Assembly: GCF_900112205.1 (NCBI RefSeq)
Contig: NZ_FOKW01000005.1
Span: forward strand, 186,001-250,000
Direction of reading: 5' to 3'
Length of the DNA stretch: 64,000 bases
DNA from: Natronobacterium haloterrestre
Lineage (GTDB): Archaea; Halobacteriota; Halobacteria; Halobacteriales; Natrialbaceae
Of the stretch, positions 1 through 64,000 are shown in pieces (within the stretch, counting starts at the first letter, position 1; each line of letters starts with the position of its first letter). The position numbers and the translations under genes were made by a program. The notes below the pieces were generated by a model that was not told where the DNA came from, searched no databases, and saw nothing but the letters and a program-made list of their open reading frames with translations.

Positions 1-1
1 C

Positions 2-562
2 GAAGCCGACGCGAGCCGCGACGCCGACCCCGACGACCTGTTCGGGATGAGCACCGCCTACCTGACGATGGAGGCTGAACTCGGCTACGAGTCGGCCGAC
101 GTCGGCGCGCTCTGTTTCTCCGGCGTCGACTCCCACAGCTTCCGGGAAACCGTCGACGAGGTCGAAGCCATCCTCGAGGCCGGACAGGACGAGACCGGCA
201 CCGCGTTCTCGGTCTCCGAGGACGACCACGGCTACCACTGGGTCGTCCTCGAGGACGACGACCCCGAGGACCTGATCACGAGCATGCACTTCGCCGCGGA
301 CACGTTCATCGAGCACGGCTACGGCTCGCGACTGCTCGCGGCGGTCTTCGCCTACAGGGGCCGTGACGGCCCTGCCTACTGGATCTACTCGTTCCGCCGA
401 GGCGCGTACTACCCCTTCGCGCCTCGGTCCGGCCGGGAACGGGACTCCAGCGCGGAGTTCAAACTCGAGTCGGCGCTTGACGGCGAACTCGAGATCGAAC
501 GCGACAAGGAGTACTGGTACCCGCTGTGGCCGAGCGCGAGCGGGACGCATCCCTGGGAGTGA
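2..562 (+). CDS. pspAB: PspA-associated protein PspAB, 5'-truncated by window edge
   Basis: The frame is open from base 2, so the true start lies outside the window. The first visible residues (EADASRDADPDDLFGM) run into the conserved STAYLTMEAEL segment, and the protein ends in YWYPLWP...HPWE. From memory this matches the haloarchaeal PspAB family, about 190 residues, a soluble protein encoded near PspA-type membrane-stress proteins. No membrane segment or signal peptide is visible. Its molecular activity is unknown. The gene neighbour that would confirm the PspA link is outside the window. Confidence 0.8.
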   Translation, partial: EADASRDADPDDLFGMSTAYLTMEAELGYESADVGALCFSGVDSHSFRETVDEVEAILEAGQDETGTAFSVSEDDHGYHWVVLEDDDPEDLITSMHFAADTFIEHGYGSRLLAAVFAYRGRDGPAYWIYSFRRGAYYPFAPRSGRERDSSAEFKLESALDGELEIERDKEYWYPLWPSASGTHPWE

Positions 563-815
563 GAGGGAACCAAATTCTTTTGGAAGAGCTCGTATTACCC
601 TGGGACCGGAAGGAGGAAGTACGGCAGGACGCCGACGCCACATCATCATCGCTGCGCCATACACAGCGGTCTTCGGTGCCTGCCGGGTTTTCCCCCTTCC
701 GTTCCCCCTTCCGAACGACGTCCCCTCGAGCCCCGCGGCTCCGCAGTGGCCCGACGACCCCGTACGACGCCGGAGATCCGTTCCATTATACCGATCCGAC
801 GAGTAGCCCCGCGCA

Positions 816-2099
816 GTGACGACCTGGGACCAGCACAAGGGCGACGCGCACAATGCGGGCGTCCGTCGCGACCTCGAGGGACCGCTCCGGGTCGAGTCCG
901 CCTGGACCGCCGACCTCGCCGGGGCCGTCGGCTCGCCGGTTCTCGACCGCGAGGCCGTCTTCGTCGGCACCGAGCGCGGGAACTGGTACGCGCTCGAGCG
1001 CGAGAGCGGTCGTCGCCGGTGGGTCTTCGAGACGTCCGGCGGTCCGGCCGCGACGCCGGTCGTGGCGCGCAACCGGGTCTACGTCGCCACCGCGGACGGG
1101 ACCGTCCACGCGCTCGAGGCCGCGACCGGCGACGAAGCCTGGGCCGCGGCGCTGCCCGGCGCGGACTCGAGTTCGCTCACCGTCGCCGACGGGCGGCTGT
1201 ACGTCGGCCACACGGCGGGTGCGTCCGCGATCGCGCTCGCGCTCGAGAGCGGCGCCGGTAGCGTGCTCGAGGAGCCCGAAGACGGGACCGCCGAGCCGGG
1301 TGAGATCCGCTGGACTCACGAAACCGACGCGCCGGTCGTCGGCCGCCCGGCGGTAGGCGACGGGGACGACGGCCAAAACCGGTTCGGCGAGCCCGAAAAC
1401 GCGAACTCGCTCCCGGACCCGACCGCGGACCCGACCGCGGACCCGAGTTCGGGCACCGAACCCGACGTCGACCTCGAGACCGGGTTCGACACCGACTTCG
1501 ACCGCGGTTCGGCGGCGTCCCGCGTGTTCGTCGCCGACGAAGACGGGACCGTCCACGCGCTCGAGGCCGCGACCGGCGACGAAGAGTGGACCGCCCCGAC
1601 CGACGGGGTCGCGACCGGCGGGCCGACGGTCGCCGACGGGCTGGTCTACGTCGCCGGCGACGACGGCACGCTGCTCGCGCTGGACGCCGACTCCGGCCGG
1701 GCGTGGTTCTCCTACGACATCGATGCCGCCTTCACCGGTTCGGCGACGGTGCTGCCCGACGTGGATACGACGTTCGTCGGCGCGACCGACGGCTACCTCC
1801 ACGTCACCGACACGTCGTTCGGCCGGCGCAAACTGCGTGGCTGGCTCTTCTCGAAGAAGGGCGTCGAGTTGGACGGGCCAGTCCGCGGGAGCCCGGTCGT
1901 CGTCGGCGACGTCGTCTGTGTCGGCGACGAGACCGGCTCGCTGTACGGACTCGACACGGCCGACGACTGCACCCACCTCTGGCACTTCGACACCGGGACC
2001 GCCGTGACGGCGACCCCCGCGGTCGGCGACCGACAGCTGTTCGTCGGCACCGAGGACGGCCGCTTTCACTGCCTGACCTGGAGCGACGACGACCGGTGA
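816..2099 (+). CDS. PQQ-like (BamB-type) beta-propeller repeat protein
   Basis: The 427-residue acidic protein starts with GTG. It is built of repeated blades of the form VYVATxDGTVHALEAATGDExW, typical of PQQ-like/BamB propellers. Blades are visible around residues 25-150 and again from about 230 to the C-terminus. They are separated by a low-complexity linker (about 190-230) containing a DPTADPTADP repeat. No signal peptide is visible, so it may be cytoplasmic or use an unrecognised export route. It is flanked by pspAB and radA with no sign of an operon. The function is unknown; in other lineages such propellers bind quinone cofactors or scaffold other proteins. Confidence 0.85.
   Translation: MTTWDQHKGDAHNAGVRRDLEGPLRVESAWTADLAGAVGSPVLDREAVFVGTERGNWYALERESGRRRWVFETSGGPAATPVVARNRVYVATADGTVHALEAATGDEAWAAALPGADSSSLTVADGRLYVGHTAGASAIALALESGAGSVLEEPEDGTAEPGEIRWTHETDAPVVGRPAVGDGDDGQNRFGEPENANSLPDPTADPTADPSSGTEPDVDLETGFDTDFDRGSAASRVFVADEDGTVHALEAATGDEEWTAPTDGVATGGPTVADGLVYVAGDDGTLLALDADSGRAWFSYDIDAAFTGSATVLPDVDTTFVGATDGYLHVTDTSFGRRKLRGWLFSKKGVELDGPVRGSPVVVGDVVCVGDETGSLYGLDTADDCTHLWHFDTGTAVTATPAVGDRQLFVGTEDGRFHCLTWSDDDR
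1095..1584 (+). repeat. 43-bp perfect direct repeat inside the propeller gene
   Basis: Bases 1095-1137 and 1542-1584 are identical over 43 nt. Both encode DGTVHALEAATGDE in the same frame, one in the N-terminal and one in the C-terminal half of the protein. Identity at synonymous sites points to recent blade duplication or gene conversion. Confidence 0.9.
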
Positions 2100-2231
2100 C
2101 CGTAGTCAGCCCTGGACCCGAGCCCGGTCTCGACGACCGCCGATCCGCGCCTCTTCCTCCCTAAACCCGTTGACCGCCTCAGGACGATCAGCGCGCCCTC
2201 CGGCACTTTCACTTTCACTTCCCTGTTAACG

Positions 2232-2242
2232 AGGGTTTATGG
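2232..2242 (+). promoter_or_regulatory. TATA box of radA
   Basis: The sequence GGGTTTATGG lies 25-30 nt before the ATG at 2266. That is the spacing expected for a near-leaderless haloarchaeal transcript, and it supports the ATG at 2266 over the upstream in-frame ATG at 2239. Confidence 0.6.
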
Positions 2243-2265
2243 GGGGTCCGGCACAACGACGGAGT

Positions 2266-3297
2266 ATGCCCGAAGCAGATCTCGAGGAACTCCCCGGCGT
2301 CGGACCGGCAACAGCAGACAAACTCCAGGACGCAGGCTTCGACTCCTTCCAGAGTCTCGCCGTCGCCTCGCCCTCCGAACTGTCGAACACGGCCGACGTC
2401 GGCGAGTCCACCGCCGCGGACATCGTCAACGCCGCCCGCGACGCCGCCGACGTCGGCGGCTTCGAGACCGGTTCGACCGTACTCGAGCGGCGAAACAAGA
2501 TCGGCAAACTCTCCTGGCATATCGACGAGGTCGACGAACTCCTCGGCGGTGGGATCGAGACCCAGTCGATCACCGAAGTGTACGGCGAGTTCGGGTCCGG
2601 CAAGTCCCAGGTGACCCACCAGATGGCCGTCAACGTCCAGCTTCCCAAGGAGGTCGGCGGCCTCCACGGCAGCGCGATGTTCATCGACAGCGAGGACACG
2701 TTCCGTCCCGAGCGGATCGACGACATGGTTCGGGGTCTTCCGGACGACGTCATCGAGGCCACCCTCGAGGACCGCGACATCGAGGGGTCGGCCGACGACG
2801 AGGAAGCGCTCGACGAACTCGTCGACGCCATCCTCGAGAAGATCCACGTCGCGAAGGCGTTCAACTCCAACCACCAGATGCTGCTGGCCGAGAAGGCCCA
2901 GGAACTCGCGAGCGAACACGAGGACTCGGAGTACCCCATCCGCCTGCTCTGTGTCGACTCCCTGACGGCCCACTTCCGCGCCGAGTACGTCGGCCGTGGC
3001 GAACTCGCGGACCGCCAGCAGAAGCTCAACAAGCACCTCCACGACCTCGACAAGGTCGGCAACCTCTACAACGCGGCCGTGATCGTCACGAACCAGGTCG
3101 CCTCGAACCCCGACTCGTTCTTCGGCGACCCGACGCAGCCGATCGGGGGGAACATCCTCGGCCACAAGTCGACGTTCCGCATCTACCTGCGCAAGTCCAA
3201 GGGTGACAAGCGGATCGTCCGCCTGGTCGACGCACCGAACCTCGCCGACGGCGAGGCGGTCATGCGCGTCCAGGACGAGGGACTGAAGCCGGAGTAA
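2266..3297 (+). CDS. radA: DNA repair and recombination protein RadA
   Basis: The 343-residue archaeal recombinase (RecA/Rad51 family) forms filaments on single-stranded DNA and catalyses ATP-dependent strand exchange. An N-terminal helix-hairpin-helix domain (about 5-60, [12 protein letters not shown]) is followed by the ATPase core with Walker A GEFGSGKS at 107-114. The Walker B region (LLCVDS) and the DNA-binding loop region ([19 protein letters not shown], then [10 protein letters not shown]) follow. I start it at 2266 because [11 protein letters not shown] is the usual N-terminus and a TATA box sits 25-30 nt upstream. The length matches the family, with no intein. It appears to be transcribed alone. 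Confidence 0.98.
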
Positions 3298-3325
3298 CGC
3301 GCCTCGAGGCGGAGGTTCACGGCCC

Positions 3326-3727
3326 TTACCGTTCGAGCGCGAGCCCCTCGAGCGCCGCCCGTCGTTTCTCGGCGACGCTTTCGATCCGCTCTTTCTTGTC
3401 CTCCGGATCCTCGAGCCCGTCGAGCCAGTAGAGCGCGCTATAGAAAGCCACGAGCCGGCCGATTTCCTCCTCCGCGAGCAGTCCGAGGTCGTCGGCCGCG
3501 GACTCGTAGATTACCGGCGGGTCGACTCGAGTCGTGACCCGCTCGTACCCTCCGTCCGCGATCAACTCGTCGAGGTGGTCGTAGGCCCGTAGCTCCTCGG
3601 CGAACGCGCGGCGAAGTCGACGGGTGGCGTCCCGCTCGCGTTTCCAGTAGAGCAGGTAGGAGCCGGTGGCGGTGGCGATTGCGCCGATGATCGCCCCCAG
3701 CACGAAGCCGATGGCGGTCTCGACCAT
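3326..3727 (-). CDS. Small single-pass membrane protein of unknown function
   Basis: The 133-residue protein has one N-terminal transmembrane helix (about residues 4-26, AIGFVLGAIIGAIATATGSYLL). A positively charged segment (YWKRERDATRRLRR) follows, then a soluble alpha-helical cytoplasmic tail. The charge pattern suggests the tail is inside the cell. I do not recognise a named family. It lies convergent to radA and downstream of sufU on the same strand, separated by about 110 nt. Confidence 0.65.
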   Translation of the reverse strand: MVETAIGFVLGAIIGAIATATGSYLLYWKRERDATRRLRRAFAEELRAYDHLDELIADGGYERVTTRVDPPVIYESAADDLGLLAEEEIGRLVAFYSALYWLDGLEDPEDKKERIESVAEKRRAALEGLALER

Positions 3728-3841
3728 GCACGGACGTGCGCCGCCACGGGGGTAAGCGTGTGCCCGGCGACGGCCGTCGAGCGGGGAGCACCGAAACGGA
3801 ACGGAAGAACAGCGAACGGCGGACCCGGGAGCCGACGTCGG

Positions 3842-4276
3842 CTAGTCCTCGGTCGTCGTCTTGTCGACGTCGAGTTCGCCCCGGTGGATCTCCGCGCCGT
3901 CCTGGGCGACCTTTTCCGCCAGGACGGCACACTTGACCCGCATCGGTGAGATGTCGACCCCGAGCATGTCGATGACGTCGTCACGGTCCATCTCGAGCAG
4001 TTCCTCGACGGTCTTGCCCTGGAGTTCCTTCGAGAGCATGCTCGCCGAGGCCTGGCTGATCGCACAGCCGTCGCCGGAGAAGGCGACCTGCTTGATGGTC
4101 TCCTCGTCGTCGCTTTCGCCGTCTTCCTCGAGTTTTACGTCGATCCGAATCTCGTCGCCGCACATCGGGTTCTCGCCGACGTGGGTGAAGGTGGGATCCT
4201 CGAGTTCCCCGTAGTTACGGGGGTTCTTGTAGTGGTCGAGGATCTGCTGTCGGTACATGTCCGAGCCCAGTCCCAT
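3842..4276 (-). CDS. sufU: Fe-S cluster assembly scaffold SufU/IscU-like
   Basis: The 144-residue protein is a SufU-type member of the IscU family. The conserved ligand residues are visible: Cys39 and Asp41 in NPMCGDE, Cys71 in GDGCAISQASAS, and Cys116 in RVKCAVLAEK. SufU proteins bind zinc or nascent clusters and accept sulfur from a SufS-type desulfurase; a sufS gene lies 1.8 kb away on the same strand (6035-7279). I choose the ATG at 4276, with an alternative Met at 4258. A much longer upstream in-frame extension has no coding character. A TATA-like CTTTTACA lies about 30 nt upstream. Confidence 0.92.
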   Translation of the reverse strand: MGLGSDMYRQQILDHYKNPRNYGELEDPTFTHVGENPMCGDEIRIDVKLEEDGESDDEETIKQVAFSGDGCAISQASASMLSKELQGKTVEELLEMDRDDVIDMLGVDISPMRVKCAVLAEKVAQDGAEIHRGELDVDKTTTED

Positions 4277-4301
4277 TGGTATCTGCGAATAGATCGGTGA
4301 G

Positions 4302-4311
4302 TTGTAAAAGG
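4302..4311 (-). promoter_or_regulatory. TATA box of sufU
   Basis: On the minus strand the sequence CCTTTTACAAC lies 27-34 nt before the start codon at 4276. This fits an archaeal TATA element for a leaderless or short-leader transcript. Confidence 0.5.
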
Positions 4312-4467
4312 GTTCCGGGGCCGGCGGCGTGCAGATACCGAAATCGGTTACGTCACCCTCTCTTCGATCGGGAGCGTACGAAAAACCGCAACGAGTGCTG
4401 TTGCTCGAGACGAAATCGGGAACCGGTTGTATCTCGGCGTGTGTCGAACGGTTGGTGGCCGATGCCG

Positions 4468-4716
4468 CTACGTCGACCCCTGGTCGGTCGGGGGGTTGAG
4501 GTAGCAGGCGTCGACGATGACGAGCACGCCGACGGTCGCAGCGACCAGCAGCGCCTGCGCCATCGAGAGGCTCGCCACGCCGGCGACGACCAGTGCAACC
4601 GCGAAAGCGACCGGCACGATTCCGAGCAACAGATCGTACCGGTCGGCCGCGGCGAGAACATCGACCAGGGCGTCGAACGGGTCCCGTTGGGGACGGCCGA
4701 TACGTTTCTCGTGCAT
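4468..4716 (-). CDS. Small two-helix membrane protein, unknown function
   Basis: The 82-residue protein has a charged N-terminus and two closely spaced hydrophobic helices (about 30-50 and 53-73, the second rich in Ala/Val). A GAGGTGAG sequence a few bases before the ATG is a plausible Shine-Dalgarno site, so this gene is probably translated from a leadered mRNA. No family is recognised. It sits between sufU and the HD-domain gene, all on the minus strand. Confidence 0.65.
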   Translation of the reverse strand: MHEKRIGRPQRDPFDALVDVLAAADRYDLLLGIVPVAFAVALVVAGVASLSMAQALLVAATVGVLVIVDACYLNPPTDQGST

Positions 4717-4805
4717 ACGTTCTCACCTCGGCGTCGCGTTCGTACGAACAGAAGCGGCAAAAACCTACCGCAAGTTTGTTGTTGTTTTACACGGTCGACC
4801 GGCGG

Positions 4806-5447
4806 TCATCGGTCGCCCCGGACCTCCGCGTCGAACCGGTCGACGTACTCCCGGACGAACGACGCGCGCTCGTCGGCGAGTTCGCGGCCGACGTCGGTGT
4901 ACATCCGGTCGGGCAGGTCGAGGATCTTCTCGTGGATGTGACCGTACTGGCTCTCGCCGTCCGAATCGGTCCCCGACGTGGCGTCCGGAACGGCGTCCGG
5001 CCCGTGGATCGGGGATCCCATCTCGCCGCCGTAGGAGAACACGCGGGCGATCCCGACCGCCCCGAGCGCATCGAGGTTGTCGGCGTCGGACAGCAGTTTC
5101 GCCTCGAGCGTCCCGGGTTCTGGATCGGTCGAGTACCGGTGTGCGGCGACGCAGTGCCGAACGCGGTCGACGACGTCGGGGTCGGCTCCCAGGTCCTCGA
5201 GGATCCGTTCGGCCTCGTTCGCCCCCCAGGCCCCGTGGTCGTCGATCTCGCCGCGATCCTCCTTCGACCGGCCGACGTCGTGGAGGAGGACGGCGAGTTT
5301 CAGGACGCGGTCGTCGACGTCGGCGGAAGAACGCCGTTCGACGAGCGTCTCCGCGAGGGTCTCCACGCGGCGCACGTGGGTCCAGTCGTGTGCGGGAGGA
5401 GCGTCTTCGAAGTACGGGCGGGCACGGCGTCTGACCTGCTCGAGCAT
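4806..5447 (-). CDS. HD-domain phosphohydrolase
   Basis: The 213-residue protein has the HD superfamily metal-binding residues: His24 (HDWTHV), His56-Asp57 (LLHDVGR) and a later Asp in DADNLDALG. HAAHRYS-like and GAVGIARVF segments are also typical of the YedJ/YpgQ-type single-domain HD hydrolases. Such enzymes cleave nucleotides or other phosphoesters, but the substrate cannot be told from sequence. A TATA-like element precedes the ATG by about 30 nt, so it is probably a separate transcription unit. Confidence 0.88.
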   Translation of the reverse strand: MLEQVRRRARPYFEDAPPAHDWTHVRRVETLAETLVERRSSADVDDRVLKLAVLLHDVGRSKEDRGEIDDHGAWGANEAERILEDLGADPDVVDRVRHCVAAHRYSTDPEPGTLEAKLLSDADNLDALGAVGIARVFSYGGEMGSPIHGPDAVPDATSGTDSDGESQYGHIHEKILDLPDRMYTDVGRELADERASFVREYVDRFDAEVRGDR

Positions 5448-5474
5448 GGCGACGGCGTGTTTCGCCGAACGAGG

Positions 5475-5482
5475 AATAAATG
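5475..5482 (-). promoter_or_regulatory. TATA box of the HD hydrolase gene
   Basis: On the minus strand CATTTATTCC lies 28-35 nt upstream of the start at 5447. Confidence 0.5.
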
Positions 5483-5520
5483 AACCGTTCCGTTTCGTTC
5501 CGATCCGTCCCGTCGTCGGT

Positions 5521-5955
5521 TCAGTCGTTCACCGACGCCGAGTCCCCGCGGTCGCCGGTGTCGGGCTCGTCGTCACGCTGGCGCTCGAGCCTTCGGTAGC
5601 CGTCGACCAGTTGCTCGGGGATCGCGCCTGCGTTCGCGTACAGCGAGTCGAAGACGACCGCGATCTCCTCGAACCGCGACCCTCGGGACGCCCGGAACGG
5701 TCTCCCCTCCCACCGGACGTAGTCCTCGCTCTCGAGCATCGGGAGGTGCGTATGCCGGAGTTGGACCTGCAGGTAGTCGTGGTCGACCGAAAGCCGAGGA
5801 TTTACCGCAGCTTCCGGCAACGGGACCGACTCCTCGTCGGAGACGTCCATGAGCGCGTCGACGAGCTGCCGACGCGGTTCCGCTGCGAGGGCCGTGAACG
5901 CACGGTTCCATCGGCGAACGACCCGTTCGGGGTCCCGCTCCCGGTCGAGAGACAT
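5521..5955 (-). CDS. Haloarchaeal winged-helix (DUF7344-like) regulator
   Basis: The 144-residue soluble protein has an N-terminal winged-helix pattern (AFTALAAEPRRQLVDALMD) and a wing-like segment ending QVQLRHTHLPMLESEDYVRW. This resembles the ArsR-like/DUF7344 regulators common in haloarchaea. The C-terminal half is helical and ends in an acidic tail. The target is unknown. A strong A/T-rich TATA element precedes the start. It lies between the HD hydrolase and sufS, all transcribed from the minus strand. Confidence 0.7.
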   Translation of the reverse strand: MSLDRERDPERVVRRWNRAFTALAAEPRRQLVDALMDVSDEESVPLPEAAVNPRLSVDHDYLQVQLRHTHLPMLESEDYVRWEGRPFRASRGSRFEEIAVVFDSLYANAGAIPEQLVDGYRRLERQRDDEPDTGDRGDSASVND

Positions 5956-5979
5956 ACCCGACTATGCCAGAAACACTGT

Positions 5980-5990
5980 AATAAAAATTA
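5980..5990 (-). promoter_or_regulatory. TATA box of the winged-helix gene
   Basis: On the minus strand CTAATTTTTATTAC lies 25-35 nt upstream of the ATG at 5955 and is the most A/T-rich spot in the vicinity. Confidence 0.6.
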
Positions 5991-6034
5991 GTGTAGGTAT
6001 GGGCCGTTCGACGAGCGTCGCCCGCTCCGCGGGC

Positions 6035-7279
6035 CTACGCGAACAGCTGCCGTGCGTCGTCCAGCGCCGCGACCAGCTTGTCGACCTCCTCGCGCGTGTT
6101 GTAGACGTAGAACGAGGCTCGCGTCGATGCCGGAACGCCGAGCTTGTCGTGCAGCGGCTGGGTGCAGTGGTCCCCCGCCCGGACCGCGACCGTGTGATCG
6201 TTCAGGATCGAGGTCAGGTCGTGGGCGTGCACGCCCTCGAGGTTGAAGCTGACGAGGCCGCCACGATCCGAACCGGCCTCGGGGCCGTAGATCTCGACGT
6301 CGCCCTCGGCGTCGAGGCGGTCGTAGGCGTAGGCAGCGAGTTCCTGCTCGTGGGCCCGGATACGGTCCATCCCGATGTCCTCGAGCCAGTCGACCGCCGC
6401 GTGGAGGCCGACCGCTTCCGCGATCGGGGGCGTCCCGGGTTCGAACTTCCAGGGGAGTTCACCCCAGGTCGACTCCTCGAAGGTGACCTTGCGGATCATG
6501 CCGCCGCCGTAGAGGTACGGCTCCATGTCCTCGAGCAGCTCCTGTTTGCCGTAGAGAACGCCGATCCCCGTGGGGCCGGCCATCTTGTGCCCCGAGAAGG
6601 CGTAGAAGTCGGCACCGATCTCTTCCACGTCGACCGGCCGGTTGGGGACGGCCTGTGCACCGTCGATGAAAGAGAGCGCGCCGTGTTCGTGGGCCAGATC
6701 GGTGAGTTCGCCCACCGGGTTGACGGTGCCGAGCGTGTTCGAGACGTGGACCGCCGAGACGATCTCGGTGTCGTCGGTGATCAGGTCGCGGGCATGGTCC
6801 ATGTCGAGCCGGCCCGAGTCGTCGATCCGGATGTACTTCACGTCCGCGCCGGTGCGCTTGCCGATCTGTTGCCAGGTCACAAGCGAGGCGTGGTGTTCCA
6901 TCTCCGTGAGGACGATCTCGTCGCCGGGCTCGAGTTCGTTCAGGCCCCAGGAGTAGGCGAGCAGGTTCTCGCTCTCGGTCGTGTTCTTGGTGAAGATGAC
7001 CTCCTCGCGGCCGTCCGCGTTGATGAACTCGGCAACGCGGTCGTGGGCCTCCTCGTAGGCGATCGAGGCCTCCTGGCTCAGGTGGTGGATCCCCCGGTGG
7101 ACGTTCGCGTTGTACTGACGGTAGTAGTCGCTCATCGCGTCGACGACCGGATCGGGCGTCTGGGTCGTCGCGGCGTTGTCGAGGTAGACGACCTGCTGGC
7201 CGTCGAACTCCCGCTGTAGGATGGGGAACTGCTGGCGGATCCCCTCGACGTCGAGCGACTCGAGGTCCTGGGAACTCAT
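6035..7279 (-). CDS. sufS: Cysteine desulfurase SufS
   Basis: The 414-residue PLP-dependent enzyme removes sulfur from L-cysteine for Fe-S cluster assembly. The PLP lysine is Lys232 in FSGHKMAGPTG. The persulfide cysteine is Cys372 in RAGDHCTQPLH. The N-terminal VYLDNAATTQTP motif and the full length fit group II (SufS/CsdA). I start at the ATG 7279 (MSSQDLESL), not the upstream Met at 7306. Its likely acceptor is the SufU-like protein encoded 1.8 kb downstream on the same strand. Confidence 0.97.
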   Translation of the reverse strand: MSSQDLESLDVEGIRQQFPILQREFDGQQVVYLDNAATTQTPDPVVDAMSDYYRQYNANVHRGIHHLSQEASIAYEEAHDRVAEFINADGREEVIFTKNTTESENLLAYSWGLNELEPGDEIVLTEMEHHASLVTWQQIGKRTGADVKYIRIDDSGRLDMDHARDLITDDTEIVSAVHVSNTLGTVNPVGELTDLAHEHGALSFIDGAQAVPNRPVDVEEIGADFYAFSGHKMAGPTGIGVLYGKQELLEDMEPYLYGGGMIRKVTFEESTWGELPWKFEPGTPPIAEAVGLHAAVDWLEDIGMDRIRAHEQELAAYAYDRLDAEGDVEIYGPEAGSDRGGLVSFNLEGVHAHDLTSILNDHTVAVRAGDHCTQPLHDKLGVPASTRASFYVYNTREEVDKLVAALDDARQLFA

Positions 7280-7392
7280 TACGTGACTAGCAAGTACCGC
7301 ACACAAAACACTCCTTCGGTTCCGCCGGATCCCGTCGCTATCGCGGACGGCTGACGGTGTAAGCCGGCCCCGAACGCAACAGTGGTCGAAAC

Positions 7393-7431
7393 CGATTTCG
7401 GTTTCTGTTTCGGTTTCGGTTTCTTCCTCGG
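7393..7431. repeat. Degenerate GGTTTC hexamer repeat
   Basis: About six imperfect copies of a (C/G)GTTTC unit lie in the 162-nt gap between sufS and the upstream minus-strand gene. It looks like slippage DNA, and no function is evident. Confidence 0.7.
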
Positions 7432-7441
7432 TCGTGGGCGA

Positions 7442-8344
7442 TCAGGCCGACACCTCGAGAATCCGCGCCCCACAGTCCTCGCAAGTGATCGCGTACACCT
7501 GGTGGGATCGACAGCAGGACTCGACCGTTTCCTCGTCGAGCGAGATCGACCCCTCACAGTCCGGACACCGGTCGACGAACGCCCGGAGCCCGCTCGCCAG
7601 TTGGCTCCGGTTCTCGAGCGCGAATCGATCCCAGTCCGGCAGTCGATCCTCGAGCACCCGGGCTCCGGCCAGGTCCGCGAGCGCGGCGGCCCCCGACTCC
7701 CACCGGGCGACCATACGGCCGTCGACGCGGGCGATCGCATGCTCGTCCGACTCCTCGAGGGCGAGGGAGTCGGGTTCGACTTCGAGGAAGCGCGCGACCT
7801 GTCGTTCGCGGTCGCCGTCCCGCAGTGCCTCGAGGTGGGCGTGCCAGTCCGTCTCGACGTCGTCCGTGAGACAGAGGTCGTCCTCGGGCCCGTCGCCGTC
7901 GAGTTCCTCGCAGGGGACGACGATCCCGTGCTCGCGGAACTGCCGTTCGGGATCGACAGGGTCGGGACCGTCGACGTCGTCCGGCGCGGCCGCGTCCTCG
8001 GCCCCGTCGTCGGCCTCGAGCGCCGTCCCGCCGGGTTCGGGGCCGGAGGCCGGCGCCTTGTCGAACTTCGCGAGCAGCCAGTCGGGGAAGTACCGCTTCG
8101 TCAGGGTCGGCGTCCCGGGAACCAGGTAACCCCGGAAGTAGATCGCGGCGAGCGAGACCGCGAGGACTGCGGGCGCTGCTGGAAGCGAGATGGCCGCGAC
8201 CCCGAGCGCGAGAACCGTGGCGATCGCGACGTTGACCGCCGTGCAGGGGACACACCGGTTTTCGCCCGTGTACTCGGGCTGGCGCAGTCGCTCGAGCGGA
8301 CTCGATTCGTTCGACCGGTCCCGGTTCGACCGTTCGGACTCCAT
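7442..8344 (-). CDS. Membrane protein with C-terminal zinc ribbon, unknown function
   Basis: The 300-residue protein has two N-terminal membrane helices (about residues 38-75), preceded by a CVPC motif in NRCVPCTAVN. A long acidic domain follows, and then a C-terminal zinc-ribbon-like pattern (CPDC...SCC...CEDCGARI). The start is set at the ATG 8344 (MESERS). No named family is recognised. The Cys pairs suggest a structural zinc site in the cytoplasmic tail. Confidence 0.7.
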   Translation of the reverse strand: MESERSNRDRSNESSPLERLRQPEYTGENRCVPCTAVNVAIATVLALGVAAISLPAAPAVLAVSLAAIYFRGYLVPGTPTLTKRYFPDWLLAKFDKAPASGPEPGGTALEADDGAEDAAAPDDVDGPDPVDPERQFREHGIVVPCEELDGDGPEDDLCLTDDVETDWHAHLEALRDGDRERQVARFLEVEPDSLALEESDEHAIARVDGRMVARWESGAAALADLAGARVLEDRLPDWDRFALENRSQLASGLRAFVDRCPDCEGSISLDEETVESCCRSHQVYAITCEDCGARILEVSA

Positions 8345-8409
8345 ACCCGGGGAGACCAGAGCGGGCGGCAAAAAGGTACGGCCCGTGACGTGTTCGACGC
8401 TCGCGGGCG

Positions 8410-8703
8410 TCAGTACAGCCGCAATAGCTGCGCGTGCAGCGTCGCCCCCACCTCGAGGACGTTCGCCTCGTCGACGAACCCCTCCTCGACGGCGAGTTCG
8501 ACCGAGCGGGTGCCGACGATGTTTGCCACGTCGGCCCGCGCGAGGCTGTCGACGACGGCGTCCTCGTCGACCTCGTCGCCCCCGTAGAACTCCTCGGTGA
8601 CGGTCAGCGAGACGGACTCGGACTCGAAGGTCTCGCCGAGTACCTCGGTGTCACAGACGGCGACGAGCAGCCCCTCCTGGGTCTCCCGTTCCTTGAGGAT
8701 CAT
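8410..8703 (-). CDS. DUF424 family protein
   Basis: The 97-residue protein matches the small archaeal DUF424 family, with an N-terminal MILKERETQEGLLVAVCD strand and a central NIVGTRSVELAVEEGFVD segment. The family is widely conserved in archaea and its function is unknown. Its start lies 2 nt downstream of the TPR gene stop on the same strand, so the two are very likely co-transcribed. Confidence 0.85.
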   Translation of the reverse strand: MILKERETQEGLLVAVCDTEVLGETFESESVSLTVTEEFYGGDEVDEDAVVDSLARADVANIVGTRSVELAVEEGFVDEANVLEVGATLHAQLLRLY

Positions 8704-8705
8704 CG

Positions 8706-9623
8706 CTACTCGAGTTCGAACTCGCGGTCGCGCTCGGTGCGCTTCTCGCCGGTTCGCCGGCCGGGGTCCGCGAGGTCATCGAGCGGTTCCTCGCCGGCTT
8801 CGCCGAACGGGGCCTGTCCGCCGGGGCCTCCAGCGCCGCCGGCACCGCCTGCGCCAGCGCCGCCAGCCTGCCCACGGCCGTCCATGCGATCCTCCATGAT
8901 CCGCTGTTCGGCCTGTTCGAGCATCTCGTTTGCCTCCTCGGCGATCTCCTCGGCCTCGTCGTACTCGCCGAGTTCCTCGAGGATCTCGGCTTTCTCCTCG
9001 AGGACCTTCGCGTTGCGCAGGCCGAGCCGGATCGCGTTGTCGATGCAGTGTAAGGCCTCCTCGGCCAGGCCACGCTCCGAGAGGAAGAACGCGCGGTTGA
9101 ACCAGCCCTCGGCGAACCGCTCGTCGATCTCGACGGCTCGCTCGGCGTGTTCCAGGGCCTGGGCTGTCTCGCCGAACTCCCAGAGCGCGTACGCGAGGTT
9201 CGTCTCCGCGGTCGCGGCGTGTTCGCTCGAGTCGTCGATGCGCAGGGCCTCGCGGTGGGCCCCGATCGCCTCGTCGTACTCCTCGAGTTCGGCGTGGGCG
9301 ACGCCCTTGTTGACCCACGCCTCCTGTTCGACGCGGTCGTCGTCGGCGAAGGAGGCAGCCCGCTCGAAGGCCTCGGTGGCCTGCTCGTAGCGGTTGATCT
9401 GCATGTAGTTCAGGCCGACGTCGATGAGTTCGTTCGCGTCGACGTCCTCGTGGTCGATGGTGTGCTCGTCGAGCGTGTCCGTCACCACCCGGGAGTCGAC
9501 GGGGTCGACCTTCGACGGGTCGACGCCGAGTTCGGGCGGGTCGAGGTCGAACTCGTCGTACGGATCGTCGAACCCCTCCCCTTCGGAGAAGCTGTGATCG
9601 CGGTCGTCCGCTGGGTCGGTCAT
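8706..9623 (-). CDS. Tetratricopeptide-repeat protein
   Basis: The 305-residue acidic protein has several 34-residue TPR units between about residues 60 and 230 (for example LINVGLNYMQINRYEQATEAFERA-like, then WVNKGVAHAELEEYDEA and WFNRAFFLSERGLAEEA). The C-terminus is a Gly/Ala-rich linker (GGAGAGGAGGAGG) and a charged tail. TPRs mediate protein-protein contacts; the partner is unknown. It forms a two-gene unit with the DUF424 gene. Confidence 0.88.
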   Translation of the reverse strand: MTDPADDRDHSFSEGEGFDDPYDEFDLDPPELGVDPSKVDPVDSRVVTDTLDEHTIDHEDVDANELIDVGLNYMQINRYEQATEAFERAASFADDDRVEQEAWVNKGVAHAELEEYDEAIGAHREALRIDDSSEHAATAETNLAYALWEFGETAQALEHAERAVEIDERFAEGWFNRAFFLSERGLAEEALHCIDNAIRLGLRNAKVLEEKAEILEELGEYDEAEEIAEEANEMLEQAEQRIMEDRMDGRGQAGGAGAGGAGGAGGPGGQAPFGEAGEEPLDDLADPGRRTGEKRTERDREFELE

Positions 9624-9689
9624 CGGAGAAATTTGGCGACGCGGACTGTTAAGGTCTGCGACCCGCGAAGCGCCGCCGGCGGGGCGGGC

Positions 9690-11390
9690 TCACGCCCGGC
9701 CGCCGAGCCGCCTGGTGAGCGACCGGACCGACTGGGTGACCTCCGCGGGGTGGGGCAGCCCCAGGCGGTAGCGGACCCGGTCCTGGCGCTTGAACGGCTC
9801 GAACGCCGCCGGCTCCCTCAACTCCCAGATCTCGGCCGGAACGTACGACGGTCGTGCGTGGCGTTCGAGGACGGCGTTGGCCGCCCGGCGGCCGGCCTCG
9901 TTGGCCGACTCCATGGAGGCGAGATCGGAGTTCGTCCGGACGTAGTCCGCGGCGAGCGTGAGGTTCAGGACGCCGACGTCGGCCGGCGGGCGGTTCCGCA
10001 GGGAGCCGGCGGTGTTGATCAGCAGCGGCGAGCGGTTCTCGACGCGGTCGCCGTCGCCCGGGTCGTCGACCTCGACGATCGACGGATCGAGGAACCAGTC
10101 GACGAGCAGGTCGTCCGACAGCGTCGTCCCGGTGACGTTCAGGTGGGCCTTCAACTGCGCCCAGACCTCCGTCGCGATCTCCTCGCGGGTGCACTGCCGC
10201 GCCGGTTTCCCGTAGACGATCCCGGGCGTGTCCCAGTCGGAGGCGATCGCCGAGAGGACCCCCGCTACCTCGTCGGGGCCACGCTCCCCGACGTCGTACT
10301 CGTGGTCGCGCCAGAACTGCCGCTGGGAGATCGACGTCAGCGCCCACGGCGAGTCCGCGTAGACCTGGTGGCCCCGCGTCAACTCGACGTCCTCCGAGAG
10401 GTAGAACTGGATCCCGTTCATCCAGGCGGTGTCGAGCCGCTCGATGCGACCCAGTTCGGGGGCCGCCCGCGCGAGTTCGGGCGTGACGAACTCGGGGGCC
10501 ACCTCGACCGGCACCGCGAGGACGAACTCGTCGGCGACGACCCGCTCGCCGTCTGCCAGCGTCGCTCCGGTGATCCGGCGACCGTCGAACTCGAGGGCGC
10601 GAACCGCCGCGTTCGCCCGGAGGTCGACGCCCAGCCCCTCGAGGTAGCGCACCCAGGGGTCGATCCAGGCGACGCTCGTCGGCGCGTTCAGGACCTGTTC
10701 GGTCGGTTGCGTGGGATCGAGCTGGCCGAACAGTAGTTGGAGGTAGATCGTCCCGATCGTCCGTGCGCTGCCGACCTGCGGGCGCAGCGCCACCAGCGCC
10801 TGCGTGGCGTAGGCCAGCCGGTCGCGGAACTCCTGAGAGCGGTTCTCGGCGTCGATGAACTCCCACCAGGAGACGTCGTCGAGTTCGTCCTCCCGGCGGT
10901 CGTCGCAGGCGGTCAGCAGGTACAGCAGCCGCTCGAGGAGGAAGCGGACGTCCTCCCGGGGCAGGTCCTCCGCGAACGCCGGCCGCAGCGCCTCGAGCCA
11001 CCCCCGGAGGGTGTCGGGTGTGCTGGTTTCGGCGACCTGGGGCGGGCCGTCGACGTTCGCGATCAGGGTCGCGCTGGTTTCGACGAGGTTGTCGGCGACG
11101 GTCCCCCCGCTCTCGCCGTCCGGGATCCGTTCCATCGTGTTGGTCACGTGCCGGTAGAACGCCGGGAAGAAGCGAAAGCCGTGTTCTCCGTGCAGCGGCG
11201 GTGCGTCGATCGATTCGGCGGTCGGCTCCGTTCCGCCGCTCGTGTCGGCGATCGGCATCGACCTGGCCTTGCCGCCGAACCGATCGTTCGCCTCGAGGAC
11301 GGTCACGTCGAACCCGCGCTCGGCGAGTTCGTGGGCCGCAGTGAGGCCGCCGATTCCGCCGCCGACGACGGCAACGTCGGACTCTATCAT
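9690..11390 (-). CDS. FAD-dependent phytoene-desaturase-like / hydroxysqualene-dehydroxylase-like oxidoreductase
   Basis: The protein begins with a Rossmann dinucleotide motif (VAVVGGGIGGLTAAHELAERG) followed by LEANDRFGGKARS, the hallmark of the phytoene desaturase/HpnE amine-oxidase fold. A C-terminal FAD-contact segment (LNLTLAADYVRTNSDLASMESANEAGRRAA) is also visible. Length (566 residues from the ATG at 11390; a GTG at 11402 would add four) is typical of haloarchaeal members. It probably acts on isoprenoid lipids (carotenoid or squalene derivatives), but the substrate is not provable from sequence. No carotenoid genes are adjacent. Confidence 0.85.
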   Translation of the reverse strand: MIESDVAVVGGGIGGLTAAHELAERGFDVTVLEANDRFGGKARSMPIADTSGGTEPTAESIDAPPLHGEHGFRFFPAFYRHVTNTMERIPDGESGGTVADNLVETSATLIANVDGPPQVAETSTPDTLRGWLEALRPAFAEDLPREDVRFLLERLLYLLTACDDRREDELDDVSWWEFIDAENRSQEFRDRLAYATQALVALRPQVGSARTIGTIYLQLLFGQLDPTQPTEQVLNAPTSVAWIDPWVRYLEGLGVDLRANAAVRALEFDGRRITGATLADGERVVADEFVLAVPVEVAPEFVTPELARAAPELGRIERLDTAWMNGIQFYLSEDVELTRGHQVYADSPWALTSISQRQFWRDHEYDVGERGPDEVAGVLSAIASDWDTPGIVYGKPARQCTREEIATEVWAQLKAHLNVTGTTLSDDLLVDWFLDPSIVEVDDPGDGDRVENRSPLLINTAGSLRNRPPADVGVLNLTLAADYVRTNSDLASMESANEAGRRAANAVLERHARPSYVPAEIWELREPAAFEPFKRQDRVRYRLGLPHPAEVTQSVRSLTRRLGGRA

Positions 11391-11517
11391 TAGCGTAGGC
11401 ACGGCTTCGTCGGATATAATGGACTCCCCTAACGATAGTTAGCAGCCGACGTTCGACGGCGGCCCTCGGCCAGCGGCGACCGTCACCGTTGAGTGATCCG
11501 CCCGCGAACCTCCGACC

Positions 11518-12075
11518 ATGCGACTGTTCGTCAGCGTCGACCTCCCCGACGAACTCGCCGACCCCGTCGCCGACCTCCAGGCGGAGTTCGACGACGCGAG
11601 CGGCCTGAACTTCACCGATCCCGAACAGGCTCACGTCACCCTGAAGTTCCTCGGCGACGTCGAGGCGGATCGCCTGCCCGACCTCGAGCGGGAACTCGCG
11701 GCCGCCGTCGAGGACGCGGACGTCGACACCTTCACCGCGCGGTTCGGCGGCCTGGGGGTCTTCCCGACCCTCGAGTACATCAGCGTCCTCTGGCTCGGGA
11801 CTGAGACCGGCGGCGACGAACTGACGGCGCTGCACGAGGCGCTCGAGGAGCGGACGACCGCGATGGGGTTCGACGAGGAGGATCACGACTTTACCCCCCA
11901 CGTCACCCTCGCCCGAATGGAACACGCCGGCGGGAAGGAACTGGTCCAGGAACTCGTCCGGGAGCGCGATCCGACCGTCGGCGAGATGACGGTCGAGGAC
12001 GTGCGACTGACCGAGAGCACGCTCACAGACGAGGGGCCAGTGTACTCGACGGTCGAGCGGTTCCCGCTCGGTTGA
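11518..12075 (+). CDS. thpR: RNA 2',3'-cyclic phosphodiesterase (2'-5' RNA ligase family)
   Basis: The 185-residue protein has the two HxT motifs that define the 2H phosphoesterase family (HVTLKFLG and HVTLARM). The N-terminus MRLFVSVDLPDEL is typical of ThpR/LigT. The enzyme hydrolyses 2',3'-cyclic phosphate RNA ends to 2'-phosphates and can reversibly join tRNA halves in vitro. It is transcribed divergently from the FAD oxidoreductase gene and lies just upstream of the ribosomal gene cluster. Confidence 0.95.
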   Translation: MRLFVSVDLPDELADPVADLQAEFDDASGLNFTDPEQAHVTLKFLGDVEADRLPDLERELAAAVEDADVDTFTARFGGLGVFPTLEYISVLWLGTETGGDELTALHEALEERTTAMGFDEEDHDFTPHVTLARMEHAGGKELVQELVRERDPTVGEMTVEDVRLTESTLTDEGPVYSTVERFPLG

Positions 12076-12192
12076 TGAGGGCCGACCGGGTGTCGAGCCC
12101 GGAAACGGAAACGAAAATAGAGACTCTCGAGCCCTGAACCGCCCCTCGAGACGCGTTACGACTCCGGCAGGGCCACCCTCGAGAGATGGACA

Positions 12193-12202
12193 AGATTTTA
12201 AG
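12193..12202 (+). promoter_or_regulatory. TATA box of the rpl39e operon
   Basis: AAGATTTTAAG lies 26-35 nt before the rpl39e ATG at 12228. This supports that ATG rather than the in-frame ATG at 12186, which lies upstream of the promoter. Confidence 0.65.
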
Positions 12203-12227
12203 CCAGCACGGGCTACGTCCGGCTACT

Positions 12228-12380
12228 ATGGGTAAGAAATCGAAGGGCAAGAAAAAGCGTCTTGCCAAACTCGAGAACCAGAACAGCCGCGTTCCGGCCT
12301 GGGTCATGATGAAGACCGACATGGAGGTCCAGCGGAACCCGAAGCGACGCAACTGGCGACGTAGCGACACCGACGAATAA
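12228..12380 (+). CDS. rpl39e: 50S ribosomal protein L39e
   Basis: The 50-residue, very basic protein begins [19 protein letters not shown] and ends [10 protein letters not shown], matching L39e at its usual length. It lines the peptide exit tunnel of the large subunit. It is the first gene of a tight operon: the rpl31e ATG follows the stop by 2 nt. The start is set by homology and by the TATA box position. Confidence 0.98.
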
Positions 12381-12382
12381 CG

Positions 12383-12661
12383 ATGAGTGCAAGTGATTTC
12401 GAGGAACGCGTCGTAACCGTTCCGCTGCGAGACGTCAAGAAAGGGGCCAACCACGAGGCCGCGGACCTCGCGATGCGACTCGTCCGCGAACACCTCGCGA
12501 AGCACTTCGCGGTCGACGAGGACGCCATCCGCCTGGACCCCTCGATCAACGAGGCAGTCTGGTCGAACGGCCGATCCAACCCGCCGCGAAAGCTCCGTGT
12601 CCGCGCGGCCCGCTTCGACGAAGAAGGTGAGGCCGTCGTCGAGGCCGAGGTCGCCGACTAA
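12383..12661 (+). CDS. rpl31e: 50S ribosomal protein L31e
   Basis: The 92-residue protein has the L31e pattern ([35 protein letters not shown], then a [13 protein letters not shown] strand). It sits at the rim of the tunnel exit. It is preceded by rpl39e and followed by tif6 with 2-nt gaps, so the three are co-transcribed. Confidence 0.98.
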
Positions 12662-12663
12662 AC

Positions 12664-13329
12664 TTGCAACGCCTCGCCTTCGCCGGGTCGGCCTACGTCG
12701 GCGTCTTCGCCCGCGCGACCGACTCGTGCGTGCTCGTTCGCCGCGACGTCGACGACGACGTCGTCGCCGACCTGACCGACGAACTCGAGGTGTCGGCCGT
12801 CCGGACGACCGTCGGCGGCTCCTCGACGGTCGGCGCCCTAGCGACGGGTAACGAGAACGGCCTCCTCGTCAGTTCGCGGATCCTCGACTACGAGCGCGAA
12901 CAGCTCGAAGAGGCTGTCGACCTCCCCGTCGCCGAACTGCCCGGCAGCATCAACGCCGCCGGCAACGTCGTCCTCGCGAACGACTACGGGGCCTACGTCC
13001 ACCCGGACCTGCCCCGCGAGGCGATTCGGATCGTCAAGGAGACGCTGGACGTGCCGGTCGAACGTGGCGACCTGGCGGGCGTCCGCACCGTCGGAACCGC
13101 CGCGGTCGCGACCAACGCCGGGGTGCTCTGTCACCCGAAGGCGACCGACGAGGAACTGGACGTTCTAGAGGACGCCCTCGACGTCCGGGCCGACGTCGGC
13201 ACCGTCAACTACGGCGCGCCGCTCGTCGGCTCCGGACTGGTCGCCAACGACGCCGGCTACGTCGTCGGCGAAGACACGACCGGACCGGAACTGGGCCGGA
13301 TCGAGGACGCGCTGGGCTACCTCGAGTAG
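12664..13329 (+). CDS. tif6: Translation initiation factor IF-6 (anti-association factor)
   Basis: The 221-residue protein starts with TTG only 2 nt after the rpl31e stop; no ATG fits the conserved N-terminus [17 protein letters not shown]. The pseudo-fivefold repeats are visible ([69 protein letters not shown]). aIF6 binds the 50S subunit and blocks premature joining. In many archaea rpl18a follows directly; here a 2.3-kb insert intervenes. Confidence 0.96.
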
Positions 13330-13372
13330 TTCGGGCGACGCGACCCCCGTTCGTGCCGTCAACGGCGCGGCC

Positions 13373-13392
13373 GTCGACAGTCGGCTGTCGAC
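13373..13392. repeat. Perfect 8-bp hairpin GTCGACAG-TCGG-CTGTCGAC
   Basis: It lies 44 nt after the tif6 stop. It could fold in the transcript end of the rpl39e-rpl31e-tif6 unit, but there is no T-tract, so calling it a terminator would be a guess. Confidence 0.55.
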
Positions 13393-13502
13393 TATCGACC
13401 GTCGATATCGCCACGGCCGTCACGGCACCGTGTTTTCCGGGTCGTGGACGCCCGGTTCCGTTCTACCCGCTCGAGTGTTCGACGCTCGCGGAGCGACGTC
13501 GC

Positions 13503-13545
13503 CGCGTTCCCGTCGCGTTCCTGTCGCGTTCCCGTCGCGTTCTCC
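13503..13545. repeat. 11-bp tandem repeat (CGCGTTCC(C/T)GT, about 3.9 copies)
   Basis: Three full units and one partial unit are arranged head to tail in the gap between tif6 and the MFS gene. Unit length and near-identity point to replication slippage. Confidence 0.8.
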
Positions 13546-13704
13546 GTTTCGGGCTGTTCCTTGCAGACAGAGCGCTCGAGTCGCGAGCGTTGTCCCGCCT
13601 GTGGCTCGCTACCGTGACCGAGCGACCGGCTACCGTGAGTGTTTCAGTGTCCCAAACCGTTCCGGTTTCGGAACGTTTGTGGCCGCCCGTCGGAAATAGC
13701 GGTC

Positions 13705-14868
13705 GTGAGCCGCGCTCGACTCTTCGCCTCTCTCTGTGGACTCGTCTTCCTCCTCAACCTGGCCAGAATTATCTTTGCGCCGCTTCTCAACGTCATCATT
13801 GGGGAGTTCGCGATCGGGGAGGCGACCGCCGGGCTCCTCGTTACCCTCGCGTGGGTCGGCAGCGCGTCGCCGCGCCTGCCCACGGGGTGGCTCCTGACGA
13901 AAGTGCCGCGACACTACGTCGTGCTCGGGTCCGGGTCGATCCTCGCGGTCGCCTCCGCGTTCGCCGCGACCGCAGTGTCGATCCGCCATCTCATGGTCGG
14001 CGCGTTCCTGATGGGGATCGCCTCCGGCGTCTACTTCGTCTCCGCGAACCCGTTCCTGAGCGAACTGTTCCCGGATCGCGTCGGTCGCGTCATGGGGATC
14101 CACGGCGCGGCCAGCCAGATCGCCGCGGTGATCGCCGCGCCGCTTGTCACGGTCACGGTCGCCATCGTCGCCGACTGGCGGCTGTCGCTGTGGCTGATCG
14201 CCGCCCTCGCGGCCGCGGTCACGGGCTATACCGGTCTCGAGGCGAAACGAACAGAGTTGCCGCGGGCCGGCGAGGACGACCGCAACTTCGTCGCCGGCGC
14301 GCTCTCGGAGTGGCGGATCATCGTCACGACGCTCGCGATCGTCGGCATCGCCTCGTTCGTCTGGCAGGGCGTGTTCAACTTCTACGAACTCTACATGCAG
14401 TCGAAGGGCCACTCCGACCGGATGGCCGGGACGATGCTCACCATCGTCTTCGCCGCGGGCATCCCCGCGTTCTACTTCGGGGGCGACCTCGCCGACAGGC
14501 TCCCCCGGGTGCCGTACCTGCTCGGAGTCGTCGGGGCCTTCTCGGCGACCCTGCTTGCACTGACCGCAGTCGAAGGACTGGCCGGCGTGATCGTCCTCTC
14601 CGGCGTCCTCGGGTTCGTCATTCACGCGCTGTTTCCGGCCACGGACACGTTCCTCCTCGACACGCTGCCGGATTCGACGCGGGGCAGCGCCTACGCCGTG
14701 TTCAGTTCGATGTGGATGCTCACGCAGGCGCTCGGCTCGTTCGTGCTGGGACTGTTCATCGAGGGCGGGTACACCTACGATCTTGTGTTCCGGACCGCGG
14801 CCGTCTTCCTGGCCACGCTGGTCGTCGGTCTCCTGTTCCTCGAGCGGGCGGATCGGCTTCCGGTCTGA
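13705..14868 (+). CDS. MFS transporter
   Basis: The 388-residue protein has about 12 hydrophobic segments, with the MFS signature region between helices 2 and 3 (WVGSASPRLPTGWLLTKVPRHYV). A second-half copy is visible too (GGDLADRLPRVPYL). I start at the GTG 13705 (VSRARLFASLCGLVFLL), because the in-frame ATG further upstream adds a non-membrane stretch overlapping an inverted repeat. Substrate unknown. It sits between tif6 and the rpl18a cluster, an unusual position for an MFS gene. Confidence 0.88.
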   Translation: MSRARLFASLCGLVFLLNLARIIFAPLLNVIIGEFAIGEATAGLLVTLAWVGSASPRLPTGWLLTKVPRHYVVLGSGSILAVASAFAATAVSIRHLMVGAFLMGIASGVYFVSANPFLSELFPDRVGRVMGIHGAASQIAAVIAAPLVTVTVAIVADWRLSLWLIAALAAAVTGYTGLEAKRTELPRAGEDDRNFVAGALSEWRIIVTTLAIVGIASFVWQGVFNFYELYMQSKGHSDRMAGTMLTIVFAAGIPAFYFGGDLADRLPRVPYLLGVVGAFSATLLALTAVEGLAGVIVLSGVLGFVIHALFPATDTFLLDTLPDSTRGSAYAVFSSMWMLTQALGSFVLGLFIEGGYTYDLVFRTAAVFLATLVVGLLFLERADRLPV

Positions 14869-14872
14869 TCGC

Positions 14873-15151
14873 CTAGCGAATCCGGAACCGATCCGGCTCG
14901 TCCTCGGAAAGCGTCGCCTCCTCGCGGAGTTTCACGATCCGTCCCGTCGGGGTCGACTCGAGTTCCGCGTCGGCGGCGACGCCCTCGAGGGTGCCGAGCA
15001 ACTGCGCCCGCGGCGGCTTCTGGGCCGCGCCGCAGTCGTAGATCGTGAGCAGGCCGCGCTCGTCGTCCTCGCGGTCGCGCTCGTAGACGACGATGTGGGC
15101 GTGGTTGGGGAGCCGCCATTCGCCGTCGTCGAGGGGTGGGAGATGGTTCAT
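14873..15151 (-). CDS. Small haloarchaeal protein, unknown function
   Basis: The 92-residue protein (MNHLPPLDDGEWRLPNHAHIVVYERD...) has alternating strands and an internal GLLTIYDCGAAQKPP segment. No membrane helices or metal motifs are visible. It lies 7 nt downstream of the ASCH-domain gene on the same strand, so the two are probably co-transcribed. I cannot assign a family with certainty. Confidence 0.65.
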   Translation of the reverse strand: MNHLPPLDDGEWRLPNHAHIVVYERDREDDERGLLTIYDCGAAQKPPRAQLLGTLEGVAADAELESTPTGRIVKLREEATLSEDEPDRFRIR

Positions 15152-15158
15152 GGAGTCC

Positions 15159-15470
15159 TCACTGCGGTTCGAACCGGTGGAGCACGACCTCGCTGTCGTC
15201 GTCCCACTCGAAGTTCTCGTGGGCGCGCTCGAGCAGTCGACGATACCCCTCGAGGTCCTCCATTCCCTCGGCCCGTGCGTCCTCGTCGGTGAGGTCGCCG
15301 AGCGTGCGGTCGGTCACCTCCCGCACCTCGAACGTGGTATCCTCGATGGTGAACGTGTCGCCCTCGTCGGCGTACTGCTGGCCGCGGTGGATCTGGGTGA
15401 CCTCGCCCTCGAGGGCCTGTCGTTTCATGCGGTCGTTCGGGAGGAGCGTGCCGGGATCGATGTCGGCCAT
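15159..15470 (-). CDS. ASCH-domain protein
   Basis: The 103-residue protein shows the ASCH (PUA-like) pattern. A basic N-terminal strand (MKRQALEGEVTQIHRGQQYADEGDTFTI) is followed by the characteristic REVTDRTLGDLTDEDARAEGMEDLEGYRRLL. ASCH proteins are thought to bind RNA or modified nucleosides. Position next to ribosomal genes is compatible with that but proves nothing. It is transcribed opposite to the ribosomal cluster. Confidence 0.82.
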   Translation of the reverse strand: MADIDPGTLLPNDRMKRQALEGEVTQIHRGQQYADEGDTFTIEDTTFEVREVTDRTLGDLTDEDARAEGMEDLEGYRRLLERAHENFEWDDDSEVVLHRFEPQ

Positions 15471-15686
15471 GGAGGCCCGTACGGGCTCCCGGGCAAAACC
15501 GTTTCTCGTCCCGTGGCTTGGTTCCCGTCTCCGACCCCCTCACACTCAGGGGGTGCGATGGCCGCGTTCGGGCCGACCGGCGGCCCTGACACGACTGATT
15601 TCGGTCGTTCCGGCCGACCCAGGGTCGACTCCCGGCCGAAAATACGGAAGGGAAGATTCTTCCGACTGCCTGCCGGAGGAACAGCC

Positions 15687-15863
15687 ATGAGTCAGTTTAC
15701 GGTGACCGGTCAGTTCAAGACCCGCGACGGCTACGCGGAGTTCGAAACGACGGTCGACGCCGAAAACGAGAACGTCGCCCGCGAACACGCCCTCTCCCAG
15801 CTCGGGAGCCAGCACGGGCTCAAACGCACCGAGATCGACCTCGAGGAGGTCGACGCACAATGA
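15687..15863 (+). CDS. rpl18a: 50S ribosomal protein L18a/LX
   Basis: The 58-residue protein (MSQFTVTGQFKTRDGYAEF...) matches the archaeal LX (L18Ae) family at its usual length. Its stop overlaps the pfdA start (ATGA), so the two are translationally coupled. In many archaea it follows tif6 directly; here it is displaced. Confidence 0.95.
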   Translation: MSQFTVTGQFKTRDGYAEFETTVDAENENVAREHALSQLGSQHGLKRTEIDLEEVDAQ

Positions 15864-16309
15864 GCCAGCAGCAACTCCAGCAACTCTCCCAGGAACTCCA
15901 GGAGATCCAGGAAGAGATCGAAGCCCTCGAGGCGAACGTCGAGTCGCTCCAACAGGAGAAAATCGAGGTCGACGAGGCTATCGAAGCCCTCGAGACCTTA
16001 GAGACCGGCTCGACGGTCCAGGTCCCGATCGGCGGCGGTGCCTACCTCCGCGCGACGGTCGAGGACATCGACGAGGCGATCGTCGACCTCGGGGCCGACT
16101 ACGCCGCGGAGTTCGAGCAGGACGACGCCGTCGACGCCCTCGAGAACAAGAAGGAGCACCTCGACGACCGGATCGACGAGGTCAACGAGGAGATCGCGGA
16201 GCTCGAAAGCGAGAGCGAAAAGCTCGAGCAGCAGGCCCAGCAGCTCCAGCAGCAGGCGATGCAACAGCAGATGCAGGGAATGGGCGGCGGTCCCGAAGGG
16301 GACGAGTAA
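15860..16309 (+). CDS. pfdA: Prefoldin alpha subunit
   Basis: The 149-residue protein has N- and C-terminal coiled coils (about 3-50 and 95-135, very Gln/Glu-rich), separated by the beta-hairpin region (TVQVPIGGGAYLRATVED). Two alpha and four beta subunits form the jellyfish-like chaperone that holds unfolded proteins. The C-terminus ends in a Gln/Met-rich run (QQAMQQQMQGMGGG). It overlaps rpl18a by 4 nt. Confidence 0.96.
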   Translation: MSQQQLQQLSQELQEIQEEIEALEANVESLQQEKIEVDEAIEALETLETGSTVQVPIGGGAYLRATVEDIDEAIVDLGADYAAEFEQDDAVDALENKKEHLDDRIDEVNEEIAELESESEKLEQQAQQLQQQAMQQQMQGMGGGPEGDE

Positions 16310-16563
16310 CGGACATCGGTCGTCCGGCGGCGGACGCCGCGTAACGTGAACGCAGCCACGAACGCGAACGCGAAACGGAAAACACGAAGACCGGACCGCG
16401 GTCGGACGTCCGGAGCCGGCATCGCCACTTCTATCACCGTCGACCGCGATTGGTCAGGTATCCACCCCCGTCGGTGCCGTTCGACGGTCGATTTCGATCC
16501 ATCGAGACCGTCACGGTTACCGCACTGTGACTGTCCCTATCACTGCCACAGCCATCCATAGCC

Positions 16564-17847
16564 ATGTTCGATAACCTGAAGAAGAAGCTCGGAAGCTTCC
16601 GAGAAGACGCGGAAGAAGCCGCCGAAGAGAACGTCGAGGAGGTCGATCCCGAGGAGGACGACGTCGAACTCGAAGAGACAGCGCCGGAGCCGGAGGCGGA
16701 GCCGGAACGAGAACTCGAGGACTCCCCCGAAGGAGACGTCGGCCCCGAAGAGACGGAGGCGGTGGCCGAAGCGGAGGCCGCTTCCGACCCCGGTCCCGGT
16801 TCCGGTCCCGACGCCGCATCCCCGCCGGAGGCGGGCGTTGGCGACCGACTCGAGGAATCCGACGCGGAACCGGCCGCTCTCGAGGGCGAGGACGAGGACG
16901 ACGAAGCCGCCGCCGACGACGAGGAACCCGACGAACCCCAGGAGGAGTCCAACTCGACCGGCTTCGGCCGCAAGGCAAAGTCCCTGGTCAAGGGCAAGTT
17001 CGTCATCGAGGAGGAAGACCTCGAGGACCCCCTCTACGAACTCGAGATGGCGCTGCTCTCGAGCGACGTCGAGATGAACGTCGCCCAGGAGATCCTCGAC
17101 AACATCCGCGACGAACTCGTCGGCGAGACGCGGACGTTCACCACCTCGACGGGAGAGGTCGTCGAGGACGCCCTGCGGGAGGCTATCTACGACGTGATCA
17201 GCGTCGGCCAGTTCGACTTCGACGAGCGCATCGCCATCGAGGACAAGCCCGTCACCATCGTCTTCACCGGCGTCAACGGCGTCGGCAAGACGACCACGAT
17301 CGCGAAGATGAGCCGCTACTTCGAGGAGCGGGGCTACTCGACGGTGATGGCCAACGGCGACACCTACCGCGCCGGGGCCAACGAGCAGATCCAGGAGCAC
17401 GCCGACGCCCTGGACACGAAGTGCATCAGCCACGAGCAGGGCGGCGATCCCGCGGCCGTGCTCTACGACGCCGTCGAGTACGCCGAGGCGAACGACGTCG
17501 ACGTCGTGCTCGGCGACACCGCCGGCCGTCTGCACACCGACGAGGGCCTGATGGACCAACTCGAGAAGATCGACCGCGTCGTCGATCCCGACATGACCCT
17601 GTTCGTCGACGAGGCGGTGGCGGGCCAGGACGCCGTCAACCGCGCCCGCGAGTTCAACGAGGCCGCCGAGATCGACGGTGCGATCCTGACGAAAGCCGAC
17701 GCCGACTCCAACGGCGGCGCGGCGATCTCGATCGCCCACGTAACGGGCAAGCCGATCCTCTTCCTGGGAGTCGGGCAGGGGTACGACCACCTCGAGCGGT
17801 TCGATCCCGACGAGATGGTCGATAGACTGCTCGAGGACGACGAGTAG
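16564..17847 (+). CDS. ftsY: Signal recognition particle receptor FtsY
   Basis: The 427-residue protein has a highly acidic A-domain (residues about 10-135, many Glu/Asp/Pro repeats) followed by the NG GTPase domain. G1 is GVNGVGKTT at about 236-244 and the DTAGR motif is at 318-322; the C-terminus has GVGQGYDHLERFDP. FtsY docks ribosome-SRP complexes at the membrane. The conserved archaeal order rpl18a-pfdA-ftsY is kept, with a 254-nt gap before ftsY that probably carries its own promoter. Confidence 0.97.
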   Translation: MFDNLKKKLGSFREDAEEAAEENVEEVDPEEDDVELEETAPEPEAEPERELEDSPEGDVGPEETEAVAEAEAASDPGPGSGPDAASPPEAGVGDRLEESDAEPAALEGEDEDDEAAADDEEPDEPQEESNSTGFGRKAKSLVKGKFVIEEEDLEDPLYELEMALLSSDVEMNVAQEILDNIRDELVGETRTFTTSTGEVVEDALREAIYDVISVGQFDFDERIAIEDKPVTIVFTGVNGVGKTTTIAKMSRYFEERGYSTVMANGDTYRAGANEQIQEHADALDTKCISHEQGGDPAAVLYDAVEYAEANDVDVVLGDTAGRLHTDEGLMDQLEKIDRVVDPDMTLFVDEAVAGQDAVNRAREFNEAAEIDGAILTKADADSNGGAAISIAHVTGKPILFLGVGQGYDHLERFDPDEMVDRLLEDDE

Positions 17848-17926
17848 TCGCGGTTCGGCGGTAGCCGACGGTAGTCGGTCGTGGGACGATCGCTTGAATT
17901 TTCTCACCCATAGTGAATGAAATCAA

Positions 17927-17945
17927 GGATAACCCTCGTATAGGG
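17927..17945 (+). promoter_or_regulatory. Possible shared leader element upstream of livK
   Basis: GGATAACCCTCGTATAGGG, about 160 nt before livK, resembles GGATAACACAACCGTATGGGG, which overlaps the livH start (23401-23421, minus strand). The resemblance may be a common operator for the transporter; this is inference. Confidence 0.3.
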
Positions 17946-18103
17946 ATATGTGGAACCGTACCGTGTGGAGTGGAAACGAGCGACAAGTAGTCGAGACCGG
18001 TCGGGACGACGAGACCACAGTCCCCGGACGTGGTGCGTTGCCGGGGCTGTCCTGGTTGCTGAGACGTCGAACCGCACGAGAACGAGATTCGATTACAGCA
18101 ACG

Positions 18104-19399
18104 ATGCCAGGGAACATCAACCGACGGACGTACGTCAAGGGATTGGGTGCAACAGGGACTGCTGGATTGCTCGCCGGCTGTATCGGCGAGGAAGAGGACG
18201 TCATCGAGGAGTCCGAGGACGGTGACGACGAGGACGAAGACGCGGAGGCAGCGGGTACGGATCCCGACGAGCGGGAGGTCATGCTCGGGATCCTCCAGCC
18301 GGAAACCGGCGACCTCGGTGAACTCGGGACGCCGATCGCGGACGCCGCGGAGTTGCCGGCCCTTCAACTCGAGAACGAGGGGAGCCCGGTCACGGTAGCC
18401 GTCCAGCGGGAGGACACGCAGACGGAGTCGGAGGCGGGCATCAGCCGCGCCGAAGACCTCGTCGCCGCCGGCGTCCCGTCCTTTACGGGCGCCGCGGCGT
18501 CGGACGTGACGATCCCCGTCGCCGAGAGCGTCGCGATCCCCGAACAGGTCGTGATGTGCTCGCCGGCCAGCACGTCGCCACTGATCACCGACCTCGACGG
18601 CGACTACGTCTTCCGAACGGCGCCAAGCGACGCGCTCCAGGGCCAGGTGATGGCCGAGGTCGCCTTCGAGGAACGCGGCTGGGAGAGCGCAGCCTCGTTC
18701 CACCTCAACGACGACTACGGCCAGGCGCTCTCCGAGGTGTTCGTCGACTCCTTCGAGGAGCTCGGCGGCGAGGTGACCAACGAGGTGGCGTTCGAACCGG
18801 AACAGCCGTCGTACACCTCCGGGCTCGAGGACGTCCTGAGCGACGAGCCGGACGTGCTCATCGTGATCGCGTTCCCCGTCAGCGGGATCCAGATCTTCCG
18901 GGACTTCTACGGGGAGTTCAGCGACGAGTTACCGATCATGGTCACGGACGGGCTGATCGAGGACGGCCTTCCGGAGGACGTCGACAACCCGATGGACAAC
19001 GTCATGGGAACGGCACCGGCCGCCGACGGTCCGGAGGCCGACGCGTTCGCGGAACTGTACGAGGAGGAGTACGGCTCCGGCCCGGGCGTGTTCAACGCCC
19101 ACGCCTACGACGCCAGCGCGGTCCAGATCCTGGCGAACCTCCGGGCGGGCGAGAACGACGGCGACGCGATCAGCAGCCAGATGCGCGAGGTCGCCAACCC
19201 CGGCGGCGAGGTGGTCGGGCCGTCGAACTTCGCCGAGGGCGTCGAACTCGCGGCCGACGGCGCGGAGGTCGAGTACCAGGGCGCCTCGAGCACGGTCGAC
19301 TTCGACGAGAACGGGGACATGGAGAGCGTCTCGTACGACATCTTCGAGTTCGGCGACTTCGAGATCGAGGCCGTCGAACGCATCGAGTTCGAGGCCTGA
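18104..19399 (+). CDS. livK: ABC transporter substrate-binding protein (branched-chain amino-acid type, LivK-like)
   Basis: The 431-residue lipoprotein has a Tat-like N-terminus (NINRRTYVKGLG), a hydrophobic stretch and a lipobox LLAGC (Cys about 24). An acidic linker and a type I periplasmic-binding fold (VMLGILQPETGDLGELG, then DDYGQALSEVFVDSFEELGGEV) follow. It would capture amino acids or related solutes outside the membrane for the LivHMGF transporter encoded convergently next to it. I start at 18104 because the lipoprotein signal begins there; the longer in-frame ORF from 17948 adds unlikely sequence. Confidence 0.93.
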   Translation: MPGNINRRTYVKGLGATGTAGLLAGCIGEEEDVIEESEDGDDEDEDAEAAGTDPDEREVMLGILQPETGDLGELGTPIADAAELPALQLENEGSPVTVAVQREDTQTESEAGISRAEDLVAAGVPSFTGAAASDVTIPVAESVAIPEQVVMCSPASTSPLITDLDGDYVFRTAPSDALQGQVMAEVAFEERGWESAASFHLNDDYGQALSEVFVDSFEELGGEVTNEVAFEPEQPSYTSGLEDVLSDEPDVLIVIAFPVSGIQIFRDFYGEFSDELPIMVTDGLIEDGLPEDVDNPMDNVMGTAPAADGPEADAFAELYEEEYGSGPGVFNAHAYDASAVQILANLRAGENDGDAISSQMREVANPGGEVVGPSNFAEGVELAADGAEVEYQGASSTVDFDENGDMESVSYDIFEFGDFEIEAVERIEFEA

Positions 19400-19408
19400 G
19401 ACGACGGC

Positions 19409-20107
19409 TCAGCCGCCCAGGAAGTCCCGCCGAACCTGTTCGTCGGCAAGGAGCGCGTCGCCGTCGTCCTCGTATCGGTTCTCGCCCTGGACGAGCACGT
19501 AGCCCCGGTCACAGCGGCGCAACGCCTCTTTGGCGTTCTGCTCGACGATCAAGACCGCGGTATCGTCGTCGTTGATTGCGTCCACCCGGTCGAACATGTC
19601 CTCGACCAGGTCAGGCGCGAGTCCCGCCGAGGGCTCGTCGAGCAACAGCAGATCCGGATCGAGCATCAGCGCCCGGCCCATCGCGACCATCTGCTGTTGG
19701 CCCCCGCTCATGCTCCCGACCGTCTGGTCCTGGCGCTCCTCGAGGATCGGGAACCGGTTGAAGACCTCTGCGATCGCGTCTTCGGGCACCTCGTCCAGGA
19801 TGTACGCGCCCATCTCGAGGTTCTCACGGACCGAGAGCGACGAGAAGATGTTGTCGTTCTGGGGGACGTACCCGATCCCGTGGGTGATGATGTCCTCGGG
19901 CCGAAGACCGCTGATTTCGCGGCCCTGGAACTCGATTCGTCCGCCCATGTACGTCGTCAGGCCGAAGACCGACTTCATCACGGTCGACTTCCCGGCCCCG
20001 TTCGGGCCGACGATGGCGACGTACTCGCCCTCGTCGACCTGGAGGTCGACGTTGTGAAGCACCTGCAGATCCCCGTAGCCGGCGTCCAGACCGTCGACGA
20101 CCAGCAT
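19409..20107 (-). CDS. livF: Branched-chain amino-acid ABC transporter ATP-binding protein LivF
   Basis: The 232-residue ATPase has Walker A GPNGAGKST at 34-42, the signature SGGQQQ at 134-139 and Walker B LLLLDEPSAG at about 153-162. Its size and C-terminus fit LivF. It is the last gene of a minus-strand operon livH-livM-livG-livF with overlapping ends; its ATG overlaps the livG stop (ATGA). It faces livK tail to tail, with only 9 nt between the stops. Confidence 0.95.
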   Translation of the reverse strand: MLVVDGLDAGYGDLQVLHNVDLQVDEGEYVAIVGPNGAGKSTVMKSVFGLTTYMGGRIEFQGREISGLRPEDIITHGIGYVPQNDNIFSSLSVRENLEMGAYILDEVPEDAIAEVFNRFPILEERQDQTVGSMSGGQQQMVAMGRALMLDPDLLLLDEPSAGLAPDLVEDMFDRVDAINDDDTAVLIVEQNAKEALRRCDRGYVLVQGENRYEDDGDALLADEQVRRDFLGG

Positions 20108-20925
20108 CAGACCTCACCCCCGAGGTAGGCCTCGATGACGCGTTCGTTCGACTGAATGTCCGCCGGCGTACCCTCCGCCAGTACCGATCCCTGGTGCATG
20201 ACGATCACGTGCTCGCAGTTCTCCATGATGACGTCCATGTCGTGTTCGACGATCAGGAACGTGTAGCCCTCGTCGGTCAGGTCGTGGATCCGCTCGAGCA
20301 GTTTCCCCTCGAGCGTCGGGTTGACGCCCGCCATCGGTTCGTCCAGCAGCAACATCTCGGGGTCGGTCAGCAGCGCCCGCGACAGTTCGAGCAGTTTCCG
20401 CTGGCCGCCCGAAAGGTTCCCCGCCTCCTCGTGGGCGAGGTGGTCGATCTCGAACAGTTCGAGCGTCTCCCAGACCCGCTCGAGGAGATCCCGCTCCTCC
20501 TCGACGACGCGACGGCGGGCGACCGGCAGGACCGACCGCCACAGCGCCTCGCCGCGCTGTCCTTTGAACGCCAGCAGCATGTTCTCGAGGACGGTCATCT
20601 CGCCGAGTTCGCGGGTGATCTGGAACGTCCGGACCAGCCCCCGTTCGGCGACCTGATGGGGTTGCAGGCCGGTAATGTCCTCGCCTTCGAAGTAGACGTG
20701 CCCGGAGTCGGGCGCGTGAACGCCGGTGATCAGGTTGAACGTCGTCGACTTCCCGGCCCCGTTCGGGCCGATCAGCCCGGTGATGCTGCCCCGTTCGACG
20801 GCGAAACTCGCGCCGTCGACGGCGAGGATCCCGCCGAACGTTTTCGTCAGGTTCGAAATGCGAAGCGGGTGGGTCGCCTCGCTTTCGGCGGCCCCGTCGG
20901 CCCCGCTCACCTCGACGTCACTCAT
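20107..20925 (-). CDS. livG: Branched-chain amino-acid ABC transporter ATP-binding protein LivG
   Basis: The 272-residue ATPase has Walker A GPNGAGKST, a long LivG-type insertion (GVHAPDSGHVYFEGEDITGLQPH), the signature LSGGQRKLLELSRALL and Walker B LLLDEPMAGVNP. The ATG at 20925 and a GTG at 20934 are both possible starts; both overlap the end of livM, so coupling is strong either way. Confidence 0.95.
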   Translation of the reverse strand: MSDVEVSGADGAAESEATHPLRISNLTKTFGGILAVDGASFAVERGSITGLIGPNGAGKSTTFNLITGVHAPDSGHVYFEGEDITGLQPHQVAERGLVRTFQITRELGEMTVLENMLLAFKGQRGEALWRSVLPVARRRVVEEERDLLERVWETLELFEIDHLAHEEAGNLSGGQRKLLELSRALLTDPEMLLLDEPMAGVNPTLEGKLLERIHDLTDEGYTFLIVEHDMDVIMENCEHVIVMHQGSVLAEGTPADIQSNERVIEAYLGGEV

Positions 20926-22321
20926 CGTCGTCACCCCCGTCGACGCTCGAGGGGCCGTCCGTCGGCCGTTCGGCCCGCAGATCGAGCGGCGACGCCGGTT
21001 CGTCGCGGTGGCCGAGCAACCCGTCCGGCCGGTAGATCATCAGGAGGATCAGGATGACCCCGAACAGGACGAATCGCAGGTTCGCGAGTTGGCCGACGGT
21101 GTAGCCGACGAGCGGCAACGGATCGAACGAGCCGAGGGCGACGACCGCGTCGTAGATCGTCGTGGGCCGGGGCAGATCGATCACCTGGTTGATGATCCGC
21201 TGGACGTAGGGCGGCCCCTCGAACAGAACCCCGGCGAACACGAGCGCGCCGACGACGCTGCCCGTGTTCGAGCCCGATCCGCCGATGATCAGGGCGATGA
21301 AGATGTAGAACGTGATGATCGGGAGGAAGGCGTCGGGGTCGACGTAGCCGTTGCGGCCCTGCCAGAAGATGCCGGCAAGCCCCATGATCGCACAGCCGAG
21401 CACGAACACCTTGATCTTCACCAGATCGGTGTTCTTGCCCAGCGACTTCGTCGCGAGTTCGTCCTCCCGGATCCCCTTGAGCAGACGACCGAACGGCGAG
21501 TTCGCCGTCCGGACCGACAGCACGAAGACGACCGCCACCAGCCCGACGAGCACCGACGTGTAGATCGCCGACTCGACGACCGTCCGCTCGATGCCGAGCC
21601 GGTTCGTCACGGTCAGCACCTGGACCCCGACGAAGGTGGCCCCCTGAGCCGGGTCACCGCCCTCGTAGAGGACCCAGCGCGGGATCGCGTGCTCGAGCAG
21701 GGGGAAGTTGATCCCTCGGCCGCCGCCGGTTCCCAACTGACGGCCGAAGGCGTCGACGTCGGCCAGGGCCCCGGAGTTGATCGTGAGCCGGATCACCTCG
21801 GCGAAGGCAAGCGTCACGATGGCGAAGTAGTCGGCCCGGATGCGCAACGCGGGCAGGACGACGATCAACCCGACCAGTCCCGCCAGGGCCACGCCGACGG
21901 GGATGCCGACCCACATCGGGAGGCCGAGGCCGGGCGTCGTCGTCCCCTCCGTCGGGGCCGTCAGGATCGCCATCCCGTACGCGCCGACGGCCATGAAGCC
22001 CGCGACGCCGATGTTGAACAGGCCCGTGTACCCCCAGTGGAGGTTGAGCGCGAGGACGACCAGCGCGTAGGCCGCCGCGAGGAACGTCACCGTCTGTAGC
22101 TGGCGGAAGACGCCGCCGAACCCGAGCCCCGTCAGCAGCCCGAGGGCCGTGATCAGCACGTAGATACCGATCGTGGTGAGGACGATGTAGCCGAGGTCGA
22201 CCTGCCACCGGGGCCGTGACTCCGTGACGGCGGCCGCGCCCTCGAGCGGCGACGCCGGGGCCGCGCCGGAGCCGTCGGTGGCGGGTCGGTCGGGGTCCGT
22301 ATCGGGGTCGTCAACCGTCAT
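20918..22321 (-). CDS. livM: Branched-chain amino-acid ABC transporter permease LivM
   Basis: The 467-residue polytopic protein has about 10 membrane segments and the LivM-type EAA-like loop (LLKGIREDELATKSLGKNTDLVKIKVFVLGCAIMGLAG). Acidic N- and C-terminal tails are haloarchaeal additions. A soluble insertion around residues 175-250 (VDAFGRQLGTGGGRGINFP...) enlarges it relative to bacterial LivM. It overlaps livH by 4 nt. Confidence 0.94.
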   Translation of the reverse strand: MTVDDPDTDPDRPATDGSGAAPASPLEGAAAVTESRPRWQVDLGYIVLTTIGIYVLITALGLLTGLGFGGVFRQLQTVTFLAAAYALVVLALNLHWGYTGLFNIGVAGFMAVGAYGMAILTAPTEGTTTPGLGLPMWVGIPVGVALAGLVGLIVVLPALRIRADYFAIVTLAFAEVIRLTINSGALADVDAFGRQLGTGGGRGINFPLLEHAIPRWVLYEGGDPAQGATFVGVQVLTVTNRLGIERTVVESAIYTSVLVGLVAVVFVLSVRTANSPFGRLLKGIREDELATKSLGKNTDLVKIKVFVLGCAIMGLAGIFWQGRNGYVDPDAFLPIITFYIFIALIIGGSGSNTGSVVGALVFAGVLFEGPPYVQRIINQVIDLPRPTTIYDAVVALGSFDPLPLVGYTVGQLANLRFVLFGVILILLMIYRPDGLLGHRDEPASPLDLRAERPTDGPSSVDGGDDDE

Positions 22322-23406
22322 GCCGTCTCGACACCCCCGAACAGCCCCTGCGGGCGGAAGATGAGGATCAGGATCATCAACATGAACGCGGCCACGCGGG
22401 TGAGATCACCCGAGATCCAGACGAGCATCACGTTGTCCGCCAGGCCGATGATGAGCCCGCCCGTGATCGCGCCGTAGATCGACCCGATCCCGCCGAGGAT
22501 GACCGCGGCGAAGATCAAAAGCAGGAGGAACCAGCCCGTGTTGAAGTTCAGCGTCTCCTGCTCTAAGACGATCAGGTAGCCGGCGACGCCGGTCAGCCCC
22601 GCGCCGATGACCCACGTCGCCAGGATGACCCGTTCGGTCGGGATGCCGGTGATCAGCGCCAGGTCCCTGTTGTCGGCCATCGCCCGCATCGCCGTCCCGA
22701 GTTTCGTGTACTGCAACAGCACGTGTAATCCGACCATCAGGACGACCGCGGAGCCGACCATGATGAGTTCGTGGACGACCACTCCGTCCGTCCAGAACAG
22801 CAGCGGGTGGTCGATCGACGGCGAACTGCGGACGACCCCGCGGGTCCGTTCGCCGTACAGGAACACGATGAGGTATCGCAACACCAGCGCGACCCCCACG
22901 CTCGCGATCAGCAGCGGGATGCCGCCCGAATCGCGCATTCGCCTGTAGACCAGCCTGTCGATCGCCAGCGCCACGAGGATCGTCACGAGGGCCGCGATCA
23001 CCAGCCCGGCGACGATGGCCAGCGGTTCGGCGTAGACGTGCACGTCGAGTGCCCGCGCCGAGGTACTCCGGTCGGCGTTCAACAGCAGCCGGGAACCCAG
23101 ATCCGCGGCCCCGAGCCCGCCGATCACCCAGACGGCCGTCCAGCCGGAGAACGCACCCGTCGTGACCAGATCGCCGTGCGAGAAGTTCGCGAACCGAAGG
23201 ATGCTGTAGGTCATGGACAACCCGACCGCGGCGAGTCCGACGATCAGCCCGTCGACGAGCCCACGCCAGAGGAACGTCGTCAGCGTCGACGCACCGAGGT
23301 CGCCGACCGCGAGCCGCCTGAGGAGGTCCAGGATCAGTACCCCGACACCAGCAAGCAGGAGCACGCCGAACCACTGCTCCCACGTGAAGTCCGTTACATC
23401 CCCCAT
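22318..23406 (-). CDS. livH: Branched-chain amino-acid ABC transporter permease LivH
   Basis: The 362-residue permease has the LivH pattern (GLAAVGLSMTYSILRFANFSHGDLVTTGAF near the N-terminus, then GIGSIYGAITGGLIIGLADN). An extra-membrane insertion around residues 105-130 (NADRSTSARALDVHVYAEP) is unusual in bacterial relatives. It is first in the livHMGF operon. A TATTTATT stretch about 30-40 nt upstream is a plausible TATA box. Confidence 0.94.
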   Translation of the reverse strand: MGDVTDFTWEQWFGVLLLAGVGVLILDLLRRLAVGDLGASTLTTFLWRGLVDGLIVGLAAVGLSMTYSILRFANFSHGDLVTTGAFSGWTAVWVIGGLGAADLGSRLLLNADRSTSARALDVHVYAEPLAIVAGLVIAALVTILVALAIDRLVYRRMRDSGGIPLLIASVGVALVLRYLIVFLYGERTRGVVRSSPSIDHPLLFWTDGVVVHELIMVGSAVVLMVGLHVLLQYTKLGTAMRAMADNRDLALITGIPTERVILATWVIGAGLTGVAGYLIVLEQETLNFNTGWFLLLLIFAAVILGGIGSIYGAITGGLIIGLADNVMLVWISGDLTRVAAFMLMILILIFRPQGLFGGVETA

Positions 23407-23421
23407 ACGGTTGTGTTATCC
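23401..23421 (-). promoter_or_regulatory. Leader element overlapping livH start
   Basis: GGATAACACAACCGTATGGGG on the minus strand covers the livH start codon and resembles the element before livK (17927-17945). A common regulator or leader feature is possible. Confidence 0.3.
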
Positions 23422-23531
23422 ATAACGGTGAATAAATAGCTCACGCTATGTGATATCAGTTCCCATAATTCAGGCGATCGTCACGTCGGGTAACGCGACG
23501 TCCGAAAGCGACGGGTCGGTCGGGTGTGGCG

Positions 23532-24227
23532 TTACGCGTCGAGCACCTCGGCGAGTCCCTCGAGTCCTTCGGCGACGAGGTCCGGTTCCGGCCCGAACGG
23601 CTCCCACGGGCGGTCCTGCCGATCGAGCCAGACCCCCTGCATCCCCGCGTGGACCGCTCCCTGGACGTCGAACCACAGCGCCGAGACGTGGGCGATCCGG
23701 TCGATCGGCGTCCCCGTCCGGCCGGCGGCGTGGCGATAGAGGTCGGAGTCGGGCTTGAACGTCGCCACCTCGTGGGCGCTGATCGCGTCCGTGACGTAGT
23801 CGCCGATTCCGGCCCCGTCGATCATCGACGCGAGCATCTCCGGCGACCCGTTCGAGAGGACGTAGAGGTCGTAGCCGGCCTCGTCGAGGCGCTCGAGGGT
23901 CGGGCGGACGTCCGCGAACGGCTCGAGGTCGTGGTAGACCGAGAGGATCTCCGCGCGGTCGTCGGGCGTCGTCTCGATGCCGTGGACCGCGAGGGCGTAC
24001 TCGAGGGCGCGGCGGTTGACCTCGTAGAACGACTCGTAGCGGTCGAGGGCGTTGCCGACGAGGGTGTACTCCATCGCGCGTTGCCGCCAGGTGTTCGACA
24101 CGGACGGCGTGTCGACGTCGGCGACGGCCTCGTGGTCGACGAGCGCGGTCTCGACGGAGTCGACGTCGACGAGGGTGCTGTAGGAGTCGAACGTGACCGT
24201 GGTGACGCGATCCGGGTCGAAGGACAT
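23532..24227 (-). CDS. HAD-superfamily hydrolase (type II haloacid-dehalogenase-like)
   Basis: The 231-residue protein has HAD motif I (VTFDSYSTLVD, nucleophile Asp about 14), motif II Ser/Asn in YVLSNGSPEM, a motif III Lys in ATFKPDSDLYRHA and the late acidic motif in VSALWFDVQGAVHAGM. The overall layout fits L-2-haloacid dehalogenase-like enzymes, although the usual Asn in the SANxWD segment is replaced (ALWFD). It may therefore act on a phosphate ester instead. Transcribed alone between livH and thiE. Confidence 0.88.
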   Translation of the reverse strand: MSFDPDRVTTVTFDSYSTLVDVDSVETALVDHEAVADVDTPSVSNTWRQRAMEYTLVGNALDRYESFYEVNRRALEYALAVHGIETTPDDRAEILSVYHDLEPFADVRPTLERLDEAGYDLYVLSNGSPEMLASMIDGAGIGDYVTDAISAHEVATFKPDSDLYRHAAGRTGTPIDRIAHVSALWFDVQGAVHAGMQGVWLDRQDRPWEPFGPEPDLVAEGLEGLAEVLDA

Positions 24228-24365
24228 ACTCGTCGTTCGACGGCGGACGGCAAGAAACTGAGCCAGGGGGCGATCTGGCCGAAACTACGGCAGTGGAGGC
24301 GGTGCGGGCGGGGACGCTCGGAGCCGACCGAAGCCGCTTAGTAACCGACCGCCGCCACCTCGAGT

Positions 24366-25046
24366 ATGCCTCGGAACGCCGCGGAGCCGTCGAACTGGCG
24401 GACGTACCTCGTCACCCAGGAATCGGTCTCGAACGGGCGGTCGACCCTCGAGATCGTCCGCGAAGCGATCGCGGGCGGGATCGACGTCGTCCAGCTACGG
24501 GAGAAGGAAACCGACGCCCGCTGGCGGTACGAACTCGGCCTCGAGCTACGGGAGCTAACCGCCGAGGCGGGCGTCGACCTGATCGTCAACGACCGGGTCG
24601 ACATCGCCGAGGCGATCGACGCCGACGGCGTCCACGTCGGCCAGTCGGACCTCCCCGTGGCGGTCGCCCGCGACCTGCTCGGTCCCGAGGCGATCGTGGG
24701 CTGTTCGGCCGCGACCGTCGAACAGGCCCGCGAGGCCGAGGCGGCGGGCGCGGACTACCTCGGCGTCGGCACGATCTACGGCACCACCTCGAAGGACGTC
24801 GCGGAGTACAAGGACGGCGTCGGCCCCGAGCGAGTCGCCGAGATCACCGACGCGGTGTCGATCCCGGTCGTCGGGATCGGCGGGATCACTGCCGAGAACG
24901 CGGGGCCGGTCGTCGAGGCCGGTGCGATCGGCGTCTCCGTCATCTCCGAGATCACGGCTGCCCCGGAGCCGCGGGCCGCGACGGAGTCGCTCGTCGAGGC
25001 CGTCGAAACCGCGAAGGACGTGGGGGGCGGAGACACGACGCGATGA
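24366..25046 (+). CDS. thiE: Thiamine-phosphate synthase
   Basis: The 226-residue TIM-barrel enzyme joins HMP-PP and hydroxyethylthiazole phosphate to give thiamine phosphate. Visible motifs are VQLREKETDAR, LIVNDRVDIA, DGVHVGQSDLPV, DYLGVGTIYGTTSK and VVGIGGITAENA. The stop overlaps the thiM start (ATGA), giving a two-gene salvage operon. Confidence 0.96.
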   Translation: MPRNAAEPSNWRTYLVTQESVSNGRSTLEIVREAIAGGIDVVQLREKETDARWRYELGLELRELTAEAGVDLIVNDRVDIAEAIDADGVHVGQSDLPVAVARDLLGPEAIVGCSAATVEQAREAEAAGADYLGVGTIYGTTSKDVAEYKDGVGPERVAEITDAVSIPVVGIGGITAENAGPVVEAGAIGVSVISEITAAPEPRAATESLVEAVETAKDVGGGDTTR

Positions 25047-25894
25047 CCGACACCGAAATCGACGTGACCGGCGCGGAACTCGCGGAATCGCTCGCGGCCG
25101 TCGCCGAGGCCGAGCCGCTGATCCAGGCGCTGACCAACGAGGTGACGATGAACGACGTGGCGAACCTGATCCTCCACTGGAGCGCCCTGCCGGTGATGGC
25201 CGACTCGCCCGGCGACGCAGGGGAGATGGCCGGGGCGGCGAGCGCCGTCCTCGTCAACACCGGACAGGTACCCGAGGGAAAGATCGACGCGATGCACGAG
25301 GCCGTCGAGACGGCCAACGAGCGCGGGATTCCGGTCGTCCTCGATCCCGTCGGCGTCGGCTCGACCCCGACCCGCGAGTCGGTCGCCGAAGGGCTGCTCT
25401 CGGCGGCCGAGTTCTCGATCATCAAGGGTAACTACGGGGAGATCAGCGCCCTCGCGGGCGTCGAGGCCCAGGTCAGGGGCGTCGAATCCGTCGGCGACTA
25501 CGACGAGATCGAGCGGGCGGCCCGCTCGCTGTCCGACTCCACGGGCGCGATCGTCGTCGCCTCGGGCGTCGAGGACGTCGTCGCCGACGCCGACAGCGCC
25601 TATCGGCTCGCGGCCGGCCACGAAATGCTCGGCGAGGTCGTCGGCACCGGCTGCATGCTCGGGGCGACCCTCGCCGCGTTCGGGGGAGCCGTCGGCGACG
25701 AACACGCGGCGGCACTGCACGGAACGCTCGCGTTCGGCCTCGCGGGCGAACGCGCCGCCGAGATGGATTACACGGGACCGGCGAGCTACCGGGCGAACTT
25801 CCACGACACCGTGTACGGGTTCGCCGCCGCCACGGCGGACGGCGACCGTGACCTCGAGTTCGACCTCGAGCACCGCGTCGAACGGATCGTCTAA
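25043..25894 (+). CDS. thiM: Hydroxyethylthiazole kinase
   Basis: The 283-residue kinase phosphorylates the thiazole alcohol for use by ThiE. Motifs include QALTNEVTMNDVANLILHWSALPVM-like N-terminal sequence, VLDPVGVGSTPTR, IKGNYGEISALAG and the C-terminal anion-hole GTGCMLGATLAAF. It is coupled to thiE by a 4-nt overlap. A CCCGTTTTTCC stretch just after the stop (25909-25918) could act as a T-rich terminator. Confidence 0.96.
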   Translation: MTDTEIDVTGAELAESLAAVAEAEPLIQALTNEVTMNDVANLILHWSALPVMADSPGDAGEMAGAASAVLVNTGQVPEGKIDAMHEAVETANERGIPVVLDPVGVGSTPTRESVAEGLLSAAEFSIIKGNYGEISALAGVEAQVRGVESVGDYDEIERAARSLSDSTGAIVVASGVEDVVADADSAYRLAAGHEMLGEVVGTGCMLGATLAAFGGAVGDEHAAALHGTLAFGLAGERAAEMDYTGPASYRANFHDTVYGFAAATADGDRDLEFDLEHRVERIV

Positions 25895-25908
25895 CCCGCT
25901 CGAGACCC

Positions 25909-25918
25909 CGTTTTTCCT
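25909..25918 (+). terminator. Possible T-tract terminator after thiM
   Basis: A run of five T within CCCCGTTTTTCC follows the thiM stop by about 15-25 nt. Archaeal termination uses short T-tracts; the 298-nt gap that follows holds no recognised gene. Confidence 0.35.
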
Positions 25919-26192
25919 CCGCCAGGAGAAGCCGACCCGCCGAAGGCTCGGCCGCCACTTGCCAGTGCAGGCTCAATCGGTTCCTCCGGGAGGGCGCTAC
26001 CGGTGAGTACGCGACAGAGATGGCGGGCGTCGGCATCCCGGTGACGTGACGCCCGACCGCTTCTCGGCGCTGCGCTGTGAGGGCGACCCCTGACTCGCTC
26101 GAGCGCCGCGCAACGCGACTCCGCCGCGACCGCACTCCACGGCACCGAATCCGCGATCGCGGCACCAGCCAACCACATCACCGGAAACAGCC

Positions 26193-27308
26193 ATGAATAC
26201 GAGTCTCGAGGCGGAGTACTGGGTCGTCGACGACGACGGCGAACTGGTACCGCCCGAAACACTGCTCGAACTCTCGGATCGGATCGATCCGGAGTTCGTC
26301 GAACCGATGATCGAACTGAAGACGACGCCTTGCGCGACGATGGCGGAACTGCGCGCGGAGTTTCGCGACCTGCTGGGCGCCGTCGTCGAGGCCGCCCGCG
26401 AACGGGACAAGCGGCTCGTCCCGCTGGCGACGCCGCTGCACGCCACGCCGTCGGAGATCCCCTACCGGGACAAGCGCGGCACCGACCTCCAGCGCCGGAT
26501 CGTCGGTCCGACCTTCGACGACGCCCGCGTCTGTGCGGGGACCCACTTCCACTTCGAACGGGCGGAATCGAGCGACCGCGTCGCCGATCAGCTCAACGCC
26601 CTGACCGCGGTCGATCCCGCGTTCACACTCGTCAACAGCGCGTCCCACTACCGCGGAGAGCAGATCCTCGAGTGCGCCCGCCCGTATCTCTACCGGCGGT
26701 CGTGTTACGACGCCTGTCCCGAGCAAGGACAGCTGTGGCCCTACGTCGAAAGCGTCGACGAGTGGGAGCGCCGGCTCGAGTCCGCCTACGACCGGTTCCG
26801 CGAGCGCGCGCTCGAGCGCGGCGTCGATCCCGCGGCGTTCGACGACGAGTTCGATCCCTACGACACGGTCTGGACGCCGGTCCGACTCCGGGAAGAAGTA
26901 CCGACCGTGGAGTGGCGATCGCCCGACGCGGCACTGCCCGGGCAGACGTTCCGGCTGGCGGAGACGGTCCGTTCGATCGTCGACCGGGCGGCGACCGCCG
27001 GCACGGTCGTCGACGTCGAGGACGGCCGGCGCGTGGGCGTGGGCATGGGCGTGAGCGGCGAGGGACCCGTCCAGCTCCCCGCGTTCGAGACCGTCGAGGA
27101 GATCACCGACGCGGCGATTCGGGACGGAATGGCCGACGACGGCGTCCGCAGCTACCTGCGCGACCTCGGCTTCTCACCGGAGGCGTACGATCCGCTCGCG
27201 AACCGGCTCCCCGATTCCCGGCTCACGAAACCGGAGGCCAAGCGGCTCCGGCTCGAGGCGGCGAGCGAACTCGAGCGGGAGGTCGGCAAGCGTCCTGCTC
27301 GAGCCTGA
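26193..27308 (+). CDS. gshA: Glutamate-cysteine ligase (GshA, haloarchaeal type)
   Basis: The 371-residue protein belongs to the GCS2/YbdK carboxylate-amine ligase family. The visible motifs are MNTSLEAEYWVVDDDG (N-terminal strand with substrate Glu), EFVEPMIELKTTPCATMAEL, CAGTHFHFE and VEWRSPDAALPGQTFRL. Haloarchaea use gamma-glutamylcysteine as a main thiol, and this family supplies the ligase (established for Haloferax GshA). It is monocistronic. The region behind it holds two palindromic repeat copies. Confidence 0.9.
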   Translation: MNTSLEAEYWVVDDDGELVPPETLLELSDRIDPEFVEPMIELKTTPCATMAELRAEFRDLLGAVVEAARERDKRLVPLATPLHATPSEIPYRDKRGTDLQRRIVGPTFDDARVCAGTHFHFERAESSDRVADQLNALTAVDPAFTLVNSASHYRGEQILECARPYLYRRSCYDACPEQGQLWPYVESVDEWERRLESAYDRFRERALERGVDPAAFDDEFDPYDTVWTPVRLREEVPTVEWRSPDAALPGQTFRLAETVRSIVDRAATAGTVVDVEDGRRVGVGMGVSGEGPVQLPAFETVEEITDAAIRDGMADDGVRSYLRDLGFSPEAYDPLANRLPDSRLTKPEAKRLRLEAASELEREVGKRPARA

Positions 27309-27320
27309 CGGCGGATCGAC

Positions 27321-27393
27321 TCCTGCGGTCTGCTGTGACGATTTCCCGGCCCGACCGCAGGCGTCGGACCCTCGCGGTCGGCCGCAACGACTC
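27321..27393. repeat. Decayed copy of the palindromic element
   Basis: The left arm (GCGGTCTGCTGTGACGATTT..., with CGACCGCAGG at the centre) matches the intact copy immediately to its right. The right arm is degenerate. Two copies in tandem suggest nested or repeated insertion. Confidence 0.55.
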
Positions 27394-27474
27394 ATACGGA
27401 TTGCTGTAACTGTTTACCGGTACAACCGCAGGACGGTCGCGGTTGCACCGGTAATGACTTACAGCAGTCCGTAT
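27394..27474. repeat. 81-bp palindromic element, best copy
   Basis: Two 36-nt arms form a near-perfect inverted repeat around a 9-nt loop. The left arm starts ATACGGATTGCTGTAA and the right arm ends TTACAGCAGTCCGTAT. Only about five mismatches separate the arms. The element lies in the gap between gshA and the zinc-ribbon regulator gene and could also form a strong RNA hairpin at both convergent transcript ends. A related copy is at 31573-31656. Confidence 0.85.
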
Positions 27475-27486
27475 CAATAGCCCGTC

Positions 27487-28452
27487 TCAGTACCGCTCCC
27501 GGTCGACGACCTCGAGCGTCTCGTCTACAGTACACTCGAGGGCCTCCCCGTCCAGTTCGACGGCGGTCGTGACCCGCCACGGGTCGGTCGCTTCGACCGT
27601 CGTTCGCCGATCCGTCGCGGCGAACTCCACCTCCCAGATCGGAGTGTCCATGAGGTCGAGACCCCGTCGCCGACAGAACGCGATCACCTCGCTCTCGCCG
27701 AGCAGGAACTCGCCGGTCGTGAGCGTGTCCTTGTTTCCACAGTGCGAGCAGCCGCGCCGAACGATCGTCGATCGGAGGTTGCCGCGCGGATATCCCGTCG
27801 TTTCCGGCTCCAGAAACTCCGCATCGACCCCGCCGCCACAGAGCGGACACGTTCCCTGCGCGAACGCGAACCGTTGCTGACGGTTGTACGCCGCGACCCG
27901 CTCGAGGAGCCGATCGTCCGGGCCGTTCAGGATCCCGGGGGGTGTGAGATTGTAATCGTACAGGTACTCGCAGTCGGCACACTGGATGGCGAAGATGGCG
28001 TTGCGGTACTGTGCCCGGATCGACCCGCCACAGTGATGACAGGACTGCTCGAGATCGAACGGCTCGACGGTCGCCTCCCCGGCGACGGACCAGGCCCGGA
28101 TCGTCCGGACCATCGTCGTCCCCTCCGGCCGGAGGCGAAACCCCTCCTCGTCGGTGGCCGCCATCTCGGATACCGGTTGCGCGTCGTCGGCCCCTGCCTC
28201 GGCACGGGGATCGACCCGCTCGACGAAGGTGCCCACGAGTTGCTGGAGGTGGTAGTTGAAGCGACTGCTCTCGACGGAGCCGTCGGTCCGTTCGCGGAGT
28301 TCCGAGAACGGCAGGACCGGCGGCGGTCCGCGTCCACCGCGGGCTTCGCTCAGTGTGTGAAGGATCTTCGCTCTGACCTCGTTTCCGAGCAGTGCGAGCG
28401 CCTCGTCGGGCGGCAGCGATCCGTACGTTCGCTCCGCCGAGCGTTCGGTCAT
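27487..28452 (-). CDS. ArsR-like winged-helix regulator with zinc-ribbon C-terminal domain
   Basis: The 321-residue protein has an N-terminal winged helix (EALALLGNEVRAKILHTLSEA..., then SSRFNYHLQQLVGTFVE, residues about 10-130). Paired Cys motifs follow (CHHCGGS...CADCEY; CPLCGG...CSHCGN), indicating two zinc ribbons. A central LLERVAAYNRQQRFAFAQGTCPLC segment is typical of a large haloarchaeal family (DUF7347/7351-like, from memory). I use the ATG at 28452; a TTG at 28500 would add 16 residues. Target genes unknown. Confidence 0.82.
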   Translation of the reverse strand: MTERSAERTYGSLPPDEALALLGNEVRAKILHTLSEARGGRGPPPVLPFSELRERTDGSVESSRFNYHLQQLVGTFVERVDPRAEAGADDAQPVSEMAATDEEGFRLRPEGTTMVRTIRAWSVAGEATVEPFDLEQSCHHCGGSIRAQYRNAIFAIQCADCEYLYDYNLTPPGILNGPDDRLLERVAAYNRQQRFAFAQGTCPLCGGGVDAEFLEPETTGYPRGNLRSTIVRRGCSHCGNKDTLTTGEFLLGESEVIAFCRRRGLDLMDTPIWEVEFAATDRRTTVEATDPWRVTTAVELDGEALECTVDETLEVVDRERY

Positions 28453-28556
28453 GCGTTCGGATAGCACGGGCGTCGTTGAATCCGTTCGGGTAGGTTCCAA
28501 CTGGGGGGCAGGACGTGCGATCCCCTCGTGAGAGGATCCGGACCGTCGGACGTCGA

Positions 28557-29138
28557 CTACGGTGTCGACTGGGCCTCGACCGGCTTCTCGGTGACCTCCG
28601 GGTAGGACGTTACTCCCGCGTAGTCGACGAGTTCACGGCCGAGTCGGCGGGTACGCTCCCGGAGGTCGTCGTCGATCAGTTCGCCGTCGGCGAACCGCTC
28701 GTGGGAGTCGGGAATCCCGACCTGGTGGGGGAGCGTCCACGCGCCGAGCGCCCGGGCGACCGACCGGAGATGCTCGAGCGCCGGCGTCGGGAACGAGCCG
28801 CCGGCGACGGCCGCGAGTCCGACGGTCGTTTCCTCGAACTCGTCCGCGCCGCAGTAATCGAGCGCCGTCTTGAGCGGCGAGCTAAACGTTCCGTGGTACA
28901 TCGGCGTGCCGAGGACGACCCCGTCCGCACGGTCGACGTGCCGCCTGAGTTCCGGGGCATCACCCGCGTCGGGGCGGTGCGGTTCGAACGTCGGCAGGTC
29001 GTACTCCCGCAGGTCGACGAGCGTCGTCTCCGCACCTGCGCGTTCGGCGGCCGCGAGCGCTTCGCGAACGATAACTCGAGTACCGCTGTCGGGTGCCAGA
29101 CTGCCGCAGAGACCGACGATATATACGTCGTCTTTCAT
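28557..29138 (-). CDS. NAD(P)H-dependent FMN reductase (flavodoxin-like fold)
   Basis: The 193-residue protein shows the FMN_red pattern: IVGLCGSLAPDSGTRVIVREAL at the N-terminus, ADGVVLGTPMYHGTFSSPLKTALDYCG for FMN binding, then TVGLAAVAGGSFPTPALEHLRSV. It would reduce FMN or quinone-like acceptors in the cytoplasm. The ATG at 29138 begins exactly at the family N-terminus (MKDDVYIVGLC). The upstream 240 nt are A/T-rich and shared with a divergent MFS gene. Confidence 0.9.
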   Translation of the reverse strand: MKDDVYIVGLCGSLAPDSGTRVIVREALAAAERAGAETTLVDLREYDLPTFEPHRPDAGDAPELRRHVDRADGVVLGTPMYHGTFSSPLKTALDYCGADEFEETTVGLAAVAGGSFPTPALEHLRSVARALGAWTLPHQVGIPDSHERFADGELIDDDLRERTRRLGRELVDYAGVTSYPEVTEKPVEAQSTP

Positions 29139-29413
29139 TTTCGTGCGTCGTACAGTACTGCTGGCAGCCACTTAGGTTCTTTCTGAACCCAGTTATTGTA
29201 TAAGATATTATAATTAGACAGAAACGGCGGATGTGGGAGGATGGGGTTCCGATTTCCCCGCCATCACTACGGTTTCGACGCGAAAGAGACGACCATCGAG
29301 TCTCCGAATTCGCCGAAATGATAGATAACATACAAAGTATCACTTGTGAAAGTCGCGATACAAAAATCAGCTTTCGAAAAATACCATCAAAGTGGTAACT
29401 GTAGTCGGGTGCG

Positions 29414-30697
29414 ATGGCCGTCCCTCGGAACGTCCGCTGGACGTACTACCTCTATCGGGCGACCACGTCGTCCGGGTTCGTCGTCCCGATCAGCGTCCTC
29501 TACCTCCTCGATCGCGGATACGGCCTCGAGTTCGTCGCGCTCGCACAGGCGACGTTCTCCATCACGCTCGTCGCCACGCAGGTTCCGTCGGGCTACCTCG
29601 CCGACCGGATCGGTCGTCGCTCGACTCTCGTACTGGGAACGGTTCTGCGCACCGTCGGGCTGGCAGGCTACCTGCTCGTCGATTTCGCCGCCGGCTACCT
29701 CGCGTTGAAGGTGTTCGTCGGCTCAGCGTGGGCGTTTCGCTCCGGGACGGCCGACGCCTGGCTCTACGAACTGCTGGCGGTCTACGGCGAACCGGACGAG
29801 TTCGCCCGCCTCGAGGGACGGGGCAGCACGCTGCTTTTCACGACGTCGGCAGCGGGCGCGGTGATCGGCGGCGTCCTGTACGGGGCGGGCCCGGAACTCC
29901 CGTTTCTCGTCAACGCCGCGCTGGCCGCGCTCGGGCTTCCGCTGCTCGTGGCGTTGCCGACTACCGGAGAGGGGGCCGGTTCGGCGACGGATCGCCCCGA
30001 CCCTGCCCCTGACCCGGGCTGCGACCACGATCCCGACCACGAACCCAACCGACACCGACTCCGGGACGGACTCCGGTCGCTCCGGCGGGAGTTCGCCCGT
30101 CCCGCAGTGGGATGGGTCGTCGTCTACACCGGGTTGCTCTTCCTGCTCTTCGACCTCTCGCGTACGTTCGAACAGCCCGCGCTCGAGGCTGTCGGCCTCC
30201 CAGTCGCCGGGCTGGGCGTGCTGTACGCCGGGTTCAAACTCGTGTCGGCGGGCGCCGCCTCGACCGTCGGCTGGCTCCAGGATCGACTCGGCACGCGACG
30301 AACGCTGGCGCTGGCCGCGCCGGTACTGGGAGCAGCCTACGTCGCCCCCCTGTTCGTTCCGGCCGCGATCGTTCCGGCGCTGTTCCTCTACCGGAGTTCG
30401 CGAGCCGTGCTCCGACCGATCCGAAACCAGTATCTCAACGACCGACTGGGCGATACGGACCGCGCGACGGTCCTTTCCGGCGTGTCCATGGTGTCGTCCC
30501 TCGCGGCGGCGGCCGCAAGGGTCGTCGGGGGCGAACTCGCCGCGATCGCAGGCCCGATCCGATTTCTCGCGTTCGCCGGCGTTACCCTCGCGCTCGCGGC
30601 GGGCACCCTCTGGCTGGCCGTCTCGCCGGCACGAGGTGCAGGCGACTCGAGCGACCGAGAGTCCGAGCGAAGGATCGCCGCCGACGGTGGGGACTGA
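29414..30697 (+). CDS. MFS transporter
   Basis: The 427-residue protein has about 12 membrane helices. The conserved helix 2-3 loop (PSGYLADRIGRRSTLVLG) and its second-half counterpart (GWLQDRLGTRRTLAL) are visible. The central cytoplasmic loop (about 185-220) is enriched in Asp, Pro and His (CDHDPDHEPNRH). Substrate unknown; drug-efflux-like by general appearance. A CGAAAAATACC sequence about 30 nt upstream looks like BRE plus TATA. Confidence 0.88.
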   Translation: MAVPRNVRWTYYLYRATTSSGFVVPISVLYLLDRGYGLEFVALAQATFSITLVATQVPSGYLADRIGRRSTLVLGTVLRTVGLAGYLLVDFAAGYLALKVFVGSAWAFRSGTADAWLYELLAVYGEPDEFARLEGRGSTLLFTTSAAGAVIGGVLYGAGPELPFLVNAALAALGLPLLVALPTTGEGAGSATDRPDPAPDPGCDHDPDHEPNRHRLRDGLRSLRREFARPAVGWVVVYTGLLFLLFDLSRTFEQPALEAVGLPVAGLGVLYAGFKLVSAGAASTVGWLQDRLGTRRTLALAAPVLGAAYVAPLFVPAAIVPALFLYRSSRAVLRPIRNQYLNDRLGDTDRATVLSGVSMVSSLAAAAARVVGGELAAIAGPIRFLAFAGVTLALAAGTLWLAVSPARGAGDSSDRESERRIAADGGD

Positions 30698-30766
30698 CGC
30701 CGACCGTCGATGATAACGGCAATCGCGGCATAACTGACAAGGACCGGACGTCGGTAACAGGGACCA

Positions 30767-31216
30767 GTGCGAGCACGACGCGACCTGTTGACGACGTTCC
30801 TCGTCGGCATCGCCGGCTGTCTCGAGCCGCCAGTGACCGGCACGCCACCCACACACCCGCAGGGGAGTTTCGAGTTCGACTTCCGAACGGTCGACGGAGC
30901 CGAACTGGTCCGAATCACGGCGACGAACCTGAGCGGCGAGCCGTCGAATCTGCGGGTTCGGATCGGCGATACGGTCGCCTACGTCGACGGACGATACGGC
31001 GAACGGTACGTCGCCAGTCGCGAGTACGTCGACGAGTGGGACGACGGAATCGACTCCGGCGACGCTCTCGAGTTGACGACCGGAGACGCGCTCCCCGAGA
31101 ACGGACGGCTCGTGATCGAAGTCGAACACGACGAGAACGACGAGTTCGTCACCATCGGGGAGACACGGATATCAGAGAGCGCTTTTACCACGGCACATCG
31201 CAAAACGGAGTTCTGA
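30767..31216 (+). CDS. Putative lipoprotein, unknown function
   Basis: The 149-residue protein starts with GTG and has a short signal with a basic start (RARRDL), a hydrophobic run and a lipobox IAGC (Cys at about 18). A beta-rich domain follows, resembling haloarchaeal secreted beta-sandwich proteins (LVRITATNLSGEPSNLRVRIGDTVAY). No catalytic motif is visible. It lies 70 nt behind the MFS gene and next to the tRNA-Arg region. Confidence 0.65.
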   Translation: MRARRDLLTTFLVGIAGCLEPPVTGTPPTHPQGSFEFDFRTVDGAELVRITATNLSGEPSNLRVRIGDTVAYVDGRYGERYVASREYVDEWDDGIDSGDALELTTGDALPENGRLVIEVEHDENDEFVTIGETRISESAFTTAHRKTEF

Positions 31217-31246
31217 ACGTCCCTGTCTCCCGTGTTCGACGGGCTC

Positions 31247-31272
31247 ACGGGCACGATGGGATTTGAACCACG
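31247..31272. repeat. tRNA-Arg 3'-end copy A (26 bp)
   Basis: ACGGGCACGATGGGATTTGAACCACG equals the reverse complement of the tRNA-Arg T-arm and acceptor 3' end, apart from one missing C. It is identical to copy B at 31356-31381. Just to its right (about 31300-31315) GGTTCGAACCCATC forms an inverted partner. Confidence 0.85.
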
Positions 31273-31355
31273 CCGTCGGCTCGCTTCGCTCGCCGCCGTC
31301 TGGTTCGAACCCATCTCAGTATCTCGCCGTCGCTCACGAGTTGTTCGCGATAACA

Positions 31356-31381
31356 ACGGGCACGATGGGATTTGAACCACG
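31356..31381. repeat. tRNA-Arg 3'-end copy B (26 bp)
   Basis: It is identical to copy A and also flanked by an inverted partial copy (ATTCAAATCCCCGTGCC, about 31405-31421). The bases before copies B and C also match (TTGTTCGC...ATAAC), so a unit of roughly 90-110 bp is repeated. Confidence 0.85.
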
Positions 31382-31446
31382 GTCGCAGCAAGCTGTTCCC
31401 TGATTCAAATCCCCGTGCCGTTACTGCTCACGTTGTTCGCAGATAA

Positions 31447-31521
31447 CGGGCACGATGGGATTTGAACCCACGACCGTCGGATTAGAAGTCCGACGCTCTA
31501 TCCGGACTGAGCTACGTGCCC
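31447..31521 (-). tRNA. tRNA-Arg (anticodon UCU)
   Basis: The minus strand folds into a complete cloverleaf. Acceptor GGGCACG/CGTGCCC, D-stem GCTC/GAGC, anticodon stem TCGGA/TCCGA with loop CTTCTAA (anticodon TCT), T-stem GTGGG/CCCAT around TTCAAAT, and discriminator G. There is no intron and CCA is not encoded. Partial copies of its 3' end lie directly beyond the 3' side (31247-31381). Confidence 0.96.
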
Positions 31522-31572
31522 TCGTGTAGGAATGGACGACGGAATAGTATAAGCGGTGTGGATTGCACCTTC

Positions 31573-31656
31573 TCGGACGGTCTGCTGTAACGGGTTTCCG
31601 GTCCGACTGCAGGCGTTTGCGGTCGAACCGACAATGCGTTGCAGGAGTCCGTATCA
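31573..31656. repeat. Diverged palindromic element, copy 3
   Basis: The arms TCGGACGGTCTGCTGTAACG... and ...GCGTTGCAGGAGTCCGTATCA are related to those at 27394-27474, with more mismatches. The terminal GTATCA provides the stop codon of the YccF-like gene on the minus strand (TGA at 31654-31656), so the element abuts or truncated that gene. Confidence 0.7.
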
Positions 31657-32058
31657 GCCGTGGAACCGGTACAGCGACGTGACGTACGGAAGCCGGTTCG
31701 CCAGCCAGATTGCGACCGGCAACCCGATGATCGTCATCGCGAGCAGCGCCGCGAGGTTCGCCCAGAGGAAACTGAGCCACCAGCCGACGAACACGAAGTA
31801 GAGTGCACGCACCGGAAGCGAGTGCTGGGTATTTCCATCGCTGGCCTCGAGGCGCGCGTACGATTCCCCTGGCCCCTGTCGCGAACGGGGTTCCTGGAGC
31901 GTGAGCACCGTCGGCACGAGGTTGATCAGTTTGATCCCGATCGGCGCGAGGATCACCGTCACGTTCAGCGCCCACGCGATGTTGACGACGATCGGCGTTA
32001 GCCACCAGCCGACGAAGACGAACCAGATCGCACGAACGAGAACCGACCGCTGTGTCAT
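31654..32058 (-). CDS. YccF-domain membrane protein (two tandem repeats)
   Basis: The 134-residue protein contains two copies of the YccF/DUF307 motif. These are RAIWFVFVGWWLTPIVVNIAWALNVTVILAPIGIKLINLVP and RALYFVFVGWWLSFLWANLAALLAMTIIGLPVAIWLANRLP, here separated by a short soluble linker. Each repeat spans about two hydrophobic segments. I start at the ATG 32058. Its function is unknown. Its stop codon lies within the palindromic element. Confidence 0.82.
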   Translation of the reverse strand: MTQRSVLVRAIWFVFVGWWLTPIVVNIAWALNVTVILAPIGIKLINLVPTVLTLQEPRSRQGPGESYARLEASDGNTQHSLPVRALYFVFVGWWLSFLWANLAALLAMTIIGLPVAIWLANRLPYVTSLYRFHG

Positions 32059-32152
32059 ACTAGATCTGGGGAGCGTCGGGGAATAGGCGTGTCGGTACGA
32101 GCGGGAGCGATTCGGCCTCGATCGAGGGGATCGATCTCGAGTCGTGAACCGA

Positions 32153-32293
32153 TTAGAGCCCGAGGAAGCGCAGGAACAGTCCCACGAGCAGAATGCCGGC
32201 ACCGATGAAGGCCCCGACGAGCGGCGGCAGGATCGGAATCGGAATCACGATCAGGAGGAGGCCGACCACGATCAGTGGCGTGGAGAGGCGCAT
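32153..32293 (-). CDS. Small hydrophobic membrane protein, 46 residues
   Basis: ATG at 32293 opens a 46-residue frame ending in TAA. Almost the whole sequence is hydrophobic (MRLSTPLIVVGLLLIVIPIP, then LVGAFIGAGILLVGLFLRFLGL), giving two probable membrane helices separated by a Pro-rich turn. It lies 94 nt upstream of the YccF gene in the same orientation and may be co-transcribed with it. No family name is known to me. Confidence 0.6.
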   Translation of the reverse strand: MRLSTPLIVVGLLLIVIPIPILPPLVGAFIGAGILLVGLFLRFLGL

Positions 32294-32380
32294 ACCGATC
32301 GGTCCACGTCCAGTCATAAAGCGGCGGGGGAAGGGAATCGCTGTTGTGGAATCGGTGCCGGAGTCGGGATATCCGGTCGA

Positions 32381-32434
32381 CCTGGATCCGGTTCCGATTC
32401 CGGGTCTGTGCCCAGTTCCGATTCCGGATCCAGG
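32381..32434. repeat. Inverted repeat CCTGGATCCGG...CCGGATCCAGG with internal direct repeat
   Basis: A perfect 11-bp inverted repeat (32381-32391 and 32424-32434) encloses two copies of GTTCCGATTCCGG. It lies in the divergent gap before glmU. Slippage or a cruciform-type structure is possible; no function is known. Confidence 0.7.
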
Positions 32435-32478
32435 TCCGGACCGGGGTCAGAATAGCTGCTCACCGATAGAGGGCCGAA

Positions 32479-32496
32479 TTAGCACCACTATAAGAA
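32479..32496 (+). promoter_or_regulatory. Island promoter element, copy 1 (glmU)
   Basis: TTA-GCACCACTATAA-GAA: TTA-N12-GAA with TATAA in the spacer, 28-45 nt before the glmU ATG. This is the first of 15 related elements in the island. Confidence 0.65.
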
Positions 32497-32523
32497 AACC
32501 CCGGACGCGCCGACGGTCCCGGC

Positions 32524-33705
32524 ATGCAAACCGTAATTCTCGCCGCGGGGCGAGGCACGCGAATGCGACCGCTCACGGAAACGACGCCGAAACCGATGCT
32601 CCCGGTCGCCGGGAAGCCGCTGGTGGCCCGCACCGTCGAGGCCGCGGCCGCGGCCGGTGCGGACGAGATCGTTCTCGTCGTCGGCTACGAAGGCGGCGCC
32701 GTCCGCGAGTATTTCGGCCAACGGCACGCGGGAACGCCGATCCGATACGCGACGCAGTCCGAGCGGGAGGGAACCGCCGGCGCAGTTGCGGCCGCGAGCG
32801 AGCACCTCGAGGGGCCGTTCGCCGTGATCAACGGCGACATCGTCTTCGACCGGGAGTCGCTCGCCGACCTCTACGCGGCCGCCCCGGCGGTCGGTTCGAT
32901 CCGCGTCGACGACCCGTCGAACTACGGCGTGTTCGACGTCGAGGACGGGACCGTCACCGACGTCGTCGAGAAGCCGTCGGACCCGCCCGGTCGACTCGCG
33001 AACGCGGGTGCGTACGCCTTCCCCCAGGAGGCGCTCGAGTACCTCGATGTCCCCCGCAGCGAGCGCGGCGAGTACGAACTCACGGACGTCCTCGAGCGCG
33101 TTCTCGCGGGGACCGACGTCGGCCACGTCGAGTTCGATCGGTGGCTCGACGTCGGCCGGCCGTGGGAACTGCTCGAGGCGAACGAACTCGCACTCGAGTC
33201 GATAGAGACCGATATCCGCGGCGACGTCGCGTCGGACGCCGAACTCGAGGGGTCGGTCGTCGTCGAGGAGGGCGCGACCGTCCGGTCGGGGGTCGTCGTC
33301 GAGGGACCGGCGCTGCTCCGGTCGGGGGCGACCGTCGGCCCGAACGCCTACGTTCGTGGGGCGACGGTCCTCGGCGAAGACGTCTCGGTCGGCCACGGCG
33401 TCGAGATCAAGAACAGCGTCGTGATGGCGGGGACGAGCGTCGGCCACCTCTCGTACGTCGGGGACAGCGTCCTCGGCCGGAACGTCAACGTCGGGGCGGG
33501 GACGAACGTCGCGAACCTGCGTCACGACGAGGAACCGGTCCGGATGACCGTCAAGGGCGAGCGCGTCTCGACCGGCCGGCGGAAGTTCGGCGTCGTGCTC
33601 GGCGACGACGTCAAGACGGGGATCGATACGAGCCTGAACGCCGGTGTGATGCTCTCGGCGGGTGAGACCACGAAACCGGGTGCCGTCGTCATGCAGGATC
33701 GGTAG
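32524..33705 (+). CDS. glmU: Bifunctional sugar-1-phosphate nucleotidylyltransferase/acetyltransferase (GlmU-like)
   Basis: The 393-residue protein has an N-terminal nucleotidyltransferase domain (LAAGRGTRMRPLTETTPKPMLPVAGKP; catalytic GDIVFD about 110-115). A C-terminal left-handed beta-helix follows (from about residue 235, hexapeptide-like VVVEEGATVRSGVVVEGP..., then GAGTNVANLRHD). It should acetylate GlcN-1-P and transfer UMP to make UDP-GlcNAc, the product needed by the island. The order glmU-glmM, each with its own island promoter, supports this assignment over a glucose-1-phosphate enzyme. Confidence 0.9.
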   Translation: MQTVILAAGRGTRMRPLTETTPKPMLPVAGKPLVARTVEAAAAAGADEIVLVVGYEGGAVREYFGQRHAGTPIRYATQSEREGTAGAVAAASEHLEGPFAVINGDIVFDRESLADLYAAAPAVGSIRVDDPSNYGVFDVEDGTVTDVVEKPSDPPGRLANAGAYAFPQEALEYLDVPRSERGEYELTDVLERVLAGTDVGHVEFDRWLDVGRPWELLEANELALESIETDIRGDVASDAELEGSVVVEEGATVRSGVVVEGPALLRSGATVGPNAYVRGATVLGEDVSVGHGVEIKNSVVMAGTSVGHLSYVGDSVLGRNVNVGAGTNVANLRHDEEPVRMTVKGERVSTGRRKFGVVLGDDVKTGIDTSLNAGVMLSAGETTKPGAVVMQDR

Positions 33706-33781
33706 GGAGACGGGGGACGGCGCCGGGTCCTCGAGACGACCGCGGATCGCCCGGCACGCCGAACGACCCCGGAACCGGCGC

Positions 33782-33799
33782 TTAACGACTGTATAGTAA
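33782..33799 (+). promoter_or_regulatory. Island promoter element, copy 2 (glmM)
   Basis: TTA-ACGACTGTATAG-TAA, with TATAG ending the spacer, about 26-43 nt before the glmM ATG at 33825. Confidence 0.7.
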
Positions 33800-33824
33800 T
33801 CGGCCCGTCCGCTCGAGGGGCGGT

Positions 33825-35261
33825 ATGTTCGGAACGAGCGGTATCAGAGGAACCGTCGGCGAGGACGTGACCGCCGATCTCGCGCTCGACGTGGGTCGGG
33901 CCCTCGCCTCCGACGGCTACGAGCAGGTGGTCGTGGGACGGGACGTTCGCGAGAGCGGTATCGTCATGTTCGACGCCCTGACTGCCGGACTCCGGGAGTG
34001 CGGGGCCGACGTGCTCGAGGTCGGCGTCGCCTCGACCCCGACGGTCGCGAGGGCCGTTCCGCGGACCGGCGCTGACGCGGGCGTCGTCGTGACGGCGTCG
34101 CACAACCCGCCGACGGACAACGGAATCAAACTCTGGTCCGCGGACGGCAAGGCGTTCGACCCCGACCAGCGGGAGTCGATCGCGACGCGAATCGAACGGG
34201 ACGCGTACGACCTGCAGCCCTGGGACGGCCACGGCTCGAGCGCGCCGCTGACGGACGCGGTCGATCGGCACGCGGCGGCGCTGGTCGAGTCCGTCACGAT
34301 CGACGACCCGCCGAGCGTCGTCGTCGACGTCGGGAACGGGACGGGCGAAATCACCGCCCGCGCCCTCGACGAACTCGGCTGCGACGTCGTGACGCTGAAC
34401 GGCCAGCAGGACGGATCGTTCCCGGGGCGGCCGAGCGAACCGACGCGCGAGACGCTGGCCACGCTGTCGTCGTGTGTCGCCGTGACCGACGCGCAACTCG
34501 GGATCGCACACGACGGCGACGCGGACCGGATGCACGCCGTCGACGGGACCGGTACCTTCGTCCCGAAGGACGTGCTCTTCGCGCTGTTCGCGCGGGAAGC
34601 CGCGGAAGCAGCGGAAGCCGCGGAAGCAGCGGAAACCGGCGACGGCGACGTCGTCGCCGCACCGGTCGGTACGAGCGTGACGGTCGACGACGAGGTGGCG
34701 GCCGCAGGCGGAAGCGTGAGTCGAACGCCGGTCGGCGACGTCCACGTCGCCGAGCGTGCGGCCCGTTCGGACGCCGTCTTCGGCGGCGAACCGAGCGGAG
34801 CGTGGATCTGGCCCGAGGAGATCCCCTGTCCCGACGGGCCGCTGGCCGCCTGCAAGCTCGTCGAACTCGTCGCGGAGCGGGGACCGCTCTCCGAGCTCGT
34901 CGCGGACGTCGACAGCTACCCCATCCGCCGGCGATCAGTCGAGGTCGCCGACAAGGAGGCGGTGATAGAGCGGGTCCGCGAACGCGTCCGTGATCGGTAC
35001 GAGGACGAAGACGAGGACGAGGATCAGAGGGCGGAGATCGATACGCGCGACGGCGTCTACGTCGACCTCGAGAACGGCTGGCTCCTCCTCCGGGCGAGCG
35101 GAACCGAACCGGTCGTCAGGCTCACCGTCGAGGCCCGAACCGAGCGACAGGTCGAACGACTGGAGGGTGACGCAGTCGGTATCCTCCAGCGCGCGATCGA
35201 ACGGTTCCCGTCCGAGAATCGGGGCGAGAGCGGCTCGAGCGCGGGTTTAACGGACCGATAA
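33825..35261 (+). CDS. glmM: Phosphoglucosamine mutase
   Basis: The 478-residue alpha-D-phosphohexomutase converts GlcN-6-P to GlcN-1-P. The phosphoserine is Ser92 in TASHNPPTDNG. The Mg loop is DGDAD at 230-234, the sugar loop is FGGEPSGAWI and the C-terminal phosphate loop is RASGTEPVVR. Two low-complexity insertions, AEAAEAAEAAE (about 260) and EDEDEDEDQ (about 390), are absent from typical family members and look like repeat expansions. Its stop codon lies within the promoter element of the next gene. Confidence 0.93.
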   Translation: MFGTSGIRGTVGEDVTADLALDVGRALASDGYEQVVVGRDVRESGIVMFDALTAGLRECGADVLEVGVASTPTVARAVPRTGADAGVVVTASHNPPTDNGIKLWSADGKAFDPDQRESIATRIERDAYDLQPWDGHGSSAPLTDAVDRHAAALVESVTIDDPPSVVVDVGNGTGEITARALDELGCDVVTLNGQQDGSFPGRPSEPTRETLATLSSCVAVTDAQLGIAHDGDADRMHAVDGTGTFVPKDVLFALFAREAAEAAEAAEAAETGDGDVVAAPVGTSVTVDDEVAAAGGSVSRTPVGDVHVAERAARSDAVFGGEPSGAWIWPEEIPCPDGPLAACKLVELVAERGPLSELVADVDSYPIRRRSVEVADKEAVIERVRERVRDRYEDEDEDEDQRAEIDTRDGVYVDLENGWLLLRASGTEPVVRLTVEARTERQVERLEGDAVGILQRAIERFPSENRGESGSSAGLTDR

Positions 35262-35264
35262 TGA
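35247..35264 (+). promoter_or_regulatory. Island promoter element, copy 3 (AlkP-type gene)
   Basis: TTA-ACGGACCGATAA-TGA overlaps the last codons and stop of glmM and lies about 113-130 nt before the ATG at 35377, implying a leader of roughly 85-90 nt. Confidence 0.55.
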
Positions 35265-35376
35265 AGTGAGTTCGAGCGCAGGCCGGACCTGGCGTGGACT
35301 CTCGTGTCGTACAGCCCTCGCTGCCCGGGAATCCGGCAGCGATCGACACCGAATATCAGCGAGCACTTTCGAATCG

Positions 35377-37080
35377 ATGAGTCGGACACATCGCCGAGAC
35401 GAGACCGTATCGACTACGACTACTGGAAACACCGCGGCGAACGGATCGAGCGGCCTGGAGACGCTGGTCGTCGGCATCGACGCCGGCTGTCTCCCCGTCT
35501 TCGAGCGGCTGTTCGAGGCCGGTTGCGTGCCGACCATCGAACGGCTCTGTTCGGAGGGGGCGACCGCGCCGCTCGAGTCGCAGATCCCCCCGTGGACGCC
35601 CAGCGCCTGGCCGTCGATCTACACCGGCGTCAACCCGGGGAAACACGGCGCGATCGGCTTCGTCGGCTACGACGGCTACGACTGGCACGTGACGAGCAAC
35701 GACGACGTCCGCGAGCACCCGCTGTGGACGCTGCTCGATCGCCACGGTCGCTCGAGCGTCGTCGTCAACGCTCCCGTCACCCACCCGCCCGACGAGTTCG
35801 ACGGCGCGGTGATTCCGGGGTTTCTGGGGCCGGAGGATCCGCCCTGCCACCCCGACGGACTGCTGGACGACGTGCGCGCGGCGATCGGCGACTACCGCGT
35901 CTACCCGTGTTACTCGCGGGACGACTCGCTGTCGGACGCCGAGAAACTCGACGAGTACGAGACCCTGGTCCGGATGCGAGGCGAGGCGTTCCGGTATCTC
36001 GTCGGCGAGTTCGATCCCGACTTCGGCTTCGTCCAGTTCCAGAAGACGGACACCGTCTTCCACGAGTTCGACGGCGACGCGGACGCGGTCAGACGCGTCT
36101 ACGAAGCGACCGACGACCAGATCGCCGAGATACTGGACGCGTGCGACCCGGATCGGGTGTTCCTGGTCAGCGACCACGGGATGGGGCCCTACGACGGCTA
36201 CGAGTTCCGGATCAACGAGTTCCTCCGCGACGAGGGCTTCCTCGAGACGACGACCGACGGGAAGGGGATGCCCTCGTGGACGCCGATGCGCAGACGGCTC
36301 CGCGAAGGCGAGGAGTGTGACACCTGGGAGCCCGGCGCTGCGGCGCGGGCCGCTTCGGTCGCCGCCCGGTTCGGCGTCACCGCCAGCCGGATCAGGAGCG
36401 CCCTCGAGCGGGTCGGCCTCGCCGAGTTCGCGATCGAACACGCACCGTCGGGGATCTCCCGGACGGCGAACGAACAGGTCGATTTCGCCGAATCGACGGC
36501 CTACGTCCGGGCACGAACCGAACTCGGCGTCCGGATCAACCTCGAGGGACGGGACCCGCAAGGGACCGTTCCGCCCGAGGAGTACGAACGGGTCCGGGAC
36601 GAACTCGTTCGGACGCTTCGGTCCGTCGAAACCCCCGAGGGGGAACCGTTCTTCGAGACGGTCGCGCCCCGCGAGCAGTACTTCCACGGGGATCGGCTCG
36701 AGGAGACCGTCGACGTCGTCACGATCCCGGCGGGCTTCGAGCACGCGCTCACCGAGCAACTCGGCGGCGACGGTGACGGCTACTTCGGTCCGGCCGAGCC
36801 CTGGAACCACAAACTCGAGGGCGTCTTCGTGGCGACGGGCGACGGGGTCGACGAGGACGCCGCGATCGACCGCGCCCACGTGTTCGACGTCGCGCCGACC
36901 GTCATGTCGGCCATGGGGGTGCCCCCCAGCGACCGGATGGACGGCGGCGTCGTGCCCGTCGTCGATCCGGTCGAGCCCGTCACCTACCCCGCCTACGACG
37001 CGACGGGAGACGACCGGGACCGGGCCGGTCCGGGCGAGGACGTGACGGAGCGACTGGCCGACCTCGGATACGTCGACTGA
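35377..37080 (+). CDS. Alkaline-phosphatase-superfamily protein (type I phosphodiesterase/nucleotide pyrophosphatase)
   Basis: The 567-residue protein has the AlkP-fold metal-site pattern. This includes VVGIDAGCLPVFERL near the N-terminus, WPSIYTGVNPGKHGAIGFVGYD (nucleophile Thr/Ser region) and FLVSDHGMGPYDGYEFRINEFLRDEGF. No signal peptide is seen, so it is probably cytoplasmic. Members occur in many haloarchaeal glycan clusters and may hydrolyse lipid- or nucleotide-linked sugar phosphates. I start at the ATG 35377; upstream in-frame sequence overlaps the promoter. Confidence 0.88.
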   Translation: MSRTHRRDETVSTTTTGNTAANGSSGLETLVVGIDAGCLPVFERLFEAGCVPTIERLCSEGATAPLESQIPPWTPSAWPSIYTGVNPGKHGAIGFVGYDGYDWHVTSNDDVREHPLWTLLDRHGRSSVVVNAPVTHPPDEFDGAVIPGFLGPEDPPCHPDGLLDDVRAAIGDYRVYPCYSRDDSLSDAEKLDEYETLVRMRGEAFRYLVGEFDPDFGFVQFQKTDTVFHEFDGDADAVRRVYEATDDQIAEILDACDPDRVFLVSDHGMGPYDGYEFRINEFLRDEGFLETTTDGKGMPSWTPMRRRLREGEECDTWEPGAAARAASVAARFGVTASRIRSALERVGLAEFAIEHAPSGISRTANEQVDFAESTAYVRARTELGVRINLEGRDPQGTVPPEEYERVRDELVRTLRSVETPEGEPFFETVAPREQYFHGDRLEETVDVVTIPAGFEHALTEQLGGDGDGYFGPAEPWNHKLEGVFVATGDGVDEDAAIDRAHVFDVAPTVMSAMGVPPSDRMDGGVVPVVDPVEPVTYPAYDATGDDRDRAGPGEDVTERLADLGYVD

Positions 37081-37129
37081 ACCGGGCGAGCAGGGGCGTC
37101 GTCGATCGTTCGAGCGGATGCAAGGGTCG

Positions 37130-37147
37130 TTATCCCCGCTATAAGTA
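37130..37147 (+). promoter_or_regulatory. Island promoter element, copy 4 (HTH-10 regulator)
   Basis: TTA-TCCCCGCTATAA-GTA, 39-56 nt before the ATG at 37186. Confidence 0.6.
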
Positions 37148-37185
37148 TAGGCCGACCCGACGACGCCGACGGTACCGACACCTCG

Positions 37186-37848
37186 ATGGGATTCATCGCA
37201 GACGTTCGTCTCGGTCACGACGAGCTGCCGTTAGTGCCGACCATGAAGCGACAGCCGGACGTGACGCTGAGACGTGAGTACGAGAGCGCAACGGACGGAA
37301 GCCGGGTGCTTTTCGTCTCCGCCTTCGGCGACGGGTACGCGAGCCTCGAGGAGACGCTGGCCGACGACCCCACCGTCTCGGAGCCGACGTGCGTCGCGAC
37401 GTTCGGACACCGGGCGATCTACCGGCTCGCGGTCGAGACGGGTCTGGCGATCCTGCCCGACTGGTGTGCCGAACACGGACTGTACGTCTTCACGGTCACG
37501 AGCGACAGAACCGGGTGGGTCGCCCGGATCCATCTTCCGGATCGCGACGCGCTGGCCGCGATCAGACGACGGTATCGGGAGCGCGGCGTCTCGTTTCGCG
37601 TGGACAGGCTCCACGACTCGTCCGCCGCCGACGACGGAACCTACTTTCTCACCGATCACCAGCGCGACCTCCTCCTGATGGCGTACGAGGCCGGCTACTT
37701 CGACATCCCGCGGCGGGTCACCCAGGACGAACTCGCCGAACGGCTCGAGGTCAGCGACTCGGCGGTGTCCCAGCAACTCCGGCGCGCGATCTCGACACTG
37801 ATCGCCGCCACGCTCGAGAACGGTCGGCCGGTCGACGATCCGGTCTGA
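37186..37848 (+). CDS. Bat-like HTH-10 transcriptional regulator
   Basis: The 220-residue protein starts MGFIADVRL, a usual N-terminus for haloarchaeal Bat-type regulators. A sensor-like beta-rich domain comes first (about 1-140). The C-terminal HTH_10 domain follows (TDHQRDLLLMAYEAGYFDIPRRVTQDELAERLEVSDSAVSQQLRRAISTLI). The gene carries the island promoter element, so it may regulate its own island. It is a candidate for the factor that reads that element, but this is inference. Confidence 0.9.
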   Translation: MGFIADVRLGHDELPLVPTMKRQPDVTLRREYESATDGSRVLFVSAFGDGYASLEETLADDPTVSEPTCVATFGHRAIYRLAVETGLAILPDWCAEHGLYVFTVTSDRTGWVARIHLPDRDALAAIRRRYRERGVSFRVDRLHDSSAADDGTYFLTDHQRDLLLMAYEAGYFDIPRRVTQDELAERLEVSDSAVSQQLRRAISTLIAATLENGRPVDDPV

Positions 37849-38103
37849 GCGGGACGGTCGTCGGGCACCTTCGTTTCCGTATCTGCTCCAGCACCCTCAT
37901 TATACGAGTGATAACCGCCTCCGTCGACGGCTCGGGCCCATCGAGGCCGATTCGGTATCAACCCTTTCGAATCGCACAACAGTTCTCGAGCGACGAATCG
38001 GGAAGAAATCGTCAGTTATCGTACCGGATATCCGACTTAAAGGCTTGCTATCCGAACCCCTAGTTACTGGCCCCCCTTACTGCTTCAAATAAAGTGACTA
38101 TCA

Positions 38104-39738
38104 ATGACGGACGGAAGCGACATTGACGATTCGGAGGGCGGACGATCTACAGGGGGGAATGCGACCGACGGTTCTGCTCACGAAGCGCCGACCGGAAAGG
38201 GACGGTCCAGGCGAACGTTCCTGCGCGGCGTCGGTGTCGCGAGCGCCGCAACGGTCGGACTCGCGACGGTCGGGAGCGATCCGGCGGCCGCGTTCCATGG
38301 GGAGTACGATACCGTCGTCGACGTCGTCGAGGCCGGGGCCGACAACACCGGCGGGGAGTCGATCACGCCGGTCCTCGAGGACCTCCGGGCCGACAACACG
38401 GCGTTCGTCTTCCCCGAGGGGCGGTACTACATGGATTCGCAGTTCCGGTTTACCGGGTTCGACAACGTCGGGTTCTTCGGGCAGGACGCGACGCTCGTTC
38501 CCGCGGATTACCACGCGTTCGACGGCCCGCAGTTCCGGCTGTTCCGTCTCGGGGTCTCCTACAGTCCGGGGCGCAGGCTCCGGTTCGAAGGGTTCGACGT
38601 CGACCAGACCGCGTCCGACACGGGAATCAGGACCATCGAAGCGACCGTCGCACGGCACCTCGAGGTCCGCGACGTCACGATCCACGGGGAACACGACAGC
38701 GGAACCTGGGGCCCCGGGATGTTCGCGGTCAGCGATCCCGACGGGCAGGGCGTCGTCGAGCGGTTCCGCGCGCCGGACGGCGGTCTCCACGCCGACTGGA
38801 CGCCGAACGCGGGGAACATGTGGCGCGGTCCGATCGGCATCGAGGCGAACACCAACGTCGGCCACCTCGAGTTCAGGGACTGCGAACTCGGCGGCTTCCC
38901 CGACAACGGGCTGTACGCGGTCAACGACGAGGGGACGATCGTCGTCGACGGCGGTCGGTTCGTAAACAGCAACGGCGCGAGCGTCCGCCTCGGCGGCGAG
39001 GGGAGCGAGATCAGGGGCGCGACCGTGGCGGTCGATCGTACCCGATCGTACGACGACAGTCAGCGGGGCATCCGACTCGAGCGGGGGACCGACCTCCAGG
39101 TGACGGACGTCGATATCTCGATCACCTCGCCGAAGCCGACGAGCCACGCGATTTCGGTGATGAACTCCTGTCAGTCCTCGCGGATCGAGGAGACCTCGAT
39201 CGAGATCCGCGGCGACCGGGTGAACCACGGGATCGTCGTCTCGCCGGAGGCCGGCGAGACGTACATCGGGGGCGGCGGCGTCGTCCACGAGGCCGGCGGC
39301 GGCTACCCGCTCTGGATCACGGATACGGACAGGCGAGATCGGGTCCTCGTCGAACTCTTCGACGTCTCCGGCGAGGCCGGGGTCACCTCGGCCGGCTTCC
39401 GCGACGGGATCCGGTGTGAGCGGGACAACTGCCGGTTCAGCCACGTGACCGTCGATCAGCCGGGCCGCAACGGCGCCGATCGGAACGGGATCGTCATCTC
39501 GGGCGACGAAACGACGGTGTACAAGGGAACCTTTCACGCGAGTCAGTACCCCTACATCGACCAGGGCGACGGGAACCACCTCCGGAACTCCGAGACGGTG
39601 TCGTACGAGGACGGCCTCGAGGGCGTTCGCCTCTACCCCGGCATCGAGGGGCCGGAGTTCCGGGTCAACCGGATCGTCAACGGGATCGACGACCTGGGAG
39701 CCAACGACGTGTTGACCTGGGAGAACACCTACGAGTAA
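38104..39738 (+). CDS. Tat-exported right-handed beta-helix protein
   Basis: The 544-residue protein has a Tat signal (SRRTFLRGVGVASAATVGLATVG, about residues 34-57) after an acidic N-terminal extension. The mature part has a pectate-lyase-like beta-helix (FPEGRYYMDSQFRFTGFDNVGFFGQ, then repeated VRDVTIHGEHDS/HLEFRDCELGGFPDNGLYAV-type rungs). It could bind or cleave a surface polysaccharide. Catalytic residues cannot be assigned by eye. A poor match to the island element (TTAAAGGCTTGCTAT, about 38038) precedes it; A/T-rich CTTCAAATAAAG lies close to the start. Confidence 0.82.
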   Translation: MTDGSDIDDSEGGRSTGGNATDGSAHEAPTGKGRSRRTFLRGVGVASAATVGLATVGSDPAAAFHGEYDTVVDVVEAGADNTGGESITPVLEDLRADNTAFVFPEGRYYMDSQFRFTGFDNVGFFGQDATLVPADYHAFDGPQFRLFRLGVSYSPGRRLRFEGFDVDQTASDTGIRTIEATVARHLEVRDVTIHGEHDSGTWGPGMFAVSDPDGQGVVERFRAPDGGLHADWTPNAGNMWRGPIGIEANTNVGHLEFRDCELGGFPDNGLYAVNDEGTIVVDGGRFVNSNGASVRLGGEGSEIRGATVAVDRTRSYDDSQRGIRLERGTDLQVTDVDISITSPKPTSHAISVMNSCQSSRIEETSIEIRGDRVNHGIVVSPEAGETYIGGGGVVHEAGGGYPLWITDTDRRDRVLVELFDVSGEAGVTSAGFRDGIRCERDNCRFSHVTVDQPGRNGADRNGIVISGDETTVYKGTFHASQYPYIDQGDGNHLRNSETVSYEDGLEGVRLYPGIEGPEFRVNRIVNGIDDLGANDVLTWENTYE

Positions 39739-39848
39739 CCGATCGGAGTCGCAAGCGAGCTCTCGGAGCCGCTCGAGGGCGTCGGTCGCCGAGACCGTCT
39801 CGCGGCGAGCCCCAGTCGCGTCGGAGGGGAGAACCGCTTTCTGGGCGT

Positions 39849-39866
39849 TTAACACTGCTATAATAA
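39849..39866 (+). promoter_or_regulatory. Island promoter element, copy 5 (flippase)
   Basis: TTA-ACACTGCTATAA-TAA within GCGTTTAACACTGCTATAATAAGGACC. It ends 113 nt before the ATG at 39979, so the transcript probably has a leader of about 90 nt. Confidence 0.65.
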
Positions 39867-39978
39867 GGACCCGTGCGGGAGACCGGGTCGATACTGTGGC
39901 GATCGTTTACGACGCCGACCGGTCGGGCGGGACGCACCGCCGGCCGTCGGCACTGAGGGGAGGACAGCGACCGTAACC

Positions 39979-41613
39979 ATGAACAGGAGCATCGCCAGCG
40001 GCATCCTCTCGGTCGTCAGCGCGAAGGTCGTCGTATTGGTCGTGACCGCCGTCTCGACGCCGCTCCTGTACCGGTTCCTCGGCGCGTCGGGGTACGGGGA
40101 CTACGCGTTCCTGCTGTCGGTGTTCGCCATCTACATGATCTTCGTCAGCTCCGGGATCACCGACGGCGTCCGGAAGTACCTCGCGGAGGATCGGTCCGTC
40201 CCCCACTGGGAGGCGTACGTCGTCGGCTTCTACCTGCGGTTGGCGATCTGGCTCGCGGCCGTCGGGACCCTCGTCATGGTCGCCGCCGCCGAGTTCGGCT
40301 ACGTCGCCCTCGCGTTCGGCGATGGACTGGCGTCGTACTTCTACGTGCTCGCGATCCTCGTGGTCACGGCCCAGTTCCGCGACTTCGCCCGGAAGACGCT
40401 GATGGGGTTCGGCCTCGAGCGGTACTCGGAACCGCTGAAGATCCTCGACAAGGTCGGCTTCGTCGCGGTCGCGATCCCGCTCGTCTACGCCGGGTTCGGC
40501 GTGACGGGCGCGCTGCTTGGACACATCGTCGCGAGCGCGCTCGTCGCCGTCGTCGGGCTGGCGCTGGTCCACCGCCGGATCTCGCTGGTTTCGGTGTTCT
40601 CACACCCGAGCGCGCGGTTCCCGCGAAAGCGAATGCTGACGTTCAACTCGATGAGCATCGTCCTCGTGCTCCTTCTAATGTCGCTGTATCACGTCGACAT
40701 CCTGATGCTCCAGCAGTTCCGGGAGAGCGCGGAAGTGGGCAACTACCGGGCCGCCCTCCAGCTCGCGGAGTTCCTCTGGTTCGTCCCGCTGGCGCTGCAG
40801 ACGGTGTTCGTCCACTCGACCTCCGAACTGTGGTCCCGGGACCGCACCCGGAAGATCACGGAACTCGCCTCCCGCACGACCCGGTACGCGTTCCTCCTGA
40901 CCGCCGTCATGGCGGTCGGCCTCGCGGCCCTCGCCGACGTCGCCGTCCCCCTCTACTTCGGCCCCGAGGCCGAACCGGCGATCGAGCCGCTCCTGCTTTT
41001 GTTGCCCGGCGCGCTCGGGTTCGCGCTCGCCAGGCCGATCCTCGCCGTCTCCCAGGGGAACGGGACGCTCCGATACCCGGTCGTCGCCACCGGCGTCGCG
41101 GCGGGGATCAACGTCGTCCTGAACGCGTTGCTGATCCCGTCCTACGGCATGCGAGGCGCCGCGGTCGCGACCAGCGTCGGCTACGGCTCGATGTTCGTCC
41201 TCCACTGCTGGAGCGCCCGGCTCGTCGGGTTCGATCCCCTGGCCGACGCGCGCCTGGCACGGACGGTGCTGACGACGGCCCTCTCCGCCGTCCCCATCGT
41301 CGCGCTGGCGGCAGCGATCGAGAACCCGTGGCTCGCCCTGACCGTCGTCCCGCCGGTCGGTCTGTCGCTTTTCGTCGCGGTCGCGCTGCTCGTCGGCGCA
41401 CTCGATCCGACCGAACCGCTCGAGGTGCTGGCGGCGTTCCCGGACCCCGTCGGTTCGGCGGCGGCCGGACTGCAGGCCCGCCTCGAGGGGGTCGGGGGCA
41501 CTGCCTCGGGCAACTGGCTCCAGGTCCTGCTGTTCGTCGCGGGCCTCGTCCTGCTGGTGGCGGGACTCGTCGTCGGGCTTTTGGGGATCGACGCGGGGAC
41601 GGTACTGGCGTAG
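39979..41613 (+). CDS. Polysaccharide flippase (Wzx/MATE-like, PST family)
   Basis: The 544-residue polytopic protein has about 12-14 membrane segments. It opens with SIASGILSVVSAKVVVLVVTAVSTPLLYRFLGASGYGDYAFLLSVFAI, the typical start of O-antigen-type flippases. The middle RKRMLTFNSMSIVLVLLLMSLYHVDILMLQQF is also family-like. It would move lipid-linked oligosaccharides across the membrane. An extra C-terminal helix pair follows a short soluble linker (LEVLAAFPDPVGSAAAGLQARLEGVGG). It is convergent with the GT2 gene at 41673. Confidence 0.88.
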   Translation: MNRSIASGILSVVSAKVVVLVVTAVSTPLLYRFLGASGYGDYAFLLSVFAIYMIFVSSGITDGVRKYLAEDRSVPHWEAYVVGFYLRLAIWLAAVGTLVMVAAAEFGYVALAFGDGLASYFYVLAILVVTAQFRDFARKTLMGFGLERYSEPLKILDKVGFVAVAIPLVYAGFGVTGALLGHIVASALVAVVGLALVHRRISLVSVFSHPSARFPRKRMLTFNSMSIVLVLLLMSLYHVDILMLQQFRESAEVGNYRAALQLAEFLWFVPLALQTVFVHSTSELWSRDRTRKITELASRTTRYAFLLTAVMAVGLAALADVAVPLYFGPEAEPAIEPLLLLLPGALGFALARPILAVSQGNGTLRYPVVATGVAAGINVVLNALLIPSYGMRGAAVATSVGYGSMFVLHCWSARLVGFDPLADARLARTVLTTALSAVPIVALAAAIENPWLALTVVPPVGLSLFVAVALLVGALDPTEPLEVLAAFPDPVGSAAAGLQARLEGVGGTASGNWLQVLLFVAGLVLLVAGLVVGLLGIDAGTVLA

Positions 41614-41672
41614 GAACCGAACGAAAACGGATCCGATAACCGCGGACGGAGTCGATCGAGCCGCGTCGAGGC

Positions 41673-42737
41673 CTATCGCACCTGCGTCTCGAGGTGTTCG
41701 CTCTGTCCCATGTCGAACACCATCGCGAACAGGAGGAAGGCGACGCCGGCGACGAGCAACAGCAGTCCGCCGACGCCGGCCACCGGCACGGCGACTATCG
41801 CGAGCGCCGACAGCAGGGCCAGGCCGAGCGCGAGGACGCCGGCCCCGGCCATCCCCGCGCCGACGAGGTAGAACAGCGCGAGGGGATGGAAGTCGAGCAC
41901 GAAGTACTTCGTCTTCAGCCGCCACAGGAAGTTCCGCAACAGCATGGTCGACACCTTCGGGACGTACTCCGAGTACCGGATGCTCGACTCCTCGTCGCCG
42001 TAGACGGCCGGCATCGCCACGTCCGCGACGCGCATCCCGCGGACGTTCAGTTTCACCAGCAGGTCGTTGCAGTAGCCGTAGTACTCGTAGAGCCCCTCGA
42101 GGTCGATCGCCTCGAGGGCGTTCCGGGAGATGGCCGTGTACCCGTTCTGGGGGTCCATCGTCTTCCAGTAGCCGGCGGCGACCTTGGTCAGGAACGACAG
42201 CATCGCGTTCCCGACGAAGCGAAACCGGGGCATGGCCGCGCGGTACTCCGCCGAGAGGAGGCGGTTCCCCTTCGCGTAGTCCGCCTCGCCCTCGACGATC
42301 GGATCCAGCAGCCGCGGCATCCGCGAGAGGTCCATCTGCCCGTCCGCGTCGACCGTCACGGTCGCGTCCACCCCGTCCGCTCGGGCGGCCAGATAGCCGG
42401 TCTTGATCGCGCCGCCGGCACCGCGGTTCTCCCGGTGCTGGATCGGGACGACGCGGCCGATCCGCTCGTGAACGTACGCGCGGGACTCGAGGGCGGCGGT
42501 GCCGCCGTCGGCCACGAGACGGTCCGTATCGGGATCGGAGCGTTCGCGAGCGGGACGCCCGTCTCCGGCGTCCGCTCGCGCGGCCTCGAGGATCTCCGTC
42601 CAGGTGCCGTCGGTCGACTGGTCGTCGATCGCGTAGATGCGATCGACGTAGTCGGGCATGTCCCGGATCACGTCCCCGACGAACCCCTCCTCGTCGTAGG
42701 CGGGCAACACGACGCCGACGGTCGCGTCGCGGTACAT
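41673..42737 (-). CDS. Family 2 glycosyltransferase with C-terminal membrane anchor (DPM1-like)
   Basis: The 354-residue protein has a GT2 domain (TVGVVLPAYDEEGFVGDVIRDMP, DDQSTDGTW, DGVDATVTVDADGQMDLSRMP). Two or more membrane helices follow at the C-terminus (about 265-335). It resembles polyprenyl-phosphate mannosyl/glucosyl transferases that load a sugar onto a dolichol carrier. The ATG at 42737 is preferred to the GTG at 42746. It lies 69 nt behind the NodB-like gene, sharing its promoter. Confidence 0.9.
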   Translation of the reverse strand: MYRDATVGVVLPAYDEEGFVGDVIRDMPDYVDRIYAIDDQSTDGTWTEILEAARADAGDGRPARERSDPDTDRLVADGGTAALESRAYVHERIGRVVPIQHRENRGAGGAIKTGYLAARADGVDATVTVDADGQMDLSRMPRLLDPIVEGEADYAKGNRLLSAEYRAAMPRFRFVGNAMLSFLTKVAAGYWKTMDPQNGYTAISRNALEAIDLEGLYEYYGYCNDLLVKLNVRGMRVADVAMPAVYGDEESSIRYSEYVPKVSTMLLRNFLWRLKTKYFVLDFHPLALFYLVGAGMAGAGVLALGLALLSALAIVAVPVAGVGGLLLLVAGVAFLLFAMVFDMGQSEHLETQVR

Positions 42738-42806
42738 CAGCGCCACCCCCGTATCGGGCCGAACCCGTCGGCGATGGCGGGGCCGTTCGGGCCGGTGGCG
42801 GCGGGT

Positions 42807-44102
42807 TCAGTCCCGATCATGGTCCAGGAATTCCGTCGCGGTGACGACGTCGACGTCCGCCCGATCGACGTGCTCGAGCAGGTCCGCGAACCGCCGCTCG
42901 GAGAGGCCGTCGTCCCCGATGTGTTCGAAGTGGAGGACCGCGAGCTGGCCGAACTCGGCCGCGCGATCCACGTACTCCTTCGTCACCTCCCCCTCCGCGC
43001 CGGAGAAGAACCCGAGGTTGTGCGGGTCCGTCAGCGGCAGGGCGTTCGGCGCGCCGCCGAAGCGAAACGCCGCCTCGTGGTGTTCCCTGACGAGGTCCAT
43101 CGTGTTCGGGCCGACCACGTTCCGCGGCGCGACGAAGTGATCGGCGCCGTCCTCGAACCCGTTCGTCTCGAGGTAGGCCTTCGTCCGCCGGATCAGTTCC
43201 GCCTGCTCGTCGGGCGCGTAGTCGGCGAGCGATCGGGCCCCGGTTCGCGGCCGCGCCACCAGGTCCCAGCCTGCGTCGGCCAGGTCGTCCAGTTGCTCGC
43301 GGGTGAGCCTGCCGGAACGGATCTCGCCGACCGCCTCGGGAATGACCGCTTCGACGCCCGCGAAGCCGTACTCCGACAGTCGCTCGAGCGCGACCGAGCG
43401 GTGGCTCTCGAGGGTCCCGTCGAACAGCAACAGGACCTTCCCCGTCTCCGGCCGGTCGACCGCCCGGAGATCGTCGACCCGACAGTCGACGGGCCCGGTC
43501 GAATCGCCCCGGGGCCGGACGCTCAGGCGAATCTCCCGGACGTCAGCGAGCGACGGCTGCCCCTCGACCCGTCCGGTGCCGAAGTCGACGCGTACCCACC
43601 TGTCGGTCGGGCCGATCAGCGTCCGGCGCAACGCCACCGCGTTCCGGTGGTCGGGGGCCAGCAACTCGAGCGTGAGCTGTAACTGCTCGCGTTCGGCGGC
43701 CTTGACCGCAAGCGAGAGGTTCGACTCCCGGAGGTCGATCCCGTCCGGGTTCGTCGTGTAGACGGCCGCGTACTCGGCGTCGTCGGCCCGCAGCCGGGCC
43801 GACTGTGTCCCCGCGTACGGTTCGTCCGTCGCGGCCTCGAGCGTTCCGGCGTCGATCATCGACACCCAGTCGTCGAGCGGTTCGAAGGAGGCGATCCGCT
43901 CGCCGGGCAGATCGGGCCGCTCCGCGGCGGTTTCGTGGCCATCGTCGGAATCGCCGTCTTCCACCGAATTCGGGGACGATTCCGCCGGCGTCGATCCGTT
44001 GCCGCCGTCCCGGCCCGAAACGTTCGAGAGGCACCCGGCGCTGCCGAGCGCACCGGCCGAGACGACCGCCGTCACGAACGATCGTCGGGTTCTGTCCGTC
44101 AT
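42807..44102 (-). CDS. Exported NodB-fold lipoprotein, catalytic residues apparently lost
   Basis: The 431-residue protein has a Tat-lipoprotein signal (RTRRSFVTAVVSAGALGSAGC, Cys at about 24). A beta-sandwich domain (about 65-225) precedes a polysaccharide-deacetylase-like domain. Its layout parallels the protein encoded at 45672-47000. The usual DD motif, however, is replaced by LLLFDGTLESH, and the His-x3-His motif region reads VARPRTGARSLADY. It is probably catalytically inactive as a deacetylase and may bind glycan instead. GTG at 44105 is an alternative start. Confidence 0.8.
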   Translation of the reverse strand: MTDRTRRSFVTAVVSAGALGSAGCLSNVSGRDGGNGSTPAESSPNSVEDGDSDDGHETAAERPDLPGERIASFEPLDDWVSMIDAGTLEAATDEPYAGTQSARLRADDAEYAAVYTTNPDGIDLRESNLSLAVKAAEREQLQLTLELLAPDHRNAVALRRTLIGPTDRWVRVDFGTGRVEGQPSLADVREIRLSVRPRGDSTGPVDCRVDDLRAVDRPETGKVLLLFDGTLESHRSVALERLSEYGFAGVEAVIPEAVGEIRSGRLTREQLDDLADAGWDLVARPRTGARSLADYAPDEQAELIRRTKAYLETNGFEDGADHFVAPRNVVGPNTMDLVREHHEAAFRFGGAPNALPLTDPHNLGFFSGAEGEVTKEYVDRAAEFGQLAVLHFEHIGDDGLSERRFADLLEHVDRADVDVVTATEFLDHDRD

Positions 44103-44129
44103 CACCGGCCGGAACGAACCGTGTTCCCT

Positions 44130-44147
44130 TTCTTATACAGGCGTTAG
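44130..44147 (-). promoter_or_regulatory. Island promoter element, copy 6 (NodB-like gene)
   Basis: On the minus strand CTA-ACGCCTGTATAA-GAA lies 28-45 nt upstream of the ATG at 44102. Confidence 0.6.
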
Positions 44148-44241
44148 TCCCGCGTCGGATCGACGCGGGCTCGCGGATCGGGCGGGCGACCCTCGAGCCG
44201 AATCCTCCCGCCACGGCGGTCCGGTGACCGCGAGCGGCCGT

Positions 44242-44259
44242 TTAGCGACGCGATAATAA
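44242..44259 (+). promoter_or_regulatory. Island promoter element, copy 7 (GT2)
   Basis: TTA-GCGACGCGATAA-TAA, 28-45 nt before the ATG at 44287. It lies about 100 nt from copy 6, back to back, in a divergent promoter region. Confidence 0.7.
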
Positions 44260-44286
44260 TCCCGCGGGGGTTCGAACCCCCGGAAA

Positions 44287-45342
44287 ATGACTCGCGTCAG
44301 CGTGGTTATCCCGACGTACAACCGGGCCGAGACGCTCCCGCGCGCGATCGACAGCGCGCTCGAGCAGACGATCGACGACGACCTCGAGGTGATCGTCGTC
44401 GACGACGGGTCGACGGACGGAACCGAGTCGGTGCTCTCCGCCTACGAAGAGGAAGGCGTAGGCGTAGTGCCGGTCACCCACGCCACCAATCGCGGCGCCA
44501 ACGTCGCCCGGAACACCGGCATCGAACACGCGAGCGGCGAGTACGTCGCGTTCCTCGACTCGGACGACACCTGGCATCCGGAGAAGCTGGAGTACCAGCT
44601 CGAGGCGCTCGAGGGCCGGTCCGAGGAGTGGGTCGGCGCCTACTGCGACACGGCGTACGACCTGTCCGGCGCCGGCGGGACGCTCCGCTCGGCCGCCGCA
44701 TCCCTTCTCGCCCGCAGCGACGCGGAGCCGACCCGGGAAGGCGACGAGCAGTTGATGGCCGAGATCCTCGCCGACAACGTACAGCCGGGGGCCGGTTCGA
44801 CGCTGCTCGTCCGGACCGACGTCGCGAGGGAAGTCGGCGGCTTCGACGAGACGCTGGACCGGTTCCAGGACCCCGAGTTCTGTCTGCGCGTGCTCGAGCG
44901 TGGGAAACTCGCCTACGTCGACGAGGTTCTCGTCCGCCGGGACGAGACCGGTCACCCGCCGGCCGACGTCGTCGAGGAGGCGAGCGAGCGGTATCTCTCG
45001 GCCTACGAAGCGGAGGTCGAGCGGTTCGAGTCGGAGGGATACGAGATCCGCTCGACCCACCGGTTGCTCCTCGCGAAACGGTACCTCGCCGAGGGGCGAA
45101 CGCTGCGTGCCGGTCGCCACCTCGCCGGGGCGTCGGTGTCGGCGCGACACGTCCCCGGGCTCTGCTGGACCGCCGCCGGCGGGGTCAGGCGGCGTCCGCT
45201 CCCGCTCGTCGTGACCGTCCTTCTGGCCGCAGCCGCGGGGCTGCTGTGCCGGTCGCGACTCGGCGGTCACGCTGGGACGGGAACGGGAACGGGAACGGGA
45301 ACGGGAACGGGAGCAGCCGAGGCCAACTCCAAAGGGTCGTAG
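44287..45342 (+). CDS. Family 2 glycosyltransferase
   Basis: The 351-residue protein has a complete GT-A domain (VSVVIPTYNRAETLPRAIDSALEQT, VVDDGSTDGTESV, YVAFLDSDDTWHPEKLEYQ with the DxD-type metal motif). A C-terminal region with one hydrophobic helix (LVVTVLLAAAAGLLCRS) comes later. The extreme C-terminus is a (GT)n run encoded by tandem GGGAAC hexamers, which looks like a repeat expansion. Substrate sugar unknown. Confidence 0.92.
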   Translation: MTRVSVVIPTYNRAETLPRAIDSALEQTIDDDLEVIVVDDGSTDGTESVLSAYEEEGVGVVPVTHATNRGANVARNTGIEHASGEYVAFLDSDDTWHPEKLEYQLEALEGRSEEWVGAYCDTAYDLSGAGGTLRSAAASLLARSDAEPTREGDEQLMAEILADNVQPGAGSTLLVRTDVAREVGGFDETLDRFQDPEFCLRVLERGKLAYVDEVLVRRDETGHPPADVVEEASERYLSAYEAEVERFESEGYEIRSTHRLLLAKRYLAEGRTLRAGRHLAGASVSARHVPGLCWTAAGGVRRRPLPLVVTVLLAAAAGLLCRSRLGGHAGTGTGTGTGTGTGAAEANSKGS

Positions 45343-45428
45343 TCGGTACGGCCGTCGCGTTCGACCGCGTCGGCGAAACAGTCGTGGCCTCCGGGAACGG
45401 CCCCGAGGATCCGACAGGACTACGTGAG
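45343..45428. other. Gap between GT2 and ATP-grasp remnant
   Basis: Some frames in this stretch (for example VVVGTAVAFDRVGETVVASGNGP) have coding-like composition and may be older, more decayed parts of the ATP-grasp gene. They cannot be aligned by eye. Confidence 0.35.
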
Positions 45429-45617
45429 CGGCAACCATCGGCACGTGCGAACGAAACGGATCGAGGGGACGTATCGTCACCGACGGCAGGTCGTTCACCG
45501 TCATCGAGGCGAACAGCTACCCGGGGCTGAACTCGGTCCAGGTCCACGGGCCGCTGTTGACCGACGACCGGGTCCGTCGGTTTTACGCACGTCACGGCGT
45601 CTGCGAGAAGAATTGAC
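45429..45617 (+). pseudogene. C-terminal remnant of an ATP-grasp protein
   Basis: From about 45474 the frame reads IVTDGRSFTVIEANSYPGLN, followed by SVQVHGPLLTDDRVRRFYARHGV and a stop. IEANSYPGLN is the final metal/ATP motif of ATP-grasp ligases (ExNxxPG), and the downstream HGPLLTDDRVRRFY resembles the sugar-transfer-associated or glutamate-ligase-like group. An in-frame stop (45426-45428) and no start or ATP-binding core upstream show that the rest of the gene is gone. Confidence 0.5.
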
Positions 45618-45671
45618 TACCGTTTCGGACAGCACAACAGTTCGGCACGGCGAAACAGTCGGTAAACCGGC

Positions 45672-47000
45672 TCAGGACTGTCTCGAGGTCCGCAGTTCCC
45701 ACAGGTCGTCGAACGTAATGACCTCGACGTCGGCTTCGTCGATGTGTGCAAGCAACTGCTCGTAGTCGTCTTCGGACATCGTGTTGTCCGCCTCGAACGC
45801 GTGGAAGTTCAGGATCGTACACTGGTTGTGCGCCGCCGCGAGGTCGACACAGCGTTTGGAGATCTCGAGGTCGTGGCCGATCGTCCGCGGAAGCGCCAGC
45901 GGGTCGAACCCGTGGACGCCCGTCGTGTTGACGTTGCCGGCCTGGTTGAACCCGCCGCAGTAGTGATAGCCGGTCGCGTGCTCGAGGCTCGTTTTGTCGA
46001 AGCTGTTGTGCGGGAAGACGATGTAGTTCGCCCCCTCGAACCCGTTGTCGACGAACCACCTCTTGTCCTGTCGGAGTCGCCGCTCGATCGTCGACTCGTC
46101 CTCGTACTCGTGGATCGGTTCGTGCGTTCCGTGGACGACGATCTGGTCGCCCTCGTCCTGGCGTTCCTGCAGTTCCGAGACCGACATGACGCCGTCGCGT
46201 CCCTGCTCCGTCCACCGGGGGACCGGCGCCTGGACCGTCCGGAACCCGTACTCGTCGTGCAGCGGCGACGCCGTCTCGTAGTAGTCGCGGAACCCGTCGT
46301 CCCAGGTCAGTACGACGTACCCCTCGTCGGGTTTCTCGTGACGGCGGAGGTCGTCGATCCAGACTTCGGCCTCGTCCATCGAGTGGAGGACCTGGATCTC
46401 GAGCCGGTCGAGGTGATCCATCGCGGGTTCGTGCTCGTCCTCCTCGAAGACGCCGGGGCTGGCCCGGAACCAGCCGACGTCCGGGGTCCGGTACGTGACT
46501 TCCCGGAGCGAGTGTACCCGGGCGCTCCCGAACTGGTCGACGATGCGCAGATTGACCGTCAGGTTCTGCGGGGTCGTCGTCCGAATCGCGACGGACAGGT
46601 CCGTCTCCGTCAGGTCCGTTTCCTCGAGGGACCGCTCCGCGACGATCGTCTCACGGCCGTCCGACTCGAGGTGGAAGCTCTGCTCGCCGTCGAAGACTAC
46701 GTCCTCGTCGGCTTCGCCCGATCCCTGAACGACCTCCCAGGCGTCGAGGTCGCCGAAATCGTCCAGCGACTCGCCGGGCTGTCGGTACCGTTCGCGGCTG
46801 TCGTACTCGGTTTCGATCGGCGGGACCCCGTCCGCGAGCGCCGCCGGGGCCGACGGATCGTCGTCGGTCGCCTCGTTGCCGGCGTCGTCGCTGGAGTCGG
46901 TCACCGACTCGAGCCGATCCGCGCAGCCGGCGACGCCGGCGAGGCCGGCGGCACCCGACAGCGCGAGGAATCGTCGTCGAGTCGCGTTCGTTCGTGGCAT
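45672..47000 (-). CDS. Exported NodB-type polysaccharide deacetylase (lipoprotein)
   Basis: The 442-residue protein has a Tat-lipoprotein signal (TRRRFLALSGAAGLAGVAGC, Cys at about 26), an acidic linker, a beta-sandwich domain (about 80-220) and a NodB domain. The metal-site Asp pair is present in YVVLTWDDGFRDYYE and the His motif in IVVHGTHEPIHEY. It could remove N-acetyl groups from the surface glycan outside the cell. It is paralogous to the degenerate protein at 42807. Start set at the ATG 47000 because of the signal peptide. Confidence 0.87.
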   Translation of the reverse strand: MPRTNATRRRFLALSGAAGLAGVAGCADRLESVTDSSDDAGNEATDDDPSAPAALADGVPPIETEYDSRERYRQPGESLDDFGDLDAWEVVQGSGEADEDVVFDGEQSFHLESDGRETIVAERSLEETDLTETDLSVAIRTTTPQNLTVNLRIVDQFGSARVHSLREVTYRTPDVGWFRASPGVFEEDEHEPAMDHLDRLEIQVLHSMDEAEVWIDDLRRHEKPDEGYVVLTWDDGFRDYYETASPLHDEYGFRTVQAPVPRWTEQGRDGVMSVSELQERQDEGDQIVVHGTHEPIHEYEDESTIERRLRQDKRWFVDNGFEGANYIVFPHNSFDKTSLEHATGYHYCGGFNQAGNVNTTGVHGFDPLALPRTIGHDLEISKRCVDLAAAHNQCTILNFHAFEADNTMSEDDYEQLLAHIDEADVEVITFDDLWELRTSRQS

Positions 47001-47031
47001 TGGCGGGTCGACGCTACCGACGGCCACCCCA

Positions 47032-47049
47032 TTATTATAGAGCCGATAG
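47032..47049 (-). promoter_or_regulatory. Island promoter element, copy 8 (deacetylase)
   Basis: On the minus strand CTA-TCGGCTCTATAA-TAA lies 32-49 nt before the ATG at 47000. Confidence 0.65.
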
Positions 47050-47108
47050 GCGGCGGCGACCGACGGCCAAGCGGGGCGCGAACCGCCTCGAGCGGCCGGC
47101 TCCTGGGC

Positions 47109-47126
47109 TTAACGATGGCATAGTTA
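47109..47126 (+). promoter_or_regulatory. Island promoter element, copy 9 (Asn-synthase-like gene)
   Basis: TTA-ACGATGGCATAG-TTA ends 113 nt before the ATG at 47240. It sits 60 nt from copy 8 in a divergent arrangement. Confidence 0.6.
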
Positions 47127-47239
47127 TTGCGGCGTCCGCCGGAGTCGAAGAGGAGCGACGTATACGGGCACCCGGCCTCCGTCTCGGACCGTCGGGTCGC
47201 CTGCAAGCGCCACAACGTGTGGCGGAGTCGACGAACACG

Positions 47240-48961
47240 ATGAACAGGGAACTCTTCGGCGTATTCGGCGACAGAGAGGCGTTCGACCGGTTCAGAGACG
47301 ACGACGAGTTCGACGTCGTCCTCACCGGATCGAGACTCACGGTCGGGATCAGGGACCCCGACCTCGGCACTACCGGCTGGACCGACGCGCACGGCGACGA
47401 CGCCGGCTGCTGCGTCGTCTGGGGGGAATCGTACGTCCCCGATCGGGAGTCGAACGCGGCCCGGTGGCTCCTCGAGCGATACGAGCGCGACGGAACGACG
47501 GCCTTGTCGACTCTCAACGGGTCGTACCTGGCCGTACTCGATCACGAGGCGACCGACGAGGCGTTCGTCGCCACGGACCCGGTCCGGTCGCGGGGGTGTT
47601 TCTACACCGACGACCCCGGGGTTCGGGTCTTCGGAACCGACGCCGCCGCGGTGGCGGAGACGGTCGCGGATCCGACGCCCGATCGGGACGGCGTCCTCGA
47701 GTTCCTCCATCTGGGAGTGGCGCTGGGCGAGAAGACGGCCATCGAGGAACTGCGTCGGCTCCCGATGGACGGGCGACTCACGCCGACGGCAGTCGAGTCC
47801 CTCGATCGGTTCGTGTATCGGCCGCGCGAGGATCACGACCACGATCACGATCACGATCACGACTACGTCGGCGACCTCGCGGACCGCCTCGAGCGGGCGC
47901 TCGAGCGCCGGTCGAAACTCCCCGGCCGAAAGGGGGTGTTGCTCTCGGCCGGCTACGACTCGCGGATCATCCTCTCGCAAGTCCCCGACCTCGAGCGGAG
48001 CTACACCGTCGGCGCGCCCGACGCACAGGAAGTGATCGGTGCCAGCCGTCTCGCCGACCAGTACGGGACGGCCCACACCGCGTTCCCGCCGGACGAACGC
48101 TACCTCCGGCCCGACGAGTCGAAGGTCCGATACTCCCAGGGGATCAAGGAGTCGCTTCACATCCACCACGCCGGCTACGCCGACGAGATCGACGTCGAGA
48201 CGATGTATCACGGCCTCCTCTGTGATACGTTCTTCCGCGGTCACTTCACCGCCCGCGAGACCGTCGATATCGCCGGAAAGCCCGTCCCGCTCGGGCGACT
48301 CGACCCCGACCCGGACCCGGTCGACACCCTCCTCGAGAAGTTCGGATACAGCCGCGAGGCGAGCCGCGAGCTGGCCGAGCGGACGGGGCTGGACGTCGAT
48401 CCGGAGACGTTCGTCAGGCACGCGATCGACGACGAGTTCGCGTCGAACCGGTCGCGGGCGGACGGCGTCCAGAACGCCCTGACCTGCTGTGGCATCGCCA
48501 ATCAGCCGTCGATCCCCTTCCACGACCACCTGTCCGACCAGTTCGTGACGTCGTTTCTCGCGACCGACCGGGAGCTGATCGACTGGCACCTCCGGACGCC
48601 GCCGGCCCACCGGACGACCGAGACCTTCCTCCGGGCCTGCGAGCGGCTGGACGACGACATTCTGCGCCACAGACCGCCCGACCGTCCACACGATACCGAG
48701 CTGTTCAACGAGATCGAGGGATTCGTCCGGCGGAAGACGCCGTTCCTCTCGTCGTTCGAACCCCCGTGGCCGGACCGCGAGACGCTGTTCGAGCGCCACG
48801 ACTTCGACCGCCGCCTGCTCGGCGACCTCGAGCACGTCCACGAGTTGCCCGCGAGACACAAACTCCGAATCGTCGACCTTCGACGGTGGTTCGATCGGTG
48901 GGGCGGCCCGAAATCGCGGCTGATCCCCCTGCTCCGGCCGGCCAATCCGACCCTCGCGTGA
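47240..48961 (+). CDS. Asparagine-synthase-like amidotransferase
   Basis: The 573-residue protein has an N-terminal Ntn-like domain and a C-terminal synthetase domain with the PP-loop LLSAGYDSRIIL (about 235-245; canonical SGGxDS). The N-terminus MNRELFGVFG lacks the Cys2 nucleophile of active glutamine amidotransferases, so the nitrogen source is unclear. A DHDHDHDHDHD run (about 196-210) lies between the two domains. In bacterial O-antigen clusters related enzymes (WbpS type) amidate sugar carboxyls. With a nucleotide-sugar dehydrogenase in this island, a similar role is likely but inferred. Confidence 0.83.
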   Translation: MNRELFGVFGDREAFDRFRDDDEFDVVLTGSRLTVGIRDPDLGTTGWTDAHGDDAGCCVVWGESYVPDRESNAARWLLERYERDGTTALSTLNGSYLAVLDHEATDEAFVATDPVRSRGCFYTDDPGVRVFGTDAAAVAETVADPTPDRDGVLEFLHLGVALGEKTAIEELRRLPMDGRLTPTAVESLDRFVYRPREDHDHDHDHDHDYVGDLADRLERALERRSKLPGRKGVLLSAGYDSRIILSQVPDLERSYTVGAPDAQEVIGASRLADQYGTAHTAFPPDERYLRPDESKVRYSQGIKESLHIHHAGYADEIDVETMYHGLLCDTFFRGHFTARETVDIAGKPVPLGRLDPDPDPVDTLLEKFGYSREASRELAERTGLDVDPETFVRHAIDDEFASNRSRADGVQNALTCCGIANQPSIPFHDHLSDQFVTSFLATDRELIDWHLRTPPAHRTTETFLRACERLDDDILRHRPPDRPHDTELFNEIEGFVRRKTPFLSSFEPPWPDRETLFERHDFDRRLLGDLEHVHELPARHKLRIVDLRRWFDRWGGPKSRLIPLLRPANPTLA

Positions 48962-49078
48962 ACGCCCGATCGCGTCTCGAACGTGACGGCTATCTTATCG
49001 ATACGGAATCGGCAAATGCGTCCTGAAAGACGCTCTAAGCGGCTGTTATTTCGGTTTAGAAATATAAACCGTGAAAAT

Positions 49079-49088
49079 GCTTATATAC
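49079..49088 (+). promoter_or_regulatory. TATA box of the small wHTH membrane gene
   Basis: GCTTATATACC lies 23-31 nt before the ATG at 49110, favouring that start. Upstream, CGGTTTAGAAATATAAACCG (49052-49071) is a perfect 7-bp inverted repeat with a 6-nt spacer, a possible operator related to the GTTTA...TAAAC ends of the island element. Confidence 0.6.
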
Positions 49089-49109
49089 CAAGGGAAGATA
49101 GGCCGGAAT

Positions 49110-49634
49110 ATGCGTCTGACGCCGTCGTGGTTGCGCTCTTCGTCGGACACTTCTCGGGGGGAGTGTCGCGGCGACGAGACATCCACGGAACCGGAAGTAG
49201 CCGTCTATCACGACCCGAAAGGGGAGTTCTCGAGTGAAGCGAGGGACGCAGGCGAGTTCGTTCCCGACTCCGACGAGGAGTTACTGGCCGTCCTCGAGGG
49301 GATGCAGATGCCCGCCACCGTCGACGAGGTGACCGACCGACTGGTCGAACCGGCTCAGCCGCCGATCGATACGTGGGCGGCCGTCCACGAACGGCTCCAC
49401 CGAACGCGACTGCCCGCACTCGACGCGTCCGGCGACATCGAGTTCGACGACGCACAGGGCATCGTCGACCGCTCGAGATCGCGAGCGGCCGGTCGAAATC
49501 CGTTCTCTCCCGCCGTGTTCGGAACCCTGTCGATCGTGGCGCTGTTCGTCGCGATCGCTCTCGTCTGGGCGTCGGTTCTGACCGCGGTGACGGTACTGCT
49601 CGTTACGACTACGTTCGCTGCGTGGCTCGTGTAG
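49110..49634 (+). CDS. Winged-helix-like protein with C-terminal membrane helices
   Basis: The 174-residue protein has an N-terminal polar region, then a wHTH-like segment. That segment is FVPDSDEELLAVLEGMQMPATVDEVTDRLVEPAQ..., then TWAAVHERLHRTRLPALDASGDIEFDDAQGIVDRS. Two hydrophobic helices follow at the C-terminus (about 132-174). It resembles the haloarchaeal DUF7344-type regulators fused to membrane anchors, but without a confident family match. The ATG at 49110 follows a TATA box at leaderless spacing. Confidence 0.65.
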   Translation: MRLTPSWLRSSSDTSRGECRGDETSTEPEVAVYHDPKGEFSSEARDAGEFVPDSDEELLAVLEGMQMPATVDEVTDRLVEPAQPPIDTWAAVHERLHRTRLPALDASGDIEFDDAQGIVDRSRSRAAGRNPFSPAVFGTLSIVALFVAIALVWASVLTAVTVLLVTTTFAAWLV

Positions 49635-49665
49635 GGGCGCGAACCGGCGAGCACGACCGTCGTCC

Positions 49666-50262
49666 TCAGTCGATAAAGCGGGTTATCGTGAGCATTGTAA
49701 AGAGGAACAGGATCAACGCGCTGAGCCCGAGGCCCGACAGGATCGACATGAACGGGAGTTCGATCACCGCGCCGAACACGAGGACGTAACAGAGGGCAGT
49801 GGCACCGATGTAGTAGTCGTTCCAGTTCGGCTCCGCCTCGTCGGCGTCCGACTCGTCCGTCGACTCCTCGCCGGGTTCGATCCGAAGGTAGGCGTCGAAC
49901 TGATCGGCGAGCGGTTTGCGCTCGACGATGCCCCGATCCTGCTGATAGTCGATGACGCCGGCCTCGTCTAGCTTCGAGAGGTGGGACTGGTAGAGCGGAA
50001 TGTAGACGCGCTGTCGCTGCTTCGACGAAAGTTCCTCGACGGTCGTATCGTGTTCCCAGGCGGCGACCTGCTCCGCGACGTCGCGCATGCGGACGGGACC
50101 GTCGGTACCGCGCAGATACCGGAGAACCATCCGACGGCGTTCGTTCTGGAGCAGGTGGAAGATCTCGTCCTTCGAGAACGCGGACTCGTCGTCGGCGGGC
50201 TCGTTCTCGAGGGGAACGTCTCGGTCGGACTGTTCTTCCGATTTGATAGATTTCGATTTCAT
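49666..50262 (-). CDS. DUF7344-type winged-helix protein with C-terminal membrane helices
   Basis: The 198-residue protein has an acidic/basic N-terminus and a clear winged helix (KDEIFHLLQNERRRMVLRYLRGTDGPVRMRDVAEQVAAWEHDTT..., RVYIPLYQSHLSKLDEAGVIDYQQDRGIVERK). Two C-terminal membrane segments follow (about 155-195). This is a common haloarchaeal layout of a membrane-tethered regulator. It is convergent with the gene at 49110 and reads away from a 390-nt A/T-rich gap. Confidence 0.85.
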   Translation of the reverse strand: MKSKSIKSEEQSDRDVPLENEPADDESAFSKDEIFHLLQNERRRMVLRYLRGTDGPVRMRDVAEQVAAWEHDTTVEELSSKQRQRVYIPLYQSHLSKLDEAGVIDYQQDRGIVERKPLADQFDAYLRIEPGEESTDESDADEAEPNWNDYYIGATALCYVLVFGAVIELPFMSILSGLGLSALILFLFTMLTITRFID

Positions 50263-50652
50263 CGCGCCGATTCCACCTAAAGAGAAGTGGGTAATAAAGG
50301 ATAGAAACCGTGTCCCTCGGATTGGTTCAATTTGCGTGACTTTAATTGTCACGTGAGTATTTTTTCTTGTTTTTAAACCCTGTATTTGCTGTTTATGAGG
50401 CCTGAAAACCGATATCTCCTGATTGGAAAACCGGCTTAATTCCCCTCTAGATGGACGTCAAATATCCGTAATCTATCCCAGATTTTCCGTTAATTGCGTT
50501 CACTGGGACAGTTCATACGGGCCGAAATTCAGGTCGAGACAATCTGTATCGGGATTGTGATAGGAATCGGTCAGACGCCCGTCGAACGGCCCCGATCGAG
50601 CGGCGTTTACCGGAGCGATAATAAACCCCCATCCGCCCGTCGATACGAGCAA
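50263..50652. other. 390-nt A/T-rich divergent gap
   Basis: This stretch is clearly richer in A/T than its surroundings (for example ATTTTTTCTTGTTTTTAAACC near 50365, TTAATTGC and TTCATACGG). A small hairpin GTGACTTTAATTGTCAC lies at about 50337-50353. No gene is seen. The right-hand end carries the island element of the DUF1616 gene. The low GC could mark a DNA-melting regulatory region or recently acquired DNA. Confidence 0.55.
50607..50624 (+). promoter_or_regulatory. Island promoter element, copy 10 (DUF1616 gene)
   Basis: TTA-CCGGAGCGATAA-TAA, extended to GTTTA-N12-TAAAC, 29-46 nt before the ATG at 50653. Confidence 0.7.
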
Positions 50653-51645
50653 ATGAGCGACACAGACTGGTGGTTCTTCGATCTGGCGCTCGTCGTCGCG
50701 GCCGTCGGGGGGCTCACGCTCGCCGTCGTCGCCGGCGCCGGCGGCGTTGCACGGATACTACTGACGATCCCGCTCGTCTGCTTTCTCCCGGGATATGCGC
50801 TCGTCTCGGCGATGTTTCCGGACGGGCCGACCGACGACTATCAGGCCTTCGACGAGGGGAAGACGGGCCTCGGAAACCCCCTGCTGGTAAGCGGGGGGCT
50901 CGAGGGGGTCGAACGGACCGTCCTCTCGGTCGTGTTCAGCGTCGCACTCGTCCCGGCAGTTGCCCTTTTCGCGTCCGCAACCCCTGGGGGTTTGATTGCC
51001 GATCAGGTGCTCCTCGGGATTTCGGCGCTGACAGCTGGACTCGCCGTAATCGCGATCCTCTCTCGATACCGCTGTGAGCCCGAGAGACGGTTCACTCCGT
51101 CCCTCTCGTCAGCCTCTCCGTTTTTCGACTCGCGGAGTTCGTTCTACGAGCGGCGTAACGTGGGGCCGTACAACGCGGCGATCGCGGTCGGCCTCGTGCT
51201 GGTCGTTCTCAGCGCCGGTTTCGCGCTCGCCAGTCCCCCCCAACACGACGGGTTCACCGAGTTCTCGATCGAAACGGAAGCGGTCACGGGAGAGACCGAC
51301 ACGATGTACGACTCGACCTACGAAATCGATTCCCAGCCCCAGGAACTCGAGGCGACGATCACGAACCACGAACACGAGGAGCGGACCTATACGACGGTGG
51401 TCTCCCTCGAGCGGGTGAGCTACGGGGACGGCGGCGACGTGACCGTCCACGAGCGGGACGAACTGGATAGACAGCGGACGACGGTTCCGGACGGCGAGAG
51501 CGCCCGGCAGACCCTCGAGGTCGAGCCGACGATGGAAGGCGACGAGTTGCGCTTGCAACTGCTCCTGTACGAGGGAGAACCGCCGTCTGATCCCACCCCC
51601 GAGAACGCGTACCGGGTCGTGACGCTCCCGATCGAGGTCGAATGA
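50653..51645 (+). CDS. DUF1616 membrane protein
   Basis: The 330-residue protein has four to five N-terminal membrane helices (WWFFDLALVVAAVGGLTLAVVAGAGGVARILLTIPLVCFLPGYALVSAMFP, the DUF1616 hallmark). A beta-rich extracellular C-terminal domain follows (FSIETEAVTGETDTMY..., THEERTYTTVVSLERV). The family is found in archaeal surface-glycan loci; its function is unknown. Its stop overlaps the next start (51642), so the two genes are coupled. Confidence 0.88.
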   Translation: MSDTDWWFFDLALVVAAVGGLTLAVVAGAGGVARILLTIPLVCFLPGYALVSAMFPDGPTDDYQAFDEGKTGLGNPLLVSGGLEGVERTVLSVVFSVALVPAVALFASATPGGLIADQVLLGISALTAGLAVIAILSRYRCEPERRFTPSLSSASPFFDSRSSFYERRNVGPYNAAIAVGLVLVVLSAGFALASPPQHDGFTEFSIETEAVTGETDTMYDSTYEIDSQPQELEATITNHEHEERTYTTVVSLERVSYGDGGDVTVHERDELDRQRTTVPDGESARQTLEVEPTMEGDELRLQLLLYEGEPPSDPTPENAYRVVTLPIEVE

Positions 51646-52220
51646 TGTGGCCCTGGGAACACCTCCTCGTCGCGTACGGGCTCTACTCGCTGACGACGAA
51701 CGTCCTCCTCCGGCGGTCGCCGTCCGCCGGCGAGACGATCGCCGTCGTCGTCGCCTCGCAGCTCCCGGATCTGGTCGACAAACCGCTGGCCTGGACGTAC
51801 GGGGTCACGGAGACCGGCTACGCGATCGGCCACTCCGCGTTCGTCGCCCCGCTCGCCTGTCTGGCGACCCTCGTCGCGGCGGACCGATACGGGGATCGAG
51901 TCCTCGCGGGGGCGTTCTCGCTCGCGTACGGTTCGCACCTCGTCACCGACGTGTTCAACCCGATGCGGTCGGGACGACCGCCGGAGCCTCGAGTGCTCCT
52001 CTGGCCGCTTGCGTCGCCGCCTACGGGCGATCACGGCGGACTGTTCGATCACTTCGTCGTCTACTTCGTCCGGTACGCGAACCAGCCCCTCGCCGGCGGC
52101 CTGTCCGCTGCAGTGGCCCTCCAGCTCGCCGCCGGGTTCTCGATCGTCGCCCTCTGGCTCGTCGACGGCGCGCCGGTCGTCAGCGACTGCTTGCGGTTCG
52201 TTCGCGATCGGCTCCGATAA
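51642..52220 (+). CDS. Membrane-bound metal-dependent hydrolase (YdjM/LexA-binding type)
   Basis: The 192-residue protein has three to four membrane segments and the family His/Asp motifs. These are PWEHLLVAYGLYS (His at the start), ASQLPDLVDKPLAW, GHSAFVAPLACL and GSHLVTDVFNP. Members are inner-membrane proteins of uncertain substrate. Overlap with the DUF1616 gene suggests joint function at the cell surface. Confidence 0.85.
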   Translation: MMWPWEHLLVAYGLYSLTTNVLLRRSPSAGETIAVVVASQLPDLVDKPLAWTYGVTETGYAIGHSAFVAPLACLATLVAADRYGDRVLAGAFSLAYGSHLVTDVFNPMRSGRPPEPRVLLWPLASPPTGDHGGLFDHFVVYFVRYANQPLAGGLSAAVALQLAAGFSIVALWLVDGAPVVSDCLRFVRDRLR

Positions 52221-52349
52221 AGCCGTCTCGAGGCGGTCAGCAGTCGGTCAGCGGGCCCTGCTTTGGAAAGCAATCGCGGTCCGACGGGTCCCCGCAGCGA
52301 TCGGAGCGACTCGAGAGCGGCGACGGAGGAGAAAGAGTCCGTCTAGCGA

Positions 52350-54335
52350 TCATCCGGACGCGGGCGAGGGCGTACACATCGTCACCTCGCCGTTGGTGTA
52401 GACCGTCGCCTGGTCCGGTCGACAGAGCCGTTCCTCGGAGATCCGCTCGATCCGTCCCTCGCCGTTCTCGTCGGAGAAGTAGACCGCCGTCGACGACTGC
52501 GCGGATCGATAGACCGTGTACTCGTGGTCCGCCGCGCCGTCGTCGGGGACGGTCGCGGTCGTCGTCGACGGGTACGCCCCGGTTCGAGAGAACAGCGTCT
52601 GGTACGGATGGTCCGTGTAGAGGCGCTGATCGGGACGGATCTCGCTGCCGCTTGGGGAGCCAGTCATCTCGGCGATCGACTCCGCCGCCGCCAGTTCGGG
52701 TTCGTCGTACGCGAGTTGCTCGTGGTGGTCCGAGAACACCGGGTCGTCGATGTTACTCTCCGGGGCGAGGATCATCGCGCCCGGATAGACCAGGACGAAG
52801 AGCAACAGGACCGAGAGGGCGACCCCCGTCGTAACGTTCCCGCTGAGGGTTCGAATGCCGATCACGCCGAGCACGGCCATCGGCGCGAAGAGGAACGCGA
52901 ACCAGCGGTTCGGAATGAAGTTGTGGATCCCGAACATCGGGAACCCGAGGACGAAGACGAGCATGAACGCCGACGCCAGCAGGAGGGTAAACACCGACTG
53001 CTCCGCCCGCCGCCTGTGGACGACGTACAGACAGCCGACGAACGTCGCGCCCAGCAGGAGGAGAAAGCCGAGCGCGTCGACGTAGGGGACGACCTGGTCG
53101 AGCAACGTCGAGGGTGCCGTCGACGCCGCCTCGGCCTCGGCGTCGCCGCCCGAGGACCCGCTCGCGATGTTGAGGAAGCCGGCACTGTCCTCGAGCGTCT
53201 GCGTGAAGAAGCTCAGGACCGTCGCCAGGAACGAGTCCTGCCGGTACGGCGTCAGCGACCAGACGAAGATCGTCAGCCCGAAGTTGAACACGACGAGGCC
53301 CACGAGGTTGACTGGCTTCTTCGCGCGGAAGACGCTCGTATCGAGCCGCGTGAGCCCGAGCGGGCCGACGACGAACACGATCTGGGCGACGAACGCGGCG
53401 AGCAACAGCACGAGCATGATGAACGTCGACACCTGATGCGTGAGGATCACGGCGACGCTGAACAGGACCAGCAACGAGAAGTCCCGGACGGTGTACTCGA
53501 TGCGCATCACGCGGATCAGGGCGTAAAGCATCGCGAGGAAGAACAGCAGGCCGAGGCTCGTCGGGATGAGGTGGATCCCCCACATCGAGACGTGGCTCGC
53601 GAGGGCGTAGAACGCCGCCGCCAGCACGGCCCACCGCTGGGAGACGAGCAGGTTCGTGGTCGCGTAGACGAGCAGGACCGAGAGCGGCAGCACGACGCCC
53701 ACGGAGAGGTACACCGCGAGGCGAATCGGGACGTCGTACAGCAGCGCCGACGACGCGACCAGGAGGTGGTAGAACGGCGCCGCGTAGTGTTTGTCGTCGG
53801 AAATCGCGCCGAGCGAGCGTTCCTCCAGGATCGCGTTCACGAGTTCCGTGTGGGTCCAGATGTCGATGCCGACGTACCCCGGCGTCGCGTACAGCGCCGT
53901 AAAGCGGAAAACGACCGCGAACAGGACGATCTGGAGCAACAACAGCCCGGGATGGAACTCCTCGTCGCGCGCGAAGACGATCTGCGCGATCAGGAGCGTG
54001 CCGACGACGCTCGCGGCCCCGAAAAAGAGGGGCGTCCGCGACCCCTGGATCACGGTCAGCGCCACGAGCGCCGCGAGTCCGGCGAGGACGACGCTGGGGA
54101 GCGCCATCGTCACGCTCGAGGGCAGCGTCGGAGCGGCCCGGGCGTCCTCTCCCTGGTACAGCGAGAGGAGATACAGCACGCACGCCGTGCCGAGGAGTAT
54201 CGGGACCGTATCGAGGTAGACCTGGGACGCCAGAAACCGCAGCGGGAACAGGGCCAGGGCGATCACGAGCCCGCAGAGCGCCGCGACCGTGTCGAGCCGG
54301 AGCGGTCGCAACTCCGACAGGGACCTGTAGTTCAT
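52350..54335 (-). CDS. Large polytopic membrane protein (GT-C-like)
   Basis: The 661-residue protein has about 13 membrane helices and a C-terminal extracellular domain (about 540-661). The first extracytoplasmic loop after helix 4-5 carries YVGIDIWTHTELVNAILEERSLG, the acidic-motif position of GT-C enzymes. A second loop has DKHYAAPFYHLL. It is likely a lipid-linked sugar transferase or polymerase. Its start overlaps the GT4 gene stop by 4 nt, and it is the last gene of the minus-strand operon 57899-52350. Confidence 0.78.
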   Translation of the reverse strand: MNYRSLSELRPLRLDTVAALCGLVIALALFPLRFLASQVYLDTVPILLGTACVLYLLSLYQGEDARAAPTLPSSVTMALPSVVLAGLAALVALTVIQGSRTPLFFGAASVVGTLLIAQIVFARDEEFHPGLLLLQIVLFAVVFRFTALYATPGYVGIDIWTHTELVNAILEERSLGAISDDKHYAAPFYHLLVASSALLYDVPIRLAVYLSVGVVLPLSVLLVYATTNLLVSQRWAVLAAAFYALASHVSMWGIHLIPTSLGLLFFLAMLYALIRVMRIEYTVRDFSLLVLFSVAVILTHQVSTFIMLVLLLAAFVAQIVFVVGPLGLTRLDTSVFRAKKPVNLVGLVVFNFGLTIFVWSLTPYRQDSFLATVLSFFTQTLEDSAGFLNIASGSSGGDAEAEAASTAPSTLLDQVVPYVDALGFLLLLGATFVGCLYVVHRRRAEQSVFTLLLASAFMLVFVLGFPMFGIHNFIPNRWFAFLFAPMAVLGVIGIRTLSGNVTTGVALSVLLLFVLVYPGAMILAPESNIDDPVFSDHHEQLAYDEPELAAAESIAEMTGSPSGSEIRPDQRLYTDHPYQTLFSRTGAYPSTTTATVPDDGAADHEYTVYRSAQSSTAVYFSDENGEGRIERISEERLCRPDQATVYTNGEVTMCTPSPASG

Positions 54336-55300
54336 GCGCCTCCCCCCACTGCGGGTTCCCGTCGATCGGTTTCACCGTCGGTTCGACCGAGCGCCCGCCG
54401 ATAGACGCCGACGAGACGCTCCCCGAACGAGTCGAGTCCGAGCCCGTCGATCGCTTCGCGGGCGTCGGTTCGGCCCCCGTTCGCGAGGACGCGCTCGAGG
54501 CCGTCGACGAGTTCCGCGTCGTCGTCGCCGACGACGCAGTTCGTCACGCCGTCGACCGTCTCGCGAACGAACCCGACGTCGGTCGAGACGATCGGCAGGT
54601 TACACGCGGCCGCTTCCTTGACGACCATCGGGCCGCTCTCCCGGCGCGAGGTGACGAGAAGCACGTCGCTCGCGTTCATGTAGTAAGGCATCTCCTCGTA
54701 CGCGACGCCGGAGACCGGCCGGAGGTCGACGTCGACGTCCGCGCGCTCGACGATCCGTTTCGCCCGCGGGAAGTCCTTCACCGTCCGGGTGCGGTCGTAC
54801 GGGAACAGCGCGATCGGTCGGTCCGACTCCCAGCCGACGCACGTGCGGGCGGTCTCCTGCGGGATCGGCCTGAACAGGTCGGTGTCGACCGCGAACGGAA
54901 GCAGTTCGTGGTCGACCTCGAGTTCGCGGGACATGGCCGGGCTCGGAACGATCGCGGCGTCGGCCCGTCGGGCGCCGAACCGGCTGAGCGACCGGAGCCA
55001 CGAGTGTTCGCCCATCAGATCGGTTCCCCAGAGCGTGACGACGGTCGGCCGGACGGGTTGTGCGACCGCCAGCGGCGCGACGAGCCCGTAGTTCGCGTGT
55101 ACCAGGTCGTACTCCGCCGAGCGGACCTCGGCGAGGGTCTTCGAATAGAACTTCGCGTACGCCGTCGGCGACCGCGACGAGTCGCCCTCGTGCTCGCCGG
55201 GAGCGGTGAGGACCGTACAGTCGACGCCCTGCCTCTCGAGGGCGGCGACCTGCTGCTCGAAGAACGGCCGCGGCGACGTGGCCAGCTGTAACACCTTCAT
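54332..55300 (-). CDS. Family 4 glycosyltransferase
   Basis: The 322-residue protein has the GT-B fold. An N-terminal acceptor domain (LQLATSPRPFFEQQVAALERQG...TVLTAPG, HANYGLVAPLAVAQPVRPTVVTLWGTDL) is followed by a donor domain with the GT4 motif (ADVLLVTSRRESGPMVVKEAAACNLPIVSTDVG, containing ExGPMVVKEA). It is about 50 residues shorter than many GT4 enzymes. It lies 7 nt behind the DUF354 gene. Confidence 0.93.
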   Translation of the reverse strand: MKVLQLATSPRPFFEQQVAALERQGVDCTVLTAPGEHEGDSSRSPTAYAKFYSKTLAEVRSAEYDLVHANYGLVAPLAVAQPVRPTVVTLWGTDLMGEHSWLRSLSRFGARRADAAIVPSPAMSRELEVDHELLPFAVDTDLFRPIPQETARTCVGWESDRPIALFPYDRTRTVKDFPRAKRIVERADVDVDLRPVSGVAYEEMPYYMNASDVLLVTSRRESGPMVVKEAAACNLPIVSTDVGFVRETVDGVTNCVVGDDDAELVDGLERVLANGGRTDAREAIDGLGLDSFGERLVGVYRRALGRTDGETDRREPAVGGGA

Positions 55301-55307
55301 ACCGTGA

Positions 55308-56387
55308 TCAGCCCGCGTTGGTCGCGGGCGTCGTCCCGTCGCTCGTACGCGTGCGAGCGAGCGATTCGACCTGACGAACGACGAACGCCGTCACGTCGAT
55401 GCGCTCGTCCAGCAACCGTTCCCGCCGTCGCCGCCAGGGGTCGTCGGTTCGCTCGACGATCGAGGCCGCTCGCTCGAGCCCGCGGACGTGGCGGTTCTCG
55501 CCGTCGTGTTCGAACAACAGTCCGTACTCCGCGTCGAGTTCCGTCGTGTAGCCCAGTGACAGCGGATTCACGTAGACCGAAGGAGTCCCGAGGACGGCCG
55601 CTTCCGCCGCGGTGGTCGCGCCCTCGCTCAGGACGACGTCCGCGAACGAAAGCAGGTCGTGCAGGCGGTCCGGCGACGTCTCGAGCTGATAGGGCTCGAG
55701 GTCCGCCGGCGGCTCCCCTTCGGCCGAGAGCAGGACGTCCGCGCCGGCCGCCTCGAGGCGCTCGACGATCGCCCGGGGATCCTCGAAGCCGCCGTGGCCG
55801 ACGTCGTGGGACGCTTCCCAACTGCTGAGTCGAACGACGGCGAACGGGTCGTCCGGCTCGAGGTCGACGTCGGCCTCGAGCGACTCGAGGACGGTCGGAT
55901 CGGGCTCGAACCGGTCGGGGTGGAGATAGGCGAGTTCGTGATACCCCGGGTACGTCACCTGGTTCGGTCCGATCTCCTCGCGGTAACACGAGGGCGTACA
56001 GATCACGTCCGCGAAGGGGTAGCCGAGCCTCGTGATGAGCGTCGCGTGTTCGGTATCGTAGAAGACGAGGCTCTTCGTGCCCAGTACCGACGCGACGTGT
56101 GCGGCCGCGACGCCGCCGATCGCCGTGATGACGTCGGGATCGATCCGGCGCGCGTGTCGCAGCAGCCGCGCCTCGTAGGTGGCCTGGACGGCCGCCAGCG
56201 AGACTAGCGAATCCGACGAGCCGGCCAGCACCCGGTGATCGATCCCGTACGCCTCCAGCAGTTCGACCGCGACGTCGTTCTCGCGGGCGAAGACGTGGAT
56301 CTCGTGGCCTCGCTCCCGCAGCTCCTCGATCGGATGCCGGAAGAAGTGTACGTGGCCCGGGTGCTGGATCGTGATCACGACTCGCAT
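55308..56387 (-). CDS. DUF354 protein (UDP-GlcNAc 2-epimerase/GT-B-like)
   Basis: The 359-residue protein has the DUF354 pattern: ITIQHPGHVHFFRHPIEELRERGHEIHVFAREN at the N-terminus, then DPDVITAIGGVAAAHVASVLGTKSLVFYDTEHA and the donor-site SFADVVLSEGATTAAEAAVLGTPSVYVNP. The fold resembles UDP-GlcNAc 2-epimerase and MurG-type enzymes. It could epimerise UDP-GlcNAc or act as a glycosyltransferase. A GGAGGTGA sequence 5-12 nt upstream is a good ribosome-binding site, consistent with an internal operon gene. Confidence 0.9.
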   Translation of the reverse strand: MRVVITIQHPGHVHFFRHPIEELRERGHEIHVFARENDVAVELLEAYGIDHRVLAGSSDSLVSLAAVQATYEARLLRHARRIDPDVITAIGGVAAAHVASVLGTKSLVFYDTEHATLITRLGYPFADVICTPSCYREEIGPNQVTYPGYHELAYLHPDRFEPDPTVLESLEADVDLEPDDPFAVVRLSSWEASHDVGHGGFEDPRAIVERLEAAGADVLLSAEGEPPADLEPYQLETSPDRLHDLLSFADVVLSEGATTAAEAAVLGTPSVYVNPLSLGYTTELDAEYGLLFEHDGENRHVRGLERAASIVERTDDPWRRRRERLLDERIDVTAFVVRQVESLARTRTSDGTTPATNAG

Positions 56388-56465
56388 CGCGAGTCACCTC
56401 CGGGATCGACCGTCGCGTTCGGACGACGATCGACGCTCGCGGTCGCCTTGGGGGGTCGCATCGAC

Positions 56466-57899
56466 TCACAACCTCCGGTAGACGAACCCCGCCTCGACCG
56501 CCTCCGACTTCTCGAGGCAGCCGTTCACGTCGACGAGCGCGGGATCCTCCTCGAGTTCGGCGGCGACCGCCTCGAGGTCCATTCGCTCGAACTCCGCGTG
56601 CGAGGTCGCAAGCAGGATGGCGTCGATCCCCTCGAACGAGAGCCGTTCCTGTACCTCGATGTCGAACGTCTCCCGGACGGCGTCGTCGTCGGCGAACGGG
56701 TCGAACCCTTCGACGTCGACGTCGTACTCCTGAAGCTTGTCGACGACGTCGACGACTTTCGAACTGCGGATGTCCCCCACGCCCGGTTTGTAGGAGAGTC
56801 CAAGAACCAGGACACGGCTCTCCCGGAGCGTCTTGTGACAGTCGTTGAGCGCCTTGATCGTCAGTTCGGCCACGTGGTCGGGGAGGGATTCGTTCACTTT
56901 CCTGCTCGTGCGCACGAGTTCGGGGTCGAACCCCTCCCGGGAGGACCGGTGGGCGAAGAAGTACGGGTCGACGGGGATGCAGTGGCCCCCGACCAGCCCG
57001 GGACGGTAGTCGTGGAAGTTCCACTTCGTGCCGGCGGCCTCGAGCACCGCCTGCGTGTCGACGTCCATCCGCTCGAGCGCCATGGAGAGTTCGTTGACGA
57101 ACGCGATGTTGAGGTCGCGCTGGGCGTTTTCGACGACCTTTGCGGCCTCGGCGACCTCGATCGACGGCGCGCGATGAACGCCCGCGTCGACGACCGATTC
57201 GTACAGTCCCGCCACGTCCTCGAGGACCTTCTCGTTCTGTGCACCGACGACCTTGACGACGTCCTCGAGCCCGTGGTCGGGATCGCCCGGCGTCGCGCGC
57301 TCCGGGGAGTAGCCGACGAAGAAGTCCTCGCCGGCGGTCAGCCCGGACGCGTCCTCGAGTGCGGGCACGAGCACCTCGCGGGTCGACCCGGGGTAGACGG
57401 TCGACTCGAGGACGACCGTCGTTCCGGGTTTCATCTTCGATCCGACGGTTCGGCCGGCGCTCTCGACGTAACTGAGGTCCGGCTGGTCGTCGTCGTCGAT
57501 CGGGGTCGGCACGGTGACGATGACGTAGTCCGCTTCGGCGATCTCGCTCGCGTCGGACGTGTACGAGATAGCGTCGTTGCGAACCGCCGCGTCGGAGAGG
57601 TCGCCCGTAGTGTCGACGCCGGACCGAAGGCGTTCGACGGTCGCGTCGTCGACATCGTAGCCGATCACGCGGTAGTTCGACTCCGCGAAGCCGACCGCAA
57701 GCGGGAGCCCGACGTATCCGAGCCCGACGACACAGATCGTCGCCTCGCGCGTCGTCGCTGCCGTCGTCTCGGTTCCCGCGTCGTGGTCCAGGGGCGAATG
57801 CGACCCCGTATCGTCCGGGACGGACCCGCTCGCGTTCCCCTTTCGGTCGCTCTCGCGCTCGTCCGCTCGGTTCTCGGTATCGCTTATTGTCGTGGTCAT
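56466..57899 (-). CDS. UDP-N-acetyl-hexosamine (ManNAc/GlcNAc) dehydrogenase
   Basis: The 477-residue protein has a long polar N-terminal extension (about 50 residues). The dinucleotide motif VVGLGYVGLPLAVGFAES is next (GLGYVG at 59-64), then the central VVLESTVYPGSTREVLVP and the catalytic Cys in VGGHCIPVDPYFF (about 307). The family oxidises the C6 of UDP-HexNAc to a uronic acid with two NAD+. It is the first gene of the minus-strand operon and carries the island promoter. WecC-type, but the exact sugar cannot be told. Confidence 0.92.
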   Translation of the reverse strand: MTTTISDTENRADERESDRKGNASGSVPDDTGSHSPLDHDAGTETTAATTREATICVVGLGYVGLPLAVGFAESNYRVIGYDVDDATVERLRSGVDTTGDLSDAAVRNDAISYTSDASEIAEADYVIVTVPTPIDDDDQPDLSYVESAGRTVGSKMKPGTTVVLESTVYPGSTREVLVPALEDASGLTAGEDFFVGYSPERATPGDPDHGLEDVVKVVGAQNEKVLEDVAGLYESVVDAGVHRAPSIEVAEAAKVVENAQRDLNIAFVNELSMALERMDVDTQAVLEAAGTKWNFHDYRPGLVGGHCIPVDPYFFAHRSSREGFDPELVRTSRKVNESLPDHVAELTIKALNDCHKTLRESRVLVLGLSYKPGVGDIRSSKVVDVVDKLQEYDVDVEGFDPFADDDAVRETFDIEVQERLSFEGIDAILLATSHAEFERMDLEAVAAELEEDPALVDVNGCLEKSEAVEAGFVYRRL

Positions 57900-58010
57900 A
57901 GCTGAGACGTTGTGGCTGGCCGTCGTACGATCGGGTACGACGGTACGTTCTGTTTCGCCGCCCCGGATCGCCGGGGCGTTCCTCGATCCGTCCAAAACGA
58001 GGGGAGCCGT

Positions 58011-58028
58011 TTACTATACCGCGAATAA
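58011..58028 (-). promoter_or_regulatory. Island promoter element, copy 11 (sugar dehydrogenase operon)
   Basis: On the minus strand TTA-TTCGCGGTATAG-TAA lies inside a perfect CCGTTTA...TAAACGG inverted repeat (58008-58031). It ends 112 nt before the ATG at 57899, implying a leader. Confidence 0.7.
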
Positions 58029-58120
58029 ACGGTTGCAGCGCTCGCATCGAACGGTCGTTCCGCGCTCGGACGGCTCTCGAGGGGAGATACCGGGTGTTCG
58101 GCAGATCGGCAGTCTCGAGC

Positions 58121-58139
58121 GTTTAGAACGTTGTTAAAC
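58121..58139 (+). promoter_or_regulatory. Island element variant with 9-nt spacer, copy 12
   Basis: GTTTA-GAACGTTGT-TAAAC, about 120 nt before the ATG at 58259. It is about 90 nt from copy 11 in the same divergent region. Confidence 0.5.
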
Positions 58140-58258
58140 CAGTCTGTAGGGGTCCATAATGAAGAGGGAATAGCGGGAATCGCCGATGCGGTCGGCGGGC
58201 ACGATCTCACGCGATCCACCCGCTCGGCCCGTCGACCGCAACGGAACCGCGACTAACG

Positions 58259-59017
58259 ATGGTATCAAACGCCCCGACCGGAGTCCGAGCCACCCTCACG
58301 TCGTCGGCAACCACGTGGACCGACGCCGACCCGGCAGCGATTCGGGTAGACGACACCCACTGGGTCGTGTCGGTTCTCGCGAGCGGCGATCACGCCATCG
58401 GAGCCCCGTCCCGGCGGATGCCGTTCCAGTTGTTCCAGTTGGCGTCGTCGTGGGAGGCGGCCCTGATCGCGGTTCTGTTCCTTCTCATCAGCGGCCTCGT
58501 CGGCCTCCGAGCGGCGGAGCTACTGTTGGAACGCGACGTCCGCGACCCGTCGTGCTGGCTGCGGACGGAGGAAAGCGACGACTCGGGCGAGAGGAACCGC
58601 TCACACGACACGTCCGACTCACGTGACGATCATCGCTGGGGGATCGAGTACGACAACGACAACGACAACGACCAGGATCACGATCACGACCACGATCACG
58701 ACCAGAACTACCACCTCCAACACTACATCTCGCCCGAAACGCCGCCGGACCTCCTGAGCGACGAAGGAAACGTCGTCAGGCTGCTCGTCGAGCACGGCGG
58801 GCGCATCCGCCAACACCGGATCGCGGACGAAACCGGCTGGTCGAAGTCGAAAGTCAGCCGCATCTGTTCCCAGATGCACGCCGACGGGCGGATCGAGAAA
58901 CGGTCCGTCGGCCGGGAAAACGTCATCAGTCTCTCCGGAGTCGATCCCGCCGACGGCGACGAACCCGCCCACGATTCGGACACCGGGTCCGACGACCTCG
59001 AGAACCCGCTGACGTGA
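58259..59017 (+). CDS. Membrane-anchored winged-helix regulator with Asp/His/Asn repeat
   Basis: The 252-residue protein has one clear hydrophobic helix (about 70-92, AALIAVLFLLISGLVGLRAAEL) and a polar linker with NDNDNDNDQDHDHDHDHDHD-like sequence (about 131-150). A C-terminal winged helix follows (NVVRLLVEHGGRIRQHRIADETGWSKSKVSRICSQMHADGRIEKRSVGRENVISL). The DHD run could bind metal but may just be a repeat expansion. Its gene is divergent from the sugar-dehydrogenase operon and next to glmS, so it is a prime candidate to control the island. Confidence 0.82.
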   Translation: MVSNAPTGVRATLTSSATTWTDADPAAIRVDDTHWVVSVLASGDHAIGAPSRRMPFQLFQLASSWEAALIAVLFLLISGLVGLRAAELLLERDVRDPSCWLRTEESDDSGERNRSHDTSDSRDDHRWGIEYDNDNDNDQDHDHDHDHDQNYHLQHYISPETPPDLLSDEGNVVRLLVEHGGRIRQHRIADETGWSKSKVSRICSQMHADGRIEKRSVGRENVISLSGVDPADGDEPAHDSDTGSDDLENPLT

Positions 59018-59217
59018 GCCCGCCGCGCGGAGGCGGGCACTCCACTCCCTATCCGTCCACTCCCTGTCCGTCGATACGCACCTGTGCACACCGGTATCCG
59101 CCTCCCACGTAGCTTCGACCCCGGCCATCGAAGCCCGCTCCCGTTCCGACGCTACTGCGGCGAAACGTTGCACGAGATGAAACTGTATTCGGTATTATAC
59201 GGCCGATAGCGACGGTC

Positions 59218-59235
59218 TTATCGGTCGTATAGTAA
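59218..59235 (+). promoter_or_regulatory. Island promoter element, copy 13 (glmS)
   Basis: TTA-TCGGTCGTATAG-TAA, about 170 nt before the glmS ATG at 59406. The leader contains an in-frame ATG (59235) that cannot be the start because GlmS needs Cys at position 2. Confidence 0.65.
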
Positions 59236-59405
59236 TGGCCGCCGTCCCTGTCGGTGTGAGTGAAGACCCGCCCGTCCCGTACCGGACGACGGCGCGGGCA
59301 GGTGACAACAATGATACGGAACGATACGCCATCCCGACGGACGGTACCGAACCGAGTCGACGCGGCAGCCGGCAGTTCGCTCCCGCGAACGGTGGTGAAC
59401 GGCTA

Positions 59406-61214
59406 ATGTGTGGAATTATCGCACGCGTCGGCTCCGGAGACGCGGCCGACACGCTGCTCTCCGGGCTCGAGAACCTCGAGTATCGCGGCTACGATTCGGC
59501 GGGGATCGCCGTCCAGAACGGATCCGGCGTGAAGGTCCACAAGACCTCGGGCGAGGTCGACGACCTCAAGTCGACGCTCGAGACCCGGCCGAGCGGGAAC
59601 ATCGGCATCGGGCACACCCGCTGGAGCACCCACGGCCCGCCGACGGAGGAAAACGCCCACCCGCATACCGACACCGCGGGCGACGTCGCGGTCGTCCACA
59701 ACGGCGTCATCGACAACTACGACGAACTCCGGGAGACGCTGCGGGAGAACGGCCACGAGTTCGAGAGCGACACCGACACCGAAGTGATCCCGCACCTCAT
59801 CGACGAGTACCGCGAGGAAACCGGCGACACCGAGGGGGCGGTCCGCCGGGCCGTCGAGACGCTAGAGGGGAGCTACGCCATCGCCGCTATCGTCGACGGC
59901 GAGGAGCGCGTGTACGCAGCCCGGAAGGGGTCGCCGCTCGTCCTCGGACTCGACGACTCGGAGTGGTTCCTCGCGAGCGACGTCCCCGCGTTCCTCGATC
60001 ACACCGACGAGGTGATCTACCTCGAGGATGGCGACCTCGTCGTGCTCGAGCCCGACACCTACCGTATCACCGACCTGGAGGGAGACCCGGTCACGCGCGC
60101 GGTCGACACCGTCGACTGGGATCCAGAGGACGCCGGGAAGGGACAGTACGACCACTACATGCACAAGGAGATCCACTCCCAGCCGACGGCGCTCGCGAAC
60201 ACCATCGAGGGTCGGATCGAGGACGGCGACGTCGCCTTCGAGGGGCTGCCGCCGGGTTCGTTCGCAGACGTCGAGTCGGTCCAGTTCGTCGCCTGCGGCA
60301 CCTCCTATCACGCCGCGATGTACGGCGAGCAACTGTTGCGGGCGGCCGGGATCCCGACCGAGGTCGTCCGCGCGAGCGAGTACGGGACGAACGCGGGGCC
60401 GGTCGACGACGGGACGCTGGCCGTCGCGGTCACCCAGAGCGGCGAGACCGCAGACACGCTCGATGCGGTCCGGACGGCGGCCAGCCGCGGTGCACGGACC
60501 CTGGCAGTCACGAACGTGGTCGGATCGACCGCTGCGCGGGAAGCCGACGACGCGATCTACATCCGGGCCGGTCCCGAAGTCGGCGTCGCCGCGACGAAAA
60601 CCTACTCCTCGCAGGCGGTCACGCTCGCGTTGCTGACCCAGCGGCTCGCGGCGGACGTCCCGGACGCCACGCCGGTCGAGGACCGTGAGGGGATGCTCGA
60701 GGCCCTCGAGGAGTTGCCCCAGCACGTCGAGCGCGTGCTCGAGATGGGACGTGTCACTTCCCTGGCGCGCGAGTACCTCGACAGCGACTCGTACTTCTTC
60801 ATCGGGAACGGGTTCGGCCACTCCGTGGCACTCGAGGGCGCGCTGAAGTTCAAGGAGATCACGTACGAACACGCCGAGGGGTTCGCCTCCGGACAGCTGA
60901 AACACGGCCCCCTCGCGCTCGTGACGCCGGAGACGCCGGTCTTCGCCGTCTACACCGGCGGCGACGACGAGAAGACCAGGACGAACGCGATCGAAGCCCA
61001 GGCTCGAGGCGCGCCGATCGTCGCGGTCGGTCCCGACGACCACCCGCTGATCGAGGTCGCCGACGCGCATCTGGGGGTTCCGGACACCCACCCGGTCTGG
61101 GCGGGACTGCTCGCGAACGTCCAGCTTCAGTTGCTGTCCTATCACGCCGCGAAGCTACTCGACCGACCGATCGACAAACCGCGCAACCTCGCGAAGAGCG
61201 TCACCGTCGAATGA
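59406..61214 (+). CDS. glmS: Glutamine-fructose-6-phosphate aminotransferase (isomerizing)
   Basis: The 602-residue enzyme makes GlcN-6-P from fructose-6-P and glutamine. The N-terminal glutaminase starts MCGIIARVG (Cys2 nucleophile, which fixes the start). It continues GYDSAGIAV, HTRWSTHGPPTEENAHPH and an internal HNGVIDNYDELR. Two SIS domains follow (FVACGTSYHAAMYGEQLL, VTQSGETADTLDAVR; FIGNGFGHSVALEGALKFKEITYEHAEGF). The C-terminus NLAKSVTVE is typical. With glmM and glmU it completes the UDP-GlcNAc pathway in this window. Confidence 0.97.
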   Translation: MCGIIARVGSGDAADTLLSGLENLEYRGYDSAGIAVQNGSGVKVHKTSGEVDDLKSTLETRPSGNIGIGHTRWSTHGPPTEENAHPHTDTAGDVAVVHNGVIDNYDELRETLRENGHEFESDTDTEVIPHLIDEYREETGDTEGAVRRAVETLEGSYAIAAIVDGEERVYAARKGSPLVLGLDDSEWFLASDVPAFLDHTDEVIYLEDGDLVVLEPDTYRITDLEGDPVTRAVDTVDWDPEDAGKGQYDHYMHKEIHSQPTALANTIEGRIEDGDVAFEGLPPGSFADVESVQFVACGTSYHAAMYGEQLLRAAGIPTEVVRASEYGTNAGPVDDGTLAVAVTQSGETADTLDAVRTAASRGARTLAVTNVVGSTAAREADDAIYIRAGPEVGVAATKTYSSQAVTLALLTQRLAADVPDATPVEDREGMLEALEELPQHVERVLEMGRVTSLAREYLDSDSYFFIGNGFGHSVALEGALKFKEITYEHAEGFASGQLKHGPLALVTPETPVFAVYTGGDDEKTRTNAIEAQARGAPIVAVGPDDHPLIEVADAHLGVPDTHPVWAGLLANVQLQLLSYHAAKLLDRPIDKPRNLAKSVTVE

Positions 61215-61555
61215 GGACGGGACCGAGCCGGCTCACCCGTTTCTGACGCACTTTTCGTCGCGTTCCCGTTAGAGTACGGCCGCTGCTGTACTACGGCCGG
61301 TCACACGTTACCCGAGACTTCCGCACGGATACCGTTCCGGCGTTGTTCTCGAGTCCAGCGTTCCCGAAGTCTACCGAACGATCCGTCTCGAGTCCGGACG
61401 CTGGATGGCCCTACGCGAAGGGAGTTCCCGCCGAGCCACCGGTAGCTCCGGACCGCTCGCCCGCAGCCGAACGTGGCCGGGCGGAAAAGCGATGTCGGCA
61501 CCACGATCGGGTTCCCACGGAACACTCGGTTCGACTGACAGCCAGACAGCGGAAG
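61215..61555. other. 341-nt gap between glmS and the TnpB remnant
   Basis: No gene is recognised; open frames here lack family resemblance. A TACGGCCG...ACTACGGCCG repeat near 61276-61300 is the only structure noticed. Confidence 0.5.
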
Positions 61556-61575
61556 CCCACGACTTCAGTCGTGGG
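61556..61575. repeat. Perfect hairpin CCCACGACT-TC-AGTCGTGGG at left end of TnpB remnant
   Basis: The 9-bp stem with a 2-nt loop has the same layout as the right-end hairpin at 62436 (CCCACGGCT-TT-AGCCGTGG). Such hairpins are the recognition structures at ends of IS200/IS605-family (IS1341-type) elements. Confidence 0.75.
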
Positions 61576-61606
61576 GGACCAATTCAGGGCCTTTCAACCA
61601 GTCACG

Positions 61607-62400
61607 ATCGACGATTCTCGACTGGATTCAGCGCTAGCCGACGAAGCGGCTGCCCTGGATATTGGCGCGAACAACCTCCTCGCGTGTACGACGACGACCG
61701 GCAAGCAGTACCTCTACGAAGGACGCGACCCGTTCGACCGGTTCCACGAGACGACACACGAGATCGCCGATCTCCAGTCGGAACTCGAGGACGGGCGGTA
61801 CACGTCGAAGCGTATCCAGCGCCCCTACCGGCGTCGGACGCGACGGCGAAACCACGCGATGGACACACTCGCCCGCGATCTCATGGAACGGCTTCACCGA
61901 TGGCGTTGGGACGGTCTACGTCGGCGACCACACGGACGTCCTCGAGACCCATTGTCGGTTCGAACGAACGAGAAGCTACACGCCTTCTGGGCGTTTCGCC
62001 GATTCATCGACCGACTCGCGTGTACGGCCGAAGAGTACGGCATCACCGTCGAAGTCCGCTCGGAAGCGTGGACGGCCCAGGAGTGTCCCGCCTGTGGCTC
62101 TCGAGAGGATACGACGCGCCACCGCGAGACACTCACGTGTTCGTGCGGCTTCGAGGGACATGCCGACCTCGCCGCGCCCGAGACGTTCCTCAGGCCGTAC
62201 GAATCGATAGGCAGGCCGATGGCACGGCCCGTGTGCCTCAAGTGGGACGACCACTCATGGTCGGCGTTAACGAGACGCGATCGTCTCGTTCGCACACCAG
62301 AAATCGGAGATTTCTGGGGACGTCATCACGCGCTCACCGTCTCAACGAGGAGCACAGAAACCGGAGTATCCGCGTCTAGGAGAAAGTCGCTCGCGTGGTG
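61607..62400 (+). pseudogene. IS200/IS605-family TnpB (OrfB) remnant
   Basis: The sequence matches the C-terminal 60% or so of a haloarchaeal TnpB. It contains [24 protein letters not shown] (first RuvC Asp), [12 protein letters not shown]-like basic segment, [17 protein letters not shown]...[13 protein letters not shown] (zinc ribbon and final RuvC Asp). The N-terminal part is missing. Around 61895-61960 the reading frame shifts away and back ([12 protein letters not shown] in a different frame), which shows at least two compensating indels. No TnpA gene is present. The element is dead as a protein-coding unit. Confidence 0.85.
62269..62317. repeat. Two tandem hairpins within the TnpB 3' region
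   Basis: AACGAGAC-GCGATC-GTCTCGTT (62269-62290) and CCAGAAATC-GGA-GATTTCTGG (62297-62317) are perfect stems of 8 and 9 bp. Their position near the 3' end of tnpB is where sense-overlapping or reRNA/omega-RNA guide scaffolds are encoded in related elements. Confidence 0.65.
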
Positions 62401-62435
62401 GTTCGGCATGAGCCGAGACCCCCAACGTGAGGAAT

Positions 62436-62457
62436 CCCACGGCTTTAGCCGTGGTGG
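62436..62457. mobile_element. Right-end hairpin of the decayed IS200/IS605-type element
   Basis: CCCACGGCT-TT-AGCCGTGG followed by TGGGGATGTCAACG is a common haloarchaeal IS1341-type right end. The element would span 61556-62470 in its present, deleted form. Confidence 0.75.
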
Positions 62458-62470
62458 GGATGTCAACGTC

Positions 62471-63445
62471 CTAGTCGTTCTCCGCTTCCGAGAGCGTCAG
62501 CAGAACCGCCTCGTCGTCGCCGTCCAGTTCGACCATCTCCCGTGTCTCCTCGTACTCGTCTTCCGCTCCGCCGGCAGTGATCTCGTACTCGCCGTCCGCC
62601 AGGTCCTCGAACTCGACGAGTCCGTCGTCAGTCTCGGCTTCCCGCTGCTCGCCCGACCCGAGAAGCGGGTCGTCGGTCGACTCGAGTTCGACGGCGACGC
62701 CGTCGATCGAATTCCCGTCGTCGTCCTCTACGAGCACGGTTAGCGCGTTCGTTTCGTCCTCGTCCGCCGACGCGAGCGTCAACAGGACCGCCTCGTCGTC
62801 GCCGTCGATCTCGACCGTCTCGCGCGTTTGTTCGTACCCGTCGGCGTCGGCGACGAGTTCGTACTCGCCGTCCGCGAGGTCGTCGAACTCCGCCTGGCCG
62901 TCCTCGGTGTGGACCTCACGGTCCTCGTCCTCGAGTTCGACGGTCGCGTTGTCGATCGAGTCCCCGTTTTCGTCCTCGACGAACGCGGTCAGGGCGTAAC
63001 GGTCGTTCTCTTCTTGCTCGTCGTCGCTATCGTCCCCGTCGTCAACGCCGTCCTGTTCGTCGCTATCGTCCCCGTCGTCGCTCCCGTTTTCATCGTCCTC
63101 TTGCTCGTCGTCTCCGCTATCGGCTCCGTCGTTCCCGTCACCGCCCCCGTCTTCATCGCTGCCCCCGGTGCCGTCGTCATCCGCCGTCTCGTCTTCGCCA
63201 TCCGTGACGTCCGTCTCTTCGTCCGTTTCCGCAGTCCCGCCGCCGTCGCCGTCGCCGTCCGTACCCCATCCCTGGTCGTTCCACTCGTCGTTTACCGCTC
63301 CGAAGGCACTGCCGACTGAGGCCCCGCTCACGGCGAGGACCAATCCGGCTACCAGAAGAACGACTCCGCTGAGTGTGAGCAAAACCTGGACCGTCGACGT
63401 TATCGACCGGGTCTTCGATCGCTGTCGTTGGACGTTTCGGCGCAT
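62471..63445 (-). CDS. Membrane-anchored acidic protein with two CarboxypepD-regulatory-like domains
   Basis: The 324-residue protein has a basic start, one membrane helix (about 20-45, [23 protein letters not shown]), an extremely acidic low-complexity linker (about 55-148) and two homologous ~80-residue beta-sandwich repeats. Each has a D(G/N)[15 protein letters not shown] strand, then [28 protein letters not shown]. They resemble carboxypeptidase-regulatory-like or PEGA-type surface domains. It is probably exposed outside the cell. The TnpB remnant lies just behind its 3' end, and an island element lies 248 nt before its start. Confidence 0.75.
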
Positions 63446-63692
63446 TATCGAACCCCCTCGGTTAGTGCCACACCGTTCGATTTCCCGTCTGGATCACCCA
63501 GTCTCGGACTCGAGCGATCGGATCGATACCCTCGTCGGATCCCGATAGCAGCGAGACACGTTTCGGGACGGGCAGCGGTGGCGGCGACCGACCGAGCCGC
63601 GTCGATTCTGCACGCCGTCGGAACCGTTGACGGTGTCTGCGGTGTGCGGATACAGGTGAGTTCATTACGTCACCGTTTCATCCCGTACCGGT
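63446..63692. other. Leader region of the acidic surface protein gene
   Basis: No convincing gene is seen between the start at 63445 and the island element at 63693-63710. The 247 nt would be a long untranslated leader if that element is the promoter. Confidence 0.4.
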
Positions 63693-63710
63693 TCACTATG
63701 GGCCGTATAA
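63693..63710 (-). promoter_or_regulatory. Island promoter element, copy 14 (acidic surface protein)
   Basis: On the minus strand TTA-TACGGCCCATAG-TGA, extended by AACC. Confidence 0.5.
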
Positions 63711-63923
63711 GCGACTCCCGCTCGTGAAAACGATCGGATCGGGAGCGGGATACTCGGGGACTGTCGGTGCGATCGGTGAGTGGCACTCGACGGTTCGCCG
63801 TCGCCTCGTTTCGCTTCGGCCGATCCATAGCGAAGGCGAACCGGTGACGGAACATCCGGACGGGAACCCGCGTCAAAAGGACGGGCTTCGGCGGGCGGAG
63901 CGATCCTCGAGCGGGAGCGATTC
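63711..63923. other. Gene-free stretch near the window end
   Basis: No gene is recognised here. The next gene presumably starts to the right of the window. Confidence 0.4.
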
Positions 63924-63948
63924 GCGGTTTATACTCGTGTTAAACCGC
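63924..63948 (+). promoter_or_regulatory. Island element variant with 9-nt spacer, copy 15
   Basis: GCGGTTTA-TACTCGTGT-TAAACCGC is a perfect 8-bp inverted repeat. Its gene, if any, lies beyond the window. Strand is assumed. Confidence 0.45.
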
Positions 63949-64000
63949 GGTCTGTGGCGCGGACGATCCCAGAGCCGAGCAACCGAAGCCGTCGAACCGG

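Follow-up and report, generated by a model that had tools for sequence, protein, structure and literature searches.

We find that an approximately 80-bp palindrome with TACGG...CCGTA ends, matched at two places in a 64,000-nucleotide stretch of Natronobacterium haloterrestre DNA (the whole stretch that was analyzed, hereafter the window), belongs to a mobile family. Its mobility is supported by further copies in the genome, empty sites in a close relative, and a 3-bp target duplication. We think it probable that the palindrome is an IS630-type MITE which is moved in trans, integrates at a TSA-centered target with a 3-bp duplication, and accumulates at TGA stop codons. The relevant features of the window are as follows.

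27324..27394, no strand: left part of a putative older, decayed copy (flank TCC at 27321-27323), from joined-piece alignment
27392..27394, no strand: left copy of the target duplication, TCA, 3 bp, from flank comparison
27395..27473, no strand: intact palindromic element, 79 bp, TACGG...CCGTA, from its fold, a model match of 108.6 bits, and its boundaries
27474..27476, no strand: right copy of the target duplication, TCA, 3 bp, from flank comparison
27477..27486, no strand: right remnant of the putative older copy, from alignment and the ORF list
27487..28500, minus strand: DUF7351/DUF7347-domain gene with its stop codon directly beside the older copy, from domain search
31576..31653, no strand: diverged palindromic element, 78 bp, with flanks TCG (31573-31575) and TCA (31654-31656), from its fold and a model match
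31654..32202, minus strand: YccF-domain gene (PF03733, E 1.2e-9)

A sequence-only reading of the window had described a family of roughly 80-bp palindromic repeats, and its best copy is borne out: the segment 27394-27474 forms a hairpin of 31 pairs, with 5 positions of the arms unpaired and a loop of 9 nt, and its fold (-49 kcal/mol, z -8.9) was matched by 0 of 200 shuffles. The diverged copy reported at 31573-31656 holds up as well (-45.9, z -5.9, 0/200 shuffles as good), with the element proper at 31576-31653. A covariance model built from 35 copies matched exactly these two places in the window, each on both strands, and gave 140 matches at E <= 0.01 in the whole genome, many of them being both strands of one palindrome. 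The decayed neighbor proposed in the same reading is best taken as an older copy that the intact one has split. Joined, 27324-27394 and 27477-27486 align end to end with a family member as a split older copy, but the fold of 27321-27393 alone is not significant (z -1.4, 24/200 shuffles as good) and the joined hairpin is weak (z -1.66, 12/300 shuffles as good). Most likely, the intact element inserted into the right arm of this older copy; because the joined hairpin is weak, we infer this nested arrangement from the alignment. The minus-strand gene at 27487-28500 has its stop codon in the right-hand TCA of the older copy (27487-27489), and the YccF gene has its TGA stop in the TCA that borders the diverged element on the right (31654-31656). 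The diverged copy had been said to supply this YccF stop; it does end on the stop codon, but in the three cases elsewhere that have an exact empty site the TGA is the gene's own stop, duplicated on insertion. Both window copies are common to the nearest relative, G001, and therefore no recent move is visible in the window itself.

Aligned copies of the family span TACGG to CCGTA, with outer triplets that are mostly TCA/TCA or TGA/TGA. The elements are short (78 to 80 bp) and noncoding and carry terminal inverted repeats, as MITEs do, with TA at both termini as in IS630-linked MITEs of the RUP kind. Exact-end copies number 985 in 39 of the 61 genomes of the host's family, the other 22 having no exact-end copy, while a reversed control pattern matched each genome 0 or 1 times. 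Of these 985 copies, 910 are bordered by the same triplet, TCA or TGA, on both sides. In a set of fetched loci, flanking triplets were equal in 172 of 196 copies and unequal in 24, and a 400-kb sample of Halomicrobium katesii, chosen for transposase presence and independently of flanks, holds 19 candidate copies, 14 of them with equal TSA flanks.

To follow individual insertions, we took eight recent copies, joined the two flanks of each, and compared the result with four relatives within the genus (G001 to G004). Four of the eight sites (L003, L006, L007, and L008) are empty in G001, which is very probably Halobiforma lacisalsi AJ5, as judged by sequence identity, because one stretch equals NZ_CP019286.1 at the same coordinates. 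Three of these (L003, L006, and L007) are exact empty sites that hold a single TGA or TCA in G001, the TGA being the gene's own stop codon, duplicated on insertion; the L008 site is empty with differences nearby. Three further sites (L001, L002, and L004) are occupied in G001, and at L005 this genome has a different palindrome, from a second family, at the same stop codon. Alignments with G002 to G004 were too diverged for reading empty sites. Copies also enter genes: one (L420) interrupts an IS4-type transposase gene in H. katesii, and another (L114) apparently lies inside a threonine-dehydratase-like gene, as read from the ORF list. The sequence-only reading had said that the palindrome looks nonautonomous and mobile, and had named a lack of further genomic copies or a fixed position in all relatives as refutations; neither was seen. 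Many copies were found, half of the recent sites are empty in the relative, and the proposed check for target-site duplications and empty sites returned a TCA/TGA duplication and three exact empty sites.

If TCA were a fixed part of the palindrome's ends, it could pass for a duplication. A search for TSA-flanked inverted repeats brought up the second palindrome family, which has TACTGTCGGACAG ends and lengths of 78 or 107 to 108 bp. Its matched flanks are TCA, TGA, TTA, or TAA in most copies, with TNA duplications at L375 (1399-1505), L387, L397, L398, L379, and L129 and exceptions that include L380, L386, L402, and L372; 5 of 18 copies of this TACTG family are at a stop codon. The target of the TACGG family is a palindrome centered on TSA (CGAC-TSA-GTCG), both at stop codons and at nonstop sites, and copies are oriented at random with respect to the target strand (counts of 30, 28, 26, and 25, another 24 being undecided). 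We favor double-strand integration with a 3-bp TNA duplication because of the matched TNA flanks in the second family, the palindromic target, and the random orientation.

This target coincides with an Asp-stop gene end (GAC TGA), and the family is enriched at stop codons. Matched TSA flanks occur in 135 of 153 distinct TACGG copies; 61 of these 135 are exactly at a stop codon, counted as stops of acidic ORFs of at least 100 codons, versus 441 (3.2%) of the 13,911 remaining TSA sites of these loci. Greedy gene calls placed 49 elements at stops, 54 in noncoding and 32 in coding sequence, compared with 257, 3,702, and 9,373 of the other TSA sites (Fisher P of 4e-29 for stop versus noncoding); these calls come from a home-made program that makes some errors (L008 sits at a stop but was entered as coding). 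Among stop and noncoding sites together, stops make up 47.6%, versus 19.5% predicted by a target motif learned from nonstop copies. The excess beyond the target motif may reflect selection or an unseen preference.

We propose that a DDE transposase mobilizes the palindrome in trans. This enzyme, most likely a member of a two-ORF IS630 subgroup of haloarchaea, would recognize the TACGG... ends and insert the approximately 80-bp palindrome at the CGAC-TSA-GTCG target, duplicating 3 bp. Acidic haloarchaeal proteins commonly end in "...GAC TGA," which this target fits, and many insertions elsewhere would probably be harmful and selected against; for both reasons copies would build up exactly at TGA stops, where the duplication would keep the gene's stop intact.

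The candidate mobilizer comes from H. katesii, a palindrome-rich genome (204 pattern matches versus 16 for the control) that also holds IS630-family elements with similar ends and TCA duplications. One such element is 2.5 kb long, has TACGGTCATGCG and TACGGTCGTGCG at its ends, and is flanked by TCA left and right; its IS630-type transposase gene contains an ISH3 insertion. The 400-kb sample holds seven IS630-type transposase genes; both ends were found for four, three of them flanked TCA..TCA and one TGA..TCA. A tblastn search with the N-terminal half of the transposase hit 90 plasmid records, 15 at >=60% identity. Both ends were located in nine of 19 plasmid IS630 regions (L473 to L478, L485, L487, and L488); these copies are about 1.12 to 1.14 kb long with TA termini and transposase genes, and five have equal TSA flanks, three have unequal TSA flanks, and one has neither. 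Two ORFs of the subgroup carry HTH and DDE_3 domains. Over H. katesii and plasmid copies with both ends, 4 of 13 have unequal TSA flanks and 1 of 13 has neither. Copies whose two flanks are TGA and TCA (L473, L475, L487, and L464) perhaps arose by recombination between inverted copies.

We then scored the IS630 ends on a profile of the palindrome arms. Both ends of one copy (L456) outscore all 2,799 background 26-mers, and for the 12 other distinct ends the rank against background ranges from 0 to 7.3%. A strict TTTRCY at positions 19 to 24 is present in 13 of 14 IS ends and in none of the background, yet in 17 of 82 palindrome arms. Among IS630 ends, TACGG was found only in H. katesii, other copies having a left end of TACAG; in place of TACGG, the plasmid copies show TAGTG, TAGGG, or TAGAG. 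The palindrome resembles the two-ORF subgroup in its TA termini, its similar subterminal sequence, and its TSA flanks (on both sides in 8 of 9 plasmid copies), and differs from it in that those elements are more than 1 kb long, encode transposases, and mostly end in TAGTG. In the H. katesii sample and the plasmids, which the search covered, these sequence comparisons suggest an IS630 link that is good in H. katesii and moderate elsewhere. At L141 (2342-2455), an inverted-repeat element of 108 bp is flanked by TGA and has TAGTG ends like those of the plasmid copies, of which it is possibly a MITE.

The same data could be read as a MITE moved by another double-strand (DDE) transposase, its likeness to IS630 ends being convergence or coincidence. 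The only moderate likeness of IS630 ends outside H. katesii (the 12 other distinct ends above) would fit this, as would the 3-bp duplication, which is unlike RUP, an IS630-linked repeat reported to target TA; some IS5-family groups make 3-bp TNA duplications. We nevertheless consider another DDE enzyme unlikely, since in the palindrome-rich genome the IS630 copies match the palindrome in TSA flanks and TA termini and are similar to it in subterminal sequence, and a PF01609 (IS4/IS5-type) scan of five genomes, with 30 loci fetched, returned no element with such ends. The accompanying end search, over 120 loci, gave only one IS at L435 and an unrelated IS, and DDE_Tnp_1 was rejected as mobilizer on this sample. 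The L435 element (1042-3153) has GAGGGTGTCATAG ends and is itself inserted into a TACGG palindrome in H. katesii. Five long-range end pairs lie around genes; no transposase was recognized among the ORFs between them, and the pairs are read as separate short copies. An all-against-all BLASTP of 308 loci for genes recurring beside copies gave, as its 40 largest clusters, orthologous neighborhoods and purposely fetched transposases.

The structure of the hairpin bears on a second alternative. Across 41 diverse copies and 31 pairs, 86% of cells are paired and 182 are double-changed, versus 67 +/- 8 in shuffles. Both stems covary, the upper one with changes on both sides in 13 of 16 pairs, and a short internal mismatch lies about 16 to 20 nt from the palindrome ends. 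Such a covarying interior appears to exceed the needs of a plain MITE, and either palindrome correction or selection on the hairpin could cause it. The hairpin might be kept for a host role behind stop codons, ending transcripts or protecting mRNA 3' ends, possibly on top of a MITE origin; the covariation of the upper stem, the stop excess over the motif prediction, and the flanking genes (convergent in 30, same direction in 41, divergent in 10, incomplete in 22) are on its side. Against it, four of eight recent copies are missing from a close relative, copies also disrupt genes, 22 of 61 genomes of the host's family have no exact-end copy, and archaeal termination relies on T-runs, not hairpins. 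We regard this reading as very improbable.

About equally improbable is a REP- or PATE-like palindrome moved single-stranded by an IS200/IS605-type (Y1, HUH) transposase, the paired TCA being a target motif and a right-end cleavage site instead of a duplication: the long covarying hairpin, the almost fixed TCA/TGA flanks, the common carriage of PATEs and IS605 elements by haloarchaea (PMC3119063), and a weak trend in Y1 genes (9/10 palindrome-rich genomes versus 8/13 without exact-end copies) would suit it, but one genome with 109 exact-end copies (G063) has no Y1 match, G002 holds only broken Y1 pieces, open Y1 genes occur in several genomes that lack exact-end copies, the target is palindromic, the sister family has matched TTA and TAA flanks, and orientation is random, though a palindrome could use either strand. 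The Y1 profile matched 17 of 23 genomes in all, and IS200/605 or RAYT as mobilizer is disfavored.

An IS630-type MITE, the reading we prefer, would work like RUP, the repeat unit of pneumococcus. RUP is a noncoding, hairpin-forming repeat of about 100 bp with TA termini and some 110 copies per genome; it ends like an IS630-family element, also occurs within transposase genes, has IS630-Spn1 as its proposed mobilizer, and targets TA (PMC2229807, PMC3049150). The haloarchaeal family instead makes a TSA duplication, forms a palindrome from end to end, and favors stop codons, and its empty sites show one TCA or TGA with no TA at the junction, which is not a TA target of the RUP kind. The small mobile repeats of Haloquadratum walsbyi (SMR-A of about 110 bp and SMR-B, e.g., the 80-bp HqIRS41) are likewise haloarchaeal, come in two size classes (here 78 to 80 and 107 to 108 bp), have prominent inverted ends, and lack a transposase gene, their cognate being not known at description (PMC3119063). 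Compared by description only, they differ in being reported without target duplication, whereas the TACGG family has a 3-bp duplication and a stop preference; SMR-A is reported to target PATEs and IS605 elements, whereas the TACGG family favors stop codons (PMC3119063).

PATEs and other IS605-type haloarchaeal elements are also nonautonomous palindromes in many copies (PMC3119063), but they are described as lacking target duplication, having palindromes near their ends, and being related to IS605, whereas here one palindrome spans the whole length. The absence of duplication shared by IS200/IS605, REP/RAYT, and PATE elements does not hold here, given the 3-bp repeats and the TTA and TAA variants of the sister family. 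REPs (GTAG- and CGTC-tagged) are abundant palindromes able to form RNA hairpins, but they are 20 to 40 bp long with an unpaired 4-nt tag, the GTAG type being linked to RAYTs (PMC3733652); the present palindrome is 79 bp and paired to its ends. A review of prokaryotic MITEs names haloarchaeal ones, and nothing of the TACGG-palindrome kind was noticed in the excerpt (PMC10969869). Among the open-licence papers listed, we recognized no description of a stop-codon-seeking or TSA-duplicating haloarchaeal palindrome; an earlier one elsewhere is possible. A palindrome of about 87 bp was reportedly described in Myxococcus xanthus in 1991.

Across the class, a TCA..TCA pattern is present in 91 of 292 Halobacteria genomes (family codes f1, f4, f5, f7, and f14) and in 20 plasmid records that are haloarchaeal by name throughout. 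INPHARED phages gave no match to the palindrome pattern, and of 90 stretches of viral contigs that fit it, the six with a fold below the cut-off did not resemble the family. A bacterial MAG, G078 (Proteobacteria F1-80-MAGs165; L443 to L452, L145, and L180), carries 30 copies with TACGG ends, TSA flanks, and a stem sequence of their own. Flanks are equal in 28 of these 30, and length is mostly as in the haloarchaeal family. The copies show only by a family-specific pattern, a generic TACGG...CCGTA search of G078 falling below its control (51 versus 78), and none of four other genomes of its bacterial family has copies.

A bolder extension, which we hold only tentatively and think doubtful, is that the family is a stop-codon-seeking IS630 offshoot with a 3-bp TSA duplication and a target motif that matches how haloarchaeal genes usually end, whose undamaging hairpin behind stops is kept by selection, in a design (TACGG ends, 79 bp, TSA flanks) working in at least one bacterium. 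The IS630-type MITE reading offers a candidate mobilizer for the tiny SMR-like palindromes of haloarchaea, the mobilization of which was called enigmatic in 2011, and a target choice that would spare genes by hitting their stop codons. Pairs of occupied and empty genes in close relatives provide material on which the effect of the hairpin on archaeal mRNA 3' ends could be tested.

An Rfam scan gave the tRNA alone above the cut-off. Near the diverged element, tRNA-Arg (31447-31521) is adjoined by two 26-nt copies of its 3'-end region (ACGGGCACGATGGGATTTGAACCACG) at 31247-31272 and 31356-31381, which look like remnants of past integrations at the tRNA.
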